A stretch of DNA of 64,000 nt, from contig JACRJM010000007.1 of NCBI GenBank assembly GCA_016219965.1, forward strand, positions 436,294-500,293, read 5' to 3'. Of this stretch, positions 1 to 64,000 are shown one piece after another. The notes beneath the pieces are model-generated. The model saw only the letters and a program-made list of their open reading frames with translations. It was not told the DNA's origin and did not search any database. The position numbers and the translations under genes were made by a program. Source of the stretch: Candidatus Schekmanbacteria bacterium. GTDB taxonomy: Bacteria > Schekmanbacteria > GWA2-38-11 > J061. The first letter of the stretch is position 1. The number at the start of each line of letters is the position of its first letter.

Positions 1-756
1 GACTTAAAAGAAGAAAATGAAGATGGTGTTATTTCAAATACAGATTTGGTAGAATCTTCAAGTTGGGCATATGCGGGTAAGATAATGAGAGAATTAACAG
101 ATGCTACACTTGTTGGAACGCTATTTGACTTTCCAGACAATTCATATTCATGGGTACCATTTCCTGGACATCCTTCAACTCCTGGTTTAGCTTCTGCAGG
201 AGATCAACTCACTATTGATGTCACATCATCCATAGAAGAAGATGTTTTAAATATTGGAACAAACAACATTGCAGGATTTGCTTTATTATGGGAATCCATA
301 AGATATTGTGGCTATTATTGTGACACAGCGGATTCGCCATTGTACTCTTTTACAGACACATCTGAAGCAGGAACTTATTCAGGGCCTATATTAAAGATAA
401 CTACTGATGAACCAACCTCAATCACCCTCACATCCTTCGCCGCTGAGGCAAAAGGAAGGAAAGCCATCATAAAATGGCAAACCGCAACAGAAATCGACAA
501 TCTCGGTTTCAACATCCTGCGCAGTGTAGCTGCTGATGGAAAATATGTGAAAATAAATAACAGACTCATCAAAGCCAAAGGGAGTGCAACCAAAGGCGCA
601 AGTTACAAGTTCAAAGATAAGAATATTGAGGCGGGAAAGACTTACTTCTACAAACTCGAAGATATTGACAGCAACACAGGACCAAATCTGACTGATGCGG
701 TGAAAGTTGAAGTGGCGGCGAAAAAAGGGGGACGCAACCCTTTTTTTACTTGGTAA
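1..756 (+). CDS. Secreted beta-sandwich protein, 3' part only
   Basis: The reading frame is open from base 1, so the gene starts before the window. The visible 251 codons hold a DNRLRE-like beta domain, then a fibronectin-III-like module from about nucleotide 415 (SITLTSFAAEA, then KWQTATEIDNLGFNILRS). This second module is common near the C-terminus of secreted proteins of uncultured anaerobes. A cell-surface or extracellular role is likely; no catalytic motif is visible. The last residues (GGRNPFFTW) are encoded by the left arm of an inverted repeat at 727-789, so the native C-terminus was probably altered by that repeat. The domain assignment is by eye and tentative. Confidence 0.6.
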   Translation, partial: DLKEENEDGVISNTDLVESSSWAYAGKIMRELTDATLVGTLFDFPDNSYSWVPFPGHPSTPGLASAGDQLTIDVTSSIEEDVLNIGTNNIAGFALLWESIRYCGYYCDTADSPLYSFTDTSEAGTYSGPILKITTDEPTSITLTSFAAEAKGRKAIIKWQTATEIDNLGFNILRSVAADGKYVKINNRLIKAKGSATKGASYKFKDKNIEAGKTYFYKLEDIDSNTGPNLTDAVKVEVAAKKGGRNPFFTW

Positions 757-789
757 ATTCAAGTTTTGGGAAAAAGGGTTGCGTCCCCC
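727..789. repeat. Perfect 19-bp inverted repeat, terminator-like on minus strand
   Basis: Arms at 727-745 and 771-789 are perfectly complementary (GGGGGACGCAACCC plus five T in the left arm), separated by 25 bases. The left arm contains coding sequence and the stop codon of the upstream gene. Read on the minus strand, the stem is followed by six T (721-726), so it could end transcription of the minus-strand gene whose stop is at 823. The arms look like a small mobile palindrome rather than an ordinary terminator, since they are invading a coding sequence. Confidence 0.75.
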
Positions 790-822
790 ATTTAATGGAC
801 ATGTAGAGAGATGTGGGATGAT

Positions 823-1593
823 CTACATCCACCCCATAGCCCTGTAGACAGCCATGCCTATAAACTCTTTTATTGCTATGGTGGAATAGATGAGATTTTC
901 AGGGCGCGGCATAAAGTAATACCATGAATATTCGCTGTCTTCGACCAGGTAATCAGCGGGTGCAGGTATTACATCAAACCCTTCCTTCCTGAAAATAGAT
1001 ACAGAGCGGGGCATATGAAAAGCTGATGTTACAAGAAGTATCTTCTTCCTCAGCTTTTTCTCATCCATTAATTTTTTAACACAAACAGCATTCTCATGTG
1101 TATTTCGTGATTCATTCTCATTAATAATCGCATCAGCGGGAATTCCAAGTTCTATCATTGCCTCCCGCATGTCATCTCCTTCCCTTTGCCCCTTAAGCAT
1201 AAAATCGATCCCGCCTCCTGATGCAACTACGACAGGGGCCGAACCGGCTTTATATAGCCGCACTGATTCAAGTATGCGCTCAGAAGCCTCATTAAATTCA
1301 ACATATCTGCGTGGATACATCTTAGGACGCGTTGCACCACTCAATATTACAATTGCATCAGCCTTAACTTTCGCCGGGTCAACCGGCATATACTGACGTT
1401 CAAGAATTTTGACCAACCCGAAACCTACCGCCTGGCTTGAAAAAAATAAAAGTATAAAAACCGAAAATCCCAACAAGACATAAGCTGCATTCTTTTTATT
1501 TTTGTAGATACATATTATCGCTGCTCCCACAAGTTCAATTGCAAGCCCGAGAGGATAGAACAGCAGTGGAAGGAGCTTTGATAAAAAAATCAT
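823..1593 (-). CDS. ElyC/SanA/YdcF-like DUF218 membrane protein
   Basis: 256 aa. Two hydrophobic segments in the first 60 residues anchor it in the inner membrane. A DUF218 domain follows (AIVILSGATRPK near residue 80, VVVASGGG near 120, NESRNTHENA near 160, LLVTSAFHMPRS near 185). The family (E. coli ElyC, SanA) is tied to envelope or peptidoglycan and lipid-carrier homeostasis, but its biochemistry is poorly defined. It lies 14 bases after the PHP gene on the same strand, so the two are probably co-transcribed. No convincing Shine-Dalgarno precedes the ATG. Confidence 0.8.
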   Translation of the reverse strand: MIFLSKLLPLLFYPLGLAIELVGAAIICIYKNKKNAAYVLLGFSVFILLFFSSQAVGFGLVKILERQYMPVDPAKVKADAIVILSGATRPKMYPRRYVEFNEASERILESVRLYKAGSAPVVVASGGGIDFMLKGQREGDDMREAMIELGIPADAIINENESRNTHENAVCVKKLMDEKKLRKKILLVTSAFHMPRSVSIFRKEGFDVIPAPADYLVEDSEYSWYYFMPRPENLIYSTIAIKEFIGMAVYRAMGWM

Positions 1594-1607
1594 AAGGGAG
1601 TTTTAAT

Positions 1608-2261
1608 TTACAACACTTTCTGCACAGTGTGGACTGAATTCTGGAATATGGAATGTGTCTTCTCCTCCGGGATGCCGGCACAAAGAAGGACTTTTTTCGC
1701 AAAAGCTTCGGTTACAAGGTCACCCGGTGCATGGGTATCTGTGTTGACTATCAAAAGCGCATTTTCCTCAAGCGCAAGCTTTGCAACGATGCCATTGCCA
1801 AGACTGTGACCTTTGCGGGTGGTTATTTCAAGGAGTATCCCTTTTTTTACTGCAAGACGCACTTCATCGCGGGTTATCAATCCGGGATGGGCAAGGACAT
1901 CAACACCTGCCTCTATAGCTGCAAGGTTTGTTCCTTCTTTGACAGGTTCAACAGGAGTCTCCCCGTGGACAACAACAAGCTGTGCCCCCATTTCACGCGC
2001 TGCATCAGCAAGGCGTTTGATTGATGCAGGAGGCACATGCGTAAGCTCAAGCCCTGCTATGACCTTTACTGACTGGAGCCTGTTAAGCTCCTCGGCAACT
2101 TTGACTATGCGGGGAACGACAATATCAATGTTGGATGCATCAACATGGTCAGTGAGCGCTATCGCCTTGTAGCCTTTGTCCTCTGCGCGGCGCACAAGCT
2201 CTGATGGAACTAACGCACCGTCGCTGAAGAATGTGTGGGTATGCAAATCAATCATAAACAA
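1608..2261 (-). CDS. PHP-domain phosphoesterase (histidinol-phosphatase-like)
   Basis: 217 aa, a single PHP domain. Metal-binding motifs are clear: IDLHTHTFFSDG at the N-terminus, ALTDHVD near 37, a His in AGLELTHV near 72, VVHGET near 100, LAHPGLIT near 127 and NTDTHAPGD near 196. The family hydrolyses small phosphate esters or nucleotides using two or three metal ions. Histidinol phosphatase is possible because hisB at 57.2 kb is the monofunctional dehydratase, but short PHP proteins have many substrates. The start could equally be the second Met, two codons in. Confidence 0.8.
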   Translation of the reverse strand: MFMIDLHTHTFFSDGALVPSELVRRAEDKGYKAIALTDHVDASNIDIVVPRIVKVAEELNRLQSVKVIAGLELTHVPPASIKRLADAAREMGAQLVVVHGETPVEPVKEGTNLAAIEAGVDVLAHPGLITRDEVRLAVKKGILLEITTRKGHSLGNGIVAKLALEENALLIVNTDTHAPGDLVTEAFAKKVLLCAGIPEEKTHSIFQNSVHTVQKVL

Positions 2262-2345
2262 AACTTATTTTAAAACACCTTCAAAGTCAAGAAAGATGGA
2301 GATTTAAAAAATACAATTTCACTTGTTTTATCAGTTGTCATACTA

Positions 2346-3071
2346 TCAAATCTGCTTTTTCTCCAACTCTGCAATCTTCTCCTTTAGCTCAATCATCCTT
2401 AACTCCCTGTCAACAAATATCCGGTTGGCATTCTCCAGTTCTTCACACTTGTCACTAAGCTCCTTTGTCCTTTTAGCAATGCGCTGCTCAAGCTCTTTAT
2501 TGAGATTACAAAGCTCATCTTCTGCCCGCTTGCGCTCGCTAATGTCGATAAGCGTTATCCTGTAATCGCCATTCTGTGTCAATGTCGCCTGCAGAAAAGC
2601 CCAGAAAGCGTGCCCGTCAGAACAAACCAGCCGCATCTCCCATTTTTTCTGAACACCCACATCGCTAATTCTTTTGCGATGGAGATAGTATATGTCCTGA
2701 TCTTCCGGAAGGATAAATCGGGTAATCCGCTGTTTGAGCAATGCGCCTCGTGGTGTGCCAAGCATAGTAGCAGCAGTAAGATTTGTCTCTAATATCTGTC
2801 CCTCTTCACTGATGGTCAAATAGCCAACCGGCGCTAGATCGTAAAGTTCGAAATATCGTTCCTGGGAAGCTTTCAGCTCATCCTGCGAACGGAGAAGCTC
2901 CTCGTTCTGTATCTCCAGTTCGATCTGATGCACCTGCAACTCATGGAGCAACCGATGTGTCTCTTCAGGAGATAAAAATCTTTTATTTGCAGGCTCATTT
3001 TCGCTGGCCTTTTCTTCCGCAAGTTTACGCAAATAGTCATCCCGGGATGAAGTGGAGTCTTTATCTGCCAT
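2346..3071 (-). CDS. PAS-domain protein without output domain
   Basis: 241 aa. It has an N-terminal helical stretch (LLHELQVHQIELEIQNEELL), one PAS domain at about residues 75-185 (DLAPVGYLTISEEGQI, ending DISERKRAEDEL), and a C-terminal coiled coil to the end. No histidine kinase, GGDEF or response-regulator domain follows. The C-terminal RELRMIELKEKI segment often links PAS domains to kinases, so the protein is either a naturally kinase-less sensor or scaffold or has lost its kinase. It starts 19 bases after the CheB-CheR-PAS gene and probably acts with it. Confidence 0.8.
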   Translation of the reverse strand: MADKDSTSSRDDYLRKLAEEKASENEPANKRFLSPEETHRLLHELQVHQIELEIQNEELLRSQDELKASQERYFELYDLAPVGYLTISEEGQILETNLTAATMLGTPRGALLKQRITRFILPEDQDIYYLHRKRISDVGVQKKWEMRLVCSDGHAFWAFLQATLTQNGDYRITLIDISERKRAEDELCNLNKELEQRIAKRTKELSDKCEELENANRIFVDRELRMIELKEKIAELEKKQI

Positions 3072-3090
3072 GACTATCTCCCTACCTTAA

Positions 3091-6000
3091 TTATTTATCA
3101 ATAAGAGCCCGTTCGGTGGTCGCAATGGCATAGACCTTTCCGGTCTGATTTACTAATGCCGTGGCAGTCAGCCAGACTTCTACGATCCGTCCATCTTTTG
3201 TCAGCATTTGCGTTTGAATCGGCTCCAGAATATGATTCTCGGTAAGTTGCTGCACTCTGGCTAAAGCTTCAGCGCTGTGTCTTTCAGGTATCCGGTCTCT
3301 GACGTTCATGGTTAGCGCCTCGGACACGCTCCATCCATATATTTTCTCCGCCGCTGGGTTCCACGAGAGAATGTTGCCATCCAGATCCTGCAATGTGACA
3401 GCGTCATGAGAATCCTTTACCACAACAGCCATGCGGCGCAGCGACTCCCGCGCCTTTACTATCTCGGTAATATCAACAAAAGTGAGGACCGCGCCTTCGA
3501 TGACATTTTCCAGTGTCCGATAGGGCCTGATGCGCAGGAGATACCAATTGCGGGATTTGTTCTGCACTTCAACCTCTTTGGAAACCAGGGTATCAAGCAC
3601 CTCTTGCGTATCCTCTAACAGACGGTCGTAGCATATGAGGTTGGAAACAATATGACCCACCGGACGTCCCACGTCGGTCTGAATCAGATTAATTACCTGG
3701 GTAACGGCAGGAGTAAAGCGCCGGATGCGGAGTTGATGATCTACAAATATTATACCTACACCTGTTCCGGCCAGCAGGTTGTTCATGTCATTATTGGTCT
3801 GAGACAGGTCTGCTACTTTGATTTGCAGCTCATTGTTGACAGTTGCGAGTTCCTCGTTGACTGATTGCAGTTCCTCCTTTGAGGTTTCCAGTTCCTCGTT
3901 TGTAGACTGCAACTCTTCGTTCACAGACTGCATCTCCTCATTGGAGGATTTGAGTTCTTCGTTGGATGTTTCAAGCTCCTCGGCGGTAGTCTGAAGGTAT
4001 TCCTCCTTGGCCAGAAGCTCCTGCTCGAGCGCCGCCACCTGCGCGTCTCTGTCTATGGAAAGATGACCTGCCGATTCACTTTTCCAATCAGTCACCTCTG
4101 GTCCGGTCTGATTTACAGGCGGCGCTTCCTCAAATGCAACCATGAACATCCCGAGGGGAGCTGTTTCAGCAGGGCCTGCCATCATAGGACGAACTGTAAT
4201 ATTAACGGTAGTGAAGTCACTATCAATTTTGATTCGCAGACCCGGACAGCTCACAAGCTCTTTTCGGGAAACCGCTTTGTGCAAAGCTATGGTCAGCTCG
4301 CGACGCAAGCCTTCGCGGATCATCTTCAGGATGTTCATTCCTGCATTGCCGGGGGCGGGCTCCAGATACCTGCCGGTACGGCCATGTATATACAGGATAT
4401 CTCCGTGCTCATCAACAACAACGCTGGATGGTGTATACTCATTCAGCAATACCTTTTCAGTAAGCTCTCGCAAAGATATCTTGTTTTTGTCCCACACTGT
4501 TTTTTCTGTCTGTGGAACAGTCCTGCTGCCCTCTGTCAGCGGAGGAATAAACCTTCCCATAGCACGGTGGGTGCTCTTGATGTCCTCTTTGCTCTGGTAG
4601 ATCTTCCATTTCCGGTCCAGCGTGGCAAAAAGGTCGGCAAACTCTCCAACTGTTTCGGATGTACCCAGGAATAGCATGCCGCCCGGGACCAACGCATAGT
4701 GAAACATTGGGATAAGCTTCTTTTGCAATTCTCCACTCATATAGATCAACAGATTCCGGCAACTGATCAAATCGAGTTTAGAAAATGGTGGGTCTTTGAT
4801 GACATCCTGTTCAGAAATGATCAGCATGTCACGAATGCTTTTCGAAATGCGGTAGACTTCGCTTCCCGGCTCATGAGAAAAAAAGCGTGACAGCCGTTCC
4901 GGTGAGATGTCGGCAGTAATACTGGCGGGAAAAATGCCGGAACGGGCCGAATCAATGGCCCGCTTGTCAATGTCAGTGGCAAAAAGCTGCACTTTGAAAG
5001 TCTGTTTTAGCGTATCCAGATGTTCCTGAAACAGGATTGCGATGGAATAGGCCTCTTCGCCGGTAGAGCAGCCCGGCACCCAGACACGAATCACAGTGCC
5101 GGCAGGCTTGCCGGAAAAGATCTTGGGAATAATATGCTCTTCAAAGAACTTGAATGCTTCCGGGTCGCGAAAGAAGCCGGTAACTCCGATCAGCAGGTCG
5201 CGAAATAGAGATTCCACCTCCACCTGATTTTGCTGCAAATAGCGAACGTATTCATCCAGTTGCATGATGTGGCAGAGGGCCATACGGCGTTCTACGCGCC
5301 GGACCAGGGTGTTCTGCTTATACTGGGAAAAATCATGACCTGTCTTGGCGCGCAGCATAATACAAACCTTTTTCAGAGCATCTTCAGACGTGGAGGCAGG
5401 AGAAATAACAGGTAAAATCTTTTTACTGAAGGCGTGGGAAACATAGGCAATAAGACGGGCGGGCATCTCGGATGGCGGCAAGATATAATCCGTAAGGCCT
5501 GTTCTGATAGCGCTCTGCGGCATGCCATCATATTCGGCAGATTCAGGAACCTGCACCATCACCATGCCCCCTTCGCCTTTGATTGAGCGGACGCCCTGCG
5601 TACCGTCGCTACCAGTTCCTGAAAGAACTATGCAGATGGATCGTTCTCGCAGTTCCTGGGCAAGAGACCGGAAGAAAAAGTCAATGGGCAGACGCATACC
5701 TCGGGACATTATCTGCTCCATCAAATGCAGTGTTCCGTTCAGTAAAACCATATCCCGGTTCGGAGGAATTATGTAGGTACAGTTTGGCTTTATAACCATC
5801 CCATCCTCGACCTCGAAGACCTCCATCCGGGTGTAGCGTCTCACCAGCTCGGAGAGGATGCTCTTGTGGTCCGGAGACAGATGTTGAACAATGACAAACG
5901 CCATGCCGGGGTCGGTGTCGGCAGGCATGCCGGAAAAAAAAGCCTCGAACGCCGCCAGACCTCCAGCCGATGCACCGATACCTACAATAGGAAAGTCCAG

Positions 6001-6129
6001 TTTCGGTAAGGAAACAATGTCTTCTTCTGAAGCAGATGGCACACTGATTGATCTTTTATCTTTCTTCTTTGCCAATGCCTTTTCTTGTTTGCCTGTTGTT
6101 TTCTTTATTTTTGTCATTTGGTTTTCCAC
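3091..6129 (-). CDS. CheB-CheR fusion with coiled coil and PAS domains
   Basis: 1012 aa. In order: a CheB methylesterase domain (about 45-235; GIGASAGG with the nucleophile Ser, VQHLSPDH, LSGTGSDGTQG with the catalytic Asp); a CheR SAM-dependent methyltransferase domain (about 250-520; VPGCSTGEEAYS, then SCRNLLIYM); a linker; a long heptad coiled coil (about 690-780, repeated NEELQS and SNEE units); and two PAS domains to the C-terminus. Such fusions couple methylation-type chemistry to PAS sensing in non-motility or chemotaxis-like systems. No methyl-accepting protein, CheA or kinase domain is encoded nearby. It is first gene of a two-gene unit with the PAS protein. Confidence 0.93.
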   Translation of the reverse strand: MENQMTKIKKTTGKQEKALAKKKDKRSISVPSASEEDIVSLPKLDFPIVGIGASAGGLAAFEAFFSGMPADTDPGMAFVIVQHLSPDHKSILSELVRRYTRMEVFEVEDGMVIKPNCTYIIPPNRDMVLLNGTLHLMEQIMSRGMRLPIDFFFRSLAQELRERSICIVLSGTGSDGTQGVRSIKGEGGMVMVQVPESAEYDGMPQSAIRTGLTDYILPPSEMPARLIAYVSHAFSKKILPVISPASTSEDALKKVCIMLRAKTGHDFSQYKQNTLVRRVERRMALCHIMQLDEYVRYLQQNQVEVESLFRDLLIGVTGFFRDPEAFKFFEEHIIPKIFSGKPAGTVIRVWVPGCSTGEEAYSIAILFQEHLDTLKQTFKVQLFATDIDKRAIDSARSGIFPASITADISPERLSRFFSHEPGSEVYRISKSIRDMLIISEQDVIKDPPFSKLDLISCRNLLIYMSGELQKKLIPMFHYALVPGGMLFLGTSETVGEFADLFATLDRKWKIYQSKEDIKSTHRAMGRFIPPLTEGSRTVPQTEKTVWDKNKISLRELTEKVLLNEYTPSSVVVDEHGDILYIHGRTGRYLEPAPGNAGMNILKMIREGLRRELTIALHKAVSRKELVSCPGLRIKIDSDFTTVNITVRPMMAGPAETAPLGMFMVAFEEAPPVNQTGPEVTDWKSESAGHLSIDRDAQVAALEQELLAKEEYLQTTAEELETSNEELKSSNEEMQSVNEELQSTNEELETSKEELQSVNEELATVNNELQIKVADLSQTNNDMNNLLAGTGVGIIFVDHQLRIRRFTPAVTQVINLIQTDVGRPVGHIVSNLICYDRLLEDTQEVLDTLVSKEVEVQNKSRNWYLLRIRPYRTLENVIEGAVLTFVDITEIVKARESLRRMAVVVKDSHDAVTLQDLDGNILSWNPAAEKIYGWSVSEALTMNVRDRIPERHSAEALARVQQLTENHILEPIQTQMLTKDGRIVEVWLTATALVNQTGKVYAIATTERALIDK

Positions 6130-6364
6130 AGTTAATAACTAAAATGAACCCAATAAAATCAGATGACACAACACACTCAGACAGTAATTCTAAATCTTTT
6201 TAAAAGATGATTATATCATTATAACATCAACCAATATAAATATGTCACTCTTAAAGTTGATTTTAGCATATCTCTAATAGCACAGCAAAAATAAAACCTC
6301 AGTTAATTGTTAAACCAACAACTGATGACAATGATTAAAACTTTCATTTGACAATTAAACCAAA

Positions 6365-6391
6365 TTCGGACAATAACTAATATTGTTCGAA
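6365..6391. promoter_or_regulatory. 27-bp palindromic operator candidate, copy 1
   Basis: An imperfect palindrome with arms TTCGGACAATA and TATTGTTCGAA around a 5-base centre (one mismatch between arms). It lies 33 bases before the ATG of the 52-aa gene that opens the oxidase operon. A TTGACA hexamer is at 6348-6353, just upstream. A second copy matching at 20 of 27 positions is at 16887-16913, before the amidohydrolase operon. Binding by a dimeric regulator is inferred. Confidence 0.55.
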
Positions 6392-6423
6392 TATGCGATT
6401 TTCCAGATATTTGGAGAGTTATT

Positions 6424-6582
6424 ATGGCTGAGAAGAAAAGTTTTCCGGACGAGATGTACGAATGGAAAACCAAAAAATATAAAAGTACAAAAAGAACAAA
6501 ACATCCCCACCAGGTCGAGATGGAAACATGCCGGAGGGTAAACAATCTTGTCCGTCGCGTAACTGCCGGACGTAAATCTTAA
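6424..6582 (+). CDS. 52-aa basic small protein, unknown function
   Basis: An ATG frame of 52 codons (starts MAEKKSFPDEMYEW, ends RRVTAGRKS), preceded at the right distance by GGAGAG (6413-6418, five bases before ATG). The product is rich in Lys and Arg with no membrane segment and one Cys. It stands between the palindrome at 6365 and the SCP2-like gene, reads the same way as the operon, and ends 65 bases before the next gene. I do not recognise a family. The ribosome binding site and position make it a credible gene; a nucleic-acid-binding role would only be a guess from charge. Confidence 0.5.
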   Translation: MAEKKSFPDEMYEWKTKKYKSTKRTKHPHQVEMETCRRVNNLVRRVTAGRKS

Positions 6583-6647
6583 AGCAGTAGAATCAAGTGA
6601 AATTTTCTCGGTGATGGTATGGATACATGTATGGATAAAAGAATCAC

Positions 6648-7157
6648 ATGTTAGCTGATTTCATCATTAAGCTTCAAAAAGCTTTAGACTCCGATCAGGA
6701 GCTAATCCGGAGGCTTAAGGGATTTAAAACATTTGCAGGCACACCTGACGGTCATTACAGGCGTGCCAGGCTCGAAGGGGAAAAAGCCATTGCAAGAGCT
6801 GTGCGGTGCTACCCTTTCGGAGGGAAAAGCCATCTTGATGGAAAAGAGATTATAGGAATAAATATAGCGGATGGAGATTCAAGCCTTACAGTGTCCCTTA
6901 AAAACGGAAAATTCAAAGTTGCGAGCGGGAAGATCAACGAACCATGTCTTAGCCTTGAGATTCCTAAAGAGATATTCAAGCTCACTATACTTGGCAGATA
7001 CAGGTGGCTTTGGACAATAGGAATGGATGAAGTCAATGTTAAATACATAGAAGGCCTTCCCCATTCAGACTGGGTAACGATATTTGAATTACTTGTCATA
7101 ATGCAGGAACTTAATGAGTTCGACACTGAACTCAGGGATAAAATAGAGAAGCTCTAA
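6648..7157 (+). CDS. SCP2-like small protein, oxidase operon
   Basis: 169 aa, no signal peptide. The middle (GINIADGDSSLTVSLKNGKF, then CLSLEIPKEIF) resembles the SCP2/sterol-carrier-type fold that binds hydrophobic ligands in a cavity; this is inferred from the pattern only. It stops 12 bases before the first FAD oxidase, so it is very likely co-transcribed and may present or bind a hydrophobic substrate for the operon's flavoenzymes. The Shine-Dalgarno before the ATG is weak. A family search could reassign it. Confidence 0.6.
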   Translation: MLADFIIKLQKALDSDQELIRRLKGFKTFAGTPDGHYRRARLEGEKAIARAVRCYPFGGKSHLDGKEIIGINIADGDSSLTVSLKNGKFKVASGKINEPCLSLEIPKEIFKLTILGRYRWLWTIGMDEVNVKYIEGLPHSDWVTIFELLVIMQELNEFDTELRDKIEKL

Positions 7158-7169
7158 AAAGGAAATGTA

Positions 7170-8600
7170 TTGGATATAATAAAAGAACAACTGGCGGGAA
7201 TTGTAGGAAAGAACAACCTCATTCTCGCTTCAGAGAACCTCGAGGAACTTGAGCCATACTACAGGGGAAACATAAGCTTCATCCCTGAAAGGGCTCCGCT
7301 CATGGCGGTAAAACCGGGAACAGTAGAAGAGATACAGGCAATCCTTAAAGTGGCTGCAATGAACAAGCTCCCGGTAACTCCCTTCAGTTCAGGAAAGAAC
7401 GGACACGGAGGTGCAATACCGTCAGTTCCTGGAATCACCATTGATTTACGGAGGCTTAATCGTATCCACCTTATAGATGATGTGAGCAGGAACGCCATAA
7501 TTGAAGCAGGCGTTACCTTTGCCCAGCTTCAGGAAAAGGCAAAGGAGAAAAAACTTCGGGTGCTGACGCCAATCGAACTTCCTTCCGACTCATCAGTCGT
7601 ATCAAGTTACGTTGACATGGAACCGCTTTATTCATGGCCAAGATACGGCGTTGAATCTATCCTTACAATGGAAGTCCTTCTACCAAATGGTGAGATCTTA
7701 AAAACCGGATTCGCCGCAATACCATTAGCCGACAAGCCCTACTTCCCCTTTGGCACGAACCCAGCTTATCTTAACAAGGTATGGTTCGGAGCGCAGGGGA
7801 CATTAGGTATTGTCACAAAAGCGGTAGTGAAACTAAAGACTCTGCACGAGACAAAAAAGGTACTTTTCATCCCGTTCAATTCTTTCATGGAAAGCTTCCC
7901 TGCAATAAAAGAGATAAAACGTTTCGGTTACCCTGTTGAGTTCTTTGTCGCAGATGCGGCATATCTTGCAGGACTTCTCTCCGAAGAAAGCGGACAGTTT
8001 ACCCAGCTTAAAAACGACCTTCCACCTGTAACGGCTGTAATTGTGTTAAGGGGGGAAAAGGAGGAAGTCGCTTACCAGAGGGAGGACATACTGGAACTAT
8101 CCGGGAAGCTTAATTTCAGTGTTATAGATTCACTCCCTGCTGACAGTCAAGCCGCGGCAAAAATCCTTGACGAGATAGAACTGCCAAAGGGATATGAAGG
8201 GTTTTCAAAATTAAGGGGAGGCTACAGCGTGATTCCCTTCATCACTATGGCAATGCAGATACCTATGTTTGAAAGGATTTTGGGACAGATGACGCAGGCT
8301 TTCAGCTATGACAGGAAAAATATTGGTTCACTTCTCATTCCTGTTGAGCCCACAAGGGTGCATTTCCAGTATTCATTCTATTATAGCTCTGCGAATCCGC
8401 AGGAACAGATGATAACACAGAAACTCTTTGAGACTTTGAGCAGTACACTGATAAAGATAGGCGCCTTCTTCTCAAGACCTTATGGGAACTGGGCTGAGCA
8501 GGTTTATGCAAAAGCAGGCGGCTATAAATCAATGGTAAAAGAAATTAAAAAGGTGATTGACCCGGACAACATAATGAATCCTGGAAAGTTAAATCTCTAA
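7170..8600 (+). CDS. FAD-binding oxidase, VAO/GlcD type (first)
   Basis: 476 aa, cytoplasmic. The N-terminal FAD_binding_4 domain (about 40-215) carries the pyrophosphate-binding loop (TPFSSGKNGHGGA) and GAQGTLGIVTKAVV near 210. The C-terminal cap ends in DPDNIMNPGKL, a signature of the glycolate oxidase/D-lactate dehydrogenase group. It starts with TTG, preceded by AAGGAAA; the nearby ATG at 7165 is out of frame. It sits directly before a CCG-domain Fe-S protein, the same pairing as GlcD-GlcF, so electrons probably pass from its FAD to that protein. The substrate, a hydroxy acid or alcohol, is not evident. Confidence 0.85.
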   Translation: MDIIKEQLAGIVGKNNLILASENLEELEPYYRGNISFIPERAPLMAVKPGTVEEIQAILKVAAMNKLPVTPFSSGKNGHGGAIPSVPGITIDLRRLNRIHLIDDVSRNAIIEAGVTFAQLQEKAKEKKLRVLTPIELPSDSSVVSSYVDMEPLYSWPRYGVESILTMEVLLPNGEILKTGFAAIPLADKPYFPFGTNPAYLNKVWFGAQGTLGIVTKAVVKLKTLHETKKVLFIPFNSFMESFPAIKEIKRFGYPVEFFVADAAYLAGLLSEESGQFTQLKNDLPPVTAVIVLRGEKEEVAYQREDILELSGKLNFSVIDSLPADSQAAAKILDEIELPKGYEGFSKLRGGYSVIPFITMAMQIPMFERILGQMTQAFSYDRKNIGSLLIPVEPTRVHFQYSFYYSSANPQEQMITQKLFETLSSTLIKIGAFFSRPYGNWAEQVYAKAGGYKSMVKEIKKVIDPDNIMNPGKLNL

Positions 8601-8628
8601 GCTATGGAAATTATTACAGGAAAAAATA

Positions 8629-9828
8629 ATGGCTGAAGAATATTGTTATCCATTTAACAGGAATAAGCTTGGCGACTACTATGAAATGCTATGGCGATGC
8701 GCCAAGTGCGGATATTGCAGGAACGTCTTCCCGTCAGACACTGAGCATGAGAGGTTCGGCAGACAATGTCCTCCGGGAGAACGATTCAGGTTTGAAGCCT
8801 ACTATGCATCCGGAAGAAATGAGATGACGCGGCGCCTCATTGAAGGAAAACAGGAGCTCACAGAGAGGCTCCGGCATATCCTTTACACATGCACGACATG
8901 TAATGCCTGCGAGGAATGGTGTTCAGCCACACAGGGTCTTTACACTCTGAAAATAATCATGGAATTAAGAAAATATTTTGTTGAACATGGAGGAGACATT
9001 GTTCCCCAGCACCGCAAAATAATTCAAAACCTTGAAAAGAATTACAACAGGGTAAACCGCAACAACAAAGACAGATTGGGCTGGCTCCCTGATAAAGGGA
9101 GAGGAATTGAAAAAGCTGATGTTGTTTACTTTGTAGGTTGCAGGTCGTCATTTAGAAGGATAGAGATTGCAAAAAGTGCCTACGAATTACTTACAGAAAA
9201 GCTCGGCTTAAAAGTCTCATTCATAGAAGATGAACGCTGCTGCGGCAGGCCTCTCCTTGAAATCGGCAAAGAAGAGATGGCGATAGAATTCATGCAGCAC
9301 AATGTGGAAAAGATAAAGGAGTCAGGAGCAAGTCAGGTGTTTTTTACATGCGCAGAATGTTTCCATAATTTCAACATACTTGAAAGCTTCGGGATAAAAA
9401 GGGAATTTGAGACAACACATATAAGCCAGTTCCTTGCTTTACAACTTAAAAGCGGGAAACTTTCTTTAGAGGGAATGGGAAAACGCAGAATCACTTTCCA
9501 TGACCCGTGCTATCTGGGAAGACACGAAGGCGTTTACGAAGACCCGCGGGAATTGCTCTCGGCAATACCCGGAAGTGAGCTCGTTGAAATGCCCCGCAAC
9601 AGGAAGAATGCCTGGTGCTGCGGAGCGGGAGGAGGTGTAAAGGAAGCTTTCATTGATTATGCGCAATGGATCGCGCAGGAACGGATGGAAGAGATTAAAT
9701 CAGTAAATGCAGATTTGCTTATAACATCATGCCCCGGGTGCAAAGAAAATCTCTGGGGGAAGGCAAAGGCAAACCAGGTAGAGATACTCGATCTTGCAGA
9801 GCTTATAAACAGGACGGTAAAAGGATAG
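8629..9828 (+). CDS. CCG-domain 4Fe-4S oxidoreductase (GlcF/HdrD-like)
   Basis: 399 aa. The N-terminal ferredoxin part has two Cys clusters, CAKCGYC at residue 24 (followed by FP, with no obvious fourth Cys at the usual place) and CTTCNACEEWC near 91. Two CCG domains follow (ERCCGRPLLEIG near 204, HDPCYLGRHE near 290, WCCGAGGG near 325, CPGCKENL near 366). CCG proteins carry electrons from flavoprotein dehydrogenases to quinone, or to other carriers through noncubane clusters. Flanked by two FAD oxidases 28 bases before and 14 after, it is the likely shared electron acceptor. The incomplete first cluster (CxxCxxC then RNVFP) is odd for the family. Confidence 0.88.
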   Translation: MAEEYCYPFNRNKLGDYYEMLWRCAKCGYCRNVFPSDTEHERFGRQCPPGERFRFEAYYASGRNEMTRRLIEGKQELTERLRHILYTCTTCNACEEWCSATQGLYTLKIIMELRKYFVEHGGDIVPQHRKIIQNLEKNYNRVNRNNKDRLGWLPDKGRGIEKADVVYFVGCRSSFRRIEIAKSAYELLTEKLGLKVSFIEDERCCGRPLLEIGKEEMAIEFMQHNVEKIKESGASQVFFTCAECFHNFNILESFGIKREFETTHISQFLALQLKSGKLSLEGMGKRRITFHDPCYLGRHEGVYEDPRELLSAIPGSELVEMPRNRKNAWCCGAGGGVKEAFIDYAQWIAQERMEEIKSVNADLLITSCPGCKENLWGKAKANQVEILDLAELINRTVKG

Positions 9829-9842
9829 ACGGGAATATACTT

Positions 9843-11327
9843 ATGGATGAAAACAGGGGCCAAGCTCTTTTAGAATTAAAGAATATCGTAGGGGAAGAGT
9901 GGGCATCGAATGACCCTGAGATCACATATGCCTATTCAAGAGATGTAAACCTCTACCCTGAGAATTTGTCCTCCATAATGCGTCCGCCCTTTTATGTTGT
10001 GCTTCCCGGCACCACCGAAGAGGTACAAAAGATCGTGGCAGTAGCCCGAACTCACAAACTTCCTGTCATAGTCCAGTCAACAGGCCTTAATATTGCCGGA
10101 GTATGTGTCCCTTCAAGGGGCGGCATATTGATGGATGTGAAAAGGATGGACAAGGTGATTGAAATAGACGAGCAGAACATGACTGCTACCATCCAGCCCT
10201 ATGTAAGCATTGCACGTCTTTCCTGCGAACTTCAAAAAAGAGAGATGTTCCTCCCTGTGCCAGGCAATCCTTCAACGGCAAGCGTTATATCTAATATCCT
10301 CGTAGGTCTTGGGCTTAAGGTCACAAACAGAGTGGGCAGACAGGAGCAGGGAATCGTAGGCTATAAGCTTGTCTTGCCTGATGGAACGATATTTAAATGC
10401 GGCTCAGGCGCTGACCCATTTATCCCTAAGAATTTCTGGCCCCATGGCCCGGGACCAGACCTCCAGCTTCTTCCAGTACATGCCATCGGAACGACAGGGA
10501 TAGTAACTGAAATGACCGTAAAATGCTGGCCGCGCGGGGAACATTACAAAGAGCTTTGGGTATCATACGATGACATTGACCGGGCCGCAGCGGCATTCCT
10601 TGAACTTTCACGTCTTGAAGTCTGCAAGGGGATAAACCTTTACGGCGGCAACAAATATACTTCCTATGCAACTGATACGCGCGAAGCCATAGAGCGGATG
10701 ATAAGGGTAAATCCGGAATTCCAGTTGATCCTTTCCATGGAAGGGACAACGAGGCGCATCGGGTATGAAGAAAATCTCATAAGAAAGATTGCTGAAAAAA
10801 CAGGAGGCAAAATAATAACCGACAAGTTCAAGCCCTACCAGACATTCGTTGAATCACATGCAGGAATGTCCGGAAGCTTCTACTCGGATTATTCCATGAA
10901 ATACTGGGGTTCAAGAGGCGCCAACTGGGTCGCCGCAGGATTTGCAACTCCTGACAGGATACCGGATTTGTACAAGGCTTATACGCAGGCGGTGCTTGAT
11001 GATCCGGAATACAGCGATCCTGACTTCGGCAATGGTGAGACATGGAGATCAATCATAGCTTATCCATATGAAGGCGGTCATTATTACTTTACAGAACACG
11101 GCATAGACAGCCACCCGGGAGACCCGAGATGGCAGGAAGTAGTAAAAAGAATCGGCTCAGCTCTTCCAAGATACGGGGCACAGAGAGGGCTTATAATAAT
11201 GGGATTCAACAGGGCGCCCCGCGAAGGACTTCCGCGCGTCATAGGCCCTTATTATGATGTGGCAAAGAAGATAAACGAAAAGCTCGACCCTGAGAATATA
11301 ATGCAGCCGGGATTCGTATTCCCTTAA
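9843..11327 (+). CDS. FAD-binding oxidase, VAO / 4-cresol dehydrogenase-like (second)
   Basis: 494 aa from the ATG at 9843. The open frame extends further upstream, but that part overlaps the preceding gene, so the shorter start is chosen. FAD_binding_4 domain: STGLNIAGVCVPSRGG near residue 80, then PGNPSTASVISN and GTTGIVTEMTVKCWPRG. The C-terminus ends KLDPENIMQPGFVFP. It resembles vanillyl-alcohol oxidase/4-cresol dehydrogenase-type flavoproteins more than GlcD. Two different VAO-fold enzymes around one CCG protein suggest a two-step oxidation or a heteromeric complex. An aromatic or hydroxylated substrate is a guess. Confidence 0.82.
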   Translation: MDENRGQALLELKNIVGEEWASNDPEITYAYSRDVNLYPENLSSIMRPPFYVVLPGTTEEVQKIVAVARTHKLPVIVQSTGLNIAGVCVPSRGGILMDVKRMDKVIEIDEQNMTATIQPYVSIARLSCELQKREMFLPVPGNPSTASVISNILVGLGLKVTNRVGRQEQGIVGYKLVLPDGTIFKCGSGADPFIPKNFWPHGPGPDLQLLPVHAIGTTGIVTEMTVKCWPRGEHYKELWVSYDDIDRAAAAFLELSRLEVCKGINLYGGNKYTSYATDTREAIERMIRVNPEFQLILSMEGTTRRIGYEENLIRKIAEKTGGKIITDKFKPYQTFVESHAGMSGSFYSDYSMKYWGSRGANWVAAGFATPDRIPDLYKAYTQAVLDDPEYSDPDFGNGETWRSIIAYPYEGGHYYFTEHGIDSHPGDPRWQEVVKRIGSALPRYGAQRGLIIMGFNRAPREGLPRVIGPYYDVAKKINEKLDPENIMQPGFVFP

Positions 11328-11370
11328 GCATTTTATAAAACCAATTTATAAAAACCACGAGAGGAATGAT

Positions 11371-12132
11371 ATGAGACTTGATAACGTCATAGTCAGGCTT
11401 ACTACCATAATGGGACCGGAGTGGATCATGGCATATGCGCTTATAAATCTTCAGCCTGAAATTGACATCGATAAGTTCAGGGTTGAAATGCCAAAACGTC
11501 TTAAACGCCACCATGAAACAGAAAAATATCTTGGAAGAGTTCCGGGTGATTTGTTCATAGGGTTCTTTGCAAAAGGGCAAACCGAACTTTTCGAAGAAAT
11601 AAGCAGGATAAAATCATGGAAGGAAGTACAGGAGGTAAAGGAATGGGCAATAGTAAATTTTCCGACAACCAAGCTTGAGCTTTCAAAGCTTGAGTGGCGC
11701 ATAGTTAAGAGCCTAAGGGGTGGAGCTCTTAAAACTCCGGAAGAAATAGGAAAAGAACTTAACGAAAAGCCGGAATTGATAAAAGAAAAGATCGAACGGA
11801 TCAAGGCAATCCCTCTTTCATTCAGCATAGAGCCGCCCAACAATAATAAATGGACATTCACAGAAATACATTTCGAATTTATTGGAACGACTTTCAAAGA
11901 AAGGGCAGCCGAGATATCAAAGGTCGGCAAACCCTTCTGCGCCACCGGAAGCAAAAGCTCCGGCGCCATAATGGTTGAACCAAAAACCGTAGAAGAATTC
12001 CAGGACCAGATCAGAAAAATGTCATTGATCCCCGGAGTCAAGGTCGCAGGCTTTGCCTTCTGCGAAGACATGATCTGGAGCCAGCCCTGGCTTGATGAAT
12101 TCATAGATGAACGTATAGCAGAAGCAAATTAG
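11371..12132 (+). CDS. Lrp/AsnC-like regulator with internal winged helix (tentative)
   Basis: 253 aa. Residues 1-95 look like an Lrp ligand-binding (RAM) domain. Residues about 105-148 (LSKLEWRIVKSLRGG, then TPEEIGKEL) resemble an AsnC-type helix-turn-helix, and residues 160-245 look like a second alpha/beta ligand-binding half. That order, sensor then DNA-binding then sensor, differs from standard Lrp, where the HTH is N-terminal. Good upstream site (GAGAGGAATGATATG; GAGAGG). It lies 43 bases after the FAD oxidase and may autoregulate the operon and bind the 27-bp palindromes. All of this is inferred by eye. Confidence 0.5.
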   Translation: MRLDNVIVRLTTIMGPEWIMAYALINLQPEIDIDKFRVEMPKRLKRHHETEKYLGRVPGDLFIGFFAKGQTELFEEISRIKSWKEVQEVKEWAIVNFPTTKLELSKLEWRIVKSLRGGALKTPEEIGKELNEKPELIKEKIERIKAIPLSFSIEPPNNNKWTFTEIHFEFIGTTFKERAAEISKVGKPFCATGSKSSGAIMVEPKTVEEFQDQIRKMSLIPGVKVAGFAFCEDMIWSQPWLDEFIDERIAEAN

Positions 12133-12173
12133 TTTTCGTCTGACGCGAAGGAATATAATTACAGGGAGAATAC

Positions 12174-13457
12174 ATGAATAGTGCAGCAAAAAAGAAGTTC
12201 ATGGGGGTAGAGGTGCCGGATGATCTGAAGAAAGTCAATCTGGTTACATTATTCATCTGCACCGCACTCGGTGGGATCGTCACCAACAGCATAAATGGCA
12301 TTCAGCACAGTTATCTCAAAGATGTCCTTAAAATAAGCGACGAAACTTTCGGCACCATAAGCGGCACAATGATGACCGTTGCAGAAGTAGCTGCCATCGT
12401 GTTCCTCACTTTTTTCGGAAACTTATCTGACAAAAAGGGAAGGAAGTTTGTAGTTTCCATCGGCCTGTTTTTTGCAGCGATCTTTTATGCACTTTTTTAT
12501 TATTCTTATGATGTTGCAAACCTTCTTGGAATAAACCCGCTTTTTCTTGCCTATGCCGGACGTTTTGCCATCGTAGCATCTGTTGCAGGCACATGGGGAA
12601 CTTACATCATAATAACCGCTGATTACACTGACGAGGCTAACCGCGCAAAGGGGATGTCTCTAAACGGCATATTTACAGGATTTGGCATGCTGGGAGCAAT
12701 GGGAATATTTGCCAATATGCCAAGGCTCATAGGGCTTCGCAATTCTTTTTTTGCTGTAGCCGCATTATCTGTCTTGACGCTGATTTTCACCCGCCTCTAT
12801 CTTGTTGACCGCATAAGAAGTCATGAAAAGCACACGGCAAAAGTGAGCGATGTTATAACAGCACTTAAAGAATCGCCGCAAATGATAATGTGCTACGCAG
12901 CAAGATTTTTAGTAATGGCTGCTATAATAACGGTTGGGACCTTCATATTCGTATGGGCGGTGAACGAGGCTAAAAATCTTAATGTACCTGCAGAAGTTGC
13001 CCAGGGAAAAGTCGGAATGTACATAGGTATAGCTGGCATGTCAGCATTTGTGGGATTCCCCATATTCGCCATAATGTGCGACAAGCTCGGAAGGTTCAAG
13101 ACTCTCTCAATCTCTTTTGCATTGGGCGGACTTGCCCTATTATCATTTGGATTTATAAAGAACCCAATCGGACCAGCAATCCTTATTCCCATGATAGCTT
13201 TTTTCATTTCCCAGGCAGGTATGTTAATTTCAAGCCAGACCCTTGCGGCAGACCTTGCGCCAAAACATCTTACAGGTACGCTCCTCGGAGGATTAAACAC
13301 GGTCGGTCAGATAGGAGCAGGAATATTTTTCTCAATTGACGGCATTGCCATGGATATGCTCGGTCCTCAATCGCCTTTTATGATAGTAGGTGTCTGCCTT
13401 CTCGCCATAATCCCCTGGGTCTTAGGAGTAGAGGGAAAAGTCAAGCATAAGACCTGA
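12174..13457 (+). CDS. MFS transporter
   Basis: 427 aa with about twelve hydrophobic segments and the MFS loop motif between helices 2 and 3 (GNLSDKKGRKFV near residue 83); a degenerate repeat of it (MCDKLGRFKT) is in the second half. Inner membrane, probably proton- or solute-coupled uptake or efflux. It closes the operon of FAD oxidases, Fe-S protein and regulator, so it plausibly imports the substrate of that pathway. AGGGAG lies seven bases before the ATG. The cargo cannot be read from sequence. Confidence 0.88.
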   Translation: MNSAAKKKFMGVEVPDDLKKVNLVTLFICTALGGIVTNSINGIQHSYLKDVLKISDETFGTISGTMMTVAEVAAIVFLTFFGNLSDKKGRKFVVSIGLFFAAIFYALFYYSYDVANLLGINPLFLAYAGRFAIVASVAGTWGTYIIITADYTDEANRAKGMSLNGIFTGFGMLGAMGIFANMPRLIGLRNSFFAVAALSVLTLIFTRLYLVDRIRSHEKHTAKVSDVITALKESPQMIMCYAARFLVMAAIITVGTFIFVWAVNEAKNLNVPAEVAQGKVGMYIGIAGMSAFVGFPIFAIMCDKLGRFKTLSISFALGGLALLSFGFIKNPIGPAILIPMIAFFISQAGMLISSQTLAADLAPKHLTGTLLGGLNTVGQIGAGIFFSIDGIAMDMLGPQSPFMIVGVCLLAIIPWVLGVEGKVKHKT

Positions 13458-13468
13458 AATAATCAGGT
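13452..13468. terminator. Short hairpin between convergent genes
   Basis: ACCTGA and TCAGGT around a 5-base loop lie in the 11-base gap between the convergent MFS and flavodiiron genes and overlap the MFS stop codon. The stem is only six base pairs with a weak T-run, so termination is possible but not strongly supported. Confidence 0.3.
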
Positions 13469-14656
13469 TTACGCTTCGCTGTTTATCTTGGCGGCAAGTT
13501 GTCTGCCTATCTCCACTACCTTGCTTAAATCTGCCGCAGTTGGAGGACCATTGACCTCAAGGGCGCCAACGATTTCTATCTTTGCGGGCTTTAAGATCTC
13601 AACCGCCTCTTTGCCTGCACAACTTCCCCATCCGTAAGAGCCGACAAAAGCGCCATATTTAACGGGAGGCCTCAGCGCTTTTACAAGGCTTGCTCCGTAT
13701 ATTGCAAGTGGATGCATACCGCCCAGCACTGTTGGAGCTCCAAGTACTATTGCACGTGAATCAACAAGGTCTTTGGCAATATCCCCGGTATCAGCGGTAG
13801 TAAGGTCGTGTTGAATTACTTCCACTCCCTCTGAAACAAGAGTTTCAGCCATTGTCTTTATCATTTTTGCAGTCGAACCCCACATGCTGACAAAAACAAG
13901 AAGAGCCTTTTTTTTCGTCTCTCCTGATGTCCATTTGCTGTAAGGCTCCATGATTTTTGCAGGATTTTTGTACACAGGGCCGTGGCTTGGCGCGATCATT
14001 CTGATATCAAGTGCCTTTACTTTATCCATCGCTTTTTTTCCCATCATCCTGTATGGCATCATTATTTCCCCGTAATACCGTTTTGCATAGCTTACTATTT
14101 CATCAACATCTTCATCATAGGAGCCAGCTGCGGTGTGGCCTCCAAAAAAATCACAGGGAAACAGGACTTTGTCTTCCACAAGATAGGTAAACATGGTTTC
14201 AGGCCAGTGGAGCCAGGGGGCATCTATGAACCTCAATGTCCTACCGCCAAGGTCAATGCTATCCCCTTCCTTTACCTTTCTAATCCTGTCCTCAGGAACA
14301 TTGTAATAAAGCTTCGCCATTCCGGCGCCTTTCTCGGATGTGATGAGGACAGCCTTTTTGCTCATTTCTAAAATGGCTGGAATCGAGCCTGCATGATCTG
14401 GCTCGGCATGGTTCATTACGAGATAGTCGATATCAGAAGGGTCTGCCACCTGTTTGATTTTTTCAATCATCTCCTCCCCGAAAACAGGTTTTACAGTGTC
14501 AATCAGAGCAGTCTTCTGTTTGCCTTTCACAAGGTATGAATTGTAAGATGTGCCATAGGGAAGTGATATGAGGGCATCAAAAATCTTAAGATCCCAATCT
14601 TTTACTCCTACACCGTAAATACCTTCTCCCATCTCTAGTGCGGTCTGATCTTTCAT
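13469..14656 (-). CDS. Flavodiiron protein (A-type flavoprotein, FprA family)
   Basis: 395 aa. The metallo-beta-lactamase-like domain has the complete di-iron ligand set: H83, E85, D87 and H88 (HAEPDH), H150, D169 and H225. The flavodoxin domain starts near 250 (LLVFVSMWGST, FMN phosphate loop) and continues through APTVLGG and GSYGWG. These cytoplasmic enzymes reduce O2 to water or NO to N2O in anaerobes, using electrons from rubredoxin or ferredoxin. AGGAG lies seven bases before ATG. A ferredoxin gene lies 152 bases downstream on the same strand and could be a partner. Confidence 0.95.
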   Translation of the reverse strand: MKDQTALEMGEGIYGVGVKDWDLKIFDALISLPYGTSYNSYLVKGKQKTALIDTVKPVFGEEMIEKIKQVADPSDIDYLVMNHAEPDHAGSIPAILEMSKKAVLITSEKGAGMAKLYYNVPEDRIRKVKEGDSIDLGGRTLRFIDAPWLHWPETMFTYLVEDKVLFPCDFFGGHTAAGSYDEDVDEIVSYAKRYYGEIMMPYRMMGKKAMDKVKALDIRMIAPSHGPVYKNPAKIMEPYSKWTSGETKKKALLVFVSMWGSTAKMIKTMAETLVSEGVEVIQHDLTTADTGDIAKDLVDSRAIVLGAPTVLGGMHPLAIYGASLVKALRPPVKYGAFVGSYGWGSCAGKEAVEILKPAKIEIVGALEVNGPPTAADLSKVVEIGRQLAAKINSEA

Positions 14657-14808
14657 TTTTCATCTCCTCTTCATCAGGATAAAATCAAGAATAAAAAATA
14701 ATTAACTATGCTATTGATTGAATATTAGGGATTTTAAAAAAATTCAAGGTGATAATAAACAGAATAGCTCTAAAGAACAAGCTGCTCCTCTTTAGTTTAT
14801 GCAATACA

Positions 14809-15033
14809 CTATTCAACCTGAATAACCGACGCAGGGCAATTGTCGGCGGCTATCTGGACTTTTTCTTCAAGCTCCTTTGGAGCCTCTCCTTCGGCCGGGT
14901 TGTTCCCTATCCTGTATTTTGCTACGATCTGGCTTCTCCCCTCGTCTTCCCCTTCTTCAAAGAATTCCGGACAGCTTCCATAGCACATGCCGCAGCTTAT
15001 GCAGTTCTCACGGTCTATAGTTACTTTTGACAT
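14809..15033 (-). CDS. Single-cluster 4Fe-4S ferredoxin
   Basis: 74 aa. One CxxCxxCxxxCP motif (CISCGMCYGSCPEFF near residue 10) and a distal CP (NCPASVIQVE) give ligands for one 4Fe-4S cluster, as in monocluster ferredoxins of anaerobes. The start is set at the Met preceded by GAGGAG (six bases before ATG); the longer open frame upstream has no ribosome binding site. It is acidic, as expected for a soluble electron carrier. It could serve the flavodiiron protein or the bilin-reductase-like protein. Confidence 0.92.
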   Translation of the reverse strand: MSKVTIDRENCISCGMCYGSCPEFFEEGEDEGRSQIVAKYRIGNNPAEGEAPKELEEKVQIAADNCPASVIQVE

Positions 15034-15110
15034 ATTGAACTCCTCATTATTTACAGCGAAGAAGTTATTTTTCTTTGAAATGGTTGTGTGCTTCGTATAT
15101 AAACATTGGT

Positions 15111-15767
15111 TCAATCCATATACTTAACAAATGTTCTTGTTTGCTCCTCCCACTGAGGAATTTTTGAACGCTCGATTAACATTGGAACTTCACTCAATTT
15201 GTCTGGATAACGAAGGAAGAACCATTTTTTAAATTTATCCAGTGCCTCGTGATACTCCAGAGGCGTAAATGTTTTTGATGCACCCAGTGTGATGTCATTA
15301 GTATCATTTAAAAAGTGCTTTGGTATTTTATGTATACCCGAATTCATAATGGGTTCATTTACCACCTCATCTTCATTTGCAGTGATTTCTTTTAATTCTG
15401 ATTTTGCATGTGCAATGGTATTGCGCACCCTAATAAGAGAAATCAGTCTCTGATATACGAAATGTTCTTTGTTAATCACGAATTTACCGTTTGTTAATAC
15501 TGGAACGAGAACTTTAAGTTTATTCGGCAGCGACAATGACATCATTGCATAAGAAAAATCATTGCCATATTGTTTCTCTGTGTCATGGAATGAATCGTTA
15601 AGTTTTGATTCAAGATATGCAGCACAGGTCAGGATATAAGGGATTACCAAGAAGTCTGGATTCTTAGTATCAAGATAGTGCTTTTTAAATTTTTCTAACG
15701 CACGCCACAATTGTGAGCTTTTAATGGCACGGAACGCATATTTATAACGCTTATCTTTATCAGTCAT
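15111..15767 (-). CDS. Hypothetical protein with HEPN-type RNxxxH motif
   Basis: 218 aa, soluble, alpha-helical by composition, not recognised as a named family. Residues 115-120 read RNTIAH, the RNxxxH signature of HEPN nucleases and toxins, within a helix (SLIRVRNTIAHAKSE), preceded by a helical region as HEPN domains require. HEPN proteins are RNases in toxin-antitoxin and abortive-infection systems. No obvious antitoxin or nucleotidyltransferase partner is adjacent; its upstream neighbour is the BRO-N protein. The motif alone cannot prove nuclease activity. Confidence 0.6.
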   Translation of the reverse strand: MTDKDKRYKYAFRAIKSSQLWRALEKFKKHYLDTKNPDFLVIPYILTCAAYLESKLNDSFHDTEKQYGNDFSYAMMSLSLPNKLKVLVPVLTNGKFVINKEHFVYQRLISLIRVRNTIAHAKSELKEITANEDEVVNEPIMNSGIHKIPKHFLNDTNDITLGASKTFTPLEYHEALDKFKKWFFLRYPDKLSEVPMLIERSKIPQWEEQTRTFVKYMD

Positions 15768-15943
15768 TCTCTAATTACCCAATTAGCCACAAAAATTTAG
15801 ATTGAATCCTCATAAGATGCTAAACACAATTTCTTGCCATATATGATAGTCATGTGAAAAAAGATCTGTTACGCTTTTTATTGCCTTAAGCTGGTAATCG
15901 AGCACGGAATCCAATTTTAGTTTCATTCTTTATTGTCTCCCTA

Positions 15944-16783
15944 CTACTTGATCTTCTTACGGTGTTTAGAAGGTGGTAGAAAGTTTTCTCCTGTAACAAC
16001 TCTTTTCCCTGTTTTTTCTTCCAGTTCAAATCTGGCATTCTTTGCAATCTTTCCGCCCTTTTTGCCTGCCCGGGCATTCTCAATCACACCGGTGGATTGT
16101 ACGCTTTCAGCAATCTGTCTTGTGGAAAGTTCAGCAAGAGCAGTAAAAATAAGTTCAGCTTCAGTCATATGATCTCTAAGATTCTGCGTTTTAAGTCCTT
16201 TTATATCTTTATGTTTCTTCACAGATACGCCTGCCCATTCCTGATGAATAATATTGGTAAGAAACGCATATTCCTCTTCCTTGGTGACTTCATGTTCTTT
16301 CCAATAGTCGGTTAACTTATTGCGAGTTTCCTGTCCCATCATCCGTTGTTGAATCCACTTTTCACTTCTGCCGTGTTGTTGCCAGTATTCACGGGCGCGG
16401 TCAAGAGAACGGGCAGGATCGCTCATATCCTGAAGCCTTTCATATCCGACTTTTGCCAGCCAGAGTTTGATCGGCTCTGCCTTGGGGCTGGGAACGGACT
16501 GGATAAGACGAAGAAGCGTTTCAGGATCAGCAACATCAGTAAGATATTTTTTACCATCGGCAGCGGGTAATTTCAGTTGGTGACAGTTTGTCACCGACTC
16601 ACTACCCTCTTTTTTAAGCCGTTCCTTAAGTTTATTCCAATATTTCCGGGCAGTCTGATGATTCGATTGTTGAATCAGTGCCGCTATTATATCAATGACC
16701 GAAAAATACCAGGTCTCTGTCGTTTCATCATAATGACGGCGAATATTATAGTTTTCAAATACAGCTAATGTGTTATCTGTCAT
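15944..16783 (-). CDS. BRO-N / DinD-like protein
   Basis: 279 aa. The N-terminal BRO-N domain (about 8-110; AVFENYNIRRHYDE, then YFSVIDIIAAL and ARKYWNKLKERL) is followed by a region like DNA-damage-inducible protein D (RAREYWQQHGRSEKWI, then RNKLTDYWKEHEV, TNIIHQEW) and a basic C-terminus ending HRKKIK. BRO-N domains occur in phage antirepressors and DNA-binding proteins. The family is usually accessory and mobile, so with the HEPN-motif gene downstream it may mark a small acquired island. Function is unproven for the family. Confidence 0.8.
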   Translation of the reverse strand: MTDNTLAVFENYNIRRHYDETTETWYFSVIDIIAALIQQSNHQTARKYWNKLKERLKKEGSESVTNCHQLKLPAADGKKYLTDVADPETLLRLIQSVPSPKAEPIKLWLAKVGYERLQDMSDPARSLDRAREYWQQHGRSEKWIQQRMMGQETRNKLTDYWKEHEVTKEEEYAFLTNIIHQEWAGVSVKKHKDIKGLKTQNLRDHMTEAELIFTALAELSTRQIAESVQSTGVIENARAGKKGGKIAKNARFELEEKTGKRVVTGENFLPPSKHRKKIK

Positions 16784-16886
16784 GTTTCTTCATTCGTTTC
16801 GCATTCTTAGGGTGAGTCAATACAATTCAGCGCAGAATATTGCCAATTTGACTAACAAGTCAAGCGCGATTTATTGAAAGAACATA

Positions 16887-16913
16887 TCCGGACATTATTG
16901 ATAATTGTTCGAA
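16887..16913. promoter_or_regulatory. 27-bp palindromic operator candidate, copy 2
   Basis: The arms TCCGGACATTA and TAATTGTTCGAA share 20 of 27 positions with the copy at 6365-6391, including the full right half TTGTTCGAA and left CGGACA. It lies 110 bases before the amidohydrolase ATG. A TTGACA hexamer follows at 16920-16925, so a bound protein would block or contact RNA polymerase. The common regulator is inferred. Confidence 0.55.
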
Positions 16914-17023
16914 TTTTTATTGACAATAATTATTCCCCTGTTAATAAGAAGGATAATACAAATTAACAGAATAAGAAATAAACTTAAAATAATATTGAAC
17001 AGAATTTCTGAAGGGAGACTTGC

Positions 17024-18004
17024 ATGAAGATATTTGACAGCCACATTCATCCGGGATTTGAGAAAAAAGGGATAGAAAAAAGACCCGGCTGCCTGCGTCT
17101 CTGGATGGCAAAGGAGGGAGTCACATCCCAGACCCAGATGGCACTGAGAATGGCGTTAGGCGACCCCAATCCAACCAAGCCTATTAAATCAGTAGACGAC
17201 ATCCCTGAATTTAGCGTCGAGACATGGATAAAGCTGATGGATGCCAATGGTGTTGCAAAGGCACTGCTCATGGGGATGGACACCATTACAGACCCGCCTT
17301 ACAACGAACGCTGGCATGTGCCAATGGAATATATAAAAGAAGAATTCCTCGATAAATACCCAGACAGATTTGTAGCCACTGCAGGAATAAATGTGAAGGC
17401 GAGCTTACAGGAAAGAATGGAAACTTGCTACAAGGCAAAGGAGCTTGGTTTCAAGGGGGTAAAGATACATACTCCATCCGCAGGGTATCCCAATGATGTT
17501 CAAAGATGCTACCCAGTGTATGAAAAATGCGTAGAGCTGGGGCTCCATGTTGAGATTCACACCGGACAGGAGGAGATACCTGGAACAAGGGCAAAGTACC
17601 AGGACCCGGTCTTTATCGATGATGTTGCCGTAGATTTCCCGGAGCTAAGAATAGTCCAGCTTCACTGCGGTCTAATGAACAACCCGAGACAGGCAGTATG
17701 GAATGTCATAAGACATCCCAATGTTTACACTGATATAACCGTACCGCATCCGACGCTCATGCAGTTCAGATACTTCATGGATCTCGAGCACATAAGGTTC
17801 CTTGAGACGTTCGCTCCCCACAAGGTGTGGTTCGGAACAGATGCCCCACTGATTTTACCGATTTACAGCACAGCCCTTGAATTTATAAAACTTCTCCCGC
17901 TCTCTGCCCAGTTCAAGAAGATGCTCTTCTGGGACAATGCCTACAATTTCTACTGCGGAGACTGGAGGGAAAAACAGGCAGCACAGTCAAGGGAGGCAAA
18001 ATGA
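17024..18004 (+). CDS. Amidohydrolase_2 family metal-dependent hydrolase
   Basis: 326 aa TIM-barrel hydrolase of the ACMSD-like amidohydrolase_2 group. Metal-site motifs are visible: FDSHIHPG at residue 3 (HxH), GFKGVKIHTP near 150, HVEIHTGQ near 180, IVQLHCGL near 215 and FGTDAPL near 275. The reaction is hydrolysis or decarboxylation of a small organic acid; substrate unknown. GGGAG precedes the ATG by seven bases. First gene of the operon; its stop overlaps the ATG of the next gene (ATGA), showing translational coupling to the flavoprotein. Confidence 0.85.
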   Translation: MKIFDSHIHPGFEKKGIEKRPGCLRLWMAKEGVTSQTQMALRMALGDPNPTKPIKSVDDIPEFSVETWIKLMDANGVAKALLMGMDTITDPPYNERWHVPMEYIKEEFLDKYPDRFVATAGINVKASLQERMETCYKAKELGFKGVKIHTPSAGYPNDVQRCYPVYEKCVELGLHVEIHTGQEEIPGTRAKYQDPVFIDDVAVDFPELRIVQLHCGLMNNPRQAVWNVIRHPNVYTDITVPHPTLMQFRYFMDLEHIRFLETFAPHKVWFGTDAPLILPIYSTALEFIKLLPLSAQFKKMLFWDNAYNFYCGDWREKQAAQSREAK

Positions 18005-19275
18005 CATACGATGTGGCGATAATCGGCGCAGGTCCTGCCGGTCTTATGGCTGCCAAAAGGGCGGCAGAAAAGGGGTTCAAAGCTGTTGTAATCGAAAAGA
18101 GAAAAAATGTTGGCGTGATCACCCGCTGCTGCTGCATGAACTTCATCCTCGATGACCCTTACATGGGGGAACGTGCTGATTACAGGGACGGCAAGATGAT
18201 GTTCCCTTTAACAGGCTTCGATGTTGAATACAAAGGAAGCGTAAAACCGGTCTACCACAAGGTCTACAGGTCCCCCTCAGGACATGAACTTACCTTCTCA
18301 AACAGAAAAACCGGCAAACCAATCTCCTACAGGTTTGACAAAGGGTTCCTGCTTAAAAGTTTATGGGAAGAATGCGGCAAAAAGGGTGTCACCCTTATGA
18401 ATGAAACAGTCGCATACAATGCCAAAGATACAGGCAGCGGCGTTGAAATTGAAACTGTAAGAAAAAAGAAACATGAAAAGATCACGGCAAAGAAGGCAAT
18501 CATCGCTGATGGTGTCAACTCCAGGATTTCCGAAGCCATAGGGTTAAATGAAGGCAGGACATATTTCACCACAGGCTTTGCCATGATATTCGAAATCGAA
18601 GGTTATCAGAACCACCCGGAATCCACATGGGTCGGGCATTTCGGAAGAAGTTACTATTCCAATGCAGCAGTCCTCATGGGGATTACCCTTGATGAAGGGA
18701 TAGTTGAACTTGTGGCAATGGGAGGAAAAAGTAAACTGCCGCCGCTTATCTATGAAGATTTCTCGACAAAAGGAAGACTTGCAAAGAATTTCGAAAAGGC
18801 GAAGGTTGTGCGTGCAACAGGATGCTCAGCCAAGGCTTTTACAGGAATGAAAAAACCGTACAAGGGCAATTTCCTCGCCATTGGCGACACGGGAGCTTAT
18901 GTTGAAGTCGAAACACAGGGCGCCCTAATGTGCGGTTACAAGGGGATAGAAGCTCTATCTCAAGAGTTTGACGGAAAAAATGGTTTTGAAGAATACACAA
19001 AGTGGTGGCTGAAATCATTCGAGTTTAACGGCGATGATTTCCTGCAGGTCGCACAGGGTTACGCTCTTATCCCGACATACACTGATGAAGAACTGGATTA
19101 TCTCTTCGCTCTCGCTGAAAAAAAGGAATTAGAGGGTACTTACAGCCAGTACAAGACTCCCAAACTTATGTGGAATGCATTCCTTGAGCATAAGGACAGG
19201 ATAAAAAAGGAAAAACCCGAGCTTTTTGCGAAAATAGAGAAACGGACTTCCGTAACGCTTAAAGATTCTTTCTAA
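18001..19275 (+). CDS. Geranylgeranyl-reductase-like FAD oxidoreductase
   Basis: 424 aa. The Rossmann FAD fingerprint is at the N-terminus (IIGAGPAGLMAAKRAAEKG), the second FAD motif is near 295 (FLAIGDTGAYVEVETQGAL), and YRFDKGFLLKSLW near 110 is typical of the geranylgeranyl reductase/PHBH-like group. These enzymes saturate prenyl chains or oxidise lipids and quinones. Three consecutive Cys (TRCCCMNF near residue 41) close to the FAD site are unusual. The operon places a 55-aa two-cluster ferredoxin just downstream, as in archaeal and anaerobic prenyl reductase pairs, so it is probably ferredoxin-fed. Confidence 0.8.
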   Translation: MTYDVAIIGAGPAGLMAAKRAAEKGFKAVVIEKRKNVGVITRCCCMNFILDDPYMGERADYRDGKMMFPLTGFDVEYKGSVKPVYHKVYRSPSGHELTFSNRKTGKPISYRFDKGFLLKSLWEECGKKGVTLMNETVAYNAKDTGSGVEIETVRKKKHEKITAKKAIIADGVNSRISEAIGLNEGRTYFTTGFAMIFEIEGYQNHPESTWVGHFGRSYYSNAAVLMGITLDEGIVELVAMGGKSKLPPLIYEDFSTKGRLAKNFEKAKVVRATGCSAKAFTGMKKPYKGNFLAIGDTGAYVEVETQGALMCGYKGIEALSQEFDGKNGFEEYTKWWLKSFEFNGDDFLQVAQGYALIPTYTDEELDYLFALAEKKELEGTYSQYKTPKLMWNAFLEHKDRIKKEKPELFAKIEKRTSVTLKDSF

Positions 19276-19285
19276 GGAAAAATTC

Positions 19286-19453
19286 ATGGCAATAAAGATA
19301 AATAAGGAATTATGTATAGCCTGCGGATGCTGCATATCTGCCTGCGCGCAGGGTGCACTTGAGCTCTACGAAAAGGCTGCTGTTGATGGAGATGCCTGCA
19401 TAGACTGTCTTGCCTGCATAGCCATGTGTCCGGTTGATGCGATAACAGAGTAA
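19286..19453 (+). CDS. 55-aa 2[4Fe-4S] ferredoxin
   Basis: The short ATG frame encodes 55 residues with two cluster motifs: CIACGCCISAC at residue 10 and CIDCLACIAMCP at 38, giving eight Cys ligands in the clostridial ferredoxin arrangement. It starts 10 bases after the reductase stop with AAGGAAAAA upstream. It likely delivers low-potential electrons to the adjacent flavoprotein and perhaps to the bilin-reductase-like protein at 22057. Soluble and cytoplasmic. Confidence 0.92.
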   Translation: MAIKINKELCIACGCCISACAQGALELYEKAAVDGDACIDCLACIAMCPVDAITE

Positions 19454-19486
19454 GTTTCTCTAAAATATACGGGCATATACAGAAAC

Positions 19487-20329
19487 ATGAAAAAAATAAA
19501 AGTATCAGATATAACCGCTGCGATAAAGCGGATGTGCATGGAGTCAAACTTCGAACTTGGAGAAGACGTTCTAAGAGTCATCGAAGAAGCTGTCGGAAAA
19601 GAAGAATCACCGATGGGAAAAGCAGTGCTGGAGCACATCAAAGAAAATGCTGAAATTGCACGCACCCAATCCATGCCGCTATGTCAGGACACAGGAGTTG
19701 CAATCTGCTTTGCCGACATCGGGCAGGAAGTCCACATCGAGGGTGGAAGCTTTGAAGAGGCAATAAACGAAGGAGTAAGGCAGGGATATACCGAAGGCTA
19801 TCTCAGAAAATCAATCGTCGAACATCCTCTTAGAAGGAAAAATACCGGAGACAATACCCCTGCCGTAATCTATTCAACTATTGTACCCGGAGATTCTCTT
19901 AAACTCTCACTCATGACAAAGGGGGGCGGCGGAGATATGATGAGTACAGTGAGAATGCTTACTCCTGCCGATGGCATTGAAGGGATAAAATCATTGATTC
20001 TGGATACTGTAATAAAAGCCGGTGCAAACCCCTGCCCCCCGATAATCGTAGGTGTGGGCATAGGCGGAACCTTCGAGCTTGCCCCGATTCTGGCTAAAAA
20101 ATCGCTGTTAAGGAAGGTGGGCACTCCGAGCCCTGACCCTGACCTTGCAGCTTTAGAAAAAGAAATGCTTGAAAAAATAAATAATACAGGTATAGGACCG
20201 CAAGGATATGGTGGTAAAATTACAGCTCTTGCAGTTCATATCGAGGCTCGCCCTTGTCATATTGCATGCCTGCCTGTGGCTGTAAATTTGAATTGCCACT
20301 CGCACAGACATAGGGAGGTAATTTTGTAA
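19487..20329 (+). CDS. Class I fumarate hydratase alpha subunit (lone)
   Basis: 280 aa. It matches the N-terminal half of 4Fe-4S class I fumarase and related tartrate dehydratases, with three cluster Cys in motifs [27 protein letters not shown] and [18 protein letters not shown]. The enzyme interconverts fumarate and malate. The beta subunit normally following directly is absent; the next gene, overlapping by one base, is the fumarate reductase/succinate dehydrogenase flavoprotein. The beta subunit may be elsewhere in the genome. This is a two-step malate-fumarate-succinate module at protein level. Confidence 0.9.
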
Positions 20330-22053
20330 TGATTATAGAACATGATGTAGTAATAGTCGGAGCAGGGCTTGCAGGCGCAAGGGCGGCAGTTGAGCTTTCA
20401 GGAAAAACTGATATCGCGGTTGTATCCAAAGTGTTTCCACCGCGATCGCATTCAACAGCAGCTCAAGGCGGCATAGGGGCAGCATTAGGAAACTTAGAGC
20501 CGGATTATCCTGAATGGCACGCTTTTGATACGGTGAAAGGAAGCGATTATTTAGGCGATCAGGATGCCATCGAGATAATGGCTTATGATGCTCCGCGGGC
20601 AATCTATGAGATGGAGCACATGGGTGTACCATTCAGCAGGACAAAGGAAGGGAAGATTGCCCAGCGCCAGATAGGCGGACATACGAGGAACTTCGGTGAG
20701 GGTCCTGTAAAACGATGCTGTTATGCGGCAGACAGGACAGGCTTTGTCATGCTTCACGCCCTTTATGAGCAATGTATAAAAAAGAACGTCAAATTTTATT
20801 CAGAGTTCCTGATGCTTGACCTTCTTATAGAAAATAATGTCTGCTGCGGCATTGTCGGCATAGATATAAAGACCGGCGAGCTTTCTGTGATACATTCCAA
20901 AGCAGTGCTTTTTGCAACAGGCGGCTATGGTAAAATCTTTAAAACGACTACAAACGGTTACGCCTCAACAGCGGACGGATATGCCATAGCATACAACTCC
21001 GGTCTTCCGCTCGAGGATATGGAATTCGTGCAGTTTCATCCCACAGGACTTTACAAACTCGGCATACTCATAAGCGAAGGTGCACGCGGCGAGGGAGGAA
21101 TACTCCGCAATAACGCTGGCGAGAGATTCATGGAAAAATATGCTCCGACTATGAAAGACCTTGGACCCCGCGACCTTGTTTCAAGATCCATCATGACAGA
21201 AATAAAAGAAGGACGTGGAATCGACGGGAAAGACTATGTCTATCTTGACCTTCGCCACCTCGGACGAAAAGAGATTGACCTAAAGCTTCCCGATATATCT
21301 GATTTCAGCAGGATCTATCTCGGGATAGATGTTGCCGAGTCGCCCATACCAATCCAGCCCACGACTCATTATGCTATGGGAGGAATCCCCACTGACAACG
21401 ATGGCAGGGTAATAATAGGGAGCCAGAAAGTTCCTGTTACAGGATTCTATGCGGCAGGGGAAGTTGCATGCGTATCAGTGCATGGAGCAAACAGGTTAGG
21501 CACAAACTCACTTCTCGATACAATTGTATTTGGCAGACGCGCCGGCAAATCGATTAATGAGTTTTTAAGGTCTGCTGAATTTGAGCCTCTTCCACAAAAT
21601 CCAATGGAAAAGACAAAGGAAAAGATCAGTGGAATCATTAACAGCAAAGGAAAAGAAAAGGTCCCTGAAATCAGAAAATCCATGCAGGAAGAAATGATGG
21701 ACAAGTGCTCGGTTTACAGGGAAGATAAAGGACTCACAAAGGTTTGCGGACATATTAAAGAACTGAAGGAAAGATATACAAATATTTCAATTGCTGACAA
21801 GGGAACAACATACAATACAGATCTGCAGGACGCGATAGAGCTGGGTTTCATGCTCGATATCGCAGATGTGATTGCGACGGGCGCCCTTAACAGGACTGAA
21901 AGCCGCGGGGCACATTGTCGCGATGACTATCCTAATCGTGATGATGCTAAATGGCTAAAGCACACCCTCGCATATAAGTCCGATTCGGAAATTAAAATTG
22001 AATACAAAGACGTTTGCATAACGAAATTTCAGCCAAAGGAAAGAAAGTATTAA
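20329..22053 (+). CDS. Succinate dehydrogenase/fumarate reductase flavoprotein subunit
   Basis: 574 aa, full length. Rossmann FAD motif [16 protein letters not shown] at residue 8; covalent-flavin His in SHSTAAQGG near 45; active-site motifs QFHPTGLY near 240, GEGGILRN near 263, [10 protein letters not shown] near 345 and RLGTNSLLD near 390. No Fe-S subunit (SdhB/FrdB) or cytochrome b subunit follows in this window, so it either pairs with subunits encoded elsewhere or works as a soluble flavoprotein. Neighbours are fumarase alpha (upstream, one-base overlap) and a bilin-reductase-like gene three bases downstream. Confidence 0.92.
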
Positions 22054-22056
22054 TTT

Positions 22057-22764
22057 ATGAAAAACTATCTTGGGGAACTTTGGGACGAGATAGCAAAAAA
22101 TATAAAGCTTGAAGAAATAAATCCTTTCCCTGACCTTAAGGATTTCAAGGCAAAAGGGAAAAAGGGAGAGATAGTCATTGAAGGAGCAGTTCAGCATTTC
22201 AAATCGGAAAAGATAGAAAAGATCGCCTATGGCAGATATCTGATGACCGGAGTCGAGATAAACGGTGTAAGCATAATTCCTGCCGACAACTATGACCTTC
22301 CGATTTTTGCCTGTAATCTTTCCTCAACGCCGCGTGGAATCAACATGGATGTTGATTTTTACGGGACCAAAGACCCCATAGTGAATTACAACTATCTTGA
22401 AAAGTATTACTCTCCTCTTAAAGAAACCTATGATGAGTTCCTGAAACTTGCACAGGTTAAACCGCTTGAAAGCGATTTTTTCTGGTCAAGGACAATGAGA
22501 TCCCCCTATTTCATCAAAGGTCTTTGTCCGGAACCTGATTCAGCTCCTTTTATTAACCTCAGCATGAAGCGTCTAATTAAATGGCTCGATTTGTGGAAGG
22601 AGGCTCAGCCGGTAAAAGATGAAGCAGAGGCCGGGCTTATAAAAAAAAGAAAATCAATGATAAGGAAAGTGACCGCTGAAGGAGACCCCGGGAAAGCAAG
22701 ATACTTCGACAACATCCTTGAAGATAAGAATATCATCCAGAGAATAACCGACTCAATGATATAA
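22057..22764 (+). CDS. Ferredoxin-dependent bilin reductase-like protein (divergent)
   Basis: 235 aa. Aligned by hand with remembered Synechocystis PcyA, the central block (GEIVIEGAV, then GVEINGVSIIPADNYDLPIFACNLS, residues 38-89) and the C-terminal block (GKARYFDNILEDK, residues 212-224) match without gaps over about 50 and 30 residues. The PcyA active-site residues Glu76, His88 and Asp105 correspond to Tyr58, Gly70 and Asn87 here, so it is unlikely to be a normal phycocyanobilin synthase. It may reduce another tetrapyrrole or be a structural relative such as an RCC-reductase-like enzyme. No haem oxygenase is nearby. It is in an operon with a ferredoxin gene. The fold is inferred, the function unknown. 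Confidence 0.5.
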   Translation: MKNYLGELWDEIAKNIKLEEINPFPDLKDFKAKGKKGEIVIEGAVQHFKSEKIEKIAYGRYLMTGVEINGVSIIPADNYDLPIFACNLSSTPRGINMDVDFYGTKDPIVNYNYLEKYYSPLKETYDEFLKLAQVKPLESDFFWSRTMRSPYFIKGLCPEPDSAPFINLSMKRLIKWLDLWKEAQPVKDEAEAGLIKKRKSMIRKVTAEGDPGKARYFDNILEDKNIIQRITDSMI

Positions 22765-22780
22765 ATAATAAGGGGAATCT

Positions 22781-23476
22781 ATGAGTGGGAGATCCGGAGT
22801 AGATTTCAGGTCAACAAATCTCGACATAGTTATAGCTTTAGCTATTACGCTTGGACTCCCTTTTCTCTGCGCCAGGCTTTATGACACGACAGGCGCCTTA
22901 ATTCCGATTCTTACCTATTATACCATCTGTTACGTTGTGGTAAAATGGCGCAAGGGAACATTGGATTACAACTGGCCTGAAAAAAAGATGGTCACCCCTC
23001 TCTTTGTCCTTTTATTTGCAATAATGATGATACTTATCTCTGCGGCTGCCTGGATAACACCTCTTACATCTCCAGAGAAAACAACATTCATTGGTTTTGC
23101 TGTTACGCTGCTCGTCTGGTGCACTGTAAACGCCTTTACCGAACAACTAATATGGATTTATATTTATGATGCCTTTGCAAACCGGTTTGAGGGGAAAGGG
23201 CTGAAAATCCTTGGACACGGACTGGGGCTCGTCTTTTTCTGGGCATTCATCGGACTCATACATGTATTTTTCTGGGTCAAATTCCTTCTGGGTATGGAGC
23301 AGATATCCCCTTATTTCCAGATATTCATGGGGCTGCAATATCCAATCACAATAGGGTATTTGGTTATTTACAGGAAAGGCAGGAGCATGTGGCCTGTCGC
23401 CATTCTGCACTTTCTACAGGACATTGGCGGAGTAATTGCTTCAAAGTATTCCATACTACCGTATTTATTTAAATAA
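22781..23476 (+). CDS. CPBP (CAAX-like) intramembrane protein, degenerate motif
   Basis: 231 aa with about seven hydrophobic segments. The layout resembles CPBP/abortive-infection-type membrane proteases: Glu121 in TEQLIWIY, His161 in FIGLIHVFF, and His210 with Asp214 in LHFLQDIGG. The canonical first motif EExxxR is reduced to EQxxxI, so protease activity is doubtful. Last gene of the flavoprotein operon (16 bases after the bilin-reductase-like gene, with AAGGGGAA upstream). Its role with the redox genes is unclear. Confidence 0.6.
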   Translation: MSGRSGVDFRSTNLDIVIALAITLGLPFLCARLYDTTGALIPILTYYTICYVVVKWRKGTLDYNWPEKKMVTPLFVLLFAIMMILISAAAWITPLTSPEKTTFIGFAVTLLVWCTVNAFTEQLIWIYIYDAFANRFEGKGLKILGHGLGLVFFWAFIGLIHVFFWVKFLLGMEQISPYFQIFMGLQYPITIGYLVIYRKGRSMWPVAILHFLQDIGGVIASKYSILPYLFK

Positions 23477-23483
23477 CTGTTAG

Positions 23484-23548
23484 TTGGTTTGGCAATCCCC
23501 ACTCTGCGCTTGAACTCACAGGCGCTGCCGCGGCAACTGCCAAACCAA
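23484..23548. repeat. Structured intergenic repeat, copy A
   Basis: An 11-bp perfect outer stem (TTGGTTTGGCA at 23484-23494 with its complement at 23538-23548) encloses an inner GCGC/GCGC hairpin around TTGAACTCACAG. The copy fills most of the gap between the CPBP protein and the next membrane protein. Same family as the copies at 28272, 39960 and 54301. Confidence 0.7.
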
Positions 23549-23578
23549 TATTTTTAGAGAAATCAGACAGGAGAAAAG

Positions 23579-24202
23579 ATGCAGCCTGATGTTTCGCTTG
23601 GAGTTGCCCTTTACGATTATGCCCCTAACATAGTTTTTGTCTTTGGGATTTACTGGATAATTAAGTCTTTAAAAAGCGAGCTTTCAAAGTCTTCTACTTA
23701 CCTTATAGTCTTTGCTTCAGCACTTGTAATAATTGCAGGGATTCTTAAAGCAACGTGGAAACTCATCATTGCCTTGTCAGGCTCAGATGTGAGGATACTC
23801 TCAGACATTATGTTCCCTCTGATGGGAACAGGTTTTTTTCTTATATTTATTGTTCTTCTCATGGTTGTGATAAGGAAAAATCCTGAAAAATCTTTTAAGC
23901 CTCTTGCCATCGCCTCTTCAAAGAAAATCTTCCTGCCTCTCATGATAATCGGAGGGATGGGGACAACGATATGCCTCCTTATAATCTCATGGAGAAAGAA
24001 AGCCCGGGCTGCATTTGTATTATTTATTATCGAGCTGATAATGACTCTTATGCTGGGCTATGTAGGAGGAAAATTTGAAGTGGTTACAAACTTCGGAGTC
24101 TTCCTTGAGCAGACACTAAACCTGTCATCAAGGATAGTATGGATGCTGGGCTGCTTTTATCTCTATAAGAAAAGCAGCGAATTAAATCCGCTAATTAAAT
24201 AG
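23579..24202 (+). CDS. Multi-spanning membrane protein, unknown
   Basis: 207 aa with about six hydrophobic segments and short hydrophilic loops (KNPEKSFKPLA, SWRKKARA). No recognisable motif or conserved charged residue in a helix. AGGAGAAA lies just before the ATG. It follows the structured repeat and may or may not belong to the upstream operon. The downstream genes are on the other strand. Function cannot be assigned. Confidence 0.7.
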   Translation: MQPDVSLGVALYDYAPNIVFVFGIYWIIKSLKSELSKSSTYLIVFASALVIIAGILKATWKLIIALSGSDVRILSDIMFPLMGTGFFLIFIVLLMVVIRKNPEKSFKPLAIASSKKIFLPLMIIGGMGTTICLLIISWRKKARAAFVLFIIELIMTLMLGYVGGKFEVVTNFGVFLEQTLNLSSRIVWMLGCFYLYKKSSELNPLIK

Positions 24203-24216
24203 ACCTGTAAAAATCT

Positions 24217-24948
24217 TCAGTGTTTACCGTAATCCAGAGAAACCCCTTTTCTGGTTGAAAGTATGTATGCCTCAATGGCTTTCATATCCTCGCTGTCGTC
24301 AGGGATTGGTTTTCCTTCCATAGGTTTTTCAATACACCAGTTGATCATATCTCTCAGGAGTGCAACCTTTTTAAGCTGTGTCTGAAACTTGGGATATGTC
24401 TCAGGATGTGTATTTACAGCATCAGGATGGCACATATCACAGGATACCCCGTTTGTTCCCGTTAACTGGCTGTGGAATAGCTTATATCCTTTTTCAATCA
24501 CTTTTTGTTCTTCAGCTTTCCATATCTGCATTTCCCTTTCAGTATGGCTCTGTCCTCCATGAATCAACATCAGGGGGAGCTGGAGGTCAGTATTGTCAAT
24601 ATTAACGAAGGGCTCACCGTTTACGGAAAGAAGAATGTCTATCCGGTTTTTTGGGATTACTGCCACTATCTCAGCCTCGCAATAGTTCATAAGGCTGTTA
24701 AGAAGCTTTGCCGCCTCTCTTGCCTTTTCAGGAGGTAGAAGCTCACCTTCTTTAAATCCCTCGACTACAACGCGTTTCCTGCCATCACATGCTGTTATGA
24801 CCTGAATATCATAATCATAATTTTTCATCGTCTCTGAAAAAACTCCACCCGCTCTGCTTTCACTTGAATCACCGGCAAAAGCCGGCATCCCTGCTGCTCC
24901 CAAAATTACAATCACCATTATAAAAAGTATTTGTATGTTCTTCTTCAT
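24217..24948 (-). CDS. Exported mono-haem c-type cytochrome-like protein
   Basis: 243 aa from the ATG at 24948, chosen because AGGAG lies seven bases before it and a signal peptide follows (KKNIQILFIMVIVILGAAGMPAFAG). One haem-c attachment motif CDMCH occurs near residue 175. The end (EDMKAIEAYILSTRKGV) is typical of small periplasmic cytochrome domains. The N-terminal part (residues 40-140) is not recognised. Last gene of a four-gene exported-protein unit with a metallophosphoesterase and MauG-type peroxidase. Confidence 0.75.
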   Translation of the reverse strand: MKKNIQILFIMVIVILGAAGMPAFAGDSSESRAGGVFSETMKNYDYDIQVITACDGRKRVVVEGFKEGELLPPEKAREAAKLLNSLMNYCEAEIVAVIPKNRIDILLSVNGEPFVNIDNTDLQLPLMLIHGGQSHTEREMQIWKAEEQKVIEKGYKLFHSQLTGTNGVSCDMCHPDAVNTHPETYPKFQTQLKKVALLRDMINWCIEKPMEGKPIPDDSEDMKAIEAYILSTRKGVSLDYGKH

Positions 24949-24976
24949 TGATAGTCTCCTTAATATTTCCAGATTA

Positions 24977-26044
24977 TTAATAACGAGGGCCTGAAGACTT
25001 CCTGGGAGGCACTGCCCCGGTCTTTCCTGCTGCCAGCTCCTCATAGGTTACCTTCATTGGGTTCCTGTCCCAGGGCATATATGTCTTATCTGCCTCGCCA
25101 GAGGAAAGTATATTTACATATCCCCATCCGCAGCCATCAAAATTATTGAACGGGTCGCTTCTGAACATTTCCGAAGTATAAGCAGGAACTCCCTTGGGCG
25201 CATAAGGCCAGGGCCAGGCAGTAGAAAGCACGCCGTGAAAAGATACATTTTTTAACCTGTTAGTAAGTACCTGGTGCGTATGACCGTGTATCACCGTTAC
25301 TTTTTCAAAAGGGGAAAGAATATTCTGCACTTCTTCAGCATCATCAGTCCAGAAATTCCAGTTTTTGTATAACTTGTAAAGAGGTGAATGGGAAAAAATC
25401 ACAACCGGCATAGTACTTGCAACTTTTGACAAATTGTTTTTAAGCCAATCACGCTGTTCACTTCCTACCGTGAACGGACGTCCATTGGGATTATCAAGCT
25501 GCGCCATGGCATTCATTCTCTGCTCAGGCGTCATTTTAGGTTTTGTCCAGTAATCTTCCACTATGACAGAGTTCAAAACTACAAAGTGCACCCCCTTGTG
25601 ATCAAAGGAATATGTTTGCTGGCCGAAAAGCTGCTGCCACTTTTCGCCCATGTCAAGATACCAATCATGCTCTCCTACCATCATTCTAAGCGGAGCCTTG
25701 ATTGCAGAGAGAATATCCTTCCCCATTTCCAGCTCTTCAGGTTTGCCAAGCTGAGCCAGATCCCCGCCGAAAAGAACAAAATCAGGCTGGGGATTCATCG
25801 CATTTATATCATTAGCAGCTTTTATCAGAGACCTTGCGAATCTATGATCCTTACCCTTGGAAGAAAAAATCAAATGCGCATCTGAGGCATAGGCAAAGGT
25901 GAATGACTCTCCCGCATTACCAACATCTATAAATATCCCGGGACCCATGGCAATGCCCGCAACGCCGGCGGCTGATAATTTAACAAATTCCCTTCTGCTG
26001 AGCTGACGGCCTTTCTTTATAATCTCATCATGCTTTCCTGACAT
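24977..26044 (-). CDS. TAT-exported calcineurin-like metallophosphoesterase
   Basis: 355 aa. A twin-arginine signal (SRREFVKLSAAGVAG at residue 17) sends a folded metalloenzyme to the periplasm. Metallophosphoesterase motifs: AYASDAHL near 52, LFGGDLAQLG near 88, VGEHDWY near 120, IFSHSPLYK near 218 and VIHGHTHQVL near 253. It hydrolyses phosphomono- or diesters with a dinuclear metal site. In the same unit as the cytochrome and peroxidase genes (17 bases after the peroxidase gene), an unusual redox-phosphatase pairing. Confidence 0.9.
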   Translation of the reverse strand: MSGKHDEIIKKGRQLSRREFVKLSAAGVAGIAMGPGIFIDVGNAGESFTFAYASDAHLIFSSKGKDHRFARSLIKAANDINAMNPQPDFVLFGGDLAQLGKPEELEMGKDILSAIKAPLRMMVGEHDWYLDMGEKWQQLFGQQTYSFDHKGVHFVVLNSVIVEDYWTKPKMTPEQRMNAMAQLDNPNGRPFTVGSEQRDWLKNNLSKVASTMPVVIFSHSPLYKLYKNWNFWTDDAEEVQNILSPFEKVTVIHGHTHQVLTNRLKNVSFHGVLSTAWPWPYAPKGVPAYTSEMFRSDPFNNFDGCGWGYVNILSSGEADKTYMPWDRNPMKVTYEELAAGKTGAVPPRKSSGPRY

Positions 26045-26061
26045 AGATTACCTCCCAATGT

Positions 26062-27138
26062 TTACTGCATTAATTGGTCAAGATCCTCGCTGGTAAGGGA
26101 TTTTAGAAACTCGACAAGCTGTGATTTTTCTTCGTCAGTCAGTCCAAGAGGGACTATTCCTCCGTCGAGGTTTGGATTGGGGACTCCCCCCTTGTTGTAA
26201 AAATCTATTACTGATTCGAGAGTCGCTTCACTTCCGTCATGCATGTATGGGGCAGTGAGAGCAATGTTTCTCAACCCCGAACTTTTGAAAGCGCCGATAT
26301 CCTTTGGCTCATGGGTTACGATGAATCTCCCTAATTCAGCCACACCTGCCTTGAATGCCAGCTTCTCAGAGTCTGCATCCGGCTTTTGCGCCTCACGCGC
26401 AAGAGTTTCGAAAGCAGTTTCATTCATTGCCACACCGATGTTGTGAAATTTGTTGTCAGTAAAAAAAGGATAGACTTCAACATAGCCATGACAGTTGTTG
26501 CATCGTGCTTTTCCATTGAAGAGTTTCCAGCCTGCCTGGGCAGCCTGAGATATGGCGTTATTGTCTCCAGCTATAAATCTGTCAAAGGGAGATTTTACTG
26601 AAATTATAGTCCGTTCAAACGCCGCGATTGCCTTAGCTATATGGTCCATGGTTAAATTGTCTGTCCCAAAAACTTTCATGAACTCATCTTTGTATTCCGG
26701 GATATTTCTGATCTTCTCTTCAACATCCTTAAAAGAAGGCATTCCCATTTCTACTGGATTTATGATGGGAAGTTTTGCCTGGTCTTCGAGGGTGATGGCT
26801 CTTCCGTCCCAGAATTGCAATTCATAAAAGGCTGCATTTAAAACGGTTGGGGCATTTCTTGTCCCTTTTAATCCTCTGATGCCTTCGCTGACCTTTTTCC
26901 CGTCAGCAAAGCCTTTGACCTGGTCGTGACAGGTCGCACAGGAAACTGTGTTGTCAATTGAAAGACGCTTATCAAAATAAAGTTTCTTGCCAAGAGCGAC
27001 TTTTTCAGGTGTTGAAGGGTTGTCCTCAGGAACCTCAGGGGGAAGAATGGAAGAAGGCAAGACCGCCCATCCATCCGGAACAGGGATAAACATTATAACT
27101 GCCAACAAGATCATTAATGGTACTAATTTTTTTACCAT
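26062..27138 (-). CDS. MauG/cytochrome c peroxidase-type di-haem protein
   Basis: 358 aa with an N-terminal signal segment. Two haem-c motifs: CATCH near residue 65 (N-terminal domain) and CNNCH near 215 (C-terminal domain), with LKGTRNAPTVLNAAFY and FWDGRA between, and YMHDGSEATLE near 317; all are typical of the bacterial di-haem cytochrome c peroxidase/MauG family. It reduces H2O2 or makes high-valent haem for protein modification in the periplasm. Placed between an unrecognised exported protein and the metallophosphoesterase on the same strand. Confidence 0.93.
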   Translation of the reverse strand: MVKKLVPLMILLAVIMFIPVPDGWAVLPSSILPPEVPEDNPSTPEKVALGKKLYFDKRLSIDNTVSCATCHDQVKGFADGKKVSEGIRGLKGTRNAPTVLNAAFYELQFWDGRAITLEDQAKLPIINPVEMGMPSFKDVEEKIRNIPEYKDEFMKVFGTDNLTMDHIAKAIAAFERTIISVKSPFDRFIAGDNNAISQAAQAGWKLFNGKARCNNCHGYVEVYPFFTDNKFHNIGVAMNETAFETLAREAQKPDADSEKLAFKAGVAELGRFIVTHEPKDIGAFKSSGLRNIALTAPYMHDGSEATLESVIDFYNKGGVPNPNLDGGIVPLGLTDEEKSQLVEFLKSLTSEDLDQLMQ

Positions 27139-27223
27139 TAATCTTTCCTCGTCAAAGATATGAGAAGCATTTTCTGCTTAAATATTAATTTGTCAATAGC
27201 GCTTTTGATATTTTTTGAATTTA

Positions 27224-28147
27224 TTAAAACTTTATCACAGGCGGAACATTCGCCATGGACCAGACCTCAAAGGGAACAAGCTTGCTCGAATATGGGTCTG
27301 AAAACAACTGATCCAAAAGCCACTGCTTCCGCATCGTGTCCTGCGCCTCTATATCTGCTTGCGTATATGGGGAGTTCTTGTGTTTTTCAACCTCCCCCAA
27401 ATATGCATCTGTAAAAGAGACAAAGGCGTCGGAGACAAGATCGAAGTTCTTTTCCGTTTCAGCAAAGGCAGGACGACCGTAAAAACTGGCGCCTGCGCAT
27501 GATGGCTTGCGCCGCCATTTGCGGTCTATTTCATCTGGATCTCCCTTGCAGATCAGATTGCGGTAATAGTCCGGATTTACCTTGTATTTTGCAAAGACAT
27601 TATCCATTGTTTTTTTCAATTCATCGATATCAGATTCGATTCTTGTACCCGGAAGAACATCGACCCATCCGCCGACAAAAGACATTCCGCTGTCGAAAAA
27701 CTGTATGACCATCGCAACATGAAGCATTCCAACAAGGGGTGTTTTTGGATGAATATCAATGGAATAAAAACGTCCCCAGAGAAAGTTGCCCGGAATGCGG
27801 CTGTTAGGGCCGACTTTTTTGCTGACTGCAACCATTTGCCCCATCTTTTCTATTACAGCGCCACGTGTCACTTTAACATCATAATCAGTATTTTCGGTTT
27901 TAAATTCCTTGCTTTCAGACTGAGAGTTGCCATTCATCTCATAAGCACGTCCAAAATATTTCTTATCCATGTCAGACATAAACTGGAGCATTCGCTGTGC
28001 CTGTGCTTTTTGTTCAGGCGACAATTTCTCAAATCGTTCATCACCTTCAGCAGAAGCTTGCGGAACAATAACAGATGTCATCATCACTCCCATAAAAAGT
28101 GCAGGCAATAACACCAGCGCCAAAATGTACCAGTAATCAGTCCGCAT
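27224..28147 (-). CDS. Exported protein of unknown function
   Basis: 307 aa. N-terminal hydrophobic segment (YWYILALVLLPALFMGVMMT) serves as signal peptide or anchor. The mature part has no haem motif and three Cys (LICKGDPDEIDR, KPSCAGASF). A segment RIPGNFLWGRFYSIDIHPKTPLVGMLH is hydrophobic-aromatic and may bind a ligand. First gene of the minus-strand exported unit (peroxidase, phosphatase, cytochrome), so it may be a partner or substrate of the MauG-type enzyme. Not recognised as a family. Confidence 0.7.
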   Translation of the reverse strand: MRTDYWYILALVLLPALFMGVMMTSVIVPQASAEGDERFEKLSPEQKAQAQRMLQFMSDMDKKYFGRAYEMNGNSQSESKEFKTENTDYDVKVTRGAVIEKMGQMVAVSKKVGPNSRIPGNFLWGRFYSIDIHPKTPLVGMLHVAMVIQFFDSGMSFVGGWVDVLPGTRIESDIDELKKTMDNVFAKYKVNPDYYRNLICKGDPDEIDRKWRRKPSCAGASFYGRPAFAETEKNFDLVSDAFVSFTDAYLGEVEKHKNSPYTQADIEAQDTMRKQWLLDQLFSDPYSSKLVPFEVWSMANVPPVIKF

Positions 28148-28271
28148 AATAGCCCCCCATTATTTTTTTTAGATAAAATGACTATACGAAAAGCCCATTT
28201 ATGCGTCAATGGAATAGAGAGTTGAGGAGAGTAGATGCAGAACTTGGACATCAGAGGGATTGTATTTTTTT

Positions 28272-28334
28272 CCGGATTGGCGCTCCCCGGCAGGCACCTG
28301 CTGTTTAGTGCCAGAGGGGGAACCGCCAACCCGG
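28272..28334. repeat. Structured intergenic repeat, copy C
   Basis: Inverted relative to copies A and B. The outer stem CCGGATTGGCG (28272-28282) pairs with CGCCAACCCGG (28324-28334), ten of eleven. A second stem pairs TCCCC with GGGGA, and the tip pairs GGCAC with GTGCC around CTGCTGTTTA. The tip stem differs from copy B by compensating changes (GGCGC/GCGCC there). Sits alone in the 279-base gap between the exported protein and subtilase genes, in which nothing else was seen. Confidence 0.7.
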
Positions 28335-28426
28335 TCTAAAAAGTATGTGAGGATTGCTAACCGAACGCTGACAACGCATCACGCCAAATCCTGCATCTGC
28401 CCCCTTGTCATGGCCCCGTCCTCCAG

Positions 28427-31327
28427 CTACCTATGAAGGAGTTTATAGCCCTTGCGTCCTGTTTGCTGGGATGTGAGACTTACCTGTTCTTCAACAGAAA
28501 AGTCTATCCCGGAGGTTTCTGCATCAGCATTTATTGTGACAAGAGAGGGTTGGTTTGTTGTCGGATAGTAACCGCAAGCATCTCCCTGATCGCAAATATA
28601 TCCGTCATTATTCCTGTCCGTACCGGCAACAACGAAATAATCTCCCTCAGGAACATCAGTCATTACATATTCATAGTTACCTGCAAAGTCAGCATCCGCC
28701 TCCCCTTCAGTATCATAGCTTACTGAATTTACGACAAGGACGAAGATCTTTCCTGCATCCCTTGCCGCAACTGCACCAATCTGCATTGTAACAGAGATAC
28801 CTGAACTGCCTCCGTCAGATACAATATTTATTGCAGCAGAATAACTGCCGTCTGCAAGCCCTGTCCTGTCCACATCAGCCATAAAGAGCGCTGATTCACC
28901 GGCAGATATGGTAGTGGAAATAGTAGGAGTGACTGTAAGCCAGGTTTCTGTTGAATTGATACTTGTAATATTCAGGGTCCCGCCTCCTGAATTGCTCAAA
29001 GTAAACTGCACTTCATCAGTGCCTATCCCGAAATTAATTTTCTCTACTGATGCGGACAATATTGGATCCCCACTGCCGGAAATCTCTATTGCTTTTTTTA
29101 CCGCAGCCTCTGCATTAACAAGCCCGTAACCATACTTGGAATCATTTCCAGAAGTACCGAGGTCTGTCGCTGTGTCCTTTAGTATCTGAGTCACGGACGC
29201 AGGAGAGAGTTTGGCAAACCCATTCTGGATCCTTGCCGCCTGTATCAGGCTTACTACGCCTGCAACATGAGGGGATGCCATGGAAGTCCCCTGATAATAT
29301 TCATAACCATACTGACCAGTGCTATCAAATTTTAATGTGCTTAATACTCCGTCAGGATATCCGTCACTATTTTTGTCAGCGTTGGTATCACCACCGGGAG
29401 CAACAATAGTTGTATTGCCAAAATTAGAATAATAGGAAAGCTTTAATGCGTAATCCACTGCTCCAACAGAAACAACACTGTCATAGGCAGCCGGATAGCT
29501 TGGCGAAGAACTTGAGTCATTCCCTGCCGCAGCTACAACTGTAACCCCTGCATTGATAGCCGCCTTTACAGCATCAGCCATTGTCTTCGAGTATGCGCCT
29601 CCTCCAAGGCTCATGTTCATAACATCAGCTTTTTTTGCCGGCTTTGTCCCGGAAACATTGCTAAGCCCTGCCGCATATCTTATTGCCTGCGATATATCAT
29701 AATTAGTTCCGCCCGTAGCTCCAAGCACACGCAAAGGCATTATTTTCCCAGACCAGGTAACACCGGCTACACCGGTTGAGTTATCTGTGGCTGCGCCTAT
29801 TGTCCCGGCAACATGACTGCCGTGATAACTGCTATTATTGTGATTAGGGTCATCACCGGGATCTTCCGGATTGGAGTCAATCCCGTCTCCATCAAGAGAA
29901 TTGCTTACATCATTTATAAAGTCATAACCATCATCAGTGATTCTTCCCTGCAAATCAGGATGCTTTGAAAGAATACCGGTATCTATAACTGCAGCAATGA
30001 CACTGTCGTCTCCTGTGGTTACATCCCATGCCGCAGGAAGATTGATGGAGTTATAATGCCACTGCCTTGTGTAATAAGGGTCATCAGGGGTTTTCAAAGC
30101 ATGATAAATATAGTTTGGTTCCGCATATTCGACATTATTATCCATCATGAGCTTTTCTATCATTTCGACCGTAAGCTGTTTTTTATCTTCTGCGCTTGCA
30201 GTCCTTGCACTCCCGGTGCCGGTTGTAACTGAATTCACATCAAACTCCACAAGAGACACTTCATCTTCTTTTCCAGATAAAAGGACTCTGAAACTCCTAT
30301 CTGATTTTAAAGCAGATGCATCAGGCGTTTTACCTTTTTTATATTTTACTACTGCTTCTCCCGGGACAAACTCTGGAATATTCCCGTTCATATTTCCTTT
30401 TAAGCTGTAACTTGTACCATTATTTATGTAATCTATTGTAAGCCTGTAATTGCCTGAACCGCTCTTGGCTCTTACTCCTATGTATACTATTTGAGTAAAT
30501 ATCGGAGCAAACTCTATACTTTCACTGCTTCCCGCATTTTCAGACTTCCTGAATATCCCTCCTAAGGGCCCTAAAACATAAATGTCAAAATCTGCTTCAG
30601 CAGCATCACTTTCAAGGCGGATTGAAATAGGATATGAAGAAGTTATCACGTACAGGTCCTGAACAGTGATTGAAGAAAGAGGAGGGGCATATCCGGAATC
30701 AGTTGAAGATGCATCGCCAAATATTTCTAAGGGTAATGAGTTTATGGGTTGAGCTAATTCGAGACTGTCATTCGACTCTTCCTCATTTATTGTATTGTAT
30801 CCTTGTATGGAGAGTTTTCCCGAAAGACTTCCGATTCCTGCCTCAGCCAATGAAAGGGTATAACTGCCAACTTGCTTCTTTACGAAACTTTCTGCAAAAA
30901 TAACGTATGTGCCATTTGAGGGAAGAAGATAAACAAGCTTTGCATTGAGCCCGCCGCCGCTGTCATTATCTTCCCCAAGATACTCAAGATAGGTCCCGCT
31001 TTTTTTATAAAGCGTGATATAGCTGTCTATCTTAGTAGAGCTCATTTCTATGATTACCCGCTGGTCAGCACTTCCGGAAAATTTATATCTGTCATAATAT
31101 TTACCGCCCGAAAGCTTTGAATCAGATTTCTTTATTTTTCCATTAATAGTGCTTCCAATCGTAATTTTGGCAGCTCTTTTGGATTTACTGCTTGCTGCAG
31201 ATGAAGTTGCTGATACGGTCATACCGTTATCATGGGAAAAGGAGGCTGCTGGTTCAGCCGAAGTTACAGATAGTGGAATATTGCAAAAGAAAAGAACTGC
31301 TGCGACAATCATTATTATTTTCTTCAT
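28427..31327 (-). CDS. Secreted subtilisin-like S8 peptidase with PPC and IPT-like domains
   Basis: 966 aa from the ATG at 31327, preceded by GGAG and followed by a signal peptide (IIMIVAAVLFFCNIPLSVTSA). In order: two bacterial pre-peptidase (PPC-like) beta domains to about 310; a subtilase propeptide-like stretch to about 400; the S8 domain with Asp449 (AVIDTG), His502 (SYHGSHVAGTIGA) and Ser682 (GTSMASPHVAG); then a BACON-like beta domain near 770-845 and a final beta domain. Extracellular protease. The longer frame from 31360 lacks a ribosome binding site. Confidence 0.93.
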   Translation of the reverse strand: MKKIIMIVAAVLFFCNIPLSVTSAEPAASFSHDNGMTVSATSSAASSKSKRAAKITIGSTINGKIKKSDSKLSGGKYYDRYKFSGSADQRVIIEMSSTKIDSYITLYKKSGTYLEYLGEDNDSGGGLNAKLVYLLPSNGTYVIFAESFVKKQVGSYTLSLAEAGIGSLSGKLSIQGYNTINEEESNDSLELAQPINSLPLEIFGDASSTDSGYAPPLSSITVQDLYVITSSYPISIRLESDAAEADFDIYVLGPLGGIFRKSENAGSSESIEFAPIFTQIVYIGVRAKSGSGNYRLTIDYINNGTSYSLKGNMNGNIPEFVPGEAVVKYKKGKTPDASALKSDRSFRVLLSGKEDEVSLVEFDVNSVTTGTGSARTASAEDKKQLTVEMIEKLMMDNNVEYAEPNYIYHALKTPDDPYYTRQWHYNSINLPAAWDVTTGDDSVIAAVIDTGILSKHPDLQGRITDDGYDFINDVSNSLDGDGIDSNPEDPGDDPNHNNSSYHGSHVAGTIGAATDNSTGVAGVTWSGKIMPLRVLGATGGTNYDISQAIRYAAGLSNVSGTKPAKKADVMNMSLGGGAYSKTMADAVKAAINAGVTVVAAAGNDSSSSPSYPAAYDSVVSVGAVDYALKLSYYSNFGNTTIVAPGGDTNADKNSDGYPDGVLSTLKFDSTGQYGYEYYQGTSMASPHVAGVVSLIQAARIQNGFAKLSPASVTQILKDTATDLGTSGNDSKYGYGLVNAEAAVKKAIEISGSGDPILSASVEKINFGIGTDEVQFTLSNSGGGTLNITSINSTETWLTVTPTISTTISAGESALFMADVDRTGLADGSYSAAINIVSDGGSSGISVTMQIGAVAARDAGKIFVLVVNSVSYDTEGEADADFAGNYEYVMTDVPEGDYFVVAGTDRNNDGYICDQGDACGYYPTTNQPSLVTINADAETSGIDFSVEEQVSLTSQQTGRKGYKLLHR

Positions 31328-31512
31328 CAGGAATCTCCGGATAAAATGCTCTTTAAGCAAAACCGATGTTTCGTGGCTACAAAATAAGAAATTTAAACAA
31401 TATGTTCAATCTATTTACTTCAATATTCTCTTATTTATAATTCTTTATAATTTCAATTACCACTTGATTCTTAAAAGAAATAAGACTTTAAGAATTTAAA
31501 GAAGGAAAAATC

Positions 31513-32664
31513 ATGAAAAACAACAAAAGGTTTTTTACATTTATTATTTTCTTGTTTGCTCTTTCATTTTACGCAAAAGGCTATTGCCTAACACCTTCAA
31601 TAGACACAGAGTTTGTAACAGGAGGGCTTTCAAACCCAACATCTATAACCCATGCAGGCGACGGCTCAGGCCGGTTATTCATTACACTTCAGCAGGGAAA
31701 GATTCTAATCTATGATGGAACTAAAATTTTATCCCAGCCCTTTCTTGATATAACCTCCCTTGTTTCCTGTTGTGATGAAAGGGGACTTTTGAGTATTGTT
31801 TTTCATCCTGATTACAGCAACAACGGATTCTTCTATATTGATTACACTGATATCGACGGCAACACTGTAATCGCCCGTTACTCTGTCTCATCTGATGCTG
31901 ATGTTGCAGACAAGGATTCTGCTCAAACTATAATTAAAATCAAACAACCTTTTGCAAACCACAATGGAGGCGAGCTTCAGTTCGGTCCTGACGGATACCT
32001 TTATATTGGAATGGGGGATGGAGGCTCGACCGGCGACCCTAACAACAATGCCCAAAATCTCAAATCATTGCTCGGAAAAATATTGCGCATCGATATTGAC
32101 AGAGGAACTCCATATGCAATCCCGCCAAACAATCCTTTCATAAAAAAAACAAAGGCAAAAAAAGAGATTTGGGCATACGGACTTAGGAATCCATGGCGCT
32201 TCAGCTTCGATAGACTGACAGGTGCCCTATTCATTGGAGACGTCGGGCAGAACAAATGGGAAGAGATTGATTTTGAGCGGGCAGTCAGCAAGGGAGGTAA
32301 AAATTACGGATGGAGGCGTATGGAGGGAAAACATTGCTATGACCCGGCAACTAACTGCAATAATGGTTCGCTAACACTGCCAATACTCGAGTATAGTCAT
32401 TCAAAGGGATGTTCAGTAACAGGAGGATACCGTTACAGGGGAACGGAAATTAGTGCTCTTTACGGCTATTATCTTTATAGCGATTACTGCTCGGGAACAA
32501 TCTGGGGCGCTAAGAAAAAAAAATCAGGCAAGTGGAAAAGCTTAAAACTTCTTGATACAGGGCAATCGGTTTCAACATTCGGTGAAGATGAGAATGGTGA
32601 AATTTACTTTGCTACCTATGATTCTGTTAATGGTGCAATCTACCGGATTATCGCAGGAAAGTAA
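31513..32664 (+). CDS. PQQ-type soluble sugar (glucose/sorbosone) dehydrogenase
   Basis: 383 aa with a signal peptide (RFFTFIIFLFALSFYAKGYC). Six-bladed beta-propeller of the GSDH/Hip family: FVTGGLSNPTSITHAGDGSGR, GLLSIVFHPDYSNNG, NHNGGELQFGPDGYLYIGMGDGG, IWAYGLRNPWRFSFD and ADVGQNKWEEID-like IGDVGQNKWEEID. Periplasmic oxidation of aldoses with bound PQQ is the known role, though many members have unknown substrates. AAGGAAAAA precedes the ATG. Single gene between a minus-strand subtilase and a minus-strand TPR protein. Confidence 0.88.
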   Translation: MKNNKRFFTFIIFLFALSFYAKGYCLTPSIDTEFVTGGLSNPTSITHAGDGSGRLFITLQQGKILIYDGTKILSQPFLDITSLVSCCDERGLLSIVFHPDYSNNGFFYIDYTDIDGNTVIARYSVSSDADVADKDSAQTIIKIKQPFANHNGGELQFGPDGYLYIGMGDGGSTGDPNNNAQNLKSLLGKILRIDIDRGTPYAIPPNNPFIKKTKAKKEIWAYGLRNPWRFSFDRLTGALFIGDVGQNKWEEIDFERAVSKGGKNYGWRRMEGKHCYDPATNCNNGSLTLPILEYSHSKGCSVTGGYRYRGTEISALYGYYLYSDYCSGTIWGAKKKKSGKWKSLKLLDTGQSVSTFGEDENGEIYFATYDSVNGAIYRIIAGK

Positions 32665-32672
32665 GTACTGGG

Positions 32673-34673
32673 TTATTTAATCTCCCCTCCCATATTTAAA
32701 TACTCCTGTGCTCTTTTGATATCTCCCATCTTCTCGCAGGCTTGCGCAGCGTTCTGGTATGCTTCGCTCCGTTTGGGGTTTATCCGGATAAGAGTGTCAA
32801 ATGCATCAAGGGCGGCACCGTACTCACCTTTCATTGAAAGTGCAATCCCTTTGCTTAAGAGCGCACCTTCATGCCGGGGTGAGATTTTAAGAGATTCATC
32901 CCAATCGGAAAGAGCATCATCAATATTCCCGGAACGGGCAGAAATCAGACCAAGGTTGTACCATCCATCTGCATTTCCCCTGTCATTATCCAAAGCCTTA
33001 AGATAATACTGCCTCGCTTCATCAGATTTGCCGCGAAGATATGCTATGCTTCCAAGATTCATAAGGGCCTTTACATTATTGGGGGCACGGGCAAGCACTT
33101 CATTGAAAACTCTCTCTCCTTCATCAATCCTTCCTGTATTCATATATATTGCGCCAATATACAAAACAGCATCAGTATATTCCGGGAAACGTGATTTCAT
33201 ATCAGAAAAGACTGCTATCGCCTCATCAAATTTACCGGCTTTCTCAAGGATTGTACCAAGTAGATAATAAGGTTCAGGTTTGTCAGGAATGTTAGCAATA
33301 AGGCTTTTAAGTCTTCTTTCTGCCTCGTCTAATCTTCCTTCGCTGAAAGCAAGATAGGCAAGGTTCATCTCACTAAGCTGAGGAAGGTCAGAAATGGATG
33401 ACGCTTTTTTGAACATCTCGGATGCTTCATTAAGCCTTCCCATCTTTAAAAGTTCGTTACCCACATTGATATAGGGTCTTCCCTTTTGAGGTGATTTATT
33501 AAGTGCATCAGTCCAGAGAGTGAGATTATCTTTCCAGACATGATTGCGCTCAAATGCAAGACTTGAAAGCATGAAGACTGCGCCAGCAAGTAAAACAATG
33601 GCGCTATTTTTTAACAATCTCTTCTTAATCAATAAGTCTGACATCAAAAGTGATGCTATAAAAAAAGCCATTCCAATAGATGGGAGATAAAGCCATCTTT
33701 CGCTGAAGCTGTCCTGTACCGGGATAATAAGCGTCGGAAGCTGTGATATGAAGATCCACCCAAAAGAGAAAAAAAGAAAAGCTGATTTCCTGAAAAAATA
33801 AACAAGTGTTATTACAGCGATAAGAAAAAGAGCAGAAATTATAAACTTTGCATCTGTAATAGTTTCAGACAATGGGAAATAATGGTCAACATTTAGGTTA
33901 AGAGGCAACAACATTAGTTTCAACCCAAATATAAATGATCTCACCTGCGTATAAAACTGGGTAAGTGCCTCCCGCTGGAAGTTGGGATTCCCCACAGCGC
34001 CGAGAGAATAAATCCTCTCTATAATCACAAGCAGGATTATTCCCCAGTAGGGGGAGTGGTTTTTAAGGCTTTCTTTGATGTTCCATTTTTTGCCGCTCTC
34101 CGCATTGCGCGAATAATCGATCAATAGCAGTATTAATGGAAGTGTTGCCCCTGACTCCTTGCTGAAACAGGAAAATATGAAAAAAAGAAGAGAAAGAATA
34201 ATATTTTTTTTGATATAGAAAAGTATCGCAAGGAGATAAAAAAATGCGCAAAGAAGCCCGGAACGGCTTGAGATATAGGTAACAGATTCAACATTAACAG
34301 GGTTAACAAGAAAAAGAAGAGATGAAAAAATCGCTGAAGTCCGGCTCATCTTTTCCGGGAAAAGCCTCATGACAAGGAGATAAAAGAAAACCCCGTTCAG
34401 AAAATGAATAGCTATATTTAAAATATGGTAACCAAATGTGTTAAGCCCTCCAAAGGCATAGTTCACGGCAAAAGATAAATTGAGCACAGCTCTCTGGGGA
34501 TTAGACAGAATTATAGACTTAAAATCAGCGATATTTCTGATATTCTCGTTGTTCTCAATGACAAGCGCATCATCATAGTGGAAGGGATAGTTTAGTGTCC
34601 TCCAATAAATTAAAAGACAAAGGACAGAAAGAAAAAATATAAAAAGTCCTGAAAATAATCTTTCTCTTTTCAT
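32673..34673 (-). CDS. TMTC-like membrane glycosyltransferase-fold protein with TPR repeats
   Basis: 666 aa. Residues 1-390 contain about ten transmembrane segments in the PMT/TMTC arrangement with the DD motif near the N-terminus (NYPFHYDDALVIE), a likely O-mannosyltransferase-like fold acting on lipid-linked sugar at the periplasmic face. Residues 400-660 are about seven tetratricopeptide repeats (for example ADGWYNLGLISARSGN, EPYYLLGTILEKAGKF). The TPRs may bind the acceptor protein. Divergently transcribed from the polysaccharide locus. Confidence 0.85.
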   Translation of the reverse strand: MKRERLFSGLFIFFLSVLCLLIYWRTLNYPFHYDDALVIENNENIRNIADFKSIILSNPQRAVLNLSFAVNYAFGGLNTFGYHILNIAIHFLNGVFFYLLVMRLFPEKMSRTSAIFSSLLFLVNPVNVESVTYISSRSGLLCAFFYLLAILFYIKKNIILSLLFFIFSCFSKESGATLPLILLLIDYSRNAESGKKWNIKESLKNHSPYWGIILLVIIERIYSLGAVGNPNFQREALTQFYTQVRSFIFGLKLMLLPLNLNVDHYFPLSETITDAKFIISALFLIAVITLVYFFRKSAFLFFSFGWIFISQLPTLIIPVQDSFSERWLYLPSIGMAFFIASLLMSDLLIKKRLLKNSAIVLLAGAVFMLSSLAFERNHVWKDNLTLWTDALNKSPQKGRPYINVGNELLKMGRLNEASEMFKKASSISDLPQLSEMNLAYLAFSEGRLDEAERRLKSLIANIPDKPEPYYLLGTILEKAGKFDEAIAVFSDMKSRFPEYTDAVLYIGAIYMNTGRIDEGERVFNEVLARAPNNVKALMNLGSIAYLRGKSDEARQYYLKALDNDRGNADGWYNLGLISARSGNIDDALSDWDESLKISPRHEGALLSKGIALSMKGEYGAALDAFDTLIRINPKRSEAYQNAAQACEKMGDIKRAQEYLNMGGEIK

Positions 34674-34750
34674 TGGAAATCCAAAAGTCCTTGTAGAATA
34701 TTATTATTTTTAAGGTTAAGATTTGATTATAAACATTTTCTGACATCTAT

Positions 34751-35536
34751 ATGAAACAAAAACTAACAGCCCTGATTCCTTCTTATAATGAGGAAGAAAA
34801 CATAGGCGCCTGCCTTGAAAGCGTAAAATGGGCAGACGAGGTCCTTGTCGTTGATTCCTTTAGCACCGACCGCACAATAGAGATAGCCCGCAAATACACT
34901 GACCGGATCATCCAGCATGAATACATAAACTCGGCTACACAGAAAAACTGGGCAATCCCGCAGGCATCGCATAAATGGATCCTCATTGTTGACAGCGACG
35001 AAAGGGTGACCCCTCGCCTTCGTGCAGAGATTGAACTGATACTTGAAGGGAATCCATCAGATTCAGGGTTCTACATCCCCAGAAAAAACTTCTTTTTAGG
35101 CTGTGAAGTAAAACATGGCGGCTGGGGTTATAAAAATGACCTCAACATACGTCTTTTCATGCGAGACAGGGGAAGATATGAGGAAAAGGAAGTCCATGCA
35201 GACATGATAATAGATGGAACAGTGGGAATGATTAAGGAGCCTTTCATACATTATTCATACAACTCATTAGACCAGTATATACGGAAAATGAAAAGATACA
35301 CTGACTGGGCAGCCATAGATGTCTGCAAGAAGCACAAACATATCGGAGTCGCACATCTTTTATTCCGGCCATGCTTTACTTTTTTCAAAATGTATGTTTT
35401 AAAAGCGGGCTTTCTTGACGGAATTAGGGGGATCATCCTGGCAGTACTGTCATCTTATTATGTCTACATCAAATACGCAAAAGCCTGGGAAAGACTTTAT
35501 GCCCGGCAACAAAACCAACAACAAGAACCTTCTTAA
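34751..35536 (+). CDS. Family 2 glycosyltransferase, WaaE/KdtX-like
   Basis: 261 aa. GT-A fold: LIPSYNEEENIGACLESVKWADEVLVVDSFSTDRT at the N-terminus and the metal-binding DSDE near residue 84 (ILIVDSDERVTPRL). The C-terminal part (IHYSYNSLDQYIRKMKRYT, then one hydrophobic helix) matches LPS-core glycosyltransferases of the WaaE/KdtX group that add hexose to heptose. Transfers a sugar from a nucleotide donor at the cytoplasmic face of the membrane. First gene of the plus-strand surface-polysaccharide locus. Confidence 0.88.
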   Translation: MKQKLTALIPSYNEEENIGACLESVKWADEVLVVDSFSTDRTIEIARKYTDRIIQHEYINSATQKNWAIPQASHKWILIVDSDERVTPRLRAEIELILEGNPSDSGFYIPRKNFFLGCEVKHGGWGYKNDLNIRLFMRDRGRYEEKEVHADMIIDGTVGMIKEPFIHYSYNSLDQYIRKMKRYTDWAAIDVCKKHKHIGVAHLLFRPCFTFFKMYVLKAGFLDGIRGIILAVLSSYYVYIKYAKAWERLYARQQNQQQEPS

Positions 35537-36551
35537 CCGGCGAATCCTGCTTGTAAGAAATGACAAGGTCGGAGATCTTGTCATTGCGACTCCGGCCATA
35601 AAGGCATTGAGAGATTCTTTTCCAACCGGTTACATATCAGCCCTTGTAAGCAAATATGCACAGGACGTGGTAAAGGGCAACCCCCATCTTGACAGTGTAA
35701 TCGTTGATGATTCAAAAGGGACGCACAAAGGAATAAGCGGGATCATAAGACTTGCAGGTGAATTAAGAAAAGAGAATTTCGATACCGCTGTTGTAGTTTT
35801 TCCTTTCTTAAGAACAGCGATTCTTCTTATCCTTGCAGGAATACCAACAAGAATTTCTACAAGCGGAAGGTGGTACCAGTTTCTTTTTAACCGTACCATA
35901 TATCTCAAGCGCTCAAAGGCTGAAAAACATGAAATAGATTATGCTCTGGATTTAATCAAACTTGCAGGAGCGGAGCCGCAGCACTCAATGCCCGAAATAT
36001 TCCCGGCAAAGGAACATTTCCTTTACGCAGATGAATTTCTTTTATCGCAAGGGATTAAAAAAGAAGACATCCTCATCGGCATTAATCCCGGCAGCGGGCT
36101 CTCTGCACGCAAATGGCCTGAAAAAAATTACGGAGAGCTTTCAAAGGCGCTTAAAAAGAATTTCGGTGCAAAGGTGCTCATATTCTGGGGACCAAGCGAG
36201 GAAAAGCTGGCAGAAAATGTAAGAATAAATGGCGGGGATGAATGCATCATTGCATGCAAGGCGGACATTCTCCAGCTTGCGGCATTGATTTCAAGATGTT
36301 CCCTCTTCATCACAAATAACACCGGTCCCATGCATATAGCAGCAGCGACCAATGTTCCCATGATTTCAATCTTCGATCCCAAGTTTGCATGCTCGCCCGT
36401 AAGATGGGGATATGAGGACAGCCGCCGCATAGTGCTTAAGCCTGATATAAAATGTACAACCTCCTGCGATGACAGGAAATGCGGTTATGATGAATGCATG
36501 GACCTTGTAACAGTGGATATGGTAATGAGCGCTGCGAGAAAACTGATATGA
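35499..36551 (+). CDS. ADP-heptose:LPS heptosyltransferase-like (GT9)
   Basis: 350 aa from the ATG at 35499 (overlaps the GT2 gene by 38 bases; GGGA is upstream). GT9 motifs: ILLVRNDKVGDLVIATPAIKAL at residue 16, INPGSGLSARKWPEKNY near 190, and TNNTGPMHIAAATNVPMISIFDP near 275. Adds ADP-heptose to lipid A core or heptan. A Cys-rich tail (CTTSCDDRKC) is seen near the C-terminus, as in several GT9 enzymes. Stops over the ATG of the next GT4 gene. Confidence 0.9.
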   Translation: MPGNKTNNKNLLNRRILLVRNDKVGDLVIATPAIKALRDSFPTGYISALVSKYAQDVVKGNPHLDSVIVDDSKGTHKGISGIIRLAGELRKENFDTAVVVFPFLRTAILLILAGIPTRISTSGRWYQFLFNRTIYLKRSKAEKHEIDYALDLIKLAGAEPQHSMPEIFPAKEHFLYADEFLLSQGIKKEDILIGINPGSGLSARKWPEKNYGELSKALKKNFGAKVLIFWGPSEEKLAENVRINGGDECIIACKADILQLAALISRCSLFITNNTGPMHIAAATNVPMISIFDPKFACSPVRWGYEDSRRIVLKPDIKCTTSCDDRKCGYDECMDLVTVDMVMSAARKLI

Positions 36552-37735
36552 AAAAACCACTCAACATACTTCACATGTCGAGCACAAGAAAACGCGGAGG
36601 CTCCGGTGCAAGCGCCATGGCCATAGTCAAAAAACTCCATGAACGGGGGCACAAGGTAATATACGTTTGCAGGGAGAGCAGCCTCGGCTTCAGCATGCTG
36701 AAGGAAAAGAATTTAAAAATGATAACGACTGTTGGAATGAAGGCAGGCTTTAAACCCACTCCGTCATTCATAAGTACATTTTTAAATGATATAAAAACAA
36801 TAGCTGAGATAATCGACGAAGAAAAAATTAACATTGTCCACATGCACTCATCTCCTGAGGGATGGATCGGAACGGTTGCAGCACTTCGCTCATCTATGAA
36901 TCCTGCACTTATAAGGACACGCCACATAGTTGTACCGGTAAAGAGAAACCAGGCAAACGTTTATATGTTCAACAATTACACTGATGCTGTAATCACTGTG
37001 GCTGAAACAATAAGACAGCATTACTTTGACCGCGGCCTTTATGACATGAGCAAGATAGAAACAATCTACGACGGTGTTGACATCTCAAGGTTCAATCCTA
37101 AACTTTACGGCAGCAACGTAAGAAATGAGTTCGGCATAAAAGAGGGAACACCGGTCATCTCGGTCATAGCTCGTTATTCAAGGATAAAGGGACATATTTA
37201 CTTCCTTGAGGCAATGAAAGAGGTAGTTAAGGATTTCCCGCAGGCTGTAGCGCTCCTTGCCGGCCAGAAAGGGAAAAAAGGGAACCTTGGAGTTTTTGAA
37301 GAATTAACTGCTGCTACGGATAAATTAGGAATAAAAGAAAACATAAGATTTCTCGACTTCAGGACTGACATTCCGGAGATACTTGCTGCATCTGACATAT
37401 TTGTCCTCCCATCCATAGGCTCAGAGGGCTCAAGCCGCGGCACCCTTGAGGCAATGGCGATGGCAAAACCCTGTGTTGTGACAAAGGTAGGAGTGCTTCC
37501 TGAATTTATCGAGGAGGGGGTCACTGGTTATCTTGTGAATAAAAAGGATGGTAGAGCCCTTGCTCAGGGTATAAAAAAGCTTCTCTCCAACATAGCAGAA
37601 GCAAAAAAGATGGGTGAGCGCGCAAGGGCAAAGGTGCTTGAAAGATACTCAGAAGATATAATGGTTGAAAAAACTGAAGACCTCTATTACAGGGCAATAG
37701 AAAAAAAAGGGAAAAGGAGTACAGTAAAACAATGA
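36548..37735 (+). CDS. GT4 glycosyltransferase (first of series)
   Basis: 395 aa from the ATG that overlaps the upstream stop (ATGA). GT-B fold. The N-terminal acceptor domain has MSSTRKRGGSGAS; the C-terminal donor domain has VISVIARYSRIKGHIYFLEA near 215 and the family E-x7-E motif in SEGSSRGTLEAMAMAKPCV near 295. Likely adds a sugar during O-antigen or core assembly. It overlaps the next GT4 by four bases, so the cluster is translationally coupled. Confidence 0.88.
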   Translation: MKKPLNILHMSSTRKRGGSGASAMAIVKKLHERGHKVIYVCRESSLGFSMLKEKNLKMITTVGMKAGFKPTPSFISTFLNDIKTIAEIIDEEKINIVHMHSSPEGWIGTVAALRSSMNPALIRTRHIVVPVKRNQANVYMFNNYTDAVITVAETIRQHYFDRGLYDMSKIETIYDGVDISRFNPKLYGSNVRNEFGIKEGTPVISVIARYSRIKGHIYFLEAMKEVVKDFPQAVALLAGQKGKKGNLGVFEELTAATDKLGIKENIRFLDFRTDIPEILAASDIFVLPSIGSEGSSRGTLEAMAMAKPCVVTKVGVLPEFIEEGVTGYLVNKKDGRALAQGIKKLLSNIAEAKKMGERARAKVLERYSEDIMVEKTEDLYYRAIEKKGKRSTVKQ

Positions 37736-38868
37736 AGAGGAAATTGCGGATATTACAGACCAACAATCACAGGGGAGGCTGGGGAGGTCAGCCTAACAGG
37801 GTGCTGGTTAAATCCCAGGGCCTGACAAAGCTTGGCCATTTCGTGATAATTGCTGTCCCCCGCGGAAGCACTCTCGCCGGGAGAGCGCGCGCAAAGAGCT
37901 TGAACGTATATGATGAGCTTGAATTCTCACGAAAGTTCTCATTGTTCAACAAGATACAAGAAGTCCTAAAGATAAAGAATTTAATCGAGTCCGAGGAGAT
38001 AGATATTGTCCATACGCACGGCTCGCAGGACACATGGATAGCCGCCACAGCAGCGCATCTTTCTAAGAAAAAACCCTTAGTAATAAGGACAAGGCACAAC
38101 ATCTTTCAGGTAAGCACTCATCTTTTCAACAAACTTCTTTACAGAAAGATGATAGACAAGGTCATAGCTGTGTCCGACGGGGTCACAAAGATTTTTGAAG
38201 AAAACAAGCTCATCCCGGCTGAATCAATAAAAATAATATGCAGCAGCGTAGATTTAGACAGATTCGATACAGAAAATGATGGGGCAAAGATAAGGGCTGA
38301 GTTCAATATAAATAAAGAGACCATCCTTATAGGAATGGCCGGACGTTTAGCCAGGGAGAAAGGCCATGATGTTCTCATTGAGGCAGCAAGGGAAATCACA
38401 GCAAAAAGAACTGACGTTAAGTTCATTCTTGCCGGAGACGGCCCTGAAGAAAAAAGGCTTAAGGAAAAGGTAAAAGAATACGGGATGACGGATTCCATAA
38501 TATTCGCGGGTTTCAGGACAGATATACCGGAATTCCTCGCAGCCCTCGATATATTCACCCTCACACCAATTTCCGGCGAATCCCTTGGAACAGCCATACT
38601 TGAGGCATTTGCTATGAAAAAACCTGTCGTTGCGGCAGACCTGGGAGGGATCCATACATCTGTGCGTGATGGTAAGACCGGATTCCTTTTTGAGCCGGGA
38701 AACAGCAAAGAGCTTGGAGAGAAGCTCATCGAGCTGATTGAAAATCCCGCACTTAGGAAGCAGTTTGGGGAAGCCGGCAGGAAAATGATAGAAGAGGAGT
38801 TCACAGAGGAAAGGATGGTTGCCTTAACTGAAGAACTCTACTTTGAAGAGCTAAACAAAAGAAAATGA
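37732..38868 (+). CDS. GT4 glycosyltransferase (second)
   Basis: 378 aa, GT-B fold. Acceptor domain begins RILQTNNHRGGWGGQPNRVLV; donor-side motifs GMAGRLAREKGHDVLIEAA near 200 and GESLGTAILEAFAMKKPVV near 282. Coupled by ATGA overlaps to both neighbours. It forms a pair with the CDP-glycerol phosphotransferase-like gene after it; a similar GT4 plus phosphotransferase pair recurs at 40051-42242. Confidence 0.88.
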   Translation: MKRKLRILQTNNHRGGWGGQPNRVLVKSQGLTKLGHFVIIAVPRGSTLAGRARAKSLNVYDELEFSRKFSLFNKIQEVLKIKNLIESEEIDIVHTHGSQDTWIAATAAHLSKKKPLVIRTRHNIFQVSTHLFNKLLYRKMIDKVIAVSDGVTKIFEENKLIPAESIKIICSSVDLDRFDTENDGAKIRAEFNINKETILIGMAGRLAREKGHDVLIEAAREITAKRTDVKFILAGDGPEEKRLKEKVKEYGMTDSIIFAGFRTDIPEFLAALDIFTLTPISGESLGTAILEAFAMKKPVVAADLGGIHTSVRDGKTGFLFEPGNSKELGEKLIELIENPALRKQFGEAGRKMIEEEFTEERMVALTEELYFEELNKRK

Positions 38869-39950
38869 TAAAAACCAAAAAGAAAAAAATTCTTTTTTAC
38901 ATAGCCACACCTATGAATTACGCCATACTTAAGCCTATCTATGAGGCTTTGAAAGAGGATGAAAGGCTTGATATAAGGTTCACCCTCCGCTTCTCGGAAA
39001 AAAGGAAACATCGGAATGCCTATCCATTCTTCAGCGAACTTGGAGAAGAAAAGATAATCATAAAAAAAATTGCCCGTCTCATGAAGTTTGACATGCTGCT
39101 TTGCTGTGACTTCGGGTTTGAAAATAACAGGATACCGGTCAAAATTCATCTTTTCCACGGCGTATCGTTCAGGAACAGCACTGTGCGCGGGAAGATAAGC
39201 AATTTTGACAAGCTCTTCATCGCAGGTCCCTACATGAAAAGACTTATAGAAAAAAGAAGGCTTCTGCCGGCCGGCGACCACAGAATGGAGATGACAGGAA
39301 TACCAAAGCTCGACAGACTTCTCGATGGCACGTACAGGAAAGAAGAGATTTTAAAGGGCTTGAACCTTGACCCATCTCTCCCTACCATCATGTATGCACC
39401 TACACATTCAGAAAGTTCATCAATATACACATACGGGGAAGAAATCTTAAAATACATGAGTGGCTTGAGTGGTATGAGTAGAATGAAAGTCAATTTCCTT
39501 ATAAAGCTCCATGATCTCCTCTTTGACCCTGACAGGAACAGTGTTGACTGGAGAAAGCTGATAAATGAAAAAAAAGGGGAGAACACAAGATTAATAGAGG
39601 ACTACGATATTGTTCCCTATATGTGCGCCTCCGACATACTGATAAGCGATGCAAGCTCGGTGGCAAATGAATTCACTCTTCTTGACCGCCCCATAATATT
39701 TCTCGACTCTCCTCAGCTTCTAAAGGACTATGAGAAGACCCTTGACCTGGACACATGGGGGAGAAAAGCCGGCACTGTTGCTTCCAGTATCAGAGAGCTT
39801 GATGCCGCTATTGGCGAGGCGCTTAAAAACCCAAAAGAAAAAAGCAAGATAAGGAAGGCAGTGGCAGATGACATATTCTGCAATCATGGAAAGGCAACAA
39901 AGGCTGCTGTAGAATCAATATACAGACTTTTGAAAATGGAAAAAACTTAA
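38865..39950 (+). CDS. CDP-glycerol glycerophosphotransferase-like protein (first)
   Basis: 361 aa. GT-B-like fold related to TagB/TagF: FYIATPMNYAILKPIYEAL at the N-terminus, IHLFHGVSFRNS near 92, YAPTHSESSSIY near 178, and the donor-site DYDIVPYMCASDILISDASS near 245 followed by LDRPIIFLDSP. Transfers glycerol phosphate (or a related polyol phosphate) to a lipid-linked acceptor in teichoic acids; in a Gram-negative this suggests phosphate-substituted surface glycan. Overlaps the GT4 gene (ATGA). Confidence 0.82.
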   Translation: MIKTKKKKILFYIATPMNYAILKPIYEALKEDERLDIRFTLRFSEKRKHRNAYPFFSELGEEKIIIKKIARLMKFDMLLCCDFGFENNRIPVKIHLFHGVSFRNSTVRGKISNFDKLFIAGPYMKRLIEKRRLLPAGDHRMEMTGIPKLDRLLDGTYRKEEILKGLNLDPSLPTIMYAPTHSESSSIYTYGEEILKYMSGLSGMSRMKVNFLIKLHDLLFDPDRNSVDWRKLINEKKGENTRLIEDYDIVPYMCASDILISDASSVANEFTLLDRPIIFLDSPQLLKDYEKTLDLDTWGRKAGTVASSIRELDAAIGEALKNPKEKSKIRKAVADDIFCNHGKATKAAVESIYRLLKMEKT

Positions 39951-39959
39951 ACTAAAATA

Positions 39960-40017
39960 GCTTGGGAGTCCCGCTCTGGCGCTAAACCGCAGGCGCCTGC
40001 CGCGGGAACTCCCAAGC
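39960..40017. repeat. Structured intergenic repeat, copy B
   Basis: Nested hairpin: outer 10-bp stem GCTTGGGAGT (39960-39969) with its exact complement at 40008-40017; then CCCGC with GCGGG (39970-39974, 40002-40006); then GGCGC with GCGCC (39978-39982, 39993-39997) around TAAACCGCAG. Lies between the two duplicated GT4 plus phosphotransferase modules. Confidence 0.75.
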
Positions 40018-40050
40018 CATTCAGAATAATAATTCAACAGAGAATAAACT

Positions 40051-41181
40051 GTGAATAAAAAACTCAATATACTTCAGGTGCTCTCGCACAGGAACCTTGA
40101 AAGAGGGGGTGCAGTGCAGGCATTCCTCCTTGCCAAGGGATTAAAAGAAAGAGGGCATCAGGTAAAATGCATATTCAACATGGAAGATGGCACAGTCACT
40201 GAAAAGGACATGGGTTCCATCAAGAAGCTTAAAGATTACTCCATAGAATTTGAGTTCTTCGGAATGAACTCTTTCCGTGAAGCCCTGAGGATGAGAAGGA
40301 TACTGAAATTAAACGACTACGATGTCATTCATACGCATCGCGATATTGCTCTTCGTTTTATACTTCGAGCAGCAAGCGGCATGAAACTTAAAAGCCTTTT
40401 CACAAACAGAGGGAATAACTACATCCTTAAAAACGAAAAGAAGCTCTTTTTTTCGAAGAAACTCGACAGGGTAATGGCTGTTGCAGAGGCGGTAAAAGAT
40501 GTTCTTGTAAAAAAATCCGGAATGCCGGCTGAAAAAATTGAAGTCGTTTATGGCAGTTTCGACCCCGAGATGTTCACCCCAGAAATTGACGGTAAAGAAG
40601 TGCGAAGAGAATTCAATATCAGGGATGATGTCCCTGTAATAGGCAACATTGCCGCGCCGCAGGGGAAAAAAGGGCATCCTCTTTTCTTTGAAGCGGCGAA
40701 GAAGGTCATTGCAGCAAGGAGTGATGTGCTTTTCATGATGGTTGGAAGCAGGCTTGAGGAAAAATTCCTCCCTATCGCAAAGGAGATGGGGATTGAAAAA
40801 AACCTTCTTTTCACCGGGTTCCGCAATGACATCGCAAGGGTAATCGCAGCAATGGATATATCTGTCTGTTCTGCGACAAAGGGGGAAGGACTTACAGGCG
40901 CAATAAGGGAATCCCTTGCAATGGCAAGACCTGTTGTATCAACCGATGTTGCGGGGAACCGCGAGATTGTGATACATAAAAAAACCGGAATGCTTGTTCC
41001 GGTAAAAAACCCGGATGCTTTAGCAGATGCTATTCTTTATCTGCTAAACCATATGGATGAGGGAAAGCAAATGGGGTTGGAAGGAAGAAAAATTGTACTT
41101 CAAAAATGCACAAACAAGATTAGATGTGAAAAAGTTGAAAAAATTTATCATGAGGTACTTGAAAGAAAGTCAACTCGCTAA
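40051..41181 (+). CDS. GT4 glycosyltransferase (third)
   Basis: 376 aa starting at GTG (40051), with no upstream ATG in frame. GT-B fold: LNILQVLSHRNLERGGAVQAF, donor motifs IGNIAAPQGKKGHPLFFEA near 190 and GEGLTGAIRESLAMARPVV near 275. Followed after two bases by a phosphotransferase-like gene, repeating the arrangement of 37732-39950. Upstream is the structured repeat copy B. It probably transfers a sugar in the same surface polymer. Confidence 0.87.
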   Translation: MNKKLNILQVLSHRNLERGGAVQAFLLAKGLKERGHQVKCIFNMEDGTVTEKDMGSIKKLKDYSIEFEFFGMNSFREALRMRRILKLNDYDVIHTHRDIALRFILRAASGMKLKSLFTNRGNNYILKNEKKLFFSKKLDRVMAVAEAVKDVLVKKSGMPAEKIEVVYGSFDPEMFTPEIDGKEVRREFNIRDDVPVIGNIAAPQGKKGHPLFFEAAKKVIAARSDVLFMMVGSRLEEKFLPIAKEMGIEKNLLFTGFRNDIARVIAAMDISVCSATKGEGLTGAIRESLAMARPVVSTDVAGNREIVIHKKTGMLVPVKNPDALADAILYLLNHMDEGKQMGLEGRKIVLQKCTNKIRCEKVEKIYHEVLERKSTR

Positions 41182-41183
41182 AC

Positions 41184-42242
41184 ATGGATAAGAAAAAGAA
41201 GATCCTTTTCTACGCTGTATCCCCCATGAACTATGCTGTATTCAGCACCATCCACAGAAAGCTTGAGCAGGACCCTCGCATAGAGATAACCTTCACATCC
41301 AAGTTCGAGGGTTCAAAAAATCCTGACAGGCTTTACAGGGATGTTCTCGGGCTTATTAATGTAAATCTTTTAAACTTCAGGCTCGCGGGGCTTAAAAGGT
41401 TCGATCTCTACATAAGTCCTGACATAATGATGGCCGGGAAGAGATGCAGCTTTAAAGTCCATATGTTCCACGGTGCATCATTCAAGGGGAAGGCATATTC
41501 TGACAAAGTTTATCAGTTCGACAAGCTTTTTTTAATCGGCGAATACATGCGGAGCAAGTTCGTAAGCGATGGTCTCCTTAAAGAGGATGACAAACGCATT
41601 GAAAAAGTCGGGATGCCGAAACTCGACAGGTTCTTTGACGGCTCATTAAATCGCGAAAAAATACTGGAGCCGATGGGGCTTGATCCAAAAATCCCCACAG
41701 TCATTTATGCACCGACATGGTCCCAGCAGTCATCCCTTTATACAGTGGGCGAAGCCCTTATAAGCGAGCTTTCTCATGAAGGGCTAAACGTGCTTGTAAA
41801 GATACATGATCATTCCTATGACCTTAACCGCAACCCTGTTGACTGGAGGGAAAAGCTTGCTCCTCTGGAAAAAGGGAAAACAAGGATTATAAAGGATTAT
41901 GATATCGTGCCCTACCTTTTCGCAAGCGATCTCTTGATTACAGACTTAAGTTCAGTCTCTAATGAGTTTGCCCTTCTTGACAGACCCATCGTATTCATAG
42001 ATACTCCCGGTTTGCTTGAAAGATACAAAAATACGGTTGACCTTGAAGTCTGGGGAAGAAAATCAGGCTACACTGTGGAGACAATCCCTCAAATTAAGTC
42101 TGCTGTGCAGAAGGGAATTGAAAATCCGGCAGAACATTCTGAGGTAAGAAGAAGGCTGGCAGAAAACCTTTTTTACAACCCGGGGAAGGCAACTGAAAAA
42201 GCTGTATCTTCCATTTACAGATATCTCGAGCTTGATGAGTAA
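41184..42242 (+). CDS. CDP-glycerol glycerophosphotransferase-like protein (second)
   Basis: 352 aa, paralogue of the protein at 38865: ILFYAVSPMNYAVFSTIH, VHMFHGASFKGKAY near 92, YAPTWSQQSSLY near 175 and DYDIVPYLFASDLLITDLSS near 238, then LDRPIVFIDTP. Same predicted reaction on a lipid-linked acceptor. The two copies and their preceding GT4 genes look like a duplicated two-gene module. It begins two bases after the GT4 stop. Confidence 0.82.
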   Translation: MDKKKKILFYAVSPMNYAVFSTIHRKLEQDPRIEITFTSKFEGSKNPDRLYRDVLGLINVNLLNFRLAGLKRFDLYISPDIMMAGKRCSFKVHMFHGASFKGKAYSDKVYQFDKLFLIGEYMRSKFVSDGLLKEDDKRIEKVGMPKLDRFFDGSLNREKILEPMGLDPKIPTVIYAPTWSQQSSLYTVGEALISELSHEGLNVLVKIHDHSYDLNRNPVDWREKLAPLEKGKTRIIKDYDIVPYLFASDLLITDLSSVSNEFALLDRPIVFIDTPGLLERYKNTVDLEVWGRKSGYTVETIPQIKSAVQKGIENPAEHSEVRRRLAENLFYNPGKATEKAVSSIYRYLELDE

Positions 42243-42271
42243 GTTAACGAGCAAGTTTAGGAGTAAGTTGC

Positions 42272-42307
42272 TAGTTTAAGTTTTAGTTTAAGTCTTAGTT
42301 TAAGTTA
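42272..42307 (+). repeat. Three 12-bp tandem repeats
   Basis: Units TAGTTTAAGTTT, TAGTTTAAGTCT and TAGTTTAAGTTA, flanked by two GAGCAAGTTTA copies at 42249-42259 and 42313-42323. The 82-base gap between the phosphotransferase and nucleotidyltransferase genes is otherwise low in complexity. AGGAG at 42311-42315 remains as ribosome binding site. Confidence 0.8.
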
Positions 42308-42324
42308 ATGAGGAGCAAGTTTAA

Positions 42325-43044
42325 ATGAAGGCAATAATATTAGCCGCAGGGGAAAGCAAAAGGCTTATGCCCTACACCAAGGACAGGCCTAAATGCCTCC
42401 TTGAGATATGCGGCAAGGCAATAATCAACTACCAGATAGAGAGCTTCCGTTCCTGCGGCGTTAAAGACATAGTGATAGTGACAGGACATGGAGAGGGTCT
42501 TCTGAGAGAGAAACTTGGAAATGATTTTCATTATATTTTCAATGAGAAGTATAAATCAACGAGCAGTATCTATTCTCTCTGGCTTGCAAGGGAAGCGCTT
42601 TCCGGGAACTCATTCTTCATACTCAATTCCGATGTCCTCTTCCATCCATTAATATTAAAAGAGCTTCTCAATTTTAAGGAAGAAAACTGTATAACAGTTG
42701 ATTTCAAGGACGGCATGGGGGAAGAGGAGATGAAGGTAAAGGTAAAGGACGGCAAAGTCATAGACATGAGTAAGGCCATGCCCCCATCCGAGGCACAAGG
42801 GGAAAACGTGGGGCTTATTAAATTCGGCGTTGACGGAGGAAAGATCCTTTACTCCATCATGGACAGGATAATCTCGGAAGGAAAAGTAAATGAATGGGCG
42901 CCTTATGCTTTTAAAGAGATGACAAAAGTCCACCCGCTGCATGCTGTGAGCACCGGAGGGCTCCCCTGGATCGAGATAGATTTCCCGCAGGATCTTGAAG
43001 ATGCACGGGAAAAAGTATATCCAAAGATAGCAGGCGGTATCTGA
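42325..43044 (+). CDS. Sugar/choline-phosphate nucleotidyltransferase (LicC-like)
   Basis: 239 aa single NTP_transferase domain: ILAAGESKRLMPYTKDRPKCLL at the N-terminus (nucleotide loop with catalytic Lys), LNSDVLFHP near 94 as the metal Asp, and WIEIDFPQDLEDA near the C-terminus. It makes an activated CDP- or NDP-metabolite. LicC makes CDP-choline; with two CDP-glycerol-type transferases in the cluster, a CDP-activated polyol or amino alcohol is a reasonable product. Well-placed AGGAG precedes it. Confidence 0.82.
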   Translation: MKAIILAAGESKRLMPYTKDRPKCLLEICGKAIINYQIESFRSCGVKDIVIVTGHGEGLLREKLGNDFHYIFNEKYKSTSSIYSLWLAREALSGNSFFILNSDVLFHPLILKELLNFKEENCITVDFKDGMGEEEMKVKVKDGKVIDMSKAMPPSEAQGENVGLIKFGVDGGKILYSIMDRIISEGKVNEWAPYAFKEMTKVHPLHAVSTGGLPWIEIDFPQDLEDAREKVYPKIAGGI

Positions 43045-43046
43045 TT

Positions 43047-43292
43047 ATGAAAATAAAAATACTATACTTTGCAGCTATAAGGGAAAAGGTCGGGAAAGGC
43101 TCTGAGGAGATTGAGGCCGCAGAAGGAGAAACCCTGCATGACACAATGGAAAAGCTTAAAAGCAGGTATCCAATAATAGCGGATATGAACGAATCGCTCC
43201 TTGTTGCCGTAAACAGGGAATATTGCAAGAGAGAAACAGTATTGAAAAACGGAGATGAAGTAGCACTTATACCTCCTGTAAGCGGGGGCTGA
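43047..43292 (+). CDS. moaD: Molybdopterin synthase small subunit MoaD
   Basis: 81 aa ubiquitin-fold sulfur carrier: IKILYFAAIREKVGK, EVALIPPVSGG with the terminal Gly-Gly needed for thiocarboxylation. MoaD gives sulfur to precursor Z for molybdopterin synthesis. Two bases before moaE, forming the two-subunit synthase. No other moa or mob gene in the window. The cassette is embedded in polysaccharide genes. Confidence 0.92.
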   Translation: MKIKILYFAAIREKVGKGSEEIEAAEGETLHDTMEKLKSRYPIIADMNESLLVAVNREYCKRETVLKNGDEVALIPPVSGG

Positions 43293-43293
43293 T

Positions 43294-43701
43294 ATGTACA
43301 AGATCATAGATGATGAAGTAAAGATTGATACCCTTATAAAGGAGGTAGCAGATGAAGCGGCTGGCGCTATCGTCACCTTCCTTGGAGTCACAAGAGGGAT
43401 AGAAGGAGATAAAAGGGTAAGCTATCTTGACTATGATGCCTACAAGGAAATGGCGGAAGACAAACTCAAAGAAATCGGGGAAGAAACAAAAAAGAAATTC
43501 GACATCTGCCATATCAGCGTGGTTCACAGGGTCGGAAAACTTGGAGTCGGCGAGGCAAGCGTAGGTATCGCAGTCTCTTCTCCGCACCGTGCCGAAGGTT
43601 TTGAAGCCTGTAAATACATAATGGACAGGATAAAGGAGATAGCCCCTATCTGGAAAAAGGAAGTCTGGAACGGCGGAGAAAAATGGAAGGGAAAAGAATG
43701 A
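43294..43701 (+). CDS. moaE: Molybdopterin synthase catalytic subunit MoaE
   Basis: 135 aa. Motifs AAGAIVTFLGVTRG near residue 28, DICHISVVHRVGKLGVGEASVGIAVSSPHR near 70, and the catalytic Lys region WKKEVWNGGEKW near 122. Works with MoaD to convert precursor Z to molybdopterin. Its stop overlaps the MBL-fold gene start (ATGA). Confidence 0.95.
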   Translation: MYKIIDDEVKIDTLIKEVADEAAGAIVTFLGVTRGIEGDKRVSYLDYDAYKEMAEDKLKEIGEETKKKFDICHISVVHRVGKLGVGEASVGIAVSSPHRAEGFEACKYIMDRIKEIAPIWKKEVWNGGEKWKGKE

Positions 43702-44342
43702 ACATAGACTGCCTTGTTGTGGGACCTTTTATGGAAAACTGTTTTCTGGTGAGCAAAGAAAGCGGTGAAACCATAATAATAGACCCGGGTGATGATGAGG
43801 AAAGGATAATATCATTGATTAAGAAGAAAAATCTCAATCCTCTGGCAATCCTTGCTACACATGCGCATATTGACCATGTAGGGGCTGTAAACAGACTTAA
43901 AAAAGATTACGGCATCCCATTTTATCTTAATGCGGCAGATTTAAAACTTCTTTCATCCCTTAATGAACAGGCAAGCATGGTCGGGTTTTCCTTCGGAGAG
44001 ATTCCCCGTGTTGACAATTTCCTTAAAGAGGATTCAGCGCTTGAAATAGGTGGTTTCCAAATAGAAGTTATCTGCACCCCGGGACATACGCAGGGCGGGA
44101 CATGCTATAAGTTTGGCAATTTCATATTCACGGGAGACACGCTTTTTCACGGCTCAATCGGAAGAACTGACCTGCCGGGTGGAAACTACAATCAGATCAT
44201 GAGCTCTATAATGAACAAATTGGTCCCTTTAAGCGGGAATACGATGGTTCATTGCGGACACGGGGAGAATACAACAATTCAAAATGAAAAAAAGAGCAAT
44301 CCTTTTATTCTTGACCCGGAGCGTTACAGAGGGTTACTCTAA
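43698..44342 (+). CDS. MBL-fold hydrolase, glyoxalase II-like
   Basis: 214 aa from the ATG overlapping the moaE stop. Zn motif ATHAHIDHVGA near 54 (HxHxDH), then CTPGHTQGGTCY near 130 and FTGDTLFHGSIGRTDLPGG near 148, typical of hydroxyacylglutathione hydrolase-like enzymes. Likely a thioester hydrolase or sulfur-related MBL enzyme. Alternative longer start at 43683 overlaps moaE more. Confidence 0.88.
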   Translation: MNIDCLVVGPFMENCFLVSKESGETIIIDPGDDEERIISLIKKKNLNPLAILATHAHIDHVGAVNRLKKDYGIPFYLNAADLKLLSSLNEQASMVGFSFGEIPRVDNFLKEDSALEIGGFQIEVICTPGHTQGGTCYKFGNFIFTGDTLFHGSIGRTDLPGGNYNQIMSSIMNKLVPLSGNTMVHCGHGENTTIQNEKKSNPFILDPERYRGLL

Positions 44343-44394
44343 GAGATAGCAAGTGGCTTGGCAGTAATTATAAGAATAATTCATTAGGACTAAT

Positions 44395-44937
44395 ATGGAA
44401 GATCTCATAAAAAAGGTGTTAACGGATATCGGCGAAGATGTAGGAAGGGAGGGACTCCTCAAAACTCCGCAGCGCGTGCGGGAGACTATCGAGTTTCTCA
44501 CAAAAGGATACCGCATCGACCCAAAAAGCATACTCAGTTCCCCTGATTCCACGTTCACCGAAGATTACGAGGAAATGATCCTTCTTAAGGGGATCGACCT
44601 TTACAGTCTTTGCGAACATCACCTTCTCCCTTTTTTCGGCAAGTGCCATGTGGCATACATCCCGCGTAAAAAGATAGTAGGCCTTGACAAGCTTGCGACC
44701 CTCGTTGACGTTTTTTCCAAGAGGCTCCAGATACAGGAAAGGCTCACAAACCAGATTGCAAAAACCATCGAAGAGGCGCTTAATCCCCTTGGAGTCGCTG
44801 TAGTTATTGAGGCAAAGCACCTCTGCATGATAATGAGGGGAACTGAAGAGCAGAACTCCCTTGTCGTTACAAGCGCAATACTCGGCGCTTTCAGACGCCC
44901 GGAAACAAGGGCGGAATTCATGAACCTGATAAAATAA
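44395..44937 (+). CDS. folE: GTP cyclohydrolase I
   Basis: 180 aa. Motifs [15 protein letters not shown] near 20, zinc-binding [21 protein letters not shown] near 67 and HLCMIMRG near 140, with [12 protein letters not shown] at the end. Makes dihydroneopterin triphosphate from GTP, first step to folate or other pterins. Two bases before dcd. Full-length type IA enzyme. Confidence 0.96.
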
Positions 44938-44939
44938 TC

Positions 44940-45497
44940 ATGTCTGTAAAATCTGACAATTGGCTTGTAAAGATGGCTAAAGAAAAAGGGATGATAGAAC
45001 CCTTCGAGGCAAGCCAGATAAAAAAAGGGAACATATCCTACGGCGTCTCTTCCTACGGATATGACTTAAGGCTTTTCGATGAGTACAGGGTCCCCCAGGG
45101 GAACCGGGAGACAGCAACCATAGACCCCAAAAATCTGGATATATCAGTATATAAAAATGTAAAAGCTCCTGTTCTCGAAATAGAGCCGGGACAGACAGTG
45201 CTTGGAAGGTCTCTCGAATACTTTCGCATCCCGCGCGACATAATAGTTCTCTGCTTCGGCAAATCAACCTATGCACGGTGCGGACTGCTTGTAAATATCA
45301 CCCCTCTTGAACCTGAATGGGAAGGATTCATCACGATCGCCATCTCAAACATATCTTCTTCAAAGGTTAGAGCTTATTCCATGGAAGGCATCTCACAGGC
45401 AGTGTTCATCGAAAGCGATGAAACCTGCGCCGTTTCATATGCCGACAAAGGCGGAAAATACCAGGCACAGAAGGCGATAACATACGCCAAGATTTGA
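44940..45497 (+). CDS. dcd: dCTP deaminase
   Basis: 185 aa. Motifs ISYGVSSYGYDLRL near 28, VLGRSLEYFRIPRDII near 87, CFGKSTYARCGLLVNITPLEPEWEG near 105 with the catalytic Glu, and AYSMEGISQAVFIE near 140. Deaminates dCTP to dUTP for dTMP synthesis. Belongs to the cofactor/nucleotide cassette inside the glycan cluster; its stop overlaps a possible TTG start of the next GT4. Confidence 0.93.
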   Translation: MSVKSDNWLVKMAKEKGMIEPFEASQIKKGNISYGVSSYGYDLRLFDEYRVPQGNRETATIDPKNLDISVYKNVKAPVLEIEPGQTVLGRSLEYFRIPRDIIVLCFGKSTYARCGLLVNITPLEPEWEGFITIAISNISSSKVRAYSMEGISQAVFIESDETCAVSYADKGGKYQAQKAITYAKI

Positions 45498-45508
45498 ATA
45501 TCAGAAAA

Positions 45509-46645
45509 ATGAAAGAACCCCTGAGCATCATCCAGATTATACCCAGAGCAGGCTGTCATAGCGGAGGCACATTCCAGGCTTACCAGCTTGCCAAAGCCTT
45601 GCTCGATAAAGGACATAATTCCCTTCTTATTACAAGACCCGGGAAACAGGCTGTGGAACGGGCAAAGGACATGAAGATACCTGTTGAAACAGTCTCCATG
45701 AAAAATGAATGGGACATTAAATCCATAATGGCACTGAGAAAGATAATTGCAGAGCGGAAAGTTGATGTAGTTCACGCACACAAGGGACTGGCCCTTTCCC
45801 TTTCGCTTTTTGCACTTATCGGGAACAGGCGGACTGCGCTTGTTGCAAACAGAGGAGTTATGTTTCCGCTTGATCCTTTCAACAGGCTGAAATACCGCTC
45901 AGGCAAACTTGATGCAGTGGTTGCAGTTTCATCTGTAGTAAAGGACATAACAGTAAAAAGCTCCGGCCTTAAGGAGAACAAAGTGCGTGTTATCTATGGC
46001 GGCACTGACCTTCAAAGATTCAACTGGCAGATAAGCCCCCTTGCCATGAGGAATGAATTCAAAATAAACAATGCATATCCTGTGGTCGGTATAGTGGCTA
46101 ACATAAGAAGTTGGAAGGGACACATATATTTTGCAGAGGCTGCGGCAAAGGTCCTCATACGTTTTCCTGAAGCAAAGTTCTTCATCGTCGGAGGATACAA
46201 GGAAGAACGGGATACGTTCAAGAACCTCATGGCAAAGATAGATGAACTTGGCATCGGGAAAAGCATATTCATCACTGGCTTCAGGGACGACATCCCGGAA
46301 CTCATGGCAGGGATGGACATAACCGTGAATGCTTCCTATGACGGAGAAGGGCTTACGGGAACAATAAGGGAATCCTTTGCAATGAAGAAACCTGTCATAG
46401 CAACACGCATTGCTGGAAATCCTGAGCTTGTAGAAGAGGGAGTCACCGGAATACTTGTAAAACCCAAAAGCCCGGACGCCCTTTCAGAGGCGATGATAAG
46501 TCTTTTAAGCGACAGGGAGAGACTTGCCCTTATGGGAGAAAACGCTTACAGGACAGTGCTTGAAAGATTCTCCCTTCAAAGCAGGATAAACAACATTGAG
46601 AACCTATACTACGAACTTGTAAGTTGCAAGAGGCAGAAGAATTGA
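45509..46645 (+). CDS. GT4 glycosyltransferase (fourth)
   Basis: 378 aa from the ATG at 45509; a TTG at 45494 overlapping the dcd stop is an alternative, and neither has a strong ribosome binding site. GT-B motifs: IIQIIPRAGCHSGGTFQAY, ANIRSWKGHIYFAEAAAKV near 200 and DGEGLTGTIRESFAMKKPV near 280. Likely glycan assembly. Resumes the polysaccharide cluster after the cofactor cassette. Confidence 0.87.
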   Translation: MKEPLSIIQIIPRAGCHSGGTFQAYQLAKALLDKGHNSLLITRPGKQAVERAKDMKIPVETVSMKNEWDIKSIMALRKIIAERKVDVVHAHKGLALSLSLFALIGNRRTALVANRGVMFPLDPFNRLKYRSGKLDAVVAVSSVVKDITVKSSGLKENKVRVIYGGTDLQRFNWQISPLAMRNEFKINNAYPVVGIVANIRSWKGHIYFAEAAAKVLIRFPEAKFFIVGGYKEERDTFKNLMAKIDELGIGKSIFITGFRDDIPELMAGMDITVNASYDGEGLTGTIRESFAMKKPVIATRIAGNPELVEEGVTGILVKPKSPDALSEAMISLLSDRERLALMGENAYRTVLERFSLQSRINNIENLYYELVSCKRQKN

Positions 46646-47781
46646 CCGGGCAGAGGAAATTTAACCTAGTAAGGATAATCTCAGACCTTCCTGTGGGGGG
46701 AGTTGAGAGAAGGCTCGTCGGACTCCTTCCAAAGTTAAAAGATGCCTTTAATGTTTCAGTTGTCTGCATCCGTGAAAAGGGAGCACTTGCTCATGAGCTT
46801 GAAGAACAGGGAATACCTGTACATCTGATTCATTTCAAAGGGCGGCTGCATCCGGCAAGCTTAAGAAAGCTTTCAAAATTTTTACGGGAAAATCAAACAC
46901 ACATAGTCCACACCCATATGTACCGTCCGGGCATATCAGGAACAATCTCAGCCTGGCTTGCCGGGGTTCCGGTAGTGATATCCAATGTACATAATGTAGC
47001 TCAGTGGGATACAAAACGCCAGGCATTCATGGACAGGCTTGTAAACCCCATTCGCGATTCTGTGATAGCTGTCTCAGGGGAAGTGAAAAAAGATTTCATC
47101 GAAAATACCGGATTAAACGAGGATAAATGCACAGTCATATATAACGGCGTGGACACATCTAAATTCCGCCCTGATTACCCCGGGAAAAATAGAATAATCG
47201 AAGAATTTAAAATAGCTGAAGGGGAAAAGACTGTCGTAAACATAGCAAGACTTGTTGCCCAGAAGGATCATCTCACTTTTTTTAAGGCTGCCGCAGAAGT
47301 GATAAAAAAATATCCCGGGAAAGTCAGATTCCTTATCGTGGGGGGCGGCAGGGCTCACGAAGAAGCTCTCAAAGCTGCAAGAGAAACAGGGATAGAAGGG
47401 AATGTGATATTCACAGGCAGGCGCAATGACATACCTGAAATCCTTTCAGCCTCGGATATTTCAGTCCTCTCATCTCTAAAAGAGGGATTCTCCAATGTAA
47501 TTCTTGAATCAATGGCATCCGGCAAACCTGTGGTTGCAACAGATGTGGGGGGGAACATGGAAGCAATAGAGGAAGGAGAAACAGGCTTTCTTGTAAAAGC
47601 AGGCGATTTTAATACAATGAGCGACCGCATATTACAGCTTTTCCAGGATGAAAATCTTAAAAAATCAATGGGGATAAAAGCGCGTAAACGCGCAGAAGAT
47701 TTCTTCTCAATAGAAAAAATGATTGAAAAAACAACGAATTTGTATTTTAACCTATTGAAGAAAAAAGGAGTATCTTCATAA
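46642..47781 (+). CDS. GT4 glycosyltransferase (fifth)
   Basis: 379 aa. The start is taken as TTG at 46642, overlapping the previous stop (TTGA), as this operon uses 4-base overlaps; AGAGG lies upstream. A TTG at 46624 is also possible. Motifs: VRIISDLPVGGVERRLVGL, NIARLVAQKDHLTFFKAAAE near 195, and LKEGFSNVILESMASGKPVVATDVGG near 285 with the E-x7-E pair. Resembles WbpX/PimB-type mannosyl or hexosyltransferases. Confidence 0.86.
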   Translation: MTGQRKFNLVRIISDLPVGGVERRLVGLLPKLKDAFNVSVVCIREKGALAHELEEQGIPVHLIHFKGRLHPASLRKLSKFLRENQTHIVHTHMYRPGISGTISAWLAGVPVVISNVHNVAQWDTKRQAFMDRLVNPIRDSVIAVSGEVKKDFIENTGLNEDKCTVIYNGVDTSKFRPDYPGKNRIIEEFKIAEGEKTVVNIARLVAQKDHLTFFKAAAEVIKKYPGKVRFLIVGGGRAHEEALKAARETGIEGNVIFTGRRNDIPEILSASDISVLSSLKEGFSNVILESMASGKPVVATDVGGNMEAIEEGETGFLVKAGDFNTMSDRILQLFQDENLKKSMGIKARKRAEDFFSIEKMIEKTTNLYFNLLKKKGVSS

Positions 47782-47801
47782 TTTCCCTTGATGAAAATGA
47801 A

Positions 47802-49106
47802 ATGACAAAAAACCATACATATGAATATCCTCTGCAATCAATGGCAGGTGGGGCAGATGGAATCAATAAATATGCAAAAGTAGGAATTTATCTAAGGCAC
47901 TTAATTGAGATTTGCATCCTCACTTATATAGTTGTCATTCCTTTTAACAACAGGGCATCACTGTCAGACTCAGCTCTTGTCATGATCGCGATAGTCTGGA
48001 CCGCACTGATGTTTTTTGAAAAAAAGATTATTTTTAAGAAAACTTCTCTTAATATTCCTGCCGGTATTCTGATCTTAGTGTCAATCCTGTCTGCATTCTT
48101 CTCTATTGATCCGGCTTACAGTTTTGACTACATCAGAAGCGAAATATTAAAGTCCTTTCTCATATTATTTGCCATAATTAATTTCATGGACGAGGAGAGG
48201 CAGATCAAAAGGCTTATATGGTTCATCATAGCCTCTTTTACTGTTATGAACATTTATGGCATTGTTGAATATTATATTACACTTGCGCATGAGGGGAAAA
48301 AGCTTGATGCGACACTCGGTCATCATAACAAGGTCGGAATGTTTGCAGACCTGGTTTTTCCGGTAATACTTATCATGTTTTTGAAGATCAAGGGGTGGAA
48401 GACACGTTTGCCTTTGAGCATATCAATCATAGTCGGAATGATAGTTATAATCTTTGCACAGTCGAGGGGAAGCTGGGTTTCGATTATTCTTTCTCTTCTG
48501 ATTATCGGGGTTTTCTACGAAAGAAAAGTACTGGGTGCAGTCGCGATTACATTTGCAATCCTTCCGCTGCTCCTCCCCGGAACTATTATAAAAAGATTTA
48601 TAACCATATTTGATTTTGGGAACTACCTTAAACCCAAAAAGGTACTTATAGAAAGACCCTTTGTCTGGCAGGCGTCATTCAAGATAATCAAGAAATATCC
48701 TTTTCTTGGAGCAGGGACAGGGACTGACATATTCTACAAACTTTATGTTGAAAAAGGACTTAAACCCAAAAAGGCGAAACAGAAGCTAGGACATGCACAT
48801 AACCAGATGCTGCAAACCCTTGTCGAGAACGGCATAGCCGGTTTTTTAGCCCAGACAGCATTGTTCGTCTCATTCTTTTGCACCGTATTTGCAGGCAGGA
48901 AAAAATACCGGAACACTTTCAGGGAAGTCATAATAATTGGATGCGCAGCAGGTATAATTGCCATATTTTTTCACGGCTTTGTGGGAACTTTTCTGAGAAG
49001 CCGTATGGTTATCATGGTGATGATAATTATGGGAACTGCCGTGGCCTGCTGCCAGACTCCATCTGAAGAAGATAATTTGATTGATAGAAGTAAAACAATA
49101 AGTTAG
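47802..49106 (+). CDS. O-antigen ligase/polymerase family membrane protein
   Basis: 434 aa, about eleven hydrophobic segments. The large periplasmic loop is marked by AQSRGSWVS near 205 and the WaaL/Wzy-type motif GHAHNQMLQTLVENGIAG near 330, including the catalytic-type His. It ligates O-antigen to lipid A core or polymerises repeat units. It sits between GT4 genes and the MsbA-like exporter, exactly where surface polymer assembly would be expected. Confidence 0.85.
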   Translation: MTKNHTYEYPLQSMAGGADGINKYAKVGIYLRHLIEICILTYIVVIPFNNRASLSDSALVMIAIVWTALMFFEKKIIFKKTSLNIPAGILILVSILSAFFSIDPAYSFDYIRSEILKSFLILFAIINFMDEERQIKRLIWFIIASFTVMNIYGIVEYYITLAHEGKKLDATLGHHNKVGMFADLVFPVILIMFLKIKGWKTRLPLSISIIVGMIVIIFAQSRGSWVSIILSLLIIGVFYERKVLGAVAITFAILPLLLPGTIIKRFITIFDFGNYLKPKKVLIERPFVWQASFKIIKKYPFLGAGTGTDIFYKLYVEKGLKPKKAKQKLGHAHNQMLQTLVENGIAGFLAQTALFVSFFCTVFAGRKKYRNTFREVIIIGCAAGIIAIFFHGFVGTFLRSRMVIMVMIIMGTAVACCQTPSEEDNLIDRSKTIS

Positions 49107-49166
49107 CAATAACAACATTTTAATTCCGGAGCAGTTGCAAAACACCAAAAATTGAAACTGAAAAAA

Positions 49167-50957
49167 ATGGGAAAGAAAAAACAACTTAATAAGAACACAA
49201 TAATAAGCCTTTACAAGAGACTCTTTGTATACGTAAAGCCATACTGGGTGAGAATAGCAATAGGTACTGCCTTTGCCCTGACAGTCTCGGCAACTACCGG
49301 AGCAACTGCATGGGCTGTAAAGCCTGCTCTCGACAACATATTCCTAAATAAGGATGCCGCAAAACTTGCACTTTTGCCCATCGGCATCCTTGCTCTTTTT
49401 GCCATACAGGGGGTATCCCGCTACGCTCAGAATTATCTAATGAAATATGTTGCATTGAAAGTCGTCATGGAAGTAAGGCGTGATTTGTTTAGCCATATGC
49501 AGAGGCTCTCGCTCTCATTCTTTCATAAAACTCCCATAGGATCGCTTATGTCGAGGATAACAAACGACACCAAGGAGCTCTCCCAGGTTGCTGCTGATAT
49601 AATTCCTGAGCTCCTAAGGCAGATATTTACCCTCTTTGGACTTGTGGGTGTACTTTTCTATCAGGACTGGCAGCTTGCATGTATCGCCGTATTTGTCCTT
49701 CCATTTGTGGGACTGTTGATGAATACATTTGGGAAAAAGATAAAGAAGATAAGCAAGAAAAGCCTTGAAAACACGGCAAGCCTTACATCTGTGCTTCAGG
49801 AATCATTCTCCGGCATAAAAATTGTTAAAGCCTTTGGGATGGAGCCGCATGAGAACAGAAAATTCCAGAAAGTGAACAAAAGAAATTTTGATATAAGCAT
49901 GAAATCTGTAAGGGTAAATGAAATAAGTTCTCCTCTTATGGAATTTATTGGAGCACTGGCAGGCGCTGCAATTCTATGGTACGGAGGCTTTCAGGTAATA
50001 AACGGGACCAAGACACCCGGCACTTTCTTCTCTTTCCTTGCCGCACTTGCAATGCTCTATGATCCGATACGCAAACTTTCCAAGACAAACAATGACATCC
50101 AGAAAGCAATGGCCGGGGCTGAAAGAGTGTTTGAAATAATGGACATAAAACCCGCCATAAAGGACGTGCATGGAGCTGTAACAAAAGACCGGTTTGAAAG
50201 TGAAATAGTGTTCAACAATGTATCGTTCCTGTACAATGAAGCAGACGGTATGATTCTTAAAGATATAGACTTCAGGGTACAAAAAGGACAGATGATAGCT
50301 CTTGTTGGTCCAAGCGGTGTCGGCAAATCAACCCTTGTTGATCTTATCCCGAGATTTTATGAACCCACGATAGGAAGTATAACAATAGACGGGATCGATA
50401 CAAGACAGATAAAGCTCACTTCTCTCTGCTCCCTCATCGGAATTGTTACACAGGAGACATTTCTCTTCAACGACACTATAAGGGATAACATTGCCTATGG
50501 CAGGGTTGATGCAACTGAGGAAGAGATAATAGAAGCTGCCAAGGCCGCTTTTGCCCATGATTTTGTAAGTAATTTTCCCATGGGATATAATACGGTAATA
50601 GGAGAAAGAGGTGTAAGGCTCTCGGGGGGTGAGAAACAGCGCATATCAATCGCCCGGGCACTCCTTAAAAACCCTGACATCCTCATTCTTGATGAAGCGA
50701 CTTCAGCCCTTGATTCGGAATCTGAGAAGATGGTACAGAAGGCCCTTGAAAACCTCATGCAGCAGAGGACAACATTAGTGATAGCACACAGGCTCTCAAC
50801 CATAGTTCACGCAGACCTCATCCTTGTTTTTGAAGGCGGCAAAATAGTTGAGATGGGAAAACACGATGAGCTCCTTGCAAAGAAAGCTGTTTACAGTAAG
50901 CTTCACAGGATACAGTTCAGGACTGACAAAGAATTTGAAAAGGGAATAGTGCATTAA
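49167..50957 (+). CDS. ABC exporter, MsbA-like lipid/polysaccharide flippase
   Basis: 596 aa. Six-helix membrane domain (residues 1-320), then an ATPase domain: Walker A GPSGVGKST near 377, signature LSGGEKQRISIARALL near 485, Walker B ILILDEATSALD near 508, and switch His in VIAHRLSTIV near 538. Fused half-transporter, works as a dimer to flip lipid A core or an undecaprenol-linked glycan. A TTG five codons upstream is an alternative start. Confidence 0.9.
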   Translation: MGKKKQLNKNTIISLYKRLFVYVKPYWVRIAIGTAFALTVSATTGATAWAVKPALDNIFLNKDAAKLALLPIGILALFAIQGVSRYAQNYLMKYVALKVVMEVRRDLFSHMQRLSLSFFHKTPIGSLMSRITNDTKELSQVAADIIPELLRQIFTLFGLVGVLFYQDWQLACIAVFVLPFVGLLMNTFGKKIKKISKKSLENTASLTSVLQESFSGIKIVKAFGMEPHENRKFQKVNKRNFDISMKSVRVNEISSPLMEFIGALAGAAILWYGGFQVINGTKTPGTFFSFLAALAMLYDPIRKLSKTNNDIQKAMAGAERVFEIMDIKPAIKDVHGAVTKDRFESEIVFNNVSFLYNEADGMILKDIDFRVQKGQMIALVGPSGVGKSTLVDLIPRFYEPTIGSITIDGIDTRQIKLTSLCSLIGIVTQETFLFNDTIRDNIAYGRVDATEEEIIEAAKAAFAHDFVSNFPMGYNTVIGERGVRLSGGEKQRISIARALLKNPDILILDEATSALDSESEKMVQKALENLMQQRTTLVIAHRLSTIVHADLILVFEGGKIVEMGKHDELLAKKAVYSKLHRIQFRTDKEFEKGIVH

Positions 50958-52092
50958 GATAAAAACCTCGCCACAAAAAATCCTCTACATACAGGGAGTG
51001 ACAAGGATGGGAGGAGCCATTGAAAGCCTTCTCCTTCTTGTGCGGAACATTGACAGAGAAAGATTCTTTCCCTGTGTGGTTACTTCTGCTGAAGGTACTT
51101 TCGTCGATGAGCTTCAATCTTCAGGTGTAAAGCCCGCCTTAATAAAAATGGAAATGTGGAGAAAGGCACGCGGCTTCCTTTCGCGCCCCATCACTTTTGA
51201 AAAGCTCCTTAGAATGGCAGAAAGTGAAGGTATCTCTCTTATTCACTGCAACACACTTTGGGACAACCCTTACGGAGCAATGATTGCCCGCAGCCTTGAA
51301 ATCCCTCTTGTCTGTCACATCAGGAATACGTTCGAGAGAACAAAGATCCGCAAATATTCGCTGATAGAAAGCGACAGGATAATCTGCGTATCCGATGCCA
51401 TCAAAGAGACATTCAGGGGATGGGAAAATGAGCGAAGAGTCTCGACAGTTTATAACGGAGTTGACCTTGAAAAATTCGACACAGCAAAGATTGACAGCAT
51501 GGAAGTGCGCCGCGAGCTTGGTATATTGCAGAATGATATTGTCATAGGAATCGTGGGCAGATTAGCTCCTGAAAAAGGACAGATGGAGTTGATCCGCGCA
51601 TGCGGAATTTTAAAGACTGCGGGACACTCATTCAAAGCGCTAATAGTAGGTGAACCCTCCAGGAAAGAGGCAGGATACACAGATTATTTACGAAAGTCAG
51701 CAGAGGAGCTTGGCGTTGCCGACAGCGTAATATTCACAGGTTTCAGGCGAGACATAGAAAGGATCACCGCTTCTTTCAATATAGCAGTATTTCCCTCACT
51801 TGAAACCGCAAACGAAGGTTTCGGGCGCGGCATAATCGAGGCAATGGCATTGGGAAAACCAGTAATTGGCTCTGCAACAGGCGGTGTGCCTGAGGTGATA
51901 GAGGAAGGGAAAACAGGTCTTCTCACTTCCCCCGGAGATATCGAGAGCCTCGCAGGCAAAATAGAAATGCTTATCAAGAATGAACCTCTCCGCAGAGAGC
52001 TTGGAGAAAATGGCAACCGGCGAGCCCACGCACTTTTCAGCGTTTCTTCATACGTTGCCGGCATCGAGAAGATCTACTCAGAACTGCTTTGA
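50953..52092 (+). CDS. GT4 glycosyltransferase (sixth), probable rare start codon
   Basis: GT-B motifs: IQGVTRMGGAIESLLLL at the N-terminus, GIVGRLAPEKGQMELIRA near 195, and ANEGFGRGIIEAMALGKPVI near 280. In-frame sequence before the GTG at 50998 reads KTSPQKILYIQG, the expected first beta strand of GT4 proteins, but no ATG, GTG or TTG precedes it in frame; the nearest in-frame stop is at 50947. ATT at 50953, overlapping the MsbA-like stop with AGGGA eight bases before, is the best candidate start. If so, initiation is unusual; if the GTG is used, the first strand is lost. Confidence 0.75.
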   Translation: MKIKTSPQKILYIQGVTRMGGAIESLLLLVRNIDRERFFPCVVTSAEGTFVDELQSSGVKPALIKMEMWRKARGFLSRPITFEKLLRMAESEGISLIHCNTLWDNPYGAMIARSLEIPLVCHIRNTFERTKIRKYSLIESDRIICVSDAIKETFRGWENERRVSTVYNGVDLEKFDTAKIDSMEVRRELGILQNDIVIGIVGRLAPEKGQMELIRACGILKTAGHSFKALIVGEPSRKEAGYTDYLRKSAEELGVADSVIFTGFRRDIERITASFNIAVFPSLETANEGFGRGIIEAMALGKPVIGSATGGVPEVIEEGKTGLLTSPGDIESLAGKIEMLIKNEPLRRELGENGNRRAHALFSVSSYVAGIEKIYSELL

Positions 52093-52136
52093 TAAATTCC
52101 TTACCTTTGCACCCATTCAGTAATTTACACAGGTTC

Positions 52137-52164
52137 TTGACAGCTAACCAATATGAGGTATACT
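52137..52164 (+). promoter_or_regulatory. Sigma-70-type promoter of the toxin-antitoxin pair
   Basis: TTGACA at 52137-52142 and TATACT at 52159-52164, spaced by 16 bases. Expected transcription start near 52171 lies only a few bases before the ATG at 52174, so the message is nearly leaderless, which favours that ATG over the one at 52153. Confidence 0.65.
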
Positions 52165-52169
52165 ATACC
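52157..52169. promoter_or_regulatory. Autoregulatory operator candidate, toxin-antitoxin
   Basis: Perfect 13-bp palindrome GGTATACTATACC centred on the -10 box of the promoter at 52137-52164, with a second palindrome CCATATATGG at 52168-52177 over the start codon. Antitoxins typically repress their own promoter from such sites. Binding by the HTH antitoxin encoded downstream is inferred. Confidence 0.6.
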
Positions 52170-52173
52170 ATAT

Positions 52174-52458
52174 ATGGCTAGCATTCTTGTACTTCATGAT
52201 AAATATACAAGACCTGACGGGAATATAGTTGAAATGAAAATCTGGAAAGTTCCTGCATCCAGAACTTACCCTCAGGGATATAAATATTCATTGGTTTATA
52301 TTGTAAAAGGGGAACGGATAATCGGTTATGACAATGCAGAGGGGAAAGGGCATCACAGACATTCTATAAAAAAAGAGGATTCCTATAATTTTAAAAATAT
52401 ATCAAAACTTATAAGCGATTTTTTTAATGATATAATAAAAATTGAAAGGGATAGATAG
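52174..52458 (+). CDS. tumE: TumE-family toxin (DUF6516)
   Basis: 94 aa from the ATG at 52174 (chosen because the promoter's start site falls at about 52171; an ATG seven codons upstream is in frame). ILVLHDKYTRPDGNIVEMKIWKVP and YKYSLVYIVKGERIIGYDN, then a basic HHRH segment, match the DUF6516/TumE toxin pattern. TumE family toxins pair with an HTH antitoxin TumA, the next gene, two bases downstream. Target not established here. Confidence 0.75.
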   Translation: MASILVLHDKYTRPDGNIVEMKIWKVPASRTYPQGYKYSLVYIVKGERIIGYDNAEGKGHHRHSIKKEDSYNFKNISKLISDFFNDIIKIERDR

Positions 52459-52460
52459 CC

Positions 52461-52835
52461 ATGAAGATAAAAAAAGTTAAAATAGGAATAAGAACTCTGG
52501 AAGACGGCTTAAAGCATTTTGCCAAAGTTGCAAAAATAATTGAAAAAGGCAAAACCGTAAAAAATGAGAGAGGAGTTTATTTTGAAAATCTTGCCACAAT
52601 GAGAAAAATATTAACTGACCGAAGGATTGAGGTTTTGAAGTTAATAAAAGACAAGAAACCTTCTTCTGTTTATGAACTGGCAAAGGCACTCCACAGAGAT
52701 TTAAAAAATGTCAACGAGGACTTAAGGCTTCTTGAACAAAGCGGACTTGTATCTTTGAAAAAAAGTAAAACAGACAGACAGAGGATAACGCCAACCGTAA
52801 ATTACGACACCATTCAGCTTGAGATTTCTGTTTAG
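52461..52835 (+). CDS. tumA: TumA-type HTH antitoxin
   Basis: 124 aa with a winged helix-turn-helix (EVLKLIKDKKPSSVYELAKALHRD near residue 60, then DLRLLEQSGLVSLKK). Starts two bases after the toxin stop. Known TumA proteins bind DNA and neutralise TumE; the palindromes around the -10 box upstream would suit its autoregulation. Toxin-first gene order is normal for this family. Confidence 0.75.
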   Translation: MKIKKVKIGIRTLEDGLKHFAKVAKIIEKGKTVKNERGVYFENLATMRKILTDRRIEVLKLIKDKKPSSVYELAKALHRDLKNVNEDLRLLEQSGLVSLKKSKTDRQRITPTVNYDTIQLEISV

Positions 52836-52863
52836 GGTTTGCCGGAAAATAGCCATGTAAAGG

Positions 52864-52878
52864 CAGGTTTTAAACCTG
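52864..52878. repeat. Small palindrome, interspersed repeat type
   Basis: CAGGTTTTAAACCTG with flanking CCCTAC on the right is the GTAGGGACAGGTTT-style dispersed repeat known in many bacterial genomes. It lies between the convergent antitoxin and beta-propeller genes and may act as weak terminator. Confidence 0.5.
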
Positions 52879-52890
52879 TCCCTACAATAA

Positions 52891-54126
52891 TTATTTTTTT
52901 ATATTAATGGTTTTGTTATTCTCAGATTTCAGACCTGTAGATTTTATAACCCGGATGGACGCTTTGCCGGATTTAAGGCTTTTTGATAATTTCAAAACTA
53001 TTTTATAGTTGCTCCATGAAATGATAGTACATTCATAATTTTTACTTCCCTGTTTAACTATAACCTTTCCTGCATCAGCACCGAACTTCTTTCCATTAAC
53101 TGTAAGCTTACTTCCTGGCGCACATGTATCTCTGCTTAAAGCTGAGATAGAAGCCGGTTTTAAATCATATATTTCTAAACCTGTTATATATGATAAATAC
53201 ATAGCCCCATTACTAAATTGTATTTGTTGCATACCTCCAACTTTATAAAGTTCTGTTGCTTTTGAAGAGAGCAAATCAATAACCCATATTCCGACAAGAC
53301 CATCAGACCTCTGAGTATAATAATAAAGTTTATCATCATAAACAGTAAAAGGTTCACCTGATGACCCCATACCGTGAAATATAGCTGTTATGGTTGGAGA
53401 AGACGGATTACTGACATCAACCTTATTTATTTCGCCACATAGGTCTATATAAAAAAATCCTTTATAATACATTAATGGAGAACAACATCCTCCTGTTTGT
53501 CCTAACACACTGGGGCTTGAGGGGTCAGAAATATCTATTATTTGAAATCCTCTTCCCCCATCTTCATTGTCTCCGACATAAGCATAATTGCCTGAAACAT
53601 AAATTCCTCCGGGTTGATTACCCGCATCAACACTCCCAAGCAAGGTGGGAGCAGAGGGATTGGAAATATCAATAAGGTCTAAATTTCCATACCAATTGTG
53701 GACGAAGGCTATACCATTAGATACGTAAATTTGCCTTGCACTTCCAGTGTTATAACTGCCTAAAAGAGTGGGCGATTCTGGATTTGATACATCAATGATT
53801 TCAAATCCATTATTTGCATCTGCAATATAAGCAATCCCGTTTTCAACAAATACATCCAGTATATCGCTGTTGTCTTCTTTATAGGTTCCCAAAAGATGAG
53901 GTGATGATTGATCTGATATATCTAAAATTACTAAGCCACCCTCCACTGCTGCAAGATAAGCAATGTCATTAACAACAACCGTCTTCCAGACTACATTCTG
54001 TGTATATTCACCAATTAAATATTTTGAAGTTAATTTTGTAATCTTAGTTTTAGCGAAACTAACATCAACAGATAGAAAAAGAATAAAACAAATCAAAAAA
54101 GCAGTTATTGTTTTTCTTTTGGTCAT
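52891..54126 (-). CDS. Secreted LVIVD-repeat beta-propeller with IPT domain
   Basis: 411 aa. Signal peptide (TAFLICFILFLSVDVSFA), then about six LVIVD repeats of ~45 residues (GLVILDISDQSSPHLLGTY, GFEIIDVSNPESPTLLGSY, NLDLIDISNPSAPTLLGSV, GFQIIDISDPSSPSVLG), which fold as beta-propeller blades. The C-terminal 85 residues are an IPT/TIG-like sandwich (APGSKLTVNGKKFGADAG). Likely surface or extracellular binding protein; no enzyme motif. Single gene. Confidence 0.88.
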   Translation of the reverse strand: MTKRKTITAFLICFILFLSVDVSFAKTKITKLTSKYLIGEYTQNVVWKTVVVNDIAYLAAVEGGLVILDISDQSSPHLLGTYKEDNSDILDVFVENGIAYIADANNGFEIIDVSNPESPTLLGSYNTGSARQIYVSNGIAFVHNWYGNLDLIDISNPSAPTLLGSVDAGNQPGGIYVSGNYAYVGDNEDGGRGFQIIDISDPSSPSVLGQTGGCCSPLMYYKGFFYIDLCGEINKVDVSNPSSPTITAIFHGMGSSGEPFTVYDDKLYYYTQRSDGLVGIWVIDLLSSKATELYKVGGMQQIQFSNGAMYLSYITGLEIYDLKPASISALSRDTCAPGSKLTVNGKKFGADAGKVIVKQGSKNYECTIISWSNYKIVLKLSKSLKSGKASIRVIKSTGLKSENNKTINIKK

Positions 54127-54249
54127 TGTTTAGCCCCCAGCAAATTGGCAACAAGAATATAATCAACTTTAAGATAATATTAATTACTATAATTGACAAG
54201 ATTAAATTACCCCAGAGCAAGCTGCCAGGCATCCAAATATGAATACAAT

Positions 54250-54283
54250 GTTGTCATTCCGCACAGATGCGAAATCCAGTGTT
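54250..54283. repeat. Degenerate TGTCATTCC-type dispersed repeat
   Basis: TGTCATTCCGC, then GCGAAATCCAGTG, matches the widespread genomic palindrome whose intact form pairs ATTCCCGC with GCGGGAAT. Here the stem has decayed. It lies beside structured repeat copy D in the 263-base gap between the beta-propeller and sensor kinase genes. Confidence 0.5.
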
Positions 54284-54300
54284 AGTAATTATTTGTGGGA

Positions 54301-54361
54301 AGCGGTGGCTGTCTGCATAAGAGCGCCTGAAGTTTGAAGCGAAATGCAGACTGCCGCCGCT
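54301..54361. repeat. Structured intergenic repeat, copy D
   Basis: Inverted copy with an extended 18-bp outer stem (54301-54318 with 54344-54361, two mismatches) and inner loop holding GCGCCTGAAGTTTGAAGCG. In reverse complement the loop (CGCTTCAAACTTCAGGCGC) resembles that of copy A. It is the most divergent of the four copies. Confidence 0.55.
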
Positions 54362-54389
54362 GCTTCAAGCTGATAAAACAGGTTTACAC

Positions 54390-57014
54390 TTACGCTGATT
54401 CGCCGAGGCGCTGGGCGGCAGGGAAAATGAAAGAAAAGGTTGTCCCCTCTCCTGCCTTGCTTTTGACATCAATCTTGCCGTTGTGCTTTTCTATTATCTC
54501 ATAGACTATTGAAAGCCCCAGTCCTGTTCCGACACCGACCTCCTTGGTGGTAAAGAAGGGATCGAATATCTTGTCGAAAACTTCTTCAGGAATACCGCAT
54601 CCTGTGTCGGAAATGTTCACAACAACATTGTTCCCTTCTCCCTTTGTCTCAATGGTAAGCTCCCCGCCGTCAGGCATCATGGCATGGTTGGCATTGATAA
54701 AAATATTGAGGAAAACCTGCTCAATTTCTTTTTTGATCCCGTTTATGCTCCTTAAATCCCAGCTCATTTCTTTTTTTATTTTAACATTGTTAAGCTCAAG
54801 CTGATGGTCCACAATTTCAAGGCTGTCTTCGATGCACTCGTTTACATTGACCATCTCGTCTTCTTTGCCGTTTGAAGGCCTTGAAAATACGAGCAGGTCG
54901 CGGATTATCTTCTTGCACCGTTCACCTCCTTTATATGCTGTCTCAAGAAGCCTCTGTCTTTTCTTCTCAAGTCTGAGATACTCTTCATAGAAAGCTGCCA
55001 TCTTCTGTGTGCAATCCGCATCAGGGCTGATAACCTTACATTTCGCCACTATCTCACCCGGATCAGGAACCTTTATCTCCTTTATCATGCCAAGGTTTGT
55101 GACAACACCGCTCAATGGATTGTTTATCTCATGCGCAACCCCGCCCGCCAGTCTGCCGATGGATGCCAGTTTCTCAGATTGGATGAGTCTTTGCTGGAGC
55201 TCTTTCTGTTTTGATTCGGCCTTCTTTTTTTCTGTAAGGTCACGCAGGTCCGCCACTGCTGCAACAATCTTTCCCCTCTCATCATAGACGAACGACGAGC
55301 TTTGTTCTACGGCAATAAAAGTGCCGTCCTTTCTCCTGTACATAACCTCGGTCGGCGCGCTTTTGCCCGCCTTTCGCAAAGTATCAAGTATCCTGCGCTG
55401 GGCTTCAACATGCTCGACCTGCTTTGTCGAAAGCTCACTTGTATGCATCCCTATAAGCTCCGGTTTCTCATATCCAAGGATATGGGAAACCGCATCATTA
55501 GCCATTCTTATTACACCGGTGGCATCGGTAACTATCATACCGTCCACCGATGCCTCAAATATCTTCTCCAGATACTCTTTTGTCTCCTTGATCTCCGCTT
55601 CAAGGCGTTTCTGCTCCGTAATATCCTCCCTCATTATGACAGCACCTACAATGCTGTTTTTCGCATCCCTTAAAGGATTGATCCGGACTGACAGCAATAG
55701 CTTCTCTTCTTTTCCCCTGAATGTGATCATCGGGTTAAAATAAGGCACACCGCCATTCAGCACATGATTATATATATCTATTGCATTCTGCCTGAGGCTT
55801 TCCGGAATCTGCTCGATAACATCCGTTCCGATCTCTCCCTCAATATCCCTTATGAGACCTATCTTTTTCCCCTGCTTTATTATTTCCTCGTTTATGCTCT
55901 GGATTTTTCGTTCCTTGTCAATCACCACTATTCCGACCGGAAGGTTCTTTATGATGTTCTCATTGAACTCTTTAAGATAAAGTATCTCCTCGCTTGCCTT
56001 CAGCTTCTGGATTAAAGCTTCAGCCCTCTTCCTGTTCACCCTGATCGCATACGCGCCTGAAAGCGAGAGAGCAAGGATGATAGTCACTGAAAGGAGGACC
56101 ATATAAAGGTAGCTCATACGCGCCTGGTTTGCGATTGAAGAAAGAGGAACACTGGTCACGACTTTAAAAGATATTCCCCTTAGCATCGACGTAGATGCGG
56201 AAACAAGCATCACATGCTTGCCAACCTTATGTGCGCCGCTGAAATCAGGATTCTTAAGAATATCCTGCTCTACAGAAAAATCCTCATGACATCTGAGACA
56301 GTCATTGGTAGCTGAAAAAATACTCATCTGCACCATTTCAGGATGTGTAGGAAGATAGAGAATGACGCCGTCCTGCGACATCACCCATGCAGACTGTCCT
56401 TCTGAAGTGATAAGAGGGGAAACAAACCTTTTAAAGATCAGGTCAAGGTCAATGACAGCCCCTGCTATGCCGTGCAATTGTCTCTCAACTCCCACGCCGC
56501 TGTAAAAAGGCATAAGAAAAAGAAAGTGCTGCGGGCTTACAGGTTCACCATGGTTTCTGATCATTACATTTTGAATCAGATAATCATCAGCGTGCATTCC
56601 CTTTAATTCATCAACAAGAGTCTGCGGCAATGAAATCTGTCCTGTTACAACAGCCGACGAAGTACGGACAATATTTCCATGAAGGTCAGTGAGGAAATAG
56701 GCATCTATCTCTGCCCGGGATATGCTTTCATAATATCTGCCCAGAGATTCGCCATCCATACCTTTTTCCGCTGCTATCCTGCTGACGTTCGCAAGCCTTG
56801 CGGTAAGACTGAATTCCCTGCGCAGGTTATCAAAATAGGATGTCAATTGGCCTGCAGACTGGGATGTAACGAGAGACTGCCTTGCTGCATACTCCTTCTC
56901 AAGCTGAGCCATGTTGAGAGTGTAAATCTTCCCCACAATGATCAGAAAGAAGATTATTACAATTATTGTTGCAGCAAGATGAATAGCGATTCTTCTAAAA
57001 AGAAATCCTTTCAT
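54390..57014 (-). CDS. Hybrid PAS sensor histidine kinase with periplasmic haem-c motif
   Basis: 874 aa. TM1 (8-30); periplasmic Cache-like sensor (31-305) carrying a haem attachment motif CLRCH at residues 239-243; TM2 (306-328); two PAS domains (about 345-475 and 485-610); then HisKA with GGVAHEINNPLSG near 645 and the catalytic ATPase (NANHAMMPDGGEL, GCGIPEEVFDKIFDPFF, GTGLGLSIVYEII). Signals by His phosphorylation; no receiver domain or cognate regulator is adjacent. The haem would let the sensor report redox state or a gas. Stands alone facing away from the his operon. Confidence 0.93.
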   Translation of the reverse strand: MKGFLFRRIAIHLAATIIVIIFFLIIVGKIYTLNMAQLEKEYAARQSLVTSQSAGQLTSYFDNLRREFSLTARLANVSRIAAEKGMDGESLGRYYESISRAEIDAYFLTDLHGNIVRTSSAVVTGQISLPQTLVDELKGMHADDYLIQNVMIRNHGEPVSPQHFLFLMPFYSGVGVERQLHGIAGAVIDLDLIFKRFVSPLITSEGQSAWVMSQDGVILYLPTHPEMVQMSIFSATNDCLRCHEDFSVEQDILKNPDFSGAHKVGKHVMLVSASTSMLRGISFKVVTSVPLSSIANQARMSYLYMVLLSVTIILALSLSGAYAIRVNRKRAEALIQKLKASEEILYLKEFNENIIKNLPVGIVVIDKERKIQSINEEIIKQGKKIGLIRDIEGEIGTDVIEQIPESLRQNAIDIYNHVLNGGVPYFNPMITFRGKEEKLLLSVRINPLRDAKNSIVGAVIMREDITEQKRLEAEIKETKEYLEKIFEASVDGMIVTDATGVIRMANDAVSHILGYEKPELIGMHTSELSTKQVEHVEAQRRILDTLRKAGKSAPTEVMYRRKDGTFIAVEQSSSFVYDERGKIVAAVADLRDLTEKKKAESKQKELQQRLIQSEKLASIGRLAGGVAHEINNPLSGVVTNLGMIKEIKVPDPGEIVAKCKVISPDADCTQKMAAFYEEYLRLEKKRQRLLETAYKGGERCKKIIRDLLVFSRPSNGKEDEMVNVNECIEDSLEIVDHQLELNNVKIKKEMSWDLRSINGIKKEIEQVFLNIFINANHAMMPDGGELTIETKGEGNNVVVNISDTGCGIPEEVFDKIFDPFFTTKEVGVGTGLGLSIVYEIIEKHNGKIDVKSKAGEGTTFSFIFPAAQRLGESA

Positions 57015-57231
57015 TTGGCCACTAATACAGGTAAAAAGCAGTCGGTTATTATCATTTTTTTATTCTATTTTATGAATACTCCCTTATCAAGGAGTTTTTA
57101 TACTAGTGATACAAGCACTGATTGCAATCAATGCGTTTGTATAGTACATTTAGCAACATTGAGTATAGGGAAAAGGTAAACTCTTAACGAATCGAGGAAG
57201 ATCGTTTACATAATTTTAGAGGCAAATTGAT

Positions 57232-57831
57232 ATGGCAGAAAAAAGAAAATCAAAGGTAGAGAGAAACAGCTCTGAAACAAGGATATTTGTTAATCTCAAG
57301 ATTGACGGCGAAGGGAAATCCCGCATAGATGTTGGAATACCCTTTCTCAACCACATGCTCGACCTTTTTGCACGTCACGGAGAGTTTGACATAGAGCTTA
57401 AGGGGAAAGGCGACATCGAGGTTGATTGTCACCACACGGTAGAAGATGCCGGGATAGTTTTAGGGCAGGCATTCAGAAATGCACTGGGGCAAAGGAAAGG
57501 GATTGCGCGTTACGGAGAGGCTTATACCCCGATGGACGAATCGCTCGCACGGGTTGTGCTTGATATAAGCGGCCGCCCTTATCTTAAATATGATGTCAAA
57601 ATGCCGCCAAAAAAATTCGAGGGCTTCGACTATTCACTGGTAAAGGAGTTCTTCAGGGCCTTTTCCATTCACAGCGGGACAACTTTGCACATATCCCTGC
57701 TTTACGGAGAAAACCAGCACCACATCTGCGAGGCCGTGTTCAAAGCCTTTGGCCGGGCGTTAAAGAAAGCCTGTGACCGCACCCGTAAAGGACAGGGGAT
57801 ACCATCTACAAAGGGCCGTCTTGATTCATGA
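57232..57831 (+). CDS. hisB: Imidazoleglycerol-phosphate dehydratase
   Basis: 199 aa, monofunctional. Metal-site motifs GIPFLNHMLDLFARHG near 35, DCHHTVEDAGIVLGQ near 64 and second-half ENQHHICEAVFKAFG near 160. Converts imidazoleglycerol phosphate to imidazole acetol phosphate in histidine synthesis. First gene seen of the his run (hisB-H-A-F-I); hisG, D, C and E are not in the window. Confidence 0.97.
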   Translation: MAEKRKSKVERNSSETRIFVNLKIDGEGKSRIDVGIPFLNHMLDLFARHGEFDIELKGKGDIEVDCHHTVEDAGIVLGQAFRNALGQRKGIARYGEAYTPMDESLARVVLDISGRPYLKYDVKMPPKKFEGFDYSLVKEFFRAFSIHSGTTLHISLLYGENQHHICEAVFKAFGRALKKACDRTRKGQGIPSTKGRLDS

Positions 57832-58466
57832 TAGCAATTGTAGACTATGGGATGGGAAACCTGCGCAGTGTTCAGAAAGCCTTTGAGCGTACAGGCTTAA
57901 ACGCACAAGTAACAAACATCCCTGAAACAATAAAAAAAGCTGACGCCCTTGTTCTGCCCGGAGTCGGAGCATTCAGGGACTGCATGGCGAATCTTGCACA
58001 TCTGGAACTTGAAGACACGGTAAAATCATTTATAAAAACAGGGAAACCCTATTTTGGTATATGCCTTGGATTGCAGATACTCCTTACATCAAGCGAGGAG
58101 TTCGGGCTTTCAAAGGGGCTGGATATCATCAAGGGGAGTGTCGTTGAGTTTGATAAGAACATGTCTGACCCAAAATCAGGTGAGATTATGAAGATCCCTC
58201 ATATGGGATGGAACACATTGGAAAACATGAAACAGTCTCCCCTCTTTGACGGGATAAAAGACGGCGAGTATTTCTATTTCGTGCACTCATTCTATGTCAA
58301 GCCTTCTGACATGGCATACGCATCATCCACAACCGGCTATGGTATAGAATTCGTGTCAAGCGTGTGGAAGGACAACATCGTTGCAACACAGTTTCACCCT
58401 GAAAAGAGCCAGACTGCAGGATTGAAGATAATTGAAAACTTCGGAAAGTGGATAAAAAAATGCTGA
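57828..58466 (+). CDS. hisH: Imidazole glycerol phosphate synthase glutaminase subunit
   Basis: 212 aa class I glutamine amidotransferase. Nucleophile Cys in YFGICLGLQILL near 80, and catalytic His-Glu in QFHPEKSQ near 190. Delivers ammonia to HisF. Overlaps hisB by four bases (ATGA), coupling the two. Confidence 0.97.
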   Translation: MIAIVDYGMGNLRSVQKAFERTGLNAQVTNIPETIKKADALVLPGVGAFRDCMANLAHLELEDTVKSFIKTGKPYFGICLGLQILLTSSEEFGLSKGLDIIKGSVVEFDKNMSDPKSGEIMKIPHMGWNTLENMKQSPLFDGIKDGEYFYFVHSFYVKPSDMAYASSTTGYGIEFVSSVWKDNIVATQFHPEKSQTAGLKIIENFGKWIKKC

Positions 58467-59188
58467 TAATACCTGCCATAGATCTGCGGGGAGAAAAGTG
58501 CGTAAGGCTCATACAGGGTGATTTTTCGAGAGAGAAGGTATATTCCTCAGACCCTGTAGACATTGCAATGAAATTTAAGGAATGCGGGGCAAAACTCATT
58601 CATGTCGTTGACCTTGACGGTGCAAGGACAGGGGCTCCGGGAAACCTTAAAAGCATCGAAAGGCTCCTGCACGAGATAACTGTCCCAATAGAGGTTGGCG
58701 GAGGAATACGCACATACGAAGTGGCGAAGGGCTATGTTGAGATGGGAGTTAAACGCATAATCCTCGGCACTGCGGCAATAAAGAACCGTGCTCTCCTTGA
58801 AAAGCTCTGCACGGATTTCCCGGGGAAGATCGTAGTCGGGATTGACACGATGAAAGGGAAGATCGCCATAGAGGGGTGGGAAAAAGATACCGGAGTCGAC
58901 CTTGAAAAATTCATCAAAGAGATAAACGCACTTAAACCCAGCGCCATTATCTGCACGGATATATCAAGGGACGGTATGCTTACCGGACCTAATATCTCCT
59001 TCATGGAAAACATCCTCGGCATATCTGAAATCCCTGTGGTCGCATCAGGAGGAGTATCAAGACTTGAGGACCTGGTAAAGCTTGTAGCTGTTAGGAACGG
59101 AGCCATCGAAGGCGTCATCGTGGGGAAAGCTATCTACGAAGGGCAGATTGATTTAAAAGAAGCGATTAAAGTCATAGAGGGAAAGTAA
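58460..59188 (+). CDS. hisA: ProFAR isomerase
   Basis: 242 aa from the ATG that overlaps the hisH stop by seven bases; a GTG four codons upstream is the alternative. (beta/alpha)8 barrel with [15 protein letters not shown], catalytic Asp in the first strand, [10 protein letters not shown] near 46, VGGGIRT near 80, and [12 protein letters not shown] near 165 with [11 protein letters not shown] near 195. Isomerises ProFAR to PRFAR. Confidence 0.97.
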
Positions 59189-59193
59189 TCAGG

Positions 59194-59958
59194 ATGCTGG
59201 CAAAACGAATCATACCATGTCTTGACGTTAAGGAAGGACGCGTCGTAAAGGGAATAAAATTTTTAAACCTCATCGATGCAGGCGACCCTGTTGAATGCGC
59301 AAAAGTATATGATACGCAGGGGGCTGACGAACTGACATTCCTTGACATAACCGCCTCTTACGAAAAGCGCGGTATAATGATAGACGTAGTGGAGAGAACA
59401 GCGAACGAGATATTCATTCCTCTCACTGTGGGAGGAGGGATAAGAAACGTAGACGACATAAGGGATCTCCTCAAAGCAGGCGCTGACAAGGTCTCAATCA
59501 ACACTGCCGCAGTGAACAATCCTGAACTGATAATGGAAGCATCAGAAAAGTTCGGTTCCCAGTGCATTGTTGTCGCGATAGACGCAAAACATAAAGGGCA
59601 CGGGAAAGACGGTTGGGAAGTCTACATCCATGGCGGAAGAACTCCTACCGGCGCAGACGCTGTGGAATGGGCAAAACAGGCAGAAGAACTTGGCGCAGGT
59701 GAGATACTTCTTACCAGCATGGACAGGGACGGGACAAAAGACGGCTACGACCTCGCGCTTACAAGGAAGATCGTAGATTCCATAAGCATACCGGTCATAG
59801 CTTCGGGAGGTGTTGGAACTTTAGAACACATATACAGCGGCCTTTCTGAGGGGGGAGCGAGCGCCGCACTTGCAGCATCGATATTTCACTACGGAGAATA
59901 TACAATAAAGGATGTTAAGGATTATCTTAATACAAAAGGAATTAACGTGAGGGTCTGA
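59194..59958 (+). CDS. hisF: Imidazole glycerol phosphate synthase cyclase subunit
   Basis: 254 aa barrel. [19 protein letters not shown], then FLDITAS near 48, [12 protein letters not shown] near 78, [16 protein letters not shown] near 172, and [12 protein letters not shown] near 200. Condenses PRFAR with ammonia from HisH. Follows hisA by five bases. Confidence 0.97.
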
Positions 59959-59960
59959 GA

Positions 59961-60350
59961 ATGGGAATAGAAGAAATAAAATATGACACGAACGGGCTGG
60001 TACCGGCAATAATCCAGGATGAGGAAAATAACGAAGTCCTCATGATGGCTTACATGAACGACGTTTCGCTCAAGAAAACCCTTGAAACAGGCAAAACTTA
60101 CTTCTGGAGCCGTTCACGCAAAGAATACTGGATGAAGGGTGAATCATCCGGGCACACGCAGGATGTAAAGGAAATATATTATGACTGTGATGCGGACACG
60201 CTTCTCATCAAGGTAAAACAGAATGTTGCCGCATGCCACACAGGCTACAGGACATGTTTCTACAGAAGGGTTGACTTAAAGACAGGTCATGCACGGGAAG
60301 TGGGAGAAAAAGTTTTTGACCCTGAATCTACCTATGGAGTGAAAAAGTAA
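59961..60350 (+). CDS. hisI: Phosphoribosyl-AMP cyclohydrolase
   Basis: 129 aa. [43 protein letters not shown] and zinc/magnesium residues in [28 protein letters not shown]. Hydrolyses phosphoribosyl-AMP to ProFAR. Lacks the hisE domain. Two bases after hisF; two bases before coaE. Confidence 0.96.
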
Positions 60351-60352
60351 AA

Positions 60353-60952
60353 ATGCCTTTTATCGGGCTCACAGGGAGCATCTGCACAGGGAAAAGTACG
60401 GTGTCGAAAATGTTTGAAAGCCTGGGAGCCCGCATCATTGATGCAGATCTGATAGCCCGCGATGTCGTAAGAAAAGGAAGCCCCGTACTCCAAAAAATAG
60501 CAGAAGAATTTGGACGGGGGATATTGCTCGAAGACGGAAACCTTGACAGGGAAAAGCTTGGGAAGATAGTCTTTGCCGATCCTGAAAAGCTTAAAAAGCT
60601 CAATAGCCTTACCCATCCTGAAATAATAAGAATAATAATGGAAGAAAGAAAACGCCTCGGGCAGGCTCATCCGGACGATGTCATAATATTAGATGCTCCT
60701 CTCCTCTACGAGACCGGGCTTCAGCAATTTGTCGAAAAGGTAATAGTTGTTTCGGCAAGCAGGGAAAACCAGATGGAGCGTCTTCTCAAAAGAAATAATA
60801 TTTCACCGGAAGATGCGCAAAACCGGATCAAATCTCAGATGGCCATTGAAGAGAAGGCAAGCCGCGCTGATTTTGTTATAGACAGCAACTCATCTATCAG
60901 TGAAACATTAAAGCAGGTAAGAGAAGTCTATAACAGAATTCATCCCATTTAG
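60353..60952 (+). CDS. coaE: Dephospho-CoA kinase
   Basis: 199 aa P-loop kinase: IGLTGSICTGKSTVSKMFESLGARIIDAD at the N-terminus with the variant loop GSICTGKS, DAPLLYETGLQQF near 110, and KRNNISPEDAQNRI near 148. Phosphorylates dephospho-CoA as last step of CoA synthesis. Joined to the his operon by two bases and ends tail-to-tail with the FKBP gene (4-base overlap). Confidence 0.94.
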   Translation: MPFIGLTGSICTGKSTVSKMFESLGARIIDADLIARDVVRKGSPVLQKIAEEFGRGILLEDGNLDREKLGKIVFADPEKLKKLNSLTHPEIIRIIMEERKRLGQAHPDDVIILDAPLLYETGLQQFVEKVIVVSASRENQMERLLKRNNISPEDAQNRIKSQMAIEEKASRADFVIDSNSSISETLKQVREVYNRIHPI

Positions 60953-61377
60953 ATTATCTCGACAAGCCTTATATCAAAATTCAGGTCCTGACCTGCAAGA
61001 GGATGGTTTACATCAATCGTTATTTCATCATCTGAAAGCTCAGCAATGGTAACGGACATGATTTTCCCATCATCCCGCCTCAGACCGATTTGTTTGCCGA
61101 CTTCAGGGACAAAGTCTTTCGGGAATTGTTCTCTTTTTACTACAAAGATCATTTCTTCATCATATTTGCCATAAGCCTCTTCGGCTACGATTCTTTCTGT
61201 CTTTGAATCACCGGGAGTCATGCCTATTACAGCCTTTTCAAAACCGGGGATCATTCCGCCCTCACCTAAAGTAAATTCAAGAGGGTCGCGTCCTTCAGAG
61301 GTATCAAATACAGTACCGTCATCAAACTTCCCCGTATAGTGGATCTTTACCTTATCTCCGTCTTTTGCCTGCGCCAT
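60949..61377 (-). CDS. FKBP-type peptidyl-prolyl isomerase, SlyD-like
   Basis: 142 aa. FKBP signature VKIHYTGKFDDGTVFDTSEGR and GEGGMIPGFEKAVIGMTPG, with an insert-in-flap domain (EEMIFVVKREQFPKDFVPEVGKQIG) between residues about 70 and 120 as in SlyD. Lacks the Cys/His-rich tail of E. coli SlyD. A cytoplasmic prolyl isomerase and chaperone. Convergent with coaE. Confidence 0.94.
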   Translation of the reverse strand: MAQAKDGDKVKIHYTGKFDDGTVFDTSEGRDPLEFTLGEGGMIPGFEKAVIGMTPGDSKTERIVAEEAYGKYDEEMIFVVKREQFPKDFVPEVGKQIGLRRDDGKIMSVTIAELSDDEITIDVNHPLAGQDLNFDIRLVEII

Positions 61378-61435
61378 ATAATTCTCCTTTTCGAAACACT
61401 ACTAATACAGTCCAAAAAATATGTCAAAATAATTG

Positions 61436-62554
61436 CTAACCCTTTGCATCTTCCCCTAAAACTTTTTCCGTATTTTCAAGCCAGTTGCGGGCATTGAATT
61501 TTTCGACGAGCATTGAATAAGCCCTTTCACCCATCTCTCCGGCAAACTTCCTGTCACCGAGAAGCTCAATGACAGCCTTTGCCATTGCATCAGAGCTTTT
61601 TGGCGGAATGATTATCCCGCTCACCCCATCTTCAATAAGCTCAGGGATTATTCCGACCCGGGTCGCGACTATAGGTTTTTTCATAGCCATATATTCATAA
61701 CAGGCACGGCTTGAGCCTTCAGAACCTTTTGAAGCTATTACCGAAACATCAAAGCATGCCGCGATATCTGCAACATCCCGCCTGTAACCGGGGAAAATAA
61801 CATCTTTTTGAAGGCCGAGATCTTTTATAATATTTTTAAGCTTAGCATCAGTCTCTTCATCACGAACATCTCCGGGGAAAATTAGCTTTGCGTCAGGATA
61901 CTTTTTCTTTATCTCCGGCAAAGCATTTATCAGGTATTTGTGTCCTTTTATCGGGGCAATCCTCCCCACAATCCCTATGACCGGAGAATCTGCGGCAATC
62001 CCGAATTCCTCTCTTATGCCTACACCATCTCTTTTAAAATCAAACTCCGAAAGATCAGCACCGGTATAAACGAGGGAGAGTTTATCTTCAGTGACGATCC
62101 CGGTTTTCAGATACCCTTCCTTTATATGGGCGGAAACGCAGATGACTTTGTTTGTGTTATAGTAGAGCCAGCGGTTGAAAAAATGAGTGCGCACAGGGAC
62201 ATTCACATGACGCGTTCTCACAATGGGAATTTTTTTTCCGGAAATTTTAACAGCCGCAACGGAAAGCCAGTGGTCATGTCCTCTGTGGCAATGGATCACA
62301 TCAACTTGTTCTTTTCTTAAAATACCAACCAGTTTCGAAATATCTGAGAAATTATCACTGATATTGAAACGTCCGTTCATCGCAAGCTCTATCGGCTCTA
62401 TCCCCTGCTCACGTGCTCTCGCGGAAACCTCCCATCCTTTCTTAGAGACAAGTATCACCTTATGGCCGCGACCAATGAGCATCCTTGTAAGCTGAAAAGC
62501 ATGGGCAGCCTCGCCTATCCAGCGCCGGCTGCTGATTATTTCCAATATAGTCAT
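61436..62554 (-). CDS. GT4 glycosyltransferase (seventh)
   Basis: 372 aa, GT-B. ILEIISSRRWIGEAAHAFQLTR at the N-terminus, GIVGRIAPIKGHKYLINALPE near 200, and GSEGSSRACYEYMAMKKPIVAT near 270 with the E-x7-type motif. It is outside the main glycan cluster on the opposite strand, between the FKBP and rpmB genes, but sequence-related to the cluster's GT4 enzymes. Confidence 0.87.
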   Translation of the reverse strand: MTILEIISSRRWIGEAAHAFQLTRMLIGRGHKVILVSKKGWEVSARAREQGIEPIELAMNGRFNISDNFSDISKLVGILRKEQVDVIHCHRGHDHWLSVAAVKISGKKIPIVRTRHVNVPVRTHFFNRWLYYNTNKVICVSAHIKEGYLKTGIVTEDKLSLVYTGADLSEFDFKRDGVGIREEFGIAADSPVIGIVGRIAPIKGHKYLINALPEIKKKYPDAKLIFPGDVRDEETDAKLKNIIKDLGLQKDVIFPGYRRDVADIAACFDVSVIASKGSEGSSRACYEYMAMKKPIVATRVGIIPELIEDGVSGIIIPPKSSDAMAKAVIELLGDRKFAGEMGERAYSMLVEKFNARNWLENTEKVLGEDAKG

Positions 62555-62688
62555 TATTTCAAATAGTTAAGCTTATAATCAAACAAAAAACTTGAAAAAA
62601 ATTACACGATGTGCTCTATATACCAGCTTCAATCTGCAAGGTAAATGAGGTTTATTGAAAAGCTTTAAATATCAGGAGGTAACTGCAA

Positions 62689-62871
62689 GTGGCAATGAAA
62701 TGCGAAATCTGTGGGAAGGGGCCGAGATTCGGCAGTACCATAAGCCATGCCCACAATGTTTCATCAAGAAGGTTTAATCCCAATCTCCAAAAAAAACGGA
62801 TCAAGGTAAAAGGACAGGTAAAGACAATTAAAATCTGTACCCGTTGTCTTCGCACATCTGCAGCTGCCTGA
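62689..62871 (+). CDS. rpmB: 50S ribosomal protein L28, zinc-ribbon type
   Basis: 60 aa. CEICGKGPRFGSTISHAHN at the N-terminus and CTRCLRTSAAA at the end; two CxxC pairs make the zinc-binding (C+) form. Part of the large ribosomal subunit. GTG start at 62689 chosen because AGGAGGT ends eight bases before; the ATG two codons later is 14 bases away. The stop codon lies inside the terminator stem. Confidence 0.96.
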   Translation: MAMKCEICGKGPRFGSTISHAHNVSSRRFNPNLQKKRIKVKGQVKTIKICTRCLRTSAAA

Positions 62872-62893
62872 GTTTTCAGGCAGCTTTTTTTTT
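62862..62893 (+). terminator. Intrinsic terminator of rpmB
   Basis: Perfect 10-bp stem AGCTGCCTGA with TCAGGCAGCT, four-base loop GTTT, then a run of nine T (62885-62893). The stem includes the rpmB stop codon. The stop codon of the minus-strand methyltransferase gene is at 62892-62894, so it may also stop that transcript. Confidence 0.92.
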
Positions 62894-63638
62894 ATTCCCG
62901 ATTCCACCATATGATTGCGCTTTTTTTCTTAACTTCTGCACGCAGCCATTTGCCGTCATAGACCAGTTTGCCGGATAGAAATTCTCTCAGCGTCTTGTCA
63001 AACCTCGAATCTTCAAGTTTCATGTATGCTTTCCAGAATACAACCGCCTCATCAAGGCTTACGAAAGGCTGATCAAGATTGTAATTTATAAATGTCACGT
63101 CAGCTTTAATCCCAAATCTGAATAGTTCATCAAATACAACTTCGTGTGTTTCTCTTTCCGGGTAACTTTCTCCGAAAATGATGGGATAAAGCTCATTGAA
63201 GTAAAACTTATTATTGCTCGTGTCAGCTCCTGTAATAATAACAATAGTTTGCGGCGATATTTTCTCCATACCGCGAAGTAGCATCGGGATATCCATGAAA
63301 AGCTTCCTCACATTCGCCACTATTGCTGCATCATGATGACCGGTGTCGCTCTCTTCAAACTTTTTCTCTATCATCCTGAGATTAGAAAGCTTTTCTTTAT
63401 CAGCCTTCTCTTTTATTTTATTCATCATTGAAGGCGACGGCTCAAGGGCGGTTACATCATAACCAAGTCTTGCAAGGGGCACTGCAATAGGTCCGCACCC
63501 TGCACCGACATCTATCACCGAGCGGCATGATTTGATGAGGGGAATGATGACGCTTAATATCTTCCCGCTGTAATCGCTTTCATCCAGCGCCCTGTCATAC
63601 CAGTCGACTTTTCTCTGGTCCCAGAAATTGTCAGGCAT
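62892..63638 (-). CDS. Class I SAM-dependent methyltransferase
   Basis: 248 aa. Motif I VIDVGAGCGPIAVPLARLG near 42 and the acidic end of strand 2 (VTALEPSPSMM), then DAAIVANVRKLFMD for motif II/III. Substrate unknown. The C-terminal region (SFVSLDEAVVFWKAYM) is found in several uncharacterised anaerobe methyltransferases. Convergent with rpmB. Confidence 0.85.
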   Translation of the reverse strand: MPDNFWDQRKVDWYDRALDESDYSGKILSVIIPLIKSCRSVIDVGAGCGPIAVPLARLGYDVTALEPSPSMMNKIKEKADKEKLSNLRMIEKKFEESDTGHHDAAIVANVRKLFMDIPMLLRGMEKISPQTIVIITGADTSNNKFYFNELYPIIFGESYPERETHEVVFDELFRFGIKADVTFINYNLDQPFVSLDEAVVFWKAYMKLEDSRFDKTLREFLSGKLVYDGKWLRAEVKKKSAIIWWNRE

Positions 63639-63725
63639 ACCAGCTTTCCCTCATTGCTTTCCCCATAACCTCAATTATGTTAGAATAGAATCCAGGTTTT
63701 ATATATGGAAAAAAATGTTAAATCT

Positions 63726-64000
63726 TTAGGTCCGAAGCGGCAAAATGCGGATTCTTGATTTATGCTTGTCTATTGAAATAAGCGCACCCATTTCAAGAAC
63801 TGATTCATATTGTTTTAATATTTTAACTGTCTCTATTCCTGAATTCCTGGGCAAAACATCCTGCGTACGAACTTGAACTACACTTGGTCCTTCAGCATTA
63901 GTTGCGGCAAGAAGTACTCCAAAGTCAAGGTCATGTGTGAAAACGACATAACCGTTATTACGCGCCCACTCCATTATTATCCTGTCAGACGCACGAAGAT
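63726..64000 (-). CDS. DUF5615 PIN-like toxin, 5' part cut by window edge
   Basis: The frame is open to the window end: LRASDRIIMEWARNNGYVVFTHDLDFG, and the motif THDLDFG is the DUF5615/PIN-like acidic nuclease signature. The N-terminal part is missing beyond base 64000, where the antitoxin (DUF433) would normally lie. Typical of VapC-like toxin systems. About 90 residues visible. Confidence 0.75.
   Translation of the reverse strand, partial: LRASDRIIMEWARNNGYVVFTHDLDFGVLLAATNAEGPSVVQVRTQDVLPRNSGIETVKILKQYESVLEMGALISIDKHKSRIRILPLRT

Follow-up and report, generated by a model that had tools for sequence, protein, structure and literature searches.

What does a bilin-reductase-like protein do in a bacterium of Candidatus Schekmanbacteria when it is encoded in a cluster with a ferredoxin and the residues that characterize PcyA have been replaced? 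The question is raised by one gene, at positions 22057-22764 of a 64,000-nucleotide stretch of contig JACRJM010000007.1 (the window). Our current hypothesis, to which we give a probability of roughly 55% as a whole, is that the gene product is a candidate cofactor-free, ferredoxin-dependent reductase of a linear tetrapyrrole or a similar conjugated substrate. An initial annotation had suggested that the protein might reduce some other tetrapyrrole or be a new enzyme linked to ferredoxin. That proposal is still the best reading, although the picture of a degenerate PcyA has been given up on the evidence of the tree and AU test described below.

The open reading frame is intact and encodes 235 aa. 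Its best Pfam family is Fe_bilin_red (PF05996), which it matches with 29.4 bits (E 7.7e-7), just below the curated cut-off of 31; the RCC_reductase family (PF06405) scores 19.3 bits, below its cut-off of 24.9. A phmmer search of the protein against the PDB returned GtPEBB as the best match (E 2.4e-5), with RCCR and HY2 also matching. When a lineage profile of 26 relatives was searched against the PDB, the E-values were 1.3e-34 for GtPEBB, 1.5e-26 for HY2, 4e-24 for PebA, 2e-22 for PcyA, 9e-10 for PebS, and 1e-9 for RCCR. Judged from these comparisons, the homology to ferredoxin-dependent bilin reductases (FDBRs) lies far beyond chance. The initial annotation had let its reading stand or fall with an FDBR-fold match in a predicted structure. 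The AlphaFold model (pLDDT 93.1, pTM 0.90) contains the alpha/beta/alpha fold of FDBRs, and likewise that of RCCR, and the top PDB matches in Foldseek were GtPEBB, RCCR, HY2, and PcyA, all with a probability of 1.00. GtPEBB was closest by E-value (2e-12), RCCR (3AGA) and HY2 reached a TM-score of 0.83, and PcyA a TM-score of up to 0.78; coproporphyrinogen oxidase came next, weakly. Pfam, phmmer, the lineage profile, and Foldseek thus agree with the observation that the protein is bilin-reductase-like. The alignment itself is not gapless as had been claimed, since gaps fall over the C-terminal block in the phmmer alignment with PDB sequences. An orthologue in a related genome (G001) is 74% identical, with dN of 0.22, saturated dS, and all key positions conserved. 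This comparison reveals strong purifying selection, which rules out a pseudogene.

Table 1 The FDBR/RCCR-superfamily gene, its cluster, and its aligned catalytic positions in the window
Feature	Positions	Strand	Basis
FDBR/RCCR-superfamily protein, 235 aa (P0001)	22057-22764	+	Pfam PF05996, AlphaFold, Foldseek, orthologue
Amidohydrolase (Amidohydro_2), conserved first gene of cluster	17024-18004	+	81% identical orthologue, same position in G001
Geranylgeranyl-reductase (GGR)-like flavoprotein	18001-19275	+	TIGR02032 68.6 bits, below cut-off; G001 orthologues 78%, 58%
2[4Fe-4S] ferredoxin, 55 aa	19286-19453	+	Translation; G001 counterpart L035:2496-2669
Class I fumarate hydratase alpha subunit	19487-20329	+	Not in G001 cluster
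Succinate dehydrogenase/fumarate reductase flavoprotein subunit (SdhA)	20329-22053	+	Not in G001 cluster
Integral membrane protein, weakly Rce1/CPBP-like, conserved downstream partner	22781-23476	+	PF02517 E 0.018; 75% identical in G001
Membrane protein, conserved downstream partner	23579-24202	+	No Pfam match; 58% identical in G001
Tyr58-Gly59 codons, column of PcyA Glu76	22228-22233	+	Alignment
Gly70 codon, column of PcyA His88 / HY2 catalytic Asp	22264-22266	+	Alignment
Asn87 codon, column of PcyA Asp105 / RCCR Glu154 / HY2 Asn	22315-22317	+	Alignment
Arg145-Thr-Met-Arg148 codons, RCCR-side motif R-x3-SP, aligned with RCCR Arg215 and Phe218	22489-22500	+	Alignment
Asp210 codon, kept catalytic acid (PcyA Asp220 / GtPEBB Asp219 / RCCR Asp291)	22684-22686	+	Alignment

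To place the protein in the superfamily, a maximum-likelihood tree was built with rows for PcyA, phage FDBRs, PebA, PebB, GtPEBB, HY2, plant RCCR, and a cyanobacterial RCCR-like protein. A branch supported at 97/95 with all rows, and at 96/95 without the two longest, puts it on the RCCR side. Nesting among the known FDBRs was rejected by an AU test (p 0.002). Grouping with RCCR was not rejected (p 0.29), but a direct grouping has no support in the tree, in which plant RCCR and its cyanobacterial relative form a clade of their own (98/95) and the deep nodes inside the RCCR side are not separated. A simple or degenerate PcyA relative is ruled out by the tree and the AU test. By this phylogeny, the protein is not a strict FDBR: it falls outside the known FDBRs, on the RCCR side. 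It should be filed neither as an FDBR nor as an RCCR, because the defining features of each were tested for and found wanting; it represents a new lineage of the FDBR/RCCR superfamily. Rockwell 2023 mentions in passing a group of Candidatus Schekmanbacteria sequences that fell in the outgroup with RCCR, the same region of the family tree, and that probably come from the same bacterial lineage, given that the proteins occur here in an isolated order of four genomes; the main text of that paper does not describe paralogue number, neighbourhoods, residue states, or the missing haem oxygenase (PMC10151467).

The protein is also not alone in its genome. Pfam detects eight family members in this genome of 3.58 Mb (98% complete) and the profile nine, and three related genomes hold 14, 3, and 4, with members on both sides of the FDBR/RCCR split. 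The FDBR side takes 15 of the 26 relatives in the full tree and 13 in the tree without the long rows. Outside this order, only four genomes in a sample of 386 had a match, one each; the largest count in a sampled cyanobacterium was three. Contamination is an unlikely source of the expansion, as the contigs that carry the Pfam-detected copies are 218-516 kb long and family members are seen again in the three related genomes. A paralogue family of 3-14 members in each of four related genomes is a real oddity, one that the initial annotation could not see. Contig C7, which makes up 14% of the genome, carries six of the eight Pfam-detected copies (binomial p 2e-4).

No source of bilin was detected for these proteins. 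What had been remarked of the neighbourhood, that it has no haem oxygenase, is true of the whole genome as far as PF01126 is concerned: this family had no match in any of the four genomes in a search with a positive control (HugZ and IsdG types fall outside this family search). Phycobilisome-family proteins (PF00502) gave no match in the four genomes, in a search that could miss remote globins, and BchN gave none above cut-off; a chlorophyll or phycobilisome context was rejected on these grounds. Anaerobilin synthase (HutW/ChuW) was likewise rejected as a bilin source, with only sub-cut-off matches, which reach at most 190 bits against a cut-off of 400 and are most likely HemN/HemW-type proteins. 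A lineage whose sampled genomes each carry several FDBR/RCCR members, drawn from either side of the split, while no haem oxygenase is detected, has either a hitherto unrecognized source of open-chain tetrapyrroles or another chemistry for the fold.

The gene cluster offers a further view of the function. Only one orthologue was found, that in G001, and the cluster has been seen in two genomes; searches of genome contigs, viral contigs, and phages gave no other orthologue, and plasmids gave only a weak match, to a cyanobacterial PebA. The order in G001 is amidohydrolase, GGR-like flavoprotein, 2[4Fe-4S] ferredoxin, second GGR-like flavoprotein, FDBR-like protein, Rce1-like membrane protein, and membrane protein. 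The window keeps this order, with the fumarase alpha subunit and SdhA standing where G001 has the second GGR-like gene. The amidohydrolase had no match at E 1e-35 in the remaining 370 genomes, and it and the close GGR homologues occur in just two of 372 genomes; since they and the 22057-22764 protein are found only in those two, the three co-occur. Ferredoxin, GGR-like flavoprotein, and SdhA had all been named as operon neighbours and all are present, but the comparison with G001 removes SdhA from the conserved cluster. SdhA and fumarase were accordingly rejected as functional partners and, on gene order, probably stand outside the system. Elsewhere in the lineage, GGR and ferredoxin genes are paired with no FDBR-like gene present, so the ferredoxin may serve the flavoprotein alone. 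It probably donates electrons to the flavoprotein and may do so to the FDBR-like protein as well; as a sign of ferredoxin-dependent bilin reduction, its gene in the cluster is suggestive only.

Several minor features of the locus should be noted. The class I fumarase alpha subunit has no beta subunit visible next to it and is followed by SdhA. In G001, an SdhA that is 72% identical (L042:3730-5454) lies on the opposite strand beside a different FDBR-like paralogue, whether by coincidence or not. Just upstream of the cluster, on the minus strand (15111-16783), HEPN-like and Bro-N domain proteins adjoin a 4Fe-4S ferredoxin. An operon at 6648-12132, read by eye as FAD-linked oxidase and Fe-S oxidoreductase, resembles one beside an FDBR-like gene of another related genome, G002 (L043:4454-8987).

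Redox genes recur beside the other paralogues, among them aldehyde:ferredoxin oxidoreductase, sulfite-reductase-like Fe-S proteins, and B12-radical-SAM proteins. DUF169 proteins, a BchU-like methyltransferase, and one ferredoxin-like ORF (by eye) also adjoin paralogues, as do methyltransferases, SDR-like ORFs, and glycan clusters. The neighbours belong mostly to redox or tetrapyrrole-type superfamilies, each of which is broad, and none fixes the substrate. A B12-binding radical SAM gene lies directly upstream of an FDBR-like gene in three genomes of two families (L119, G000:C9; L045, G002; L048, G003); this two-gene module is conserved, and in two of the three it is embedded in a glycan-type cluster that also has ABC transporter genes. 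Proteins of about 300 aa with NIR_SIR and 4Fe-4S domains adjoin paralogues at L031:9502-11142, L019:1361-3001 (similarity only), and L033:9485-12632. A small membrane protein at L031:11268-11735 recurs, being 57% identical to one at L037, and DUF169 (COG2043) proteins lie near two different paralogues (L033:6701-7369 and L042:2129-2842).

This setting gives some weight to a different substrate, in that the fold could have been co-opted as a general ferredoxin-dependent ene-reductase (e.g., of an isoprenoid, quinone, or polyketide) beside the GGR-like flavoprotein. The mechanism would overlap with that of our hypothesis and the substrate would differ. The GGR-like partner, the methyltransferases, SDR-like ORFs, and glycan clusters near other paralogues, and the lack of haem oxygenase, phycobiliprotein-family, and above-cutoff BchN or HutW matches in four genomes despite 3-14 paralogues are all consistent with such a role. 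To our knowledge, however, every characterized member of the superfamily acts on linear tetrapyrroles. This precedent (see also PMC10151467) and the complete PebB-type Asp pair in many FDBR-side paralogues lead us to regard a non-tetrapyrrole substrate as rather unlikely; by the same precedent, a tetrapyrrole-like substrate is most likely.

The residue states bear on whether the protein catalyzes anything. Alignment with real PcyA rows confirmed two of the replacements first proposed, His88 by Gly70 and Asp105 by Asn87. The third, Glu76 by Tyr58, holds if the alignment is left ungapped as in the initial annotation, whereas the aligner's gap places Gly59 in that column; Glu76 is replaced either way. 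All three key residues are thus changed as claimed, but a fourth acidic residue had been missed, namely Asp210, the C-terminal catalytic Asp, which is kept in the lineage. The central acid is missing both at the Asp105 column and at the His88 column, where HY2 has its Asp, and Thr206 takes the place of the A-ring Arg. About ten of the 26 relatives keep the Asp105/Asp220 pair in PebB style; the FDBR-side paralogue at G000:C10:113126-113833 has the pair complete. Most RCCR-side relatives have in common a W-x-R-x3-SP motif. Its Arg occupies the column of Arg215 in plant RCCR, and the residue that precedes SP falls in that of Phe218, known from F218V crystal structures; R-x3-SP is shared with plant RCCR and the cyanobacterial RCCR-like protein. 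In RCCR itself, Glu154 and Asp291 are presumably the catalytic residues, and a literature search for the corresponding residues of bacterial RCCRs gave nothing.

It is not uncommon for the PcyA triad to be lost. In pre-1 FDBRs all three residues are missing, yet these proteins are weakly active and make a little phytochromobilin (PMC10151467). In vascular-plant HY2 the Asp105 column holds Asn, and the critical role passes to another Asp (PMC6755814), which in our alignment falls in the His88 column. PcyA D105N retains about 10% activity via an axial water (PMC9800206). By these precedents, the replaced residues do not exclude activity. No known proton relay is complete, however, because Asn87 is the same change as the D99N substitution that inactivates GtPEBB, and the compensating Asp of HY2 is Gly70 here. 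Catalysis could therefore have been lost, leaving a protein that binds, carries, or senses a tetrapyrrole or a ligand like it and perhaps passes this ligand to the flavoprotein. The replaced triad and the non-acidic Asp105 and His88 columns would fit such a protein, but the kept C-terminal Asp and the conserved enzymatic partners and ferredoxin make it improbable.

The same residues separate the protein from the known enzymes. It resembles PebB/PEBB and HY2 (GtPEBB 6QX6, tomato HY2 6KMD) in fold, in Asp210, which corresponds to GtPEBB Asp219, and in Asn87, which corresponds to the Asn of vascular-plant HY2, and its best Pfam family and closest PDB structure by E-value could indicate an authentic FDBR-type biliverdin reductase. 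Since the AU test rejects the known-FDBR clade, the Asp105 and His88 columns are both non-acidic, and neither an A-ring Arg nor a haem oxygenase is found, we consider this very improbable. The pre-PcyA FDBRs (pre-1, pre-2, and pre-3) are likewise FDBR-like proteins of non-phototrophic heterotrophic bacteria without the PcyA triad, but they lie on the PcyA branch, and pre-1 and pre-3 usually occur with V4R, globin, Fe-S, and haem oxygenase genes (PMC10151467). No cluster of that type (bilin-binding globin, V4R, Fe-S protein, haem oxygenase) is found at the 22057-22764 locus, where amidohydrolase, GGR, ferredoxin, and membrane proteins stand instead. Formation of red chlorophyll catabolite requires an upstream oxygenase. 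A true RCCR acting on environmental chlorophyll breakdown products is similarly far-fetched, for although the protein shares with Arabidopsis RCCR (3AGA/3AGB; PF06405) its fold (TM 0.83), side of the tree, R-x3-SP motif, and C-terminal catalytic Asp, it has Asn87 for Glu154, a sub-cut-off family score, no supported place in the plant/cyanobacterial RCCR clade, and no chlorophyll context.

With homology, fold, residue states, purifying selection, the conserved cluster, the paralogue expansion, and the lack of a detected haem oxygenase established, we return to a ferredoxin-dependent reductase of a linear tetrapyrrole or similar substrate, for which catalysis, electron donor, proton relay, substrate class, and pathway would, as we infer them, be as follows. 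The protein would belong to one of several RCCR-side lineages multiplied in this bacterial order. A flat conjugated substrate, a linear tetrapyrrole or one of like shape, would be bound between the central beta-sheet and the C-terminal helices, with Asn87 holding it as the Asn of plant HY2 does. Single electrons would be passed on by a reduced [4Fe-4S] ferredoxin, probably the product of the upstream ferredoxin gene of the cluster, and protons delivered via a water held by Asp210 would complete the reduction. The substrate would probably be processed further by the co-conserved flavoprotein, in another C=C reduction, and by the amidohydrolase. Against this scheme stand the missing bilin source, the incomplete proton relay (Asn87, Gly70), the possibility that the ferredoxin serves the flavoprotein only, and the occurrence of the cluster in just two genomes.

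FDBR and RCCR are known only as bilin and chlorophyll-catabolite reductases downstream of oxygenases. We tentatively suggest, at less than even odds, that this lineage uses the FDBR/RCCR fold for general-purpose, cofactor-free, ferredoxin-driven reductases, up to 14 paralogues per genome and each tied to a different pathway, that would act on haem-oxygenase-independent tetrapyrroles or on non-bilin substrates, the 22057-22764 protein being one such enzyme. The question lends itself to direct testing on small soluble proteins, and either outcome would bear on the origins of these enzymes before oxygenic photosynthesis, a question raised by Rockwell et al. 2023 (PMC10151467). The main text of that paper, in noting Ca. 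Schekmanbacteria sequences, does not report the paralogue expansion; the literature searched gave no description of the expansion size, the neighbourhoods, or the missing haem oxygenase.

Further members extend the range of the family. One G001 locus (L035, G001:C7:1-19000) carries four FDBR-like genes of three lineages within about 11 kb. Two very divergent FDBR-like proteins, at L123 (G001:C142) and L124 (G001:C280), are seen only with the lineage profile (75 and 34 bits, respectively); the L124 gene is flanked by a DUF362-like protein and a small Cys-containing protein, each identified by eye.
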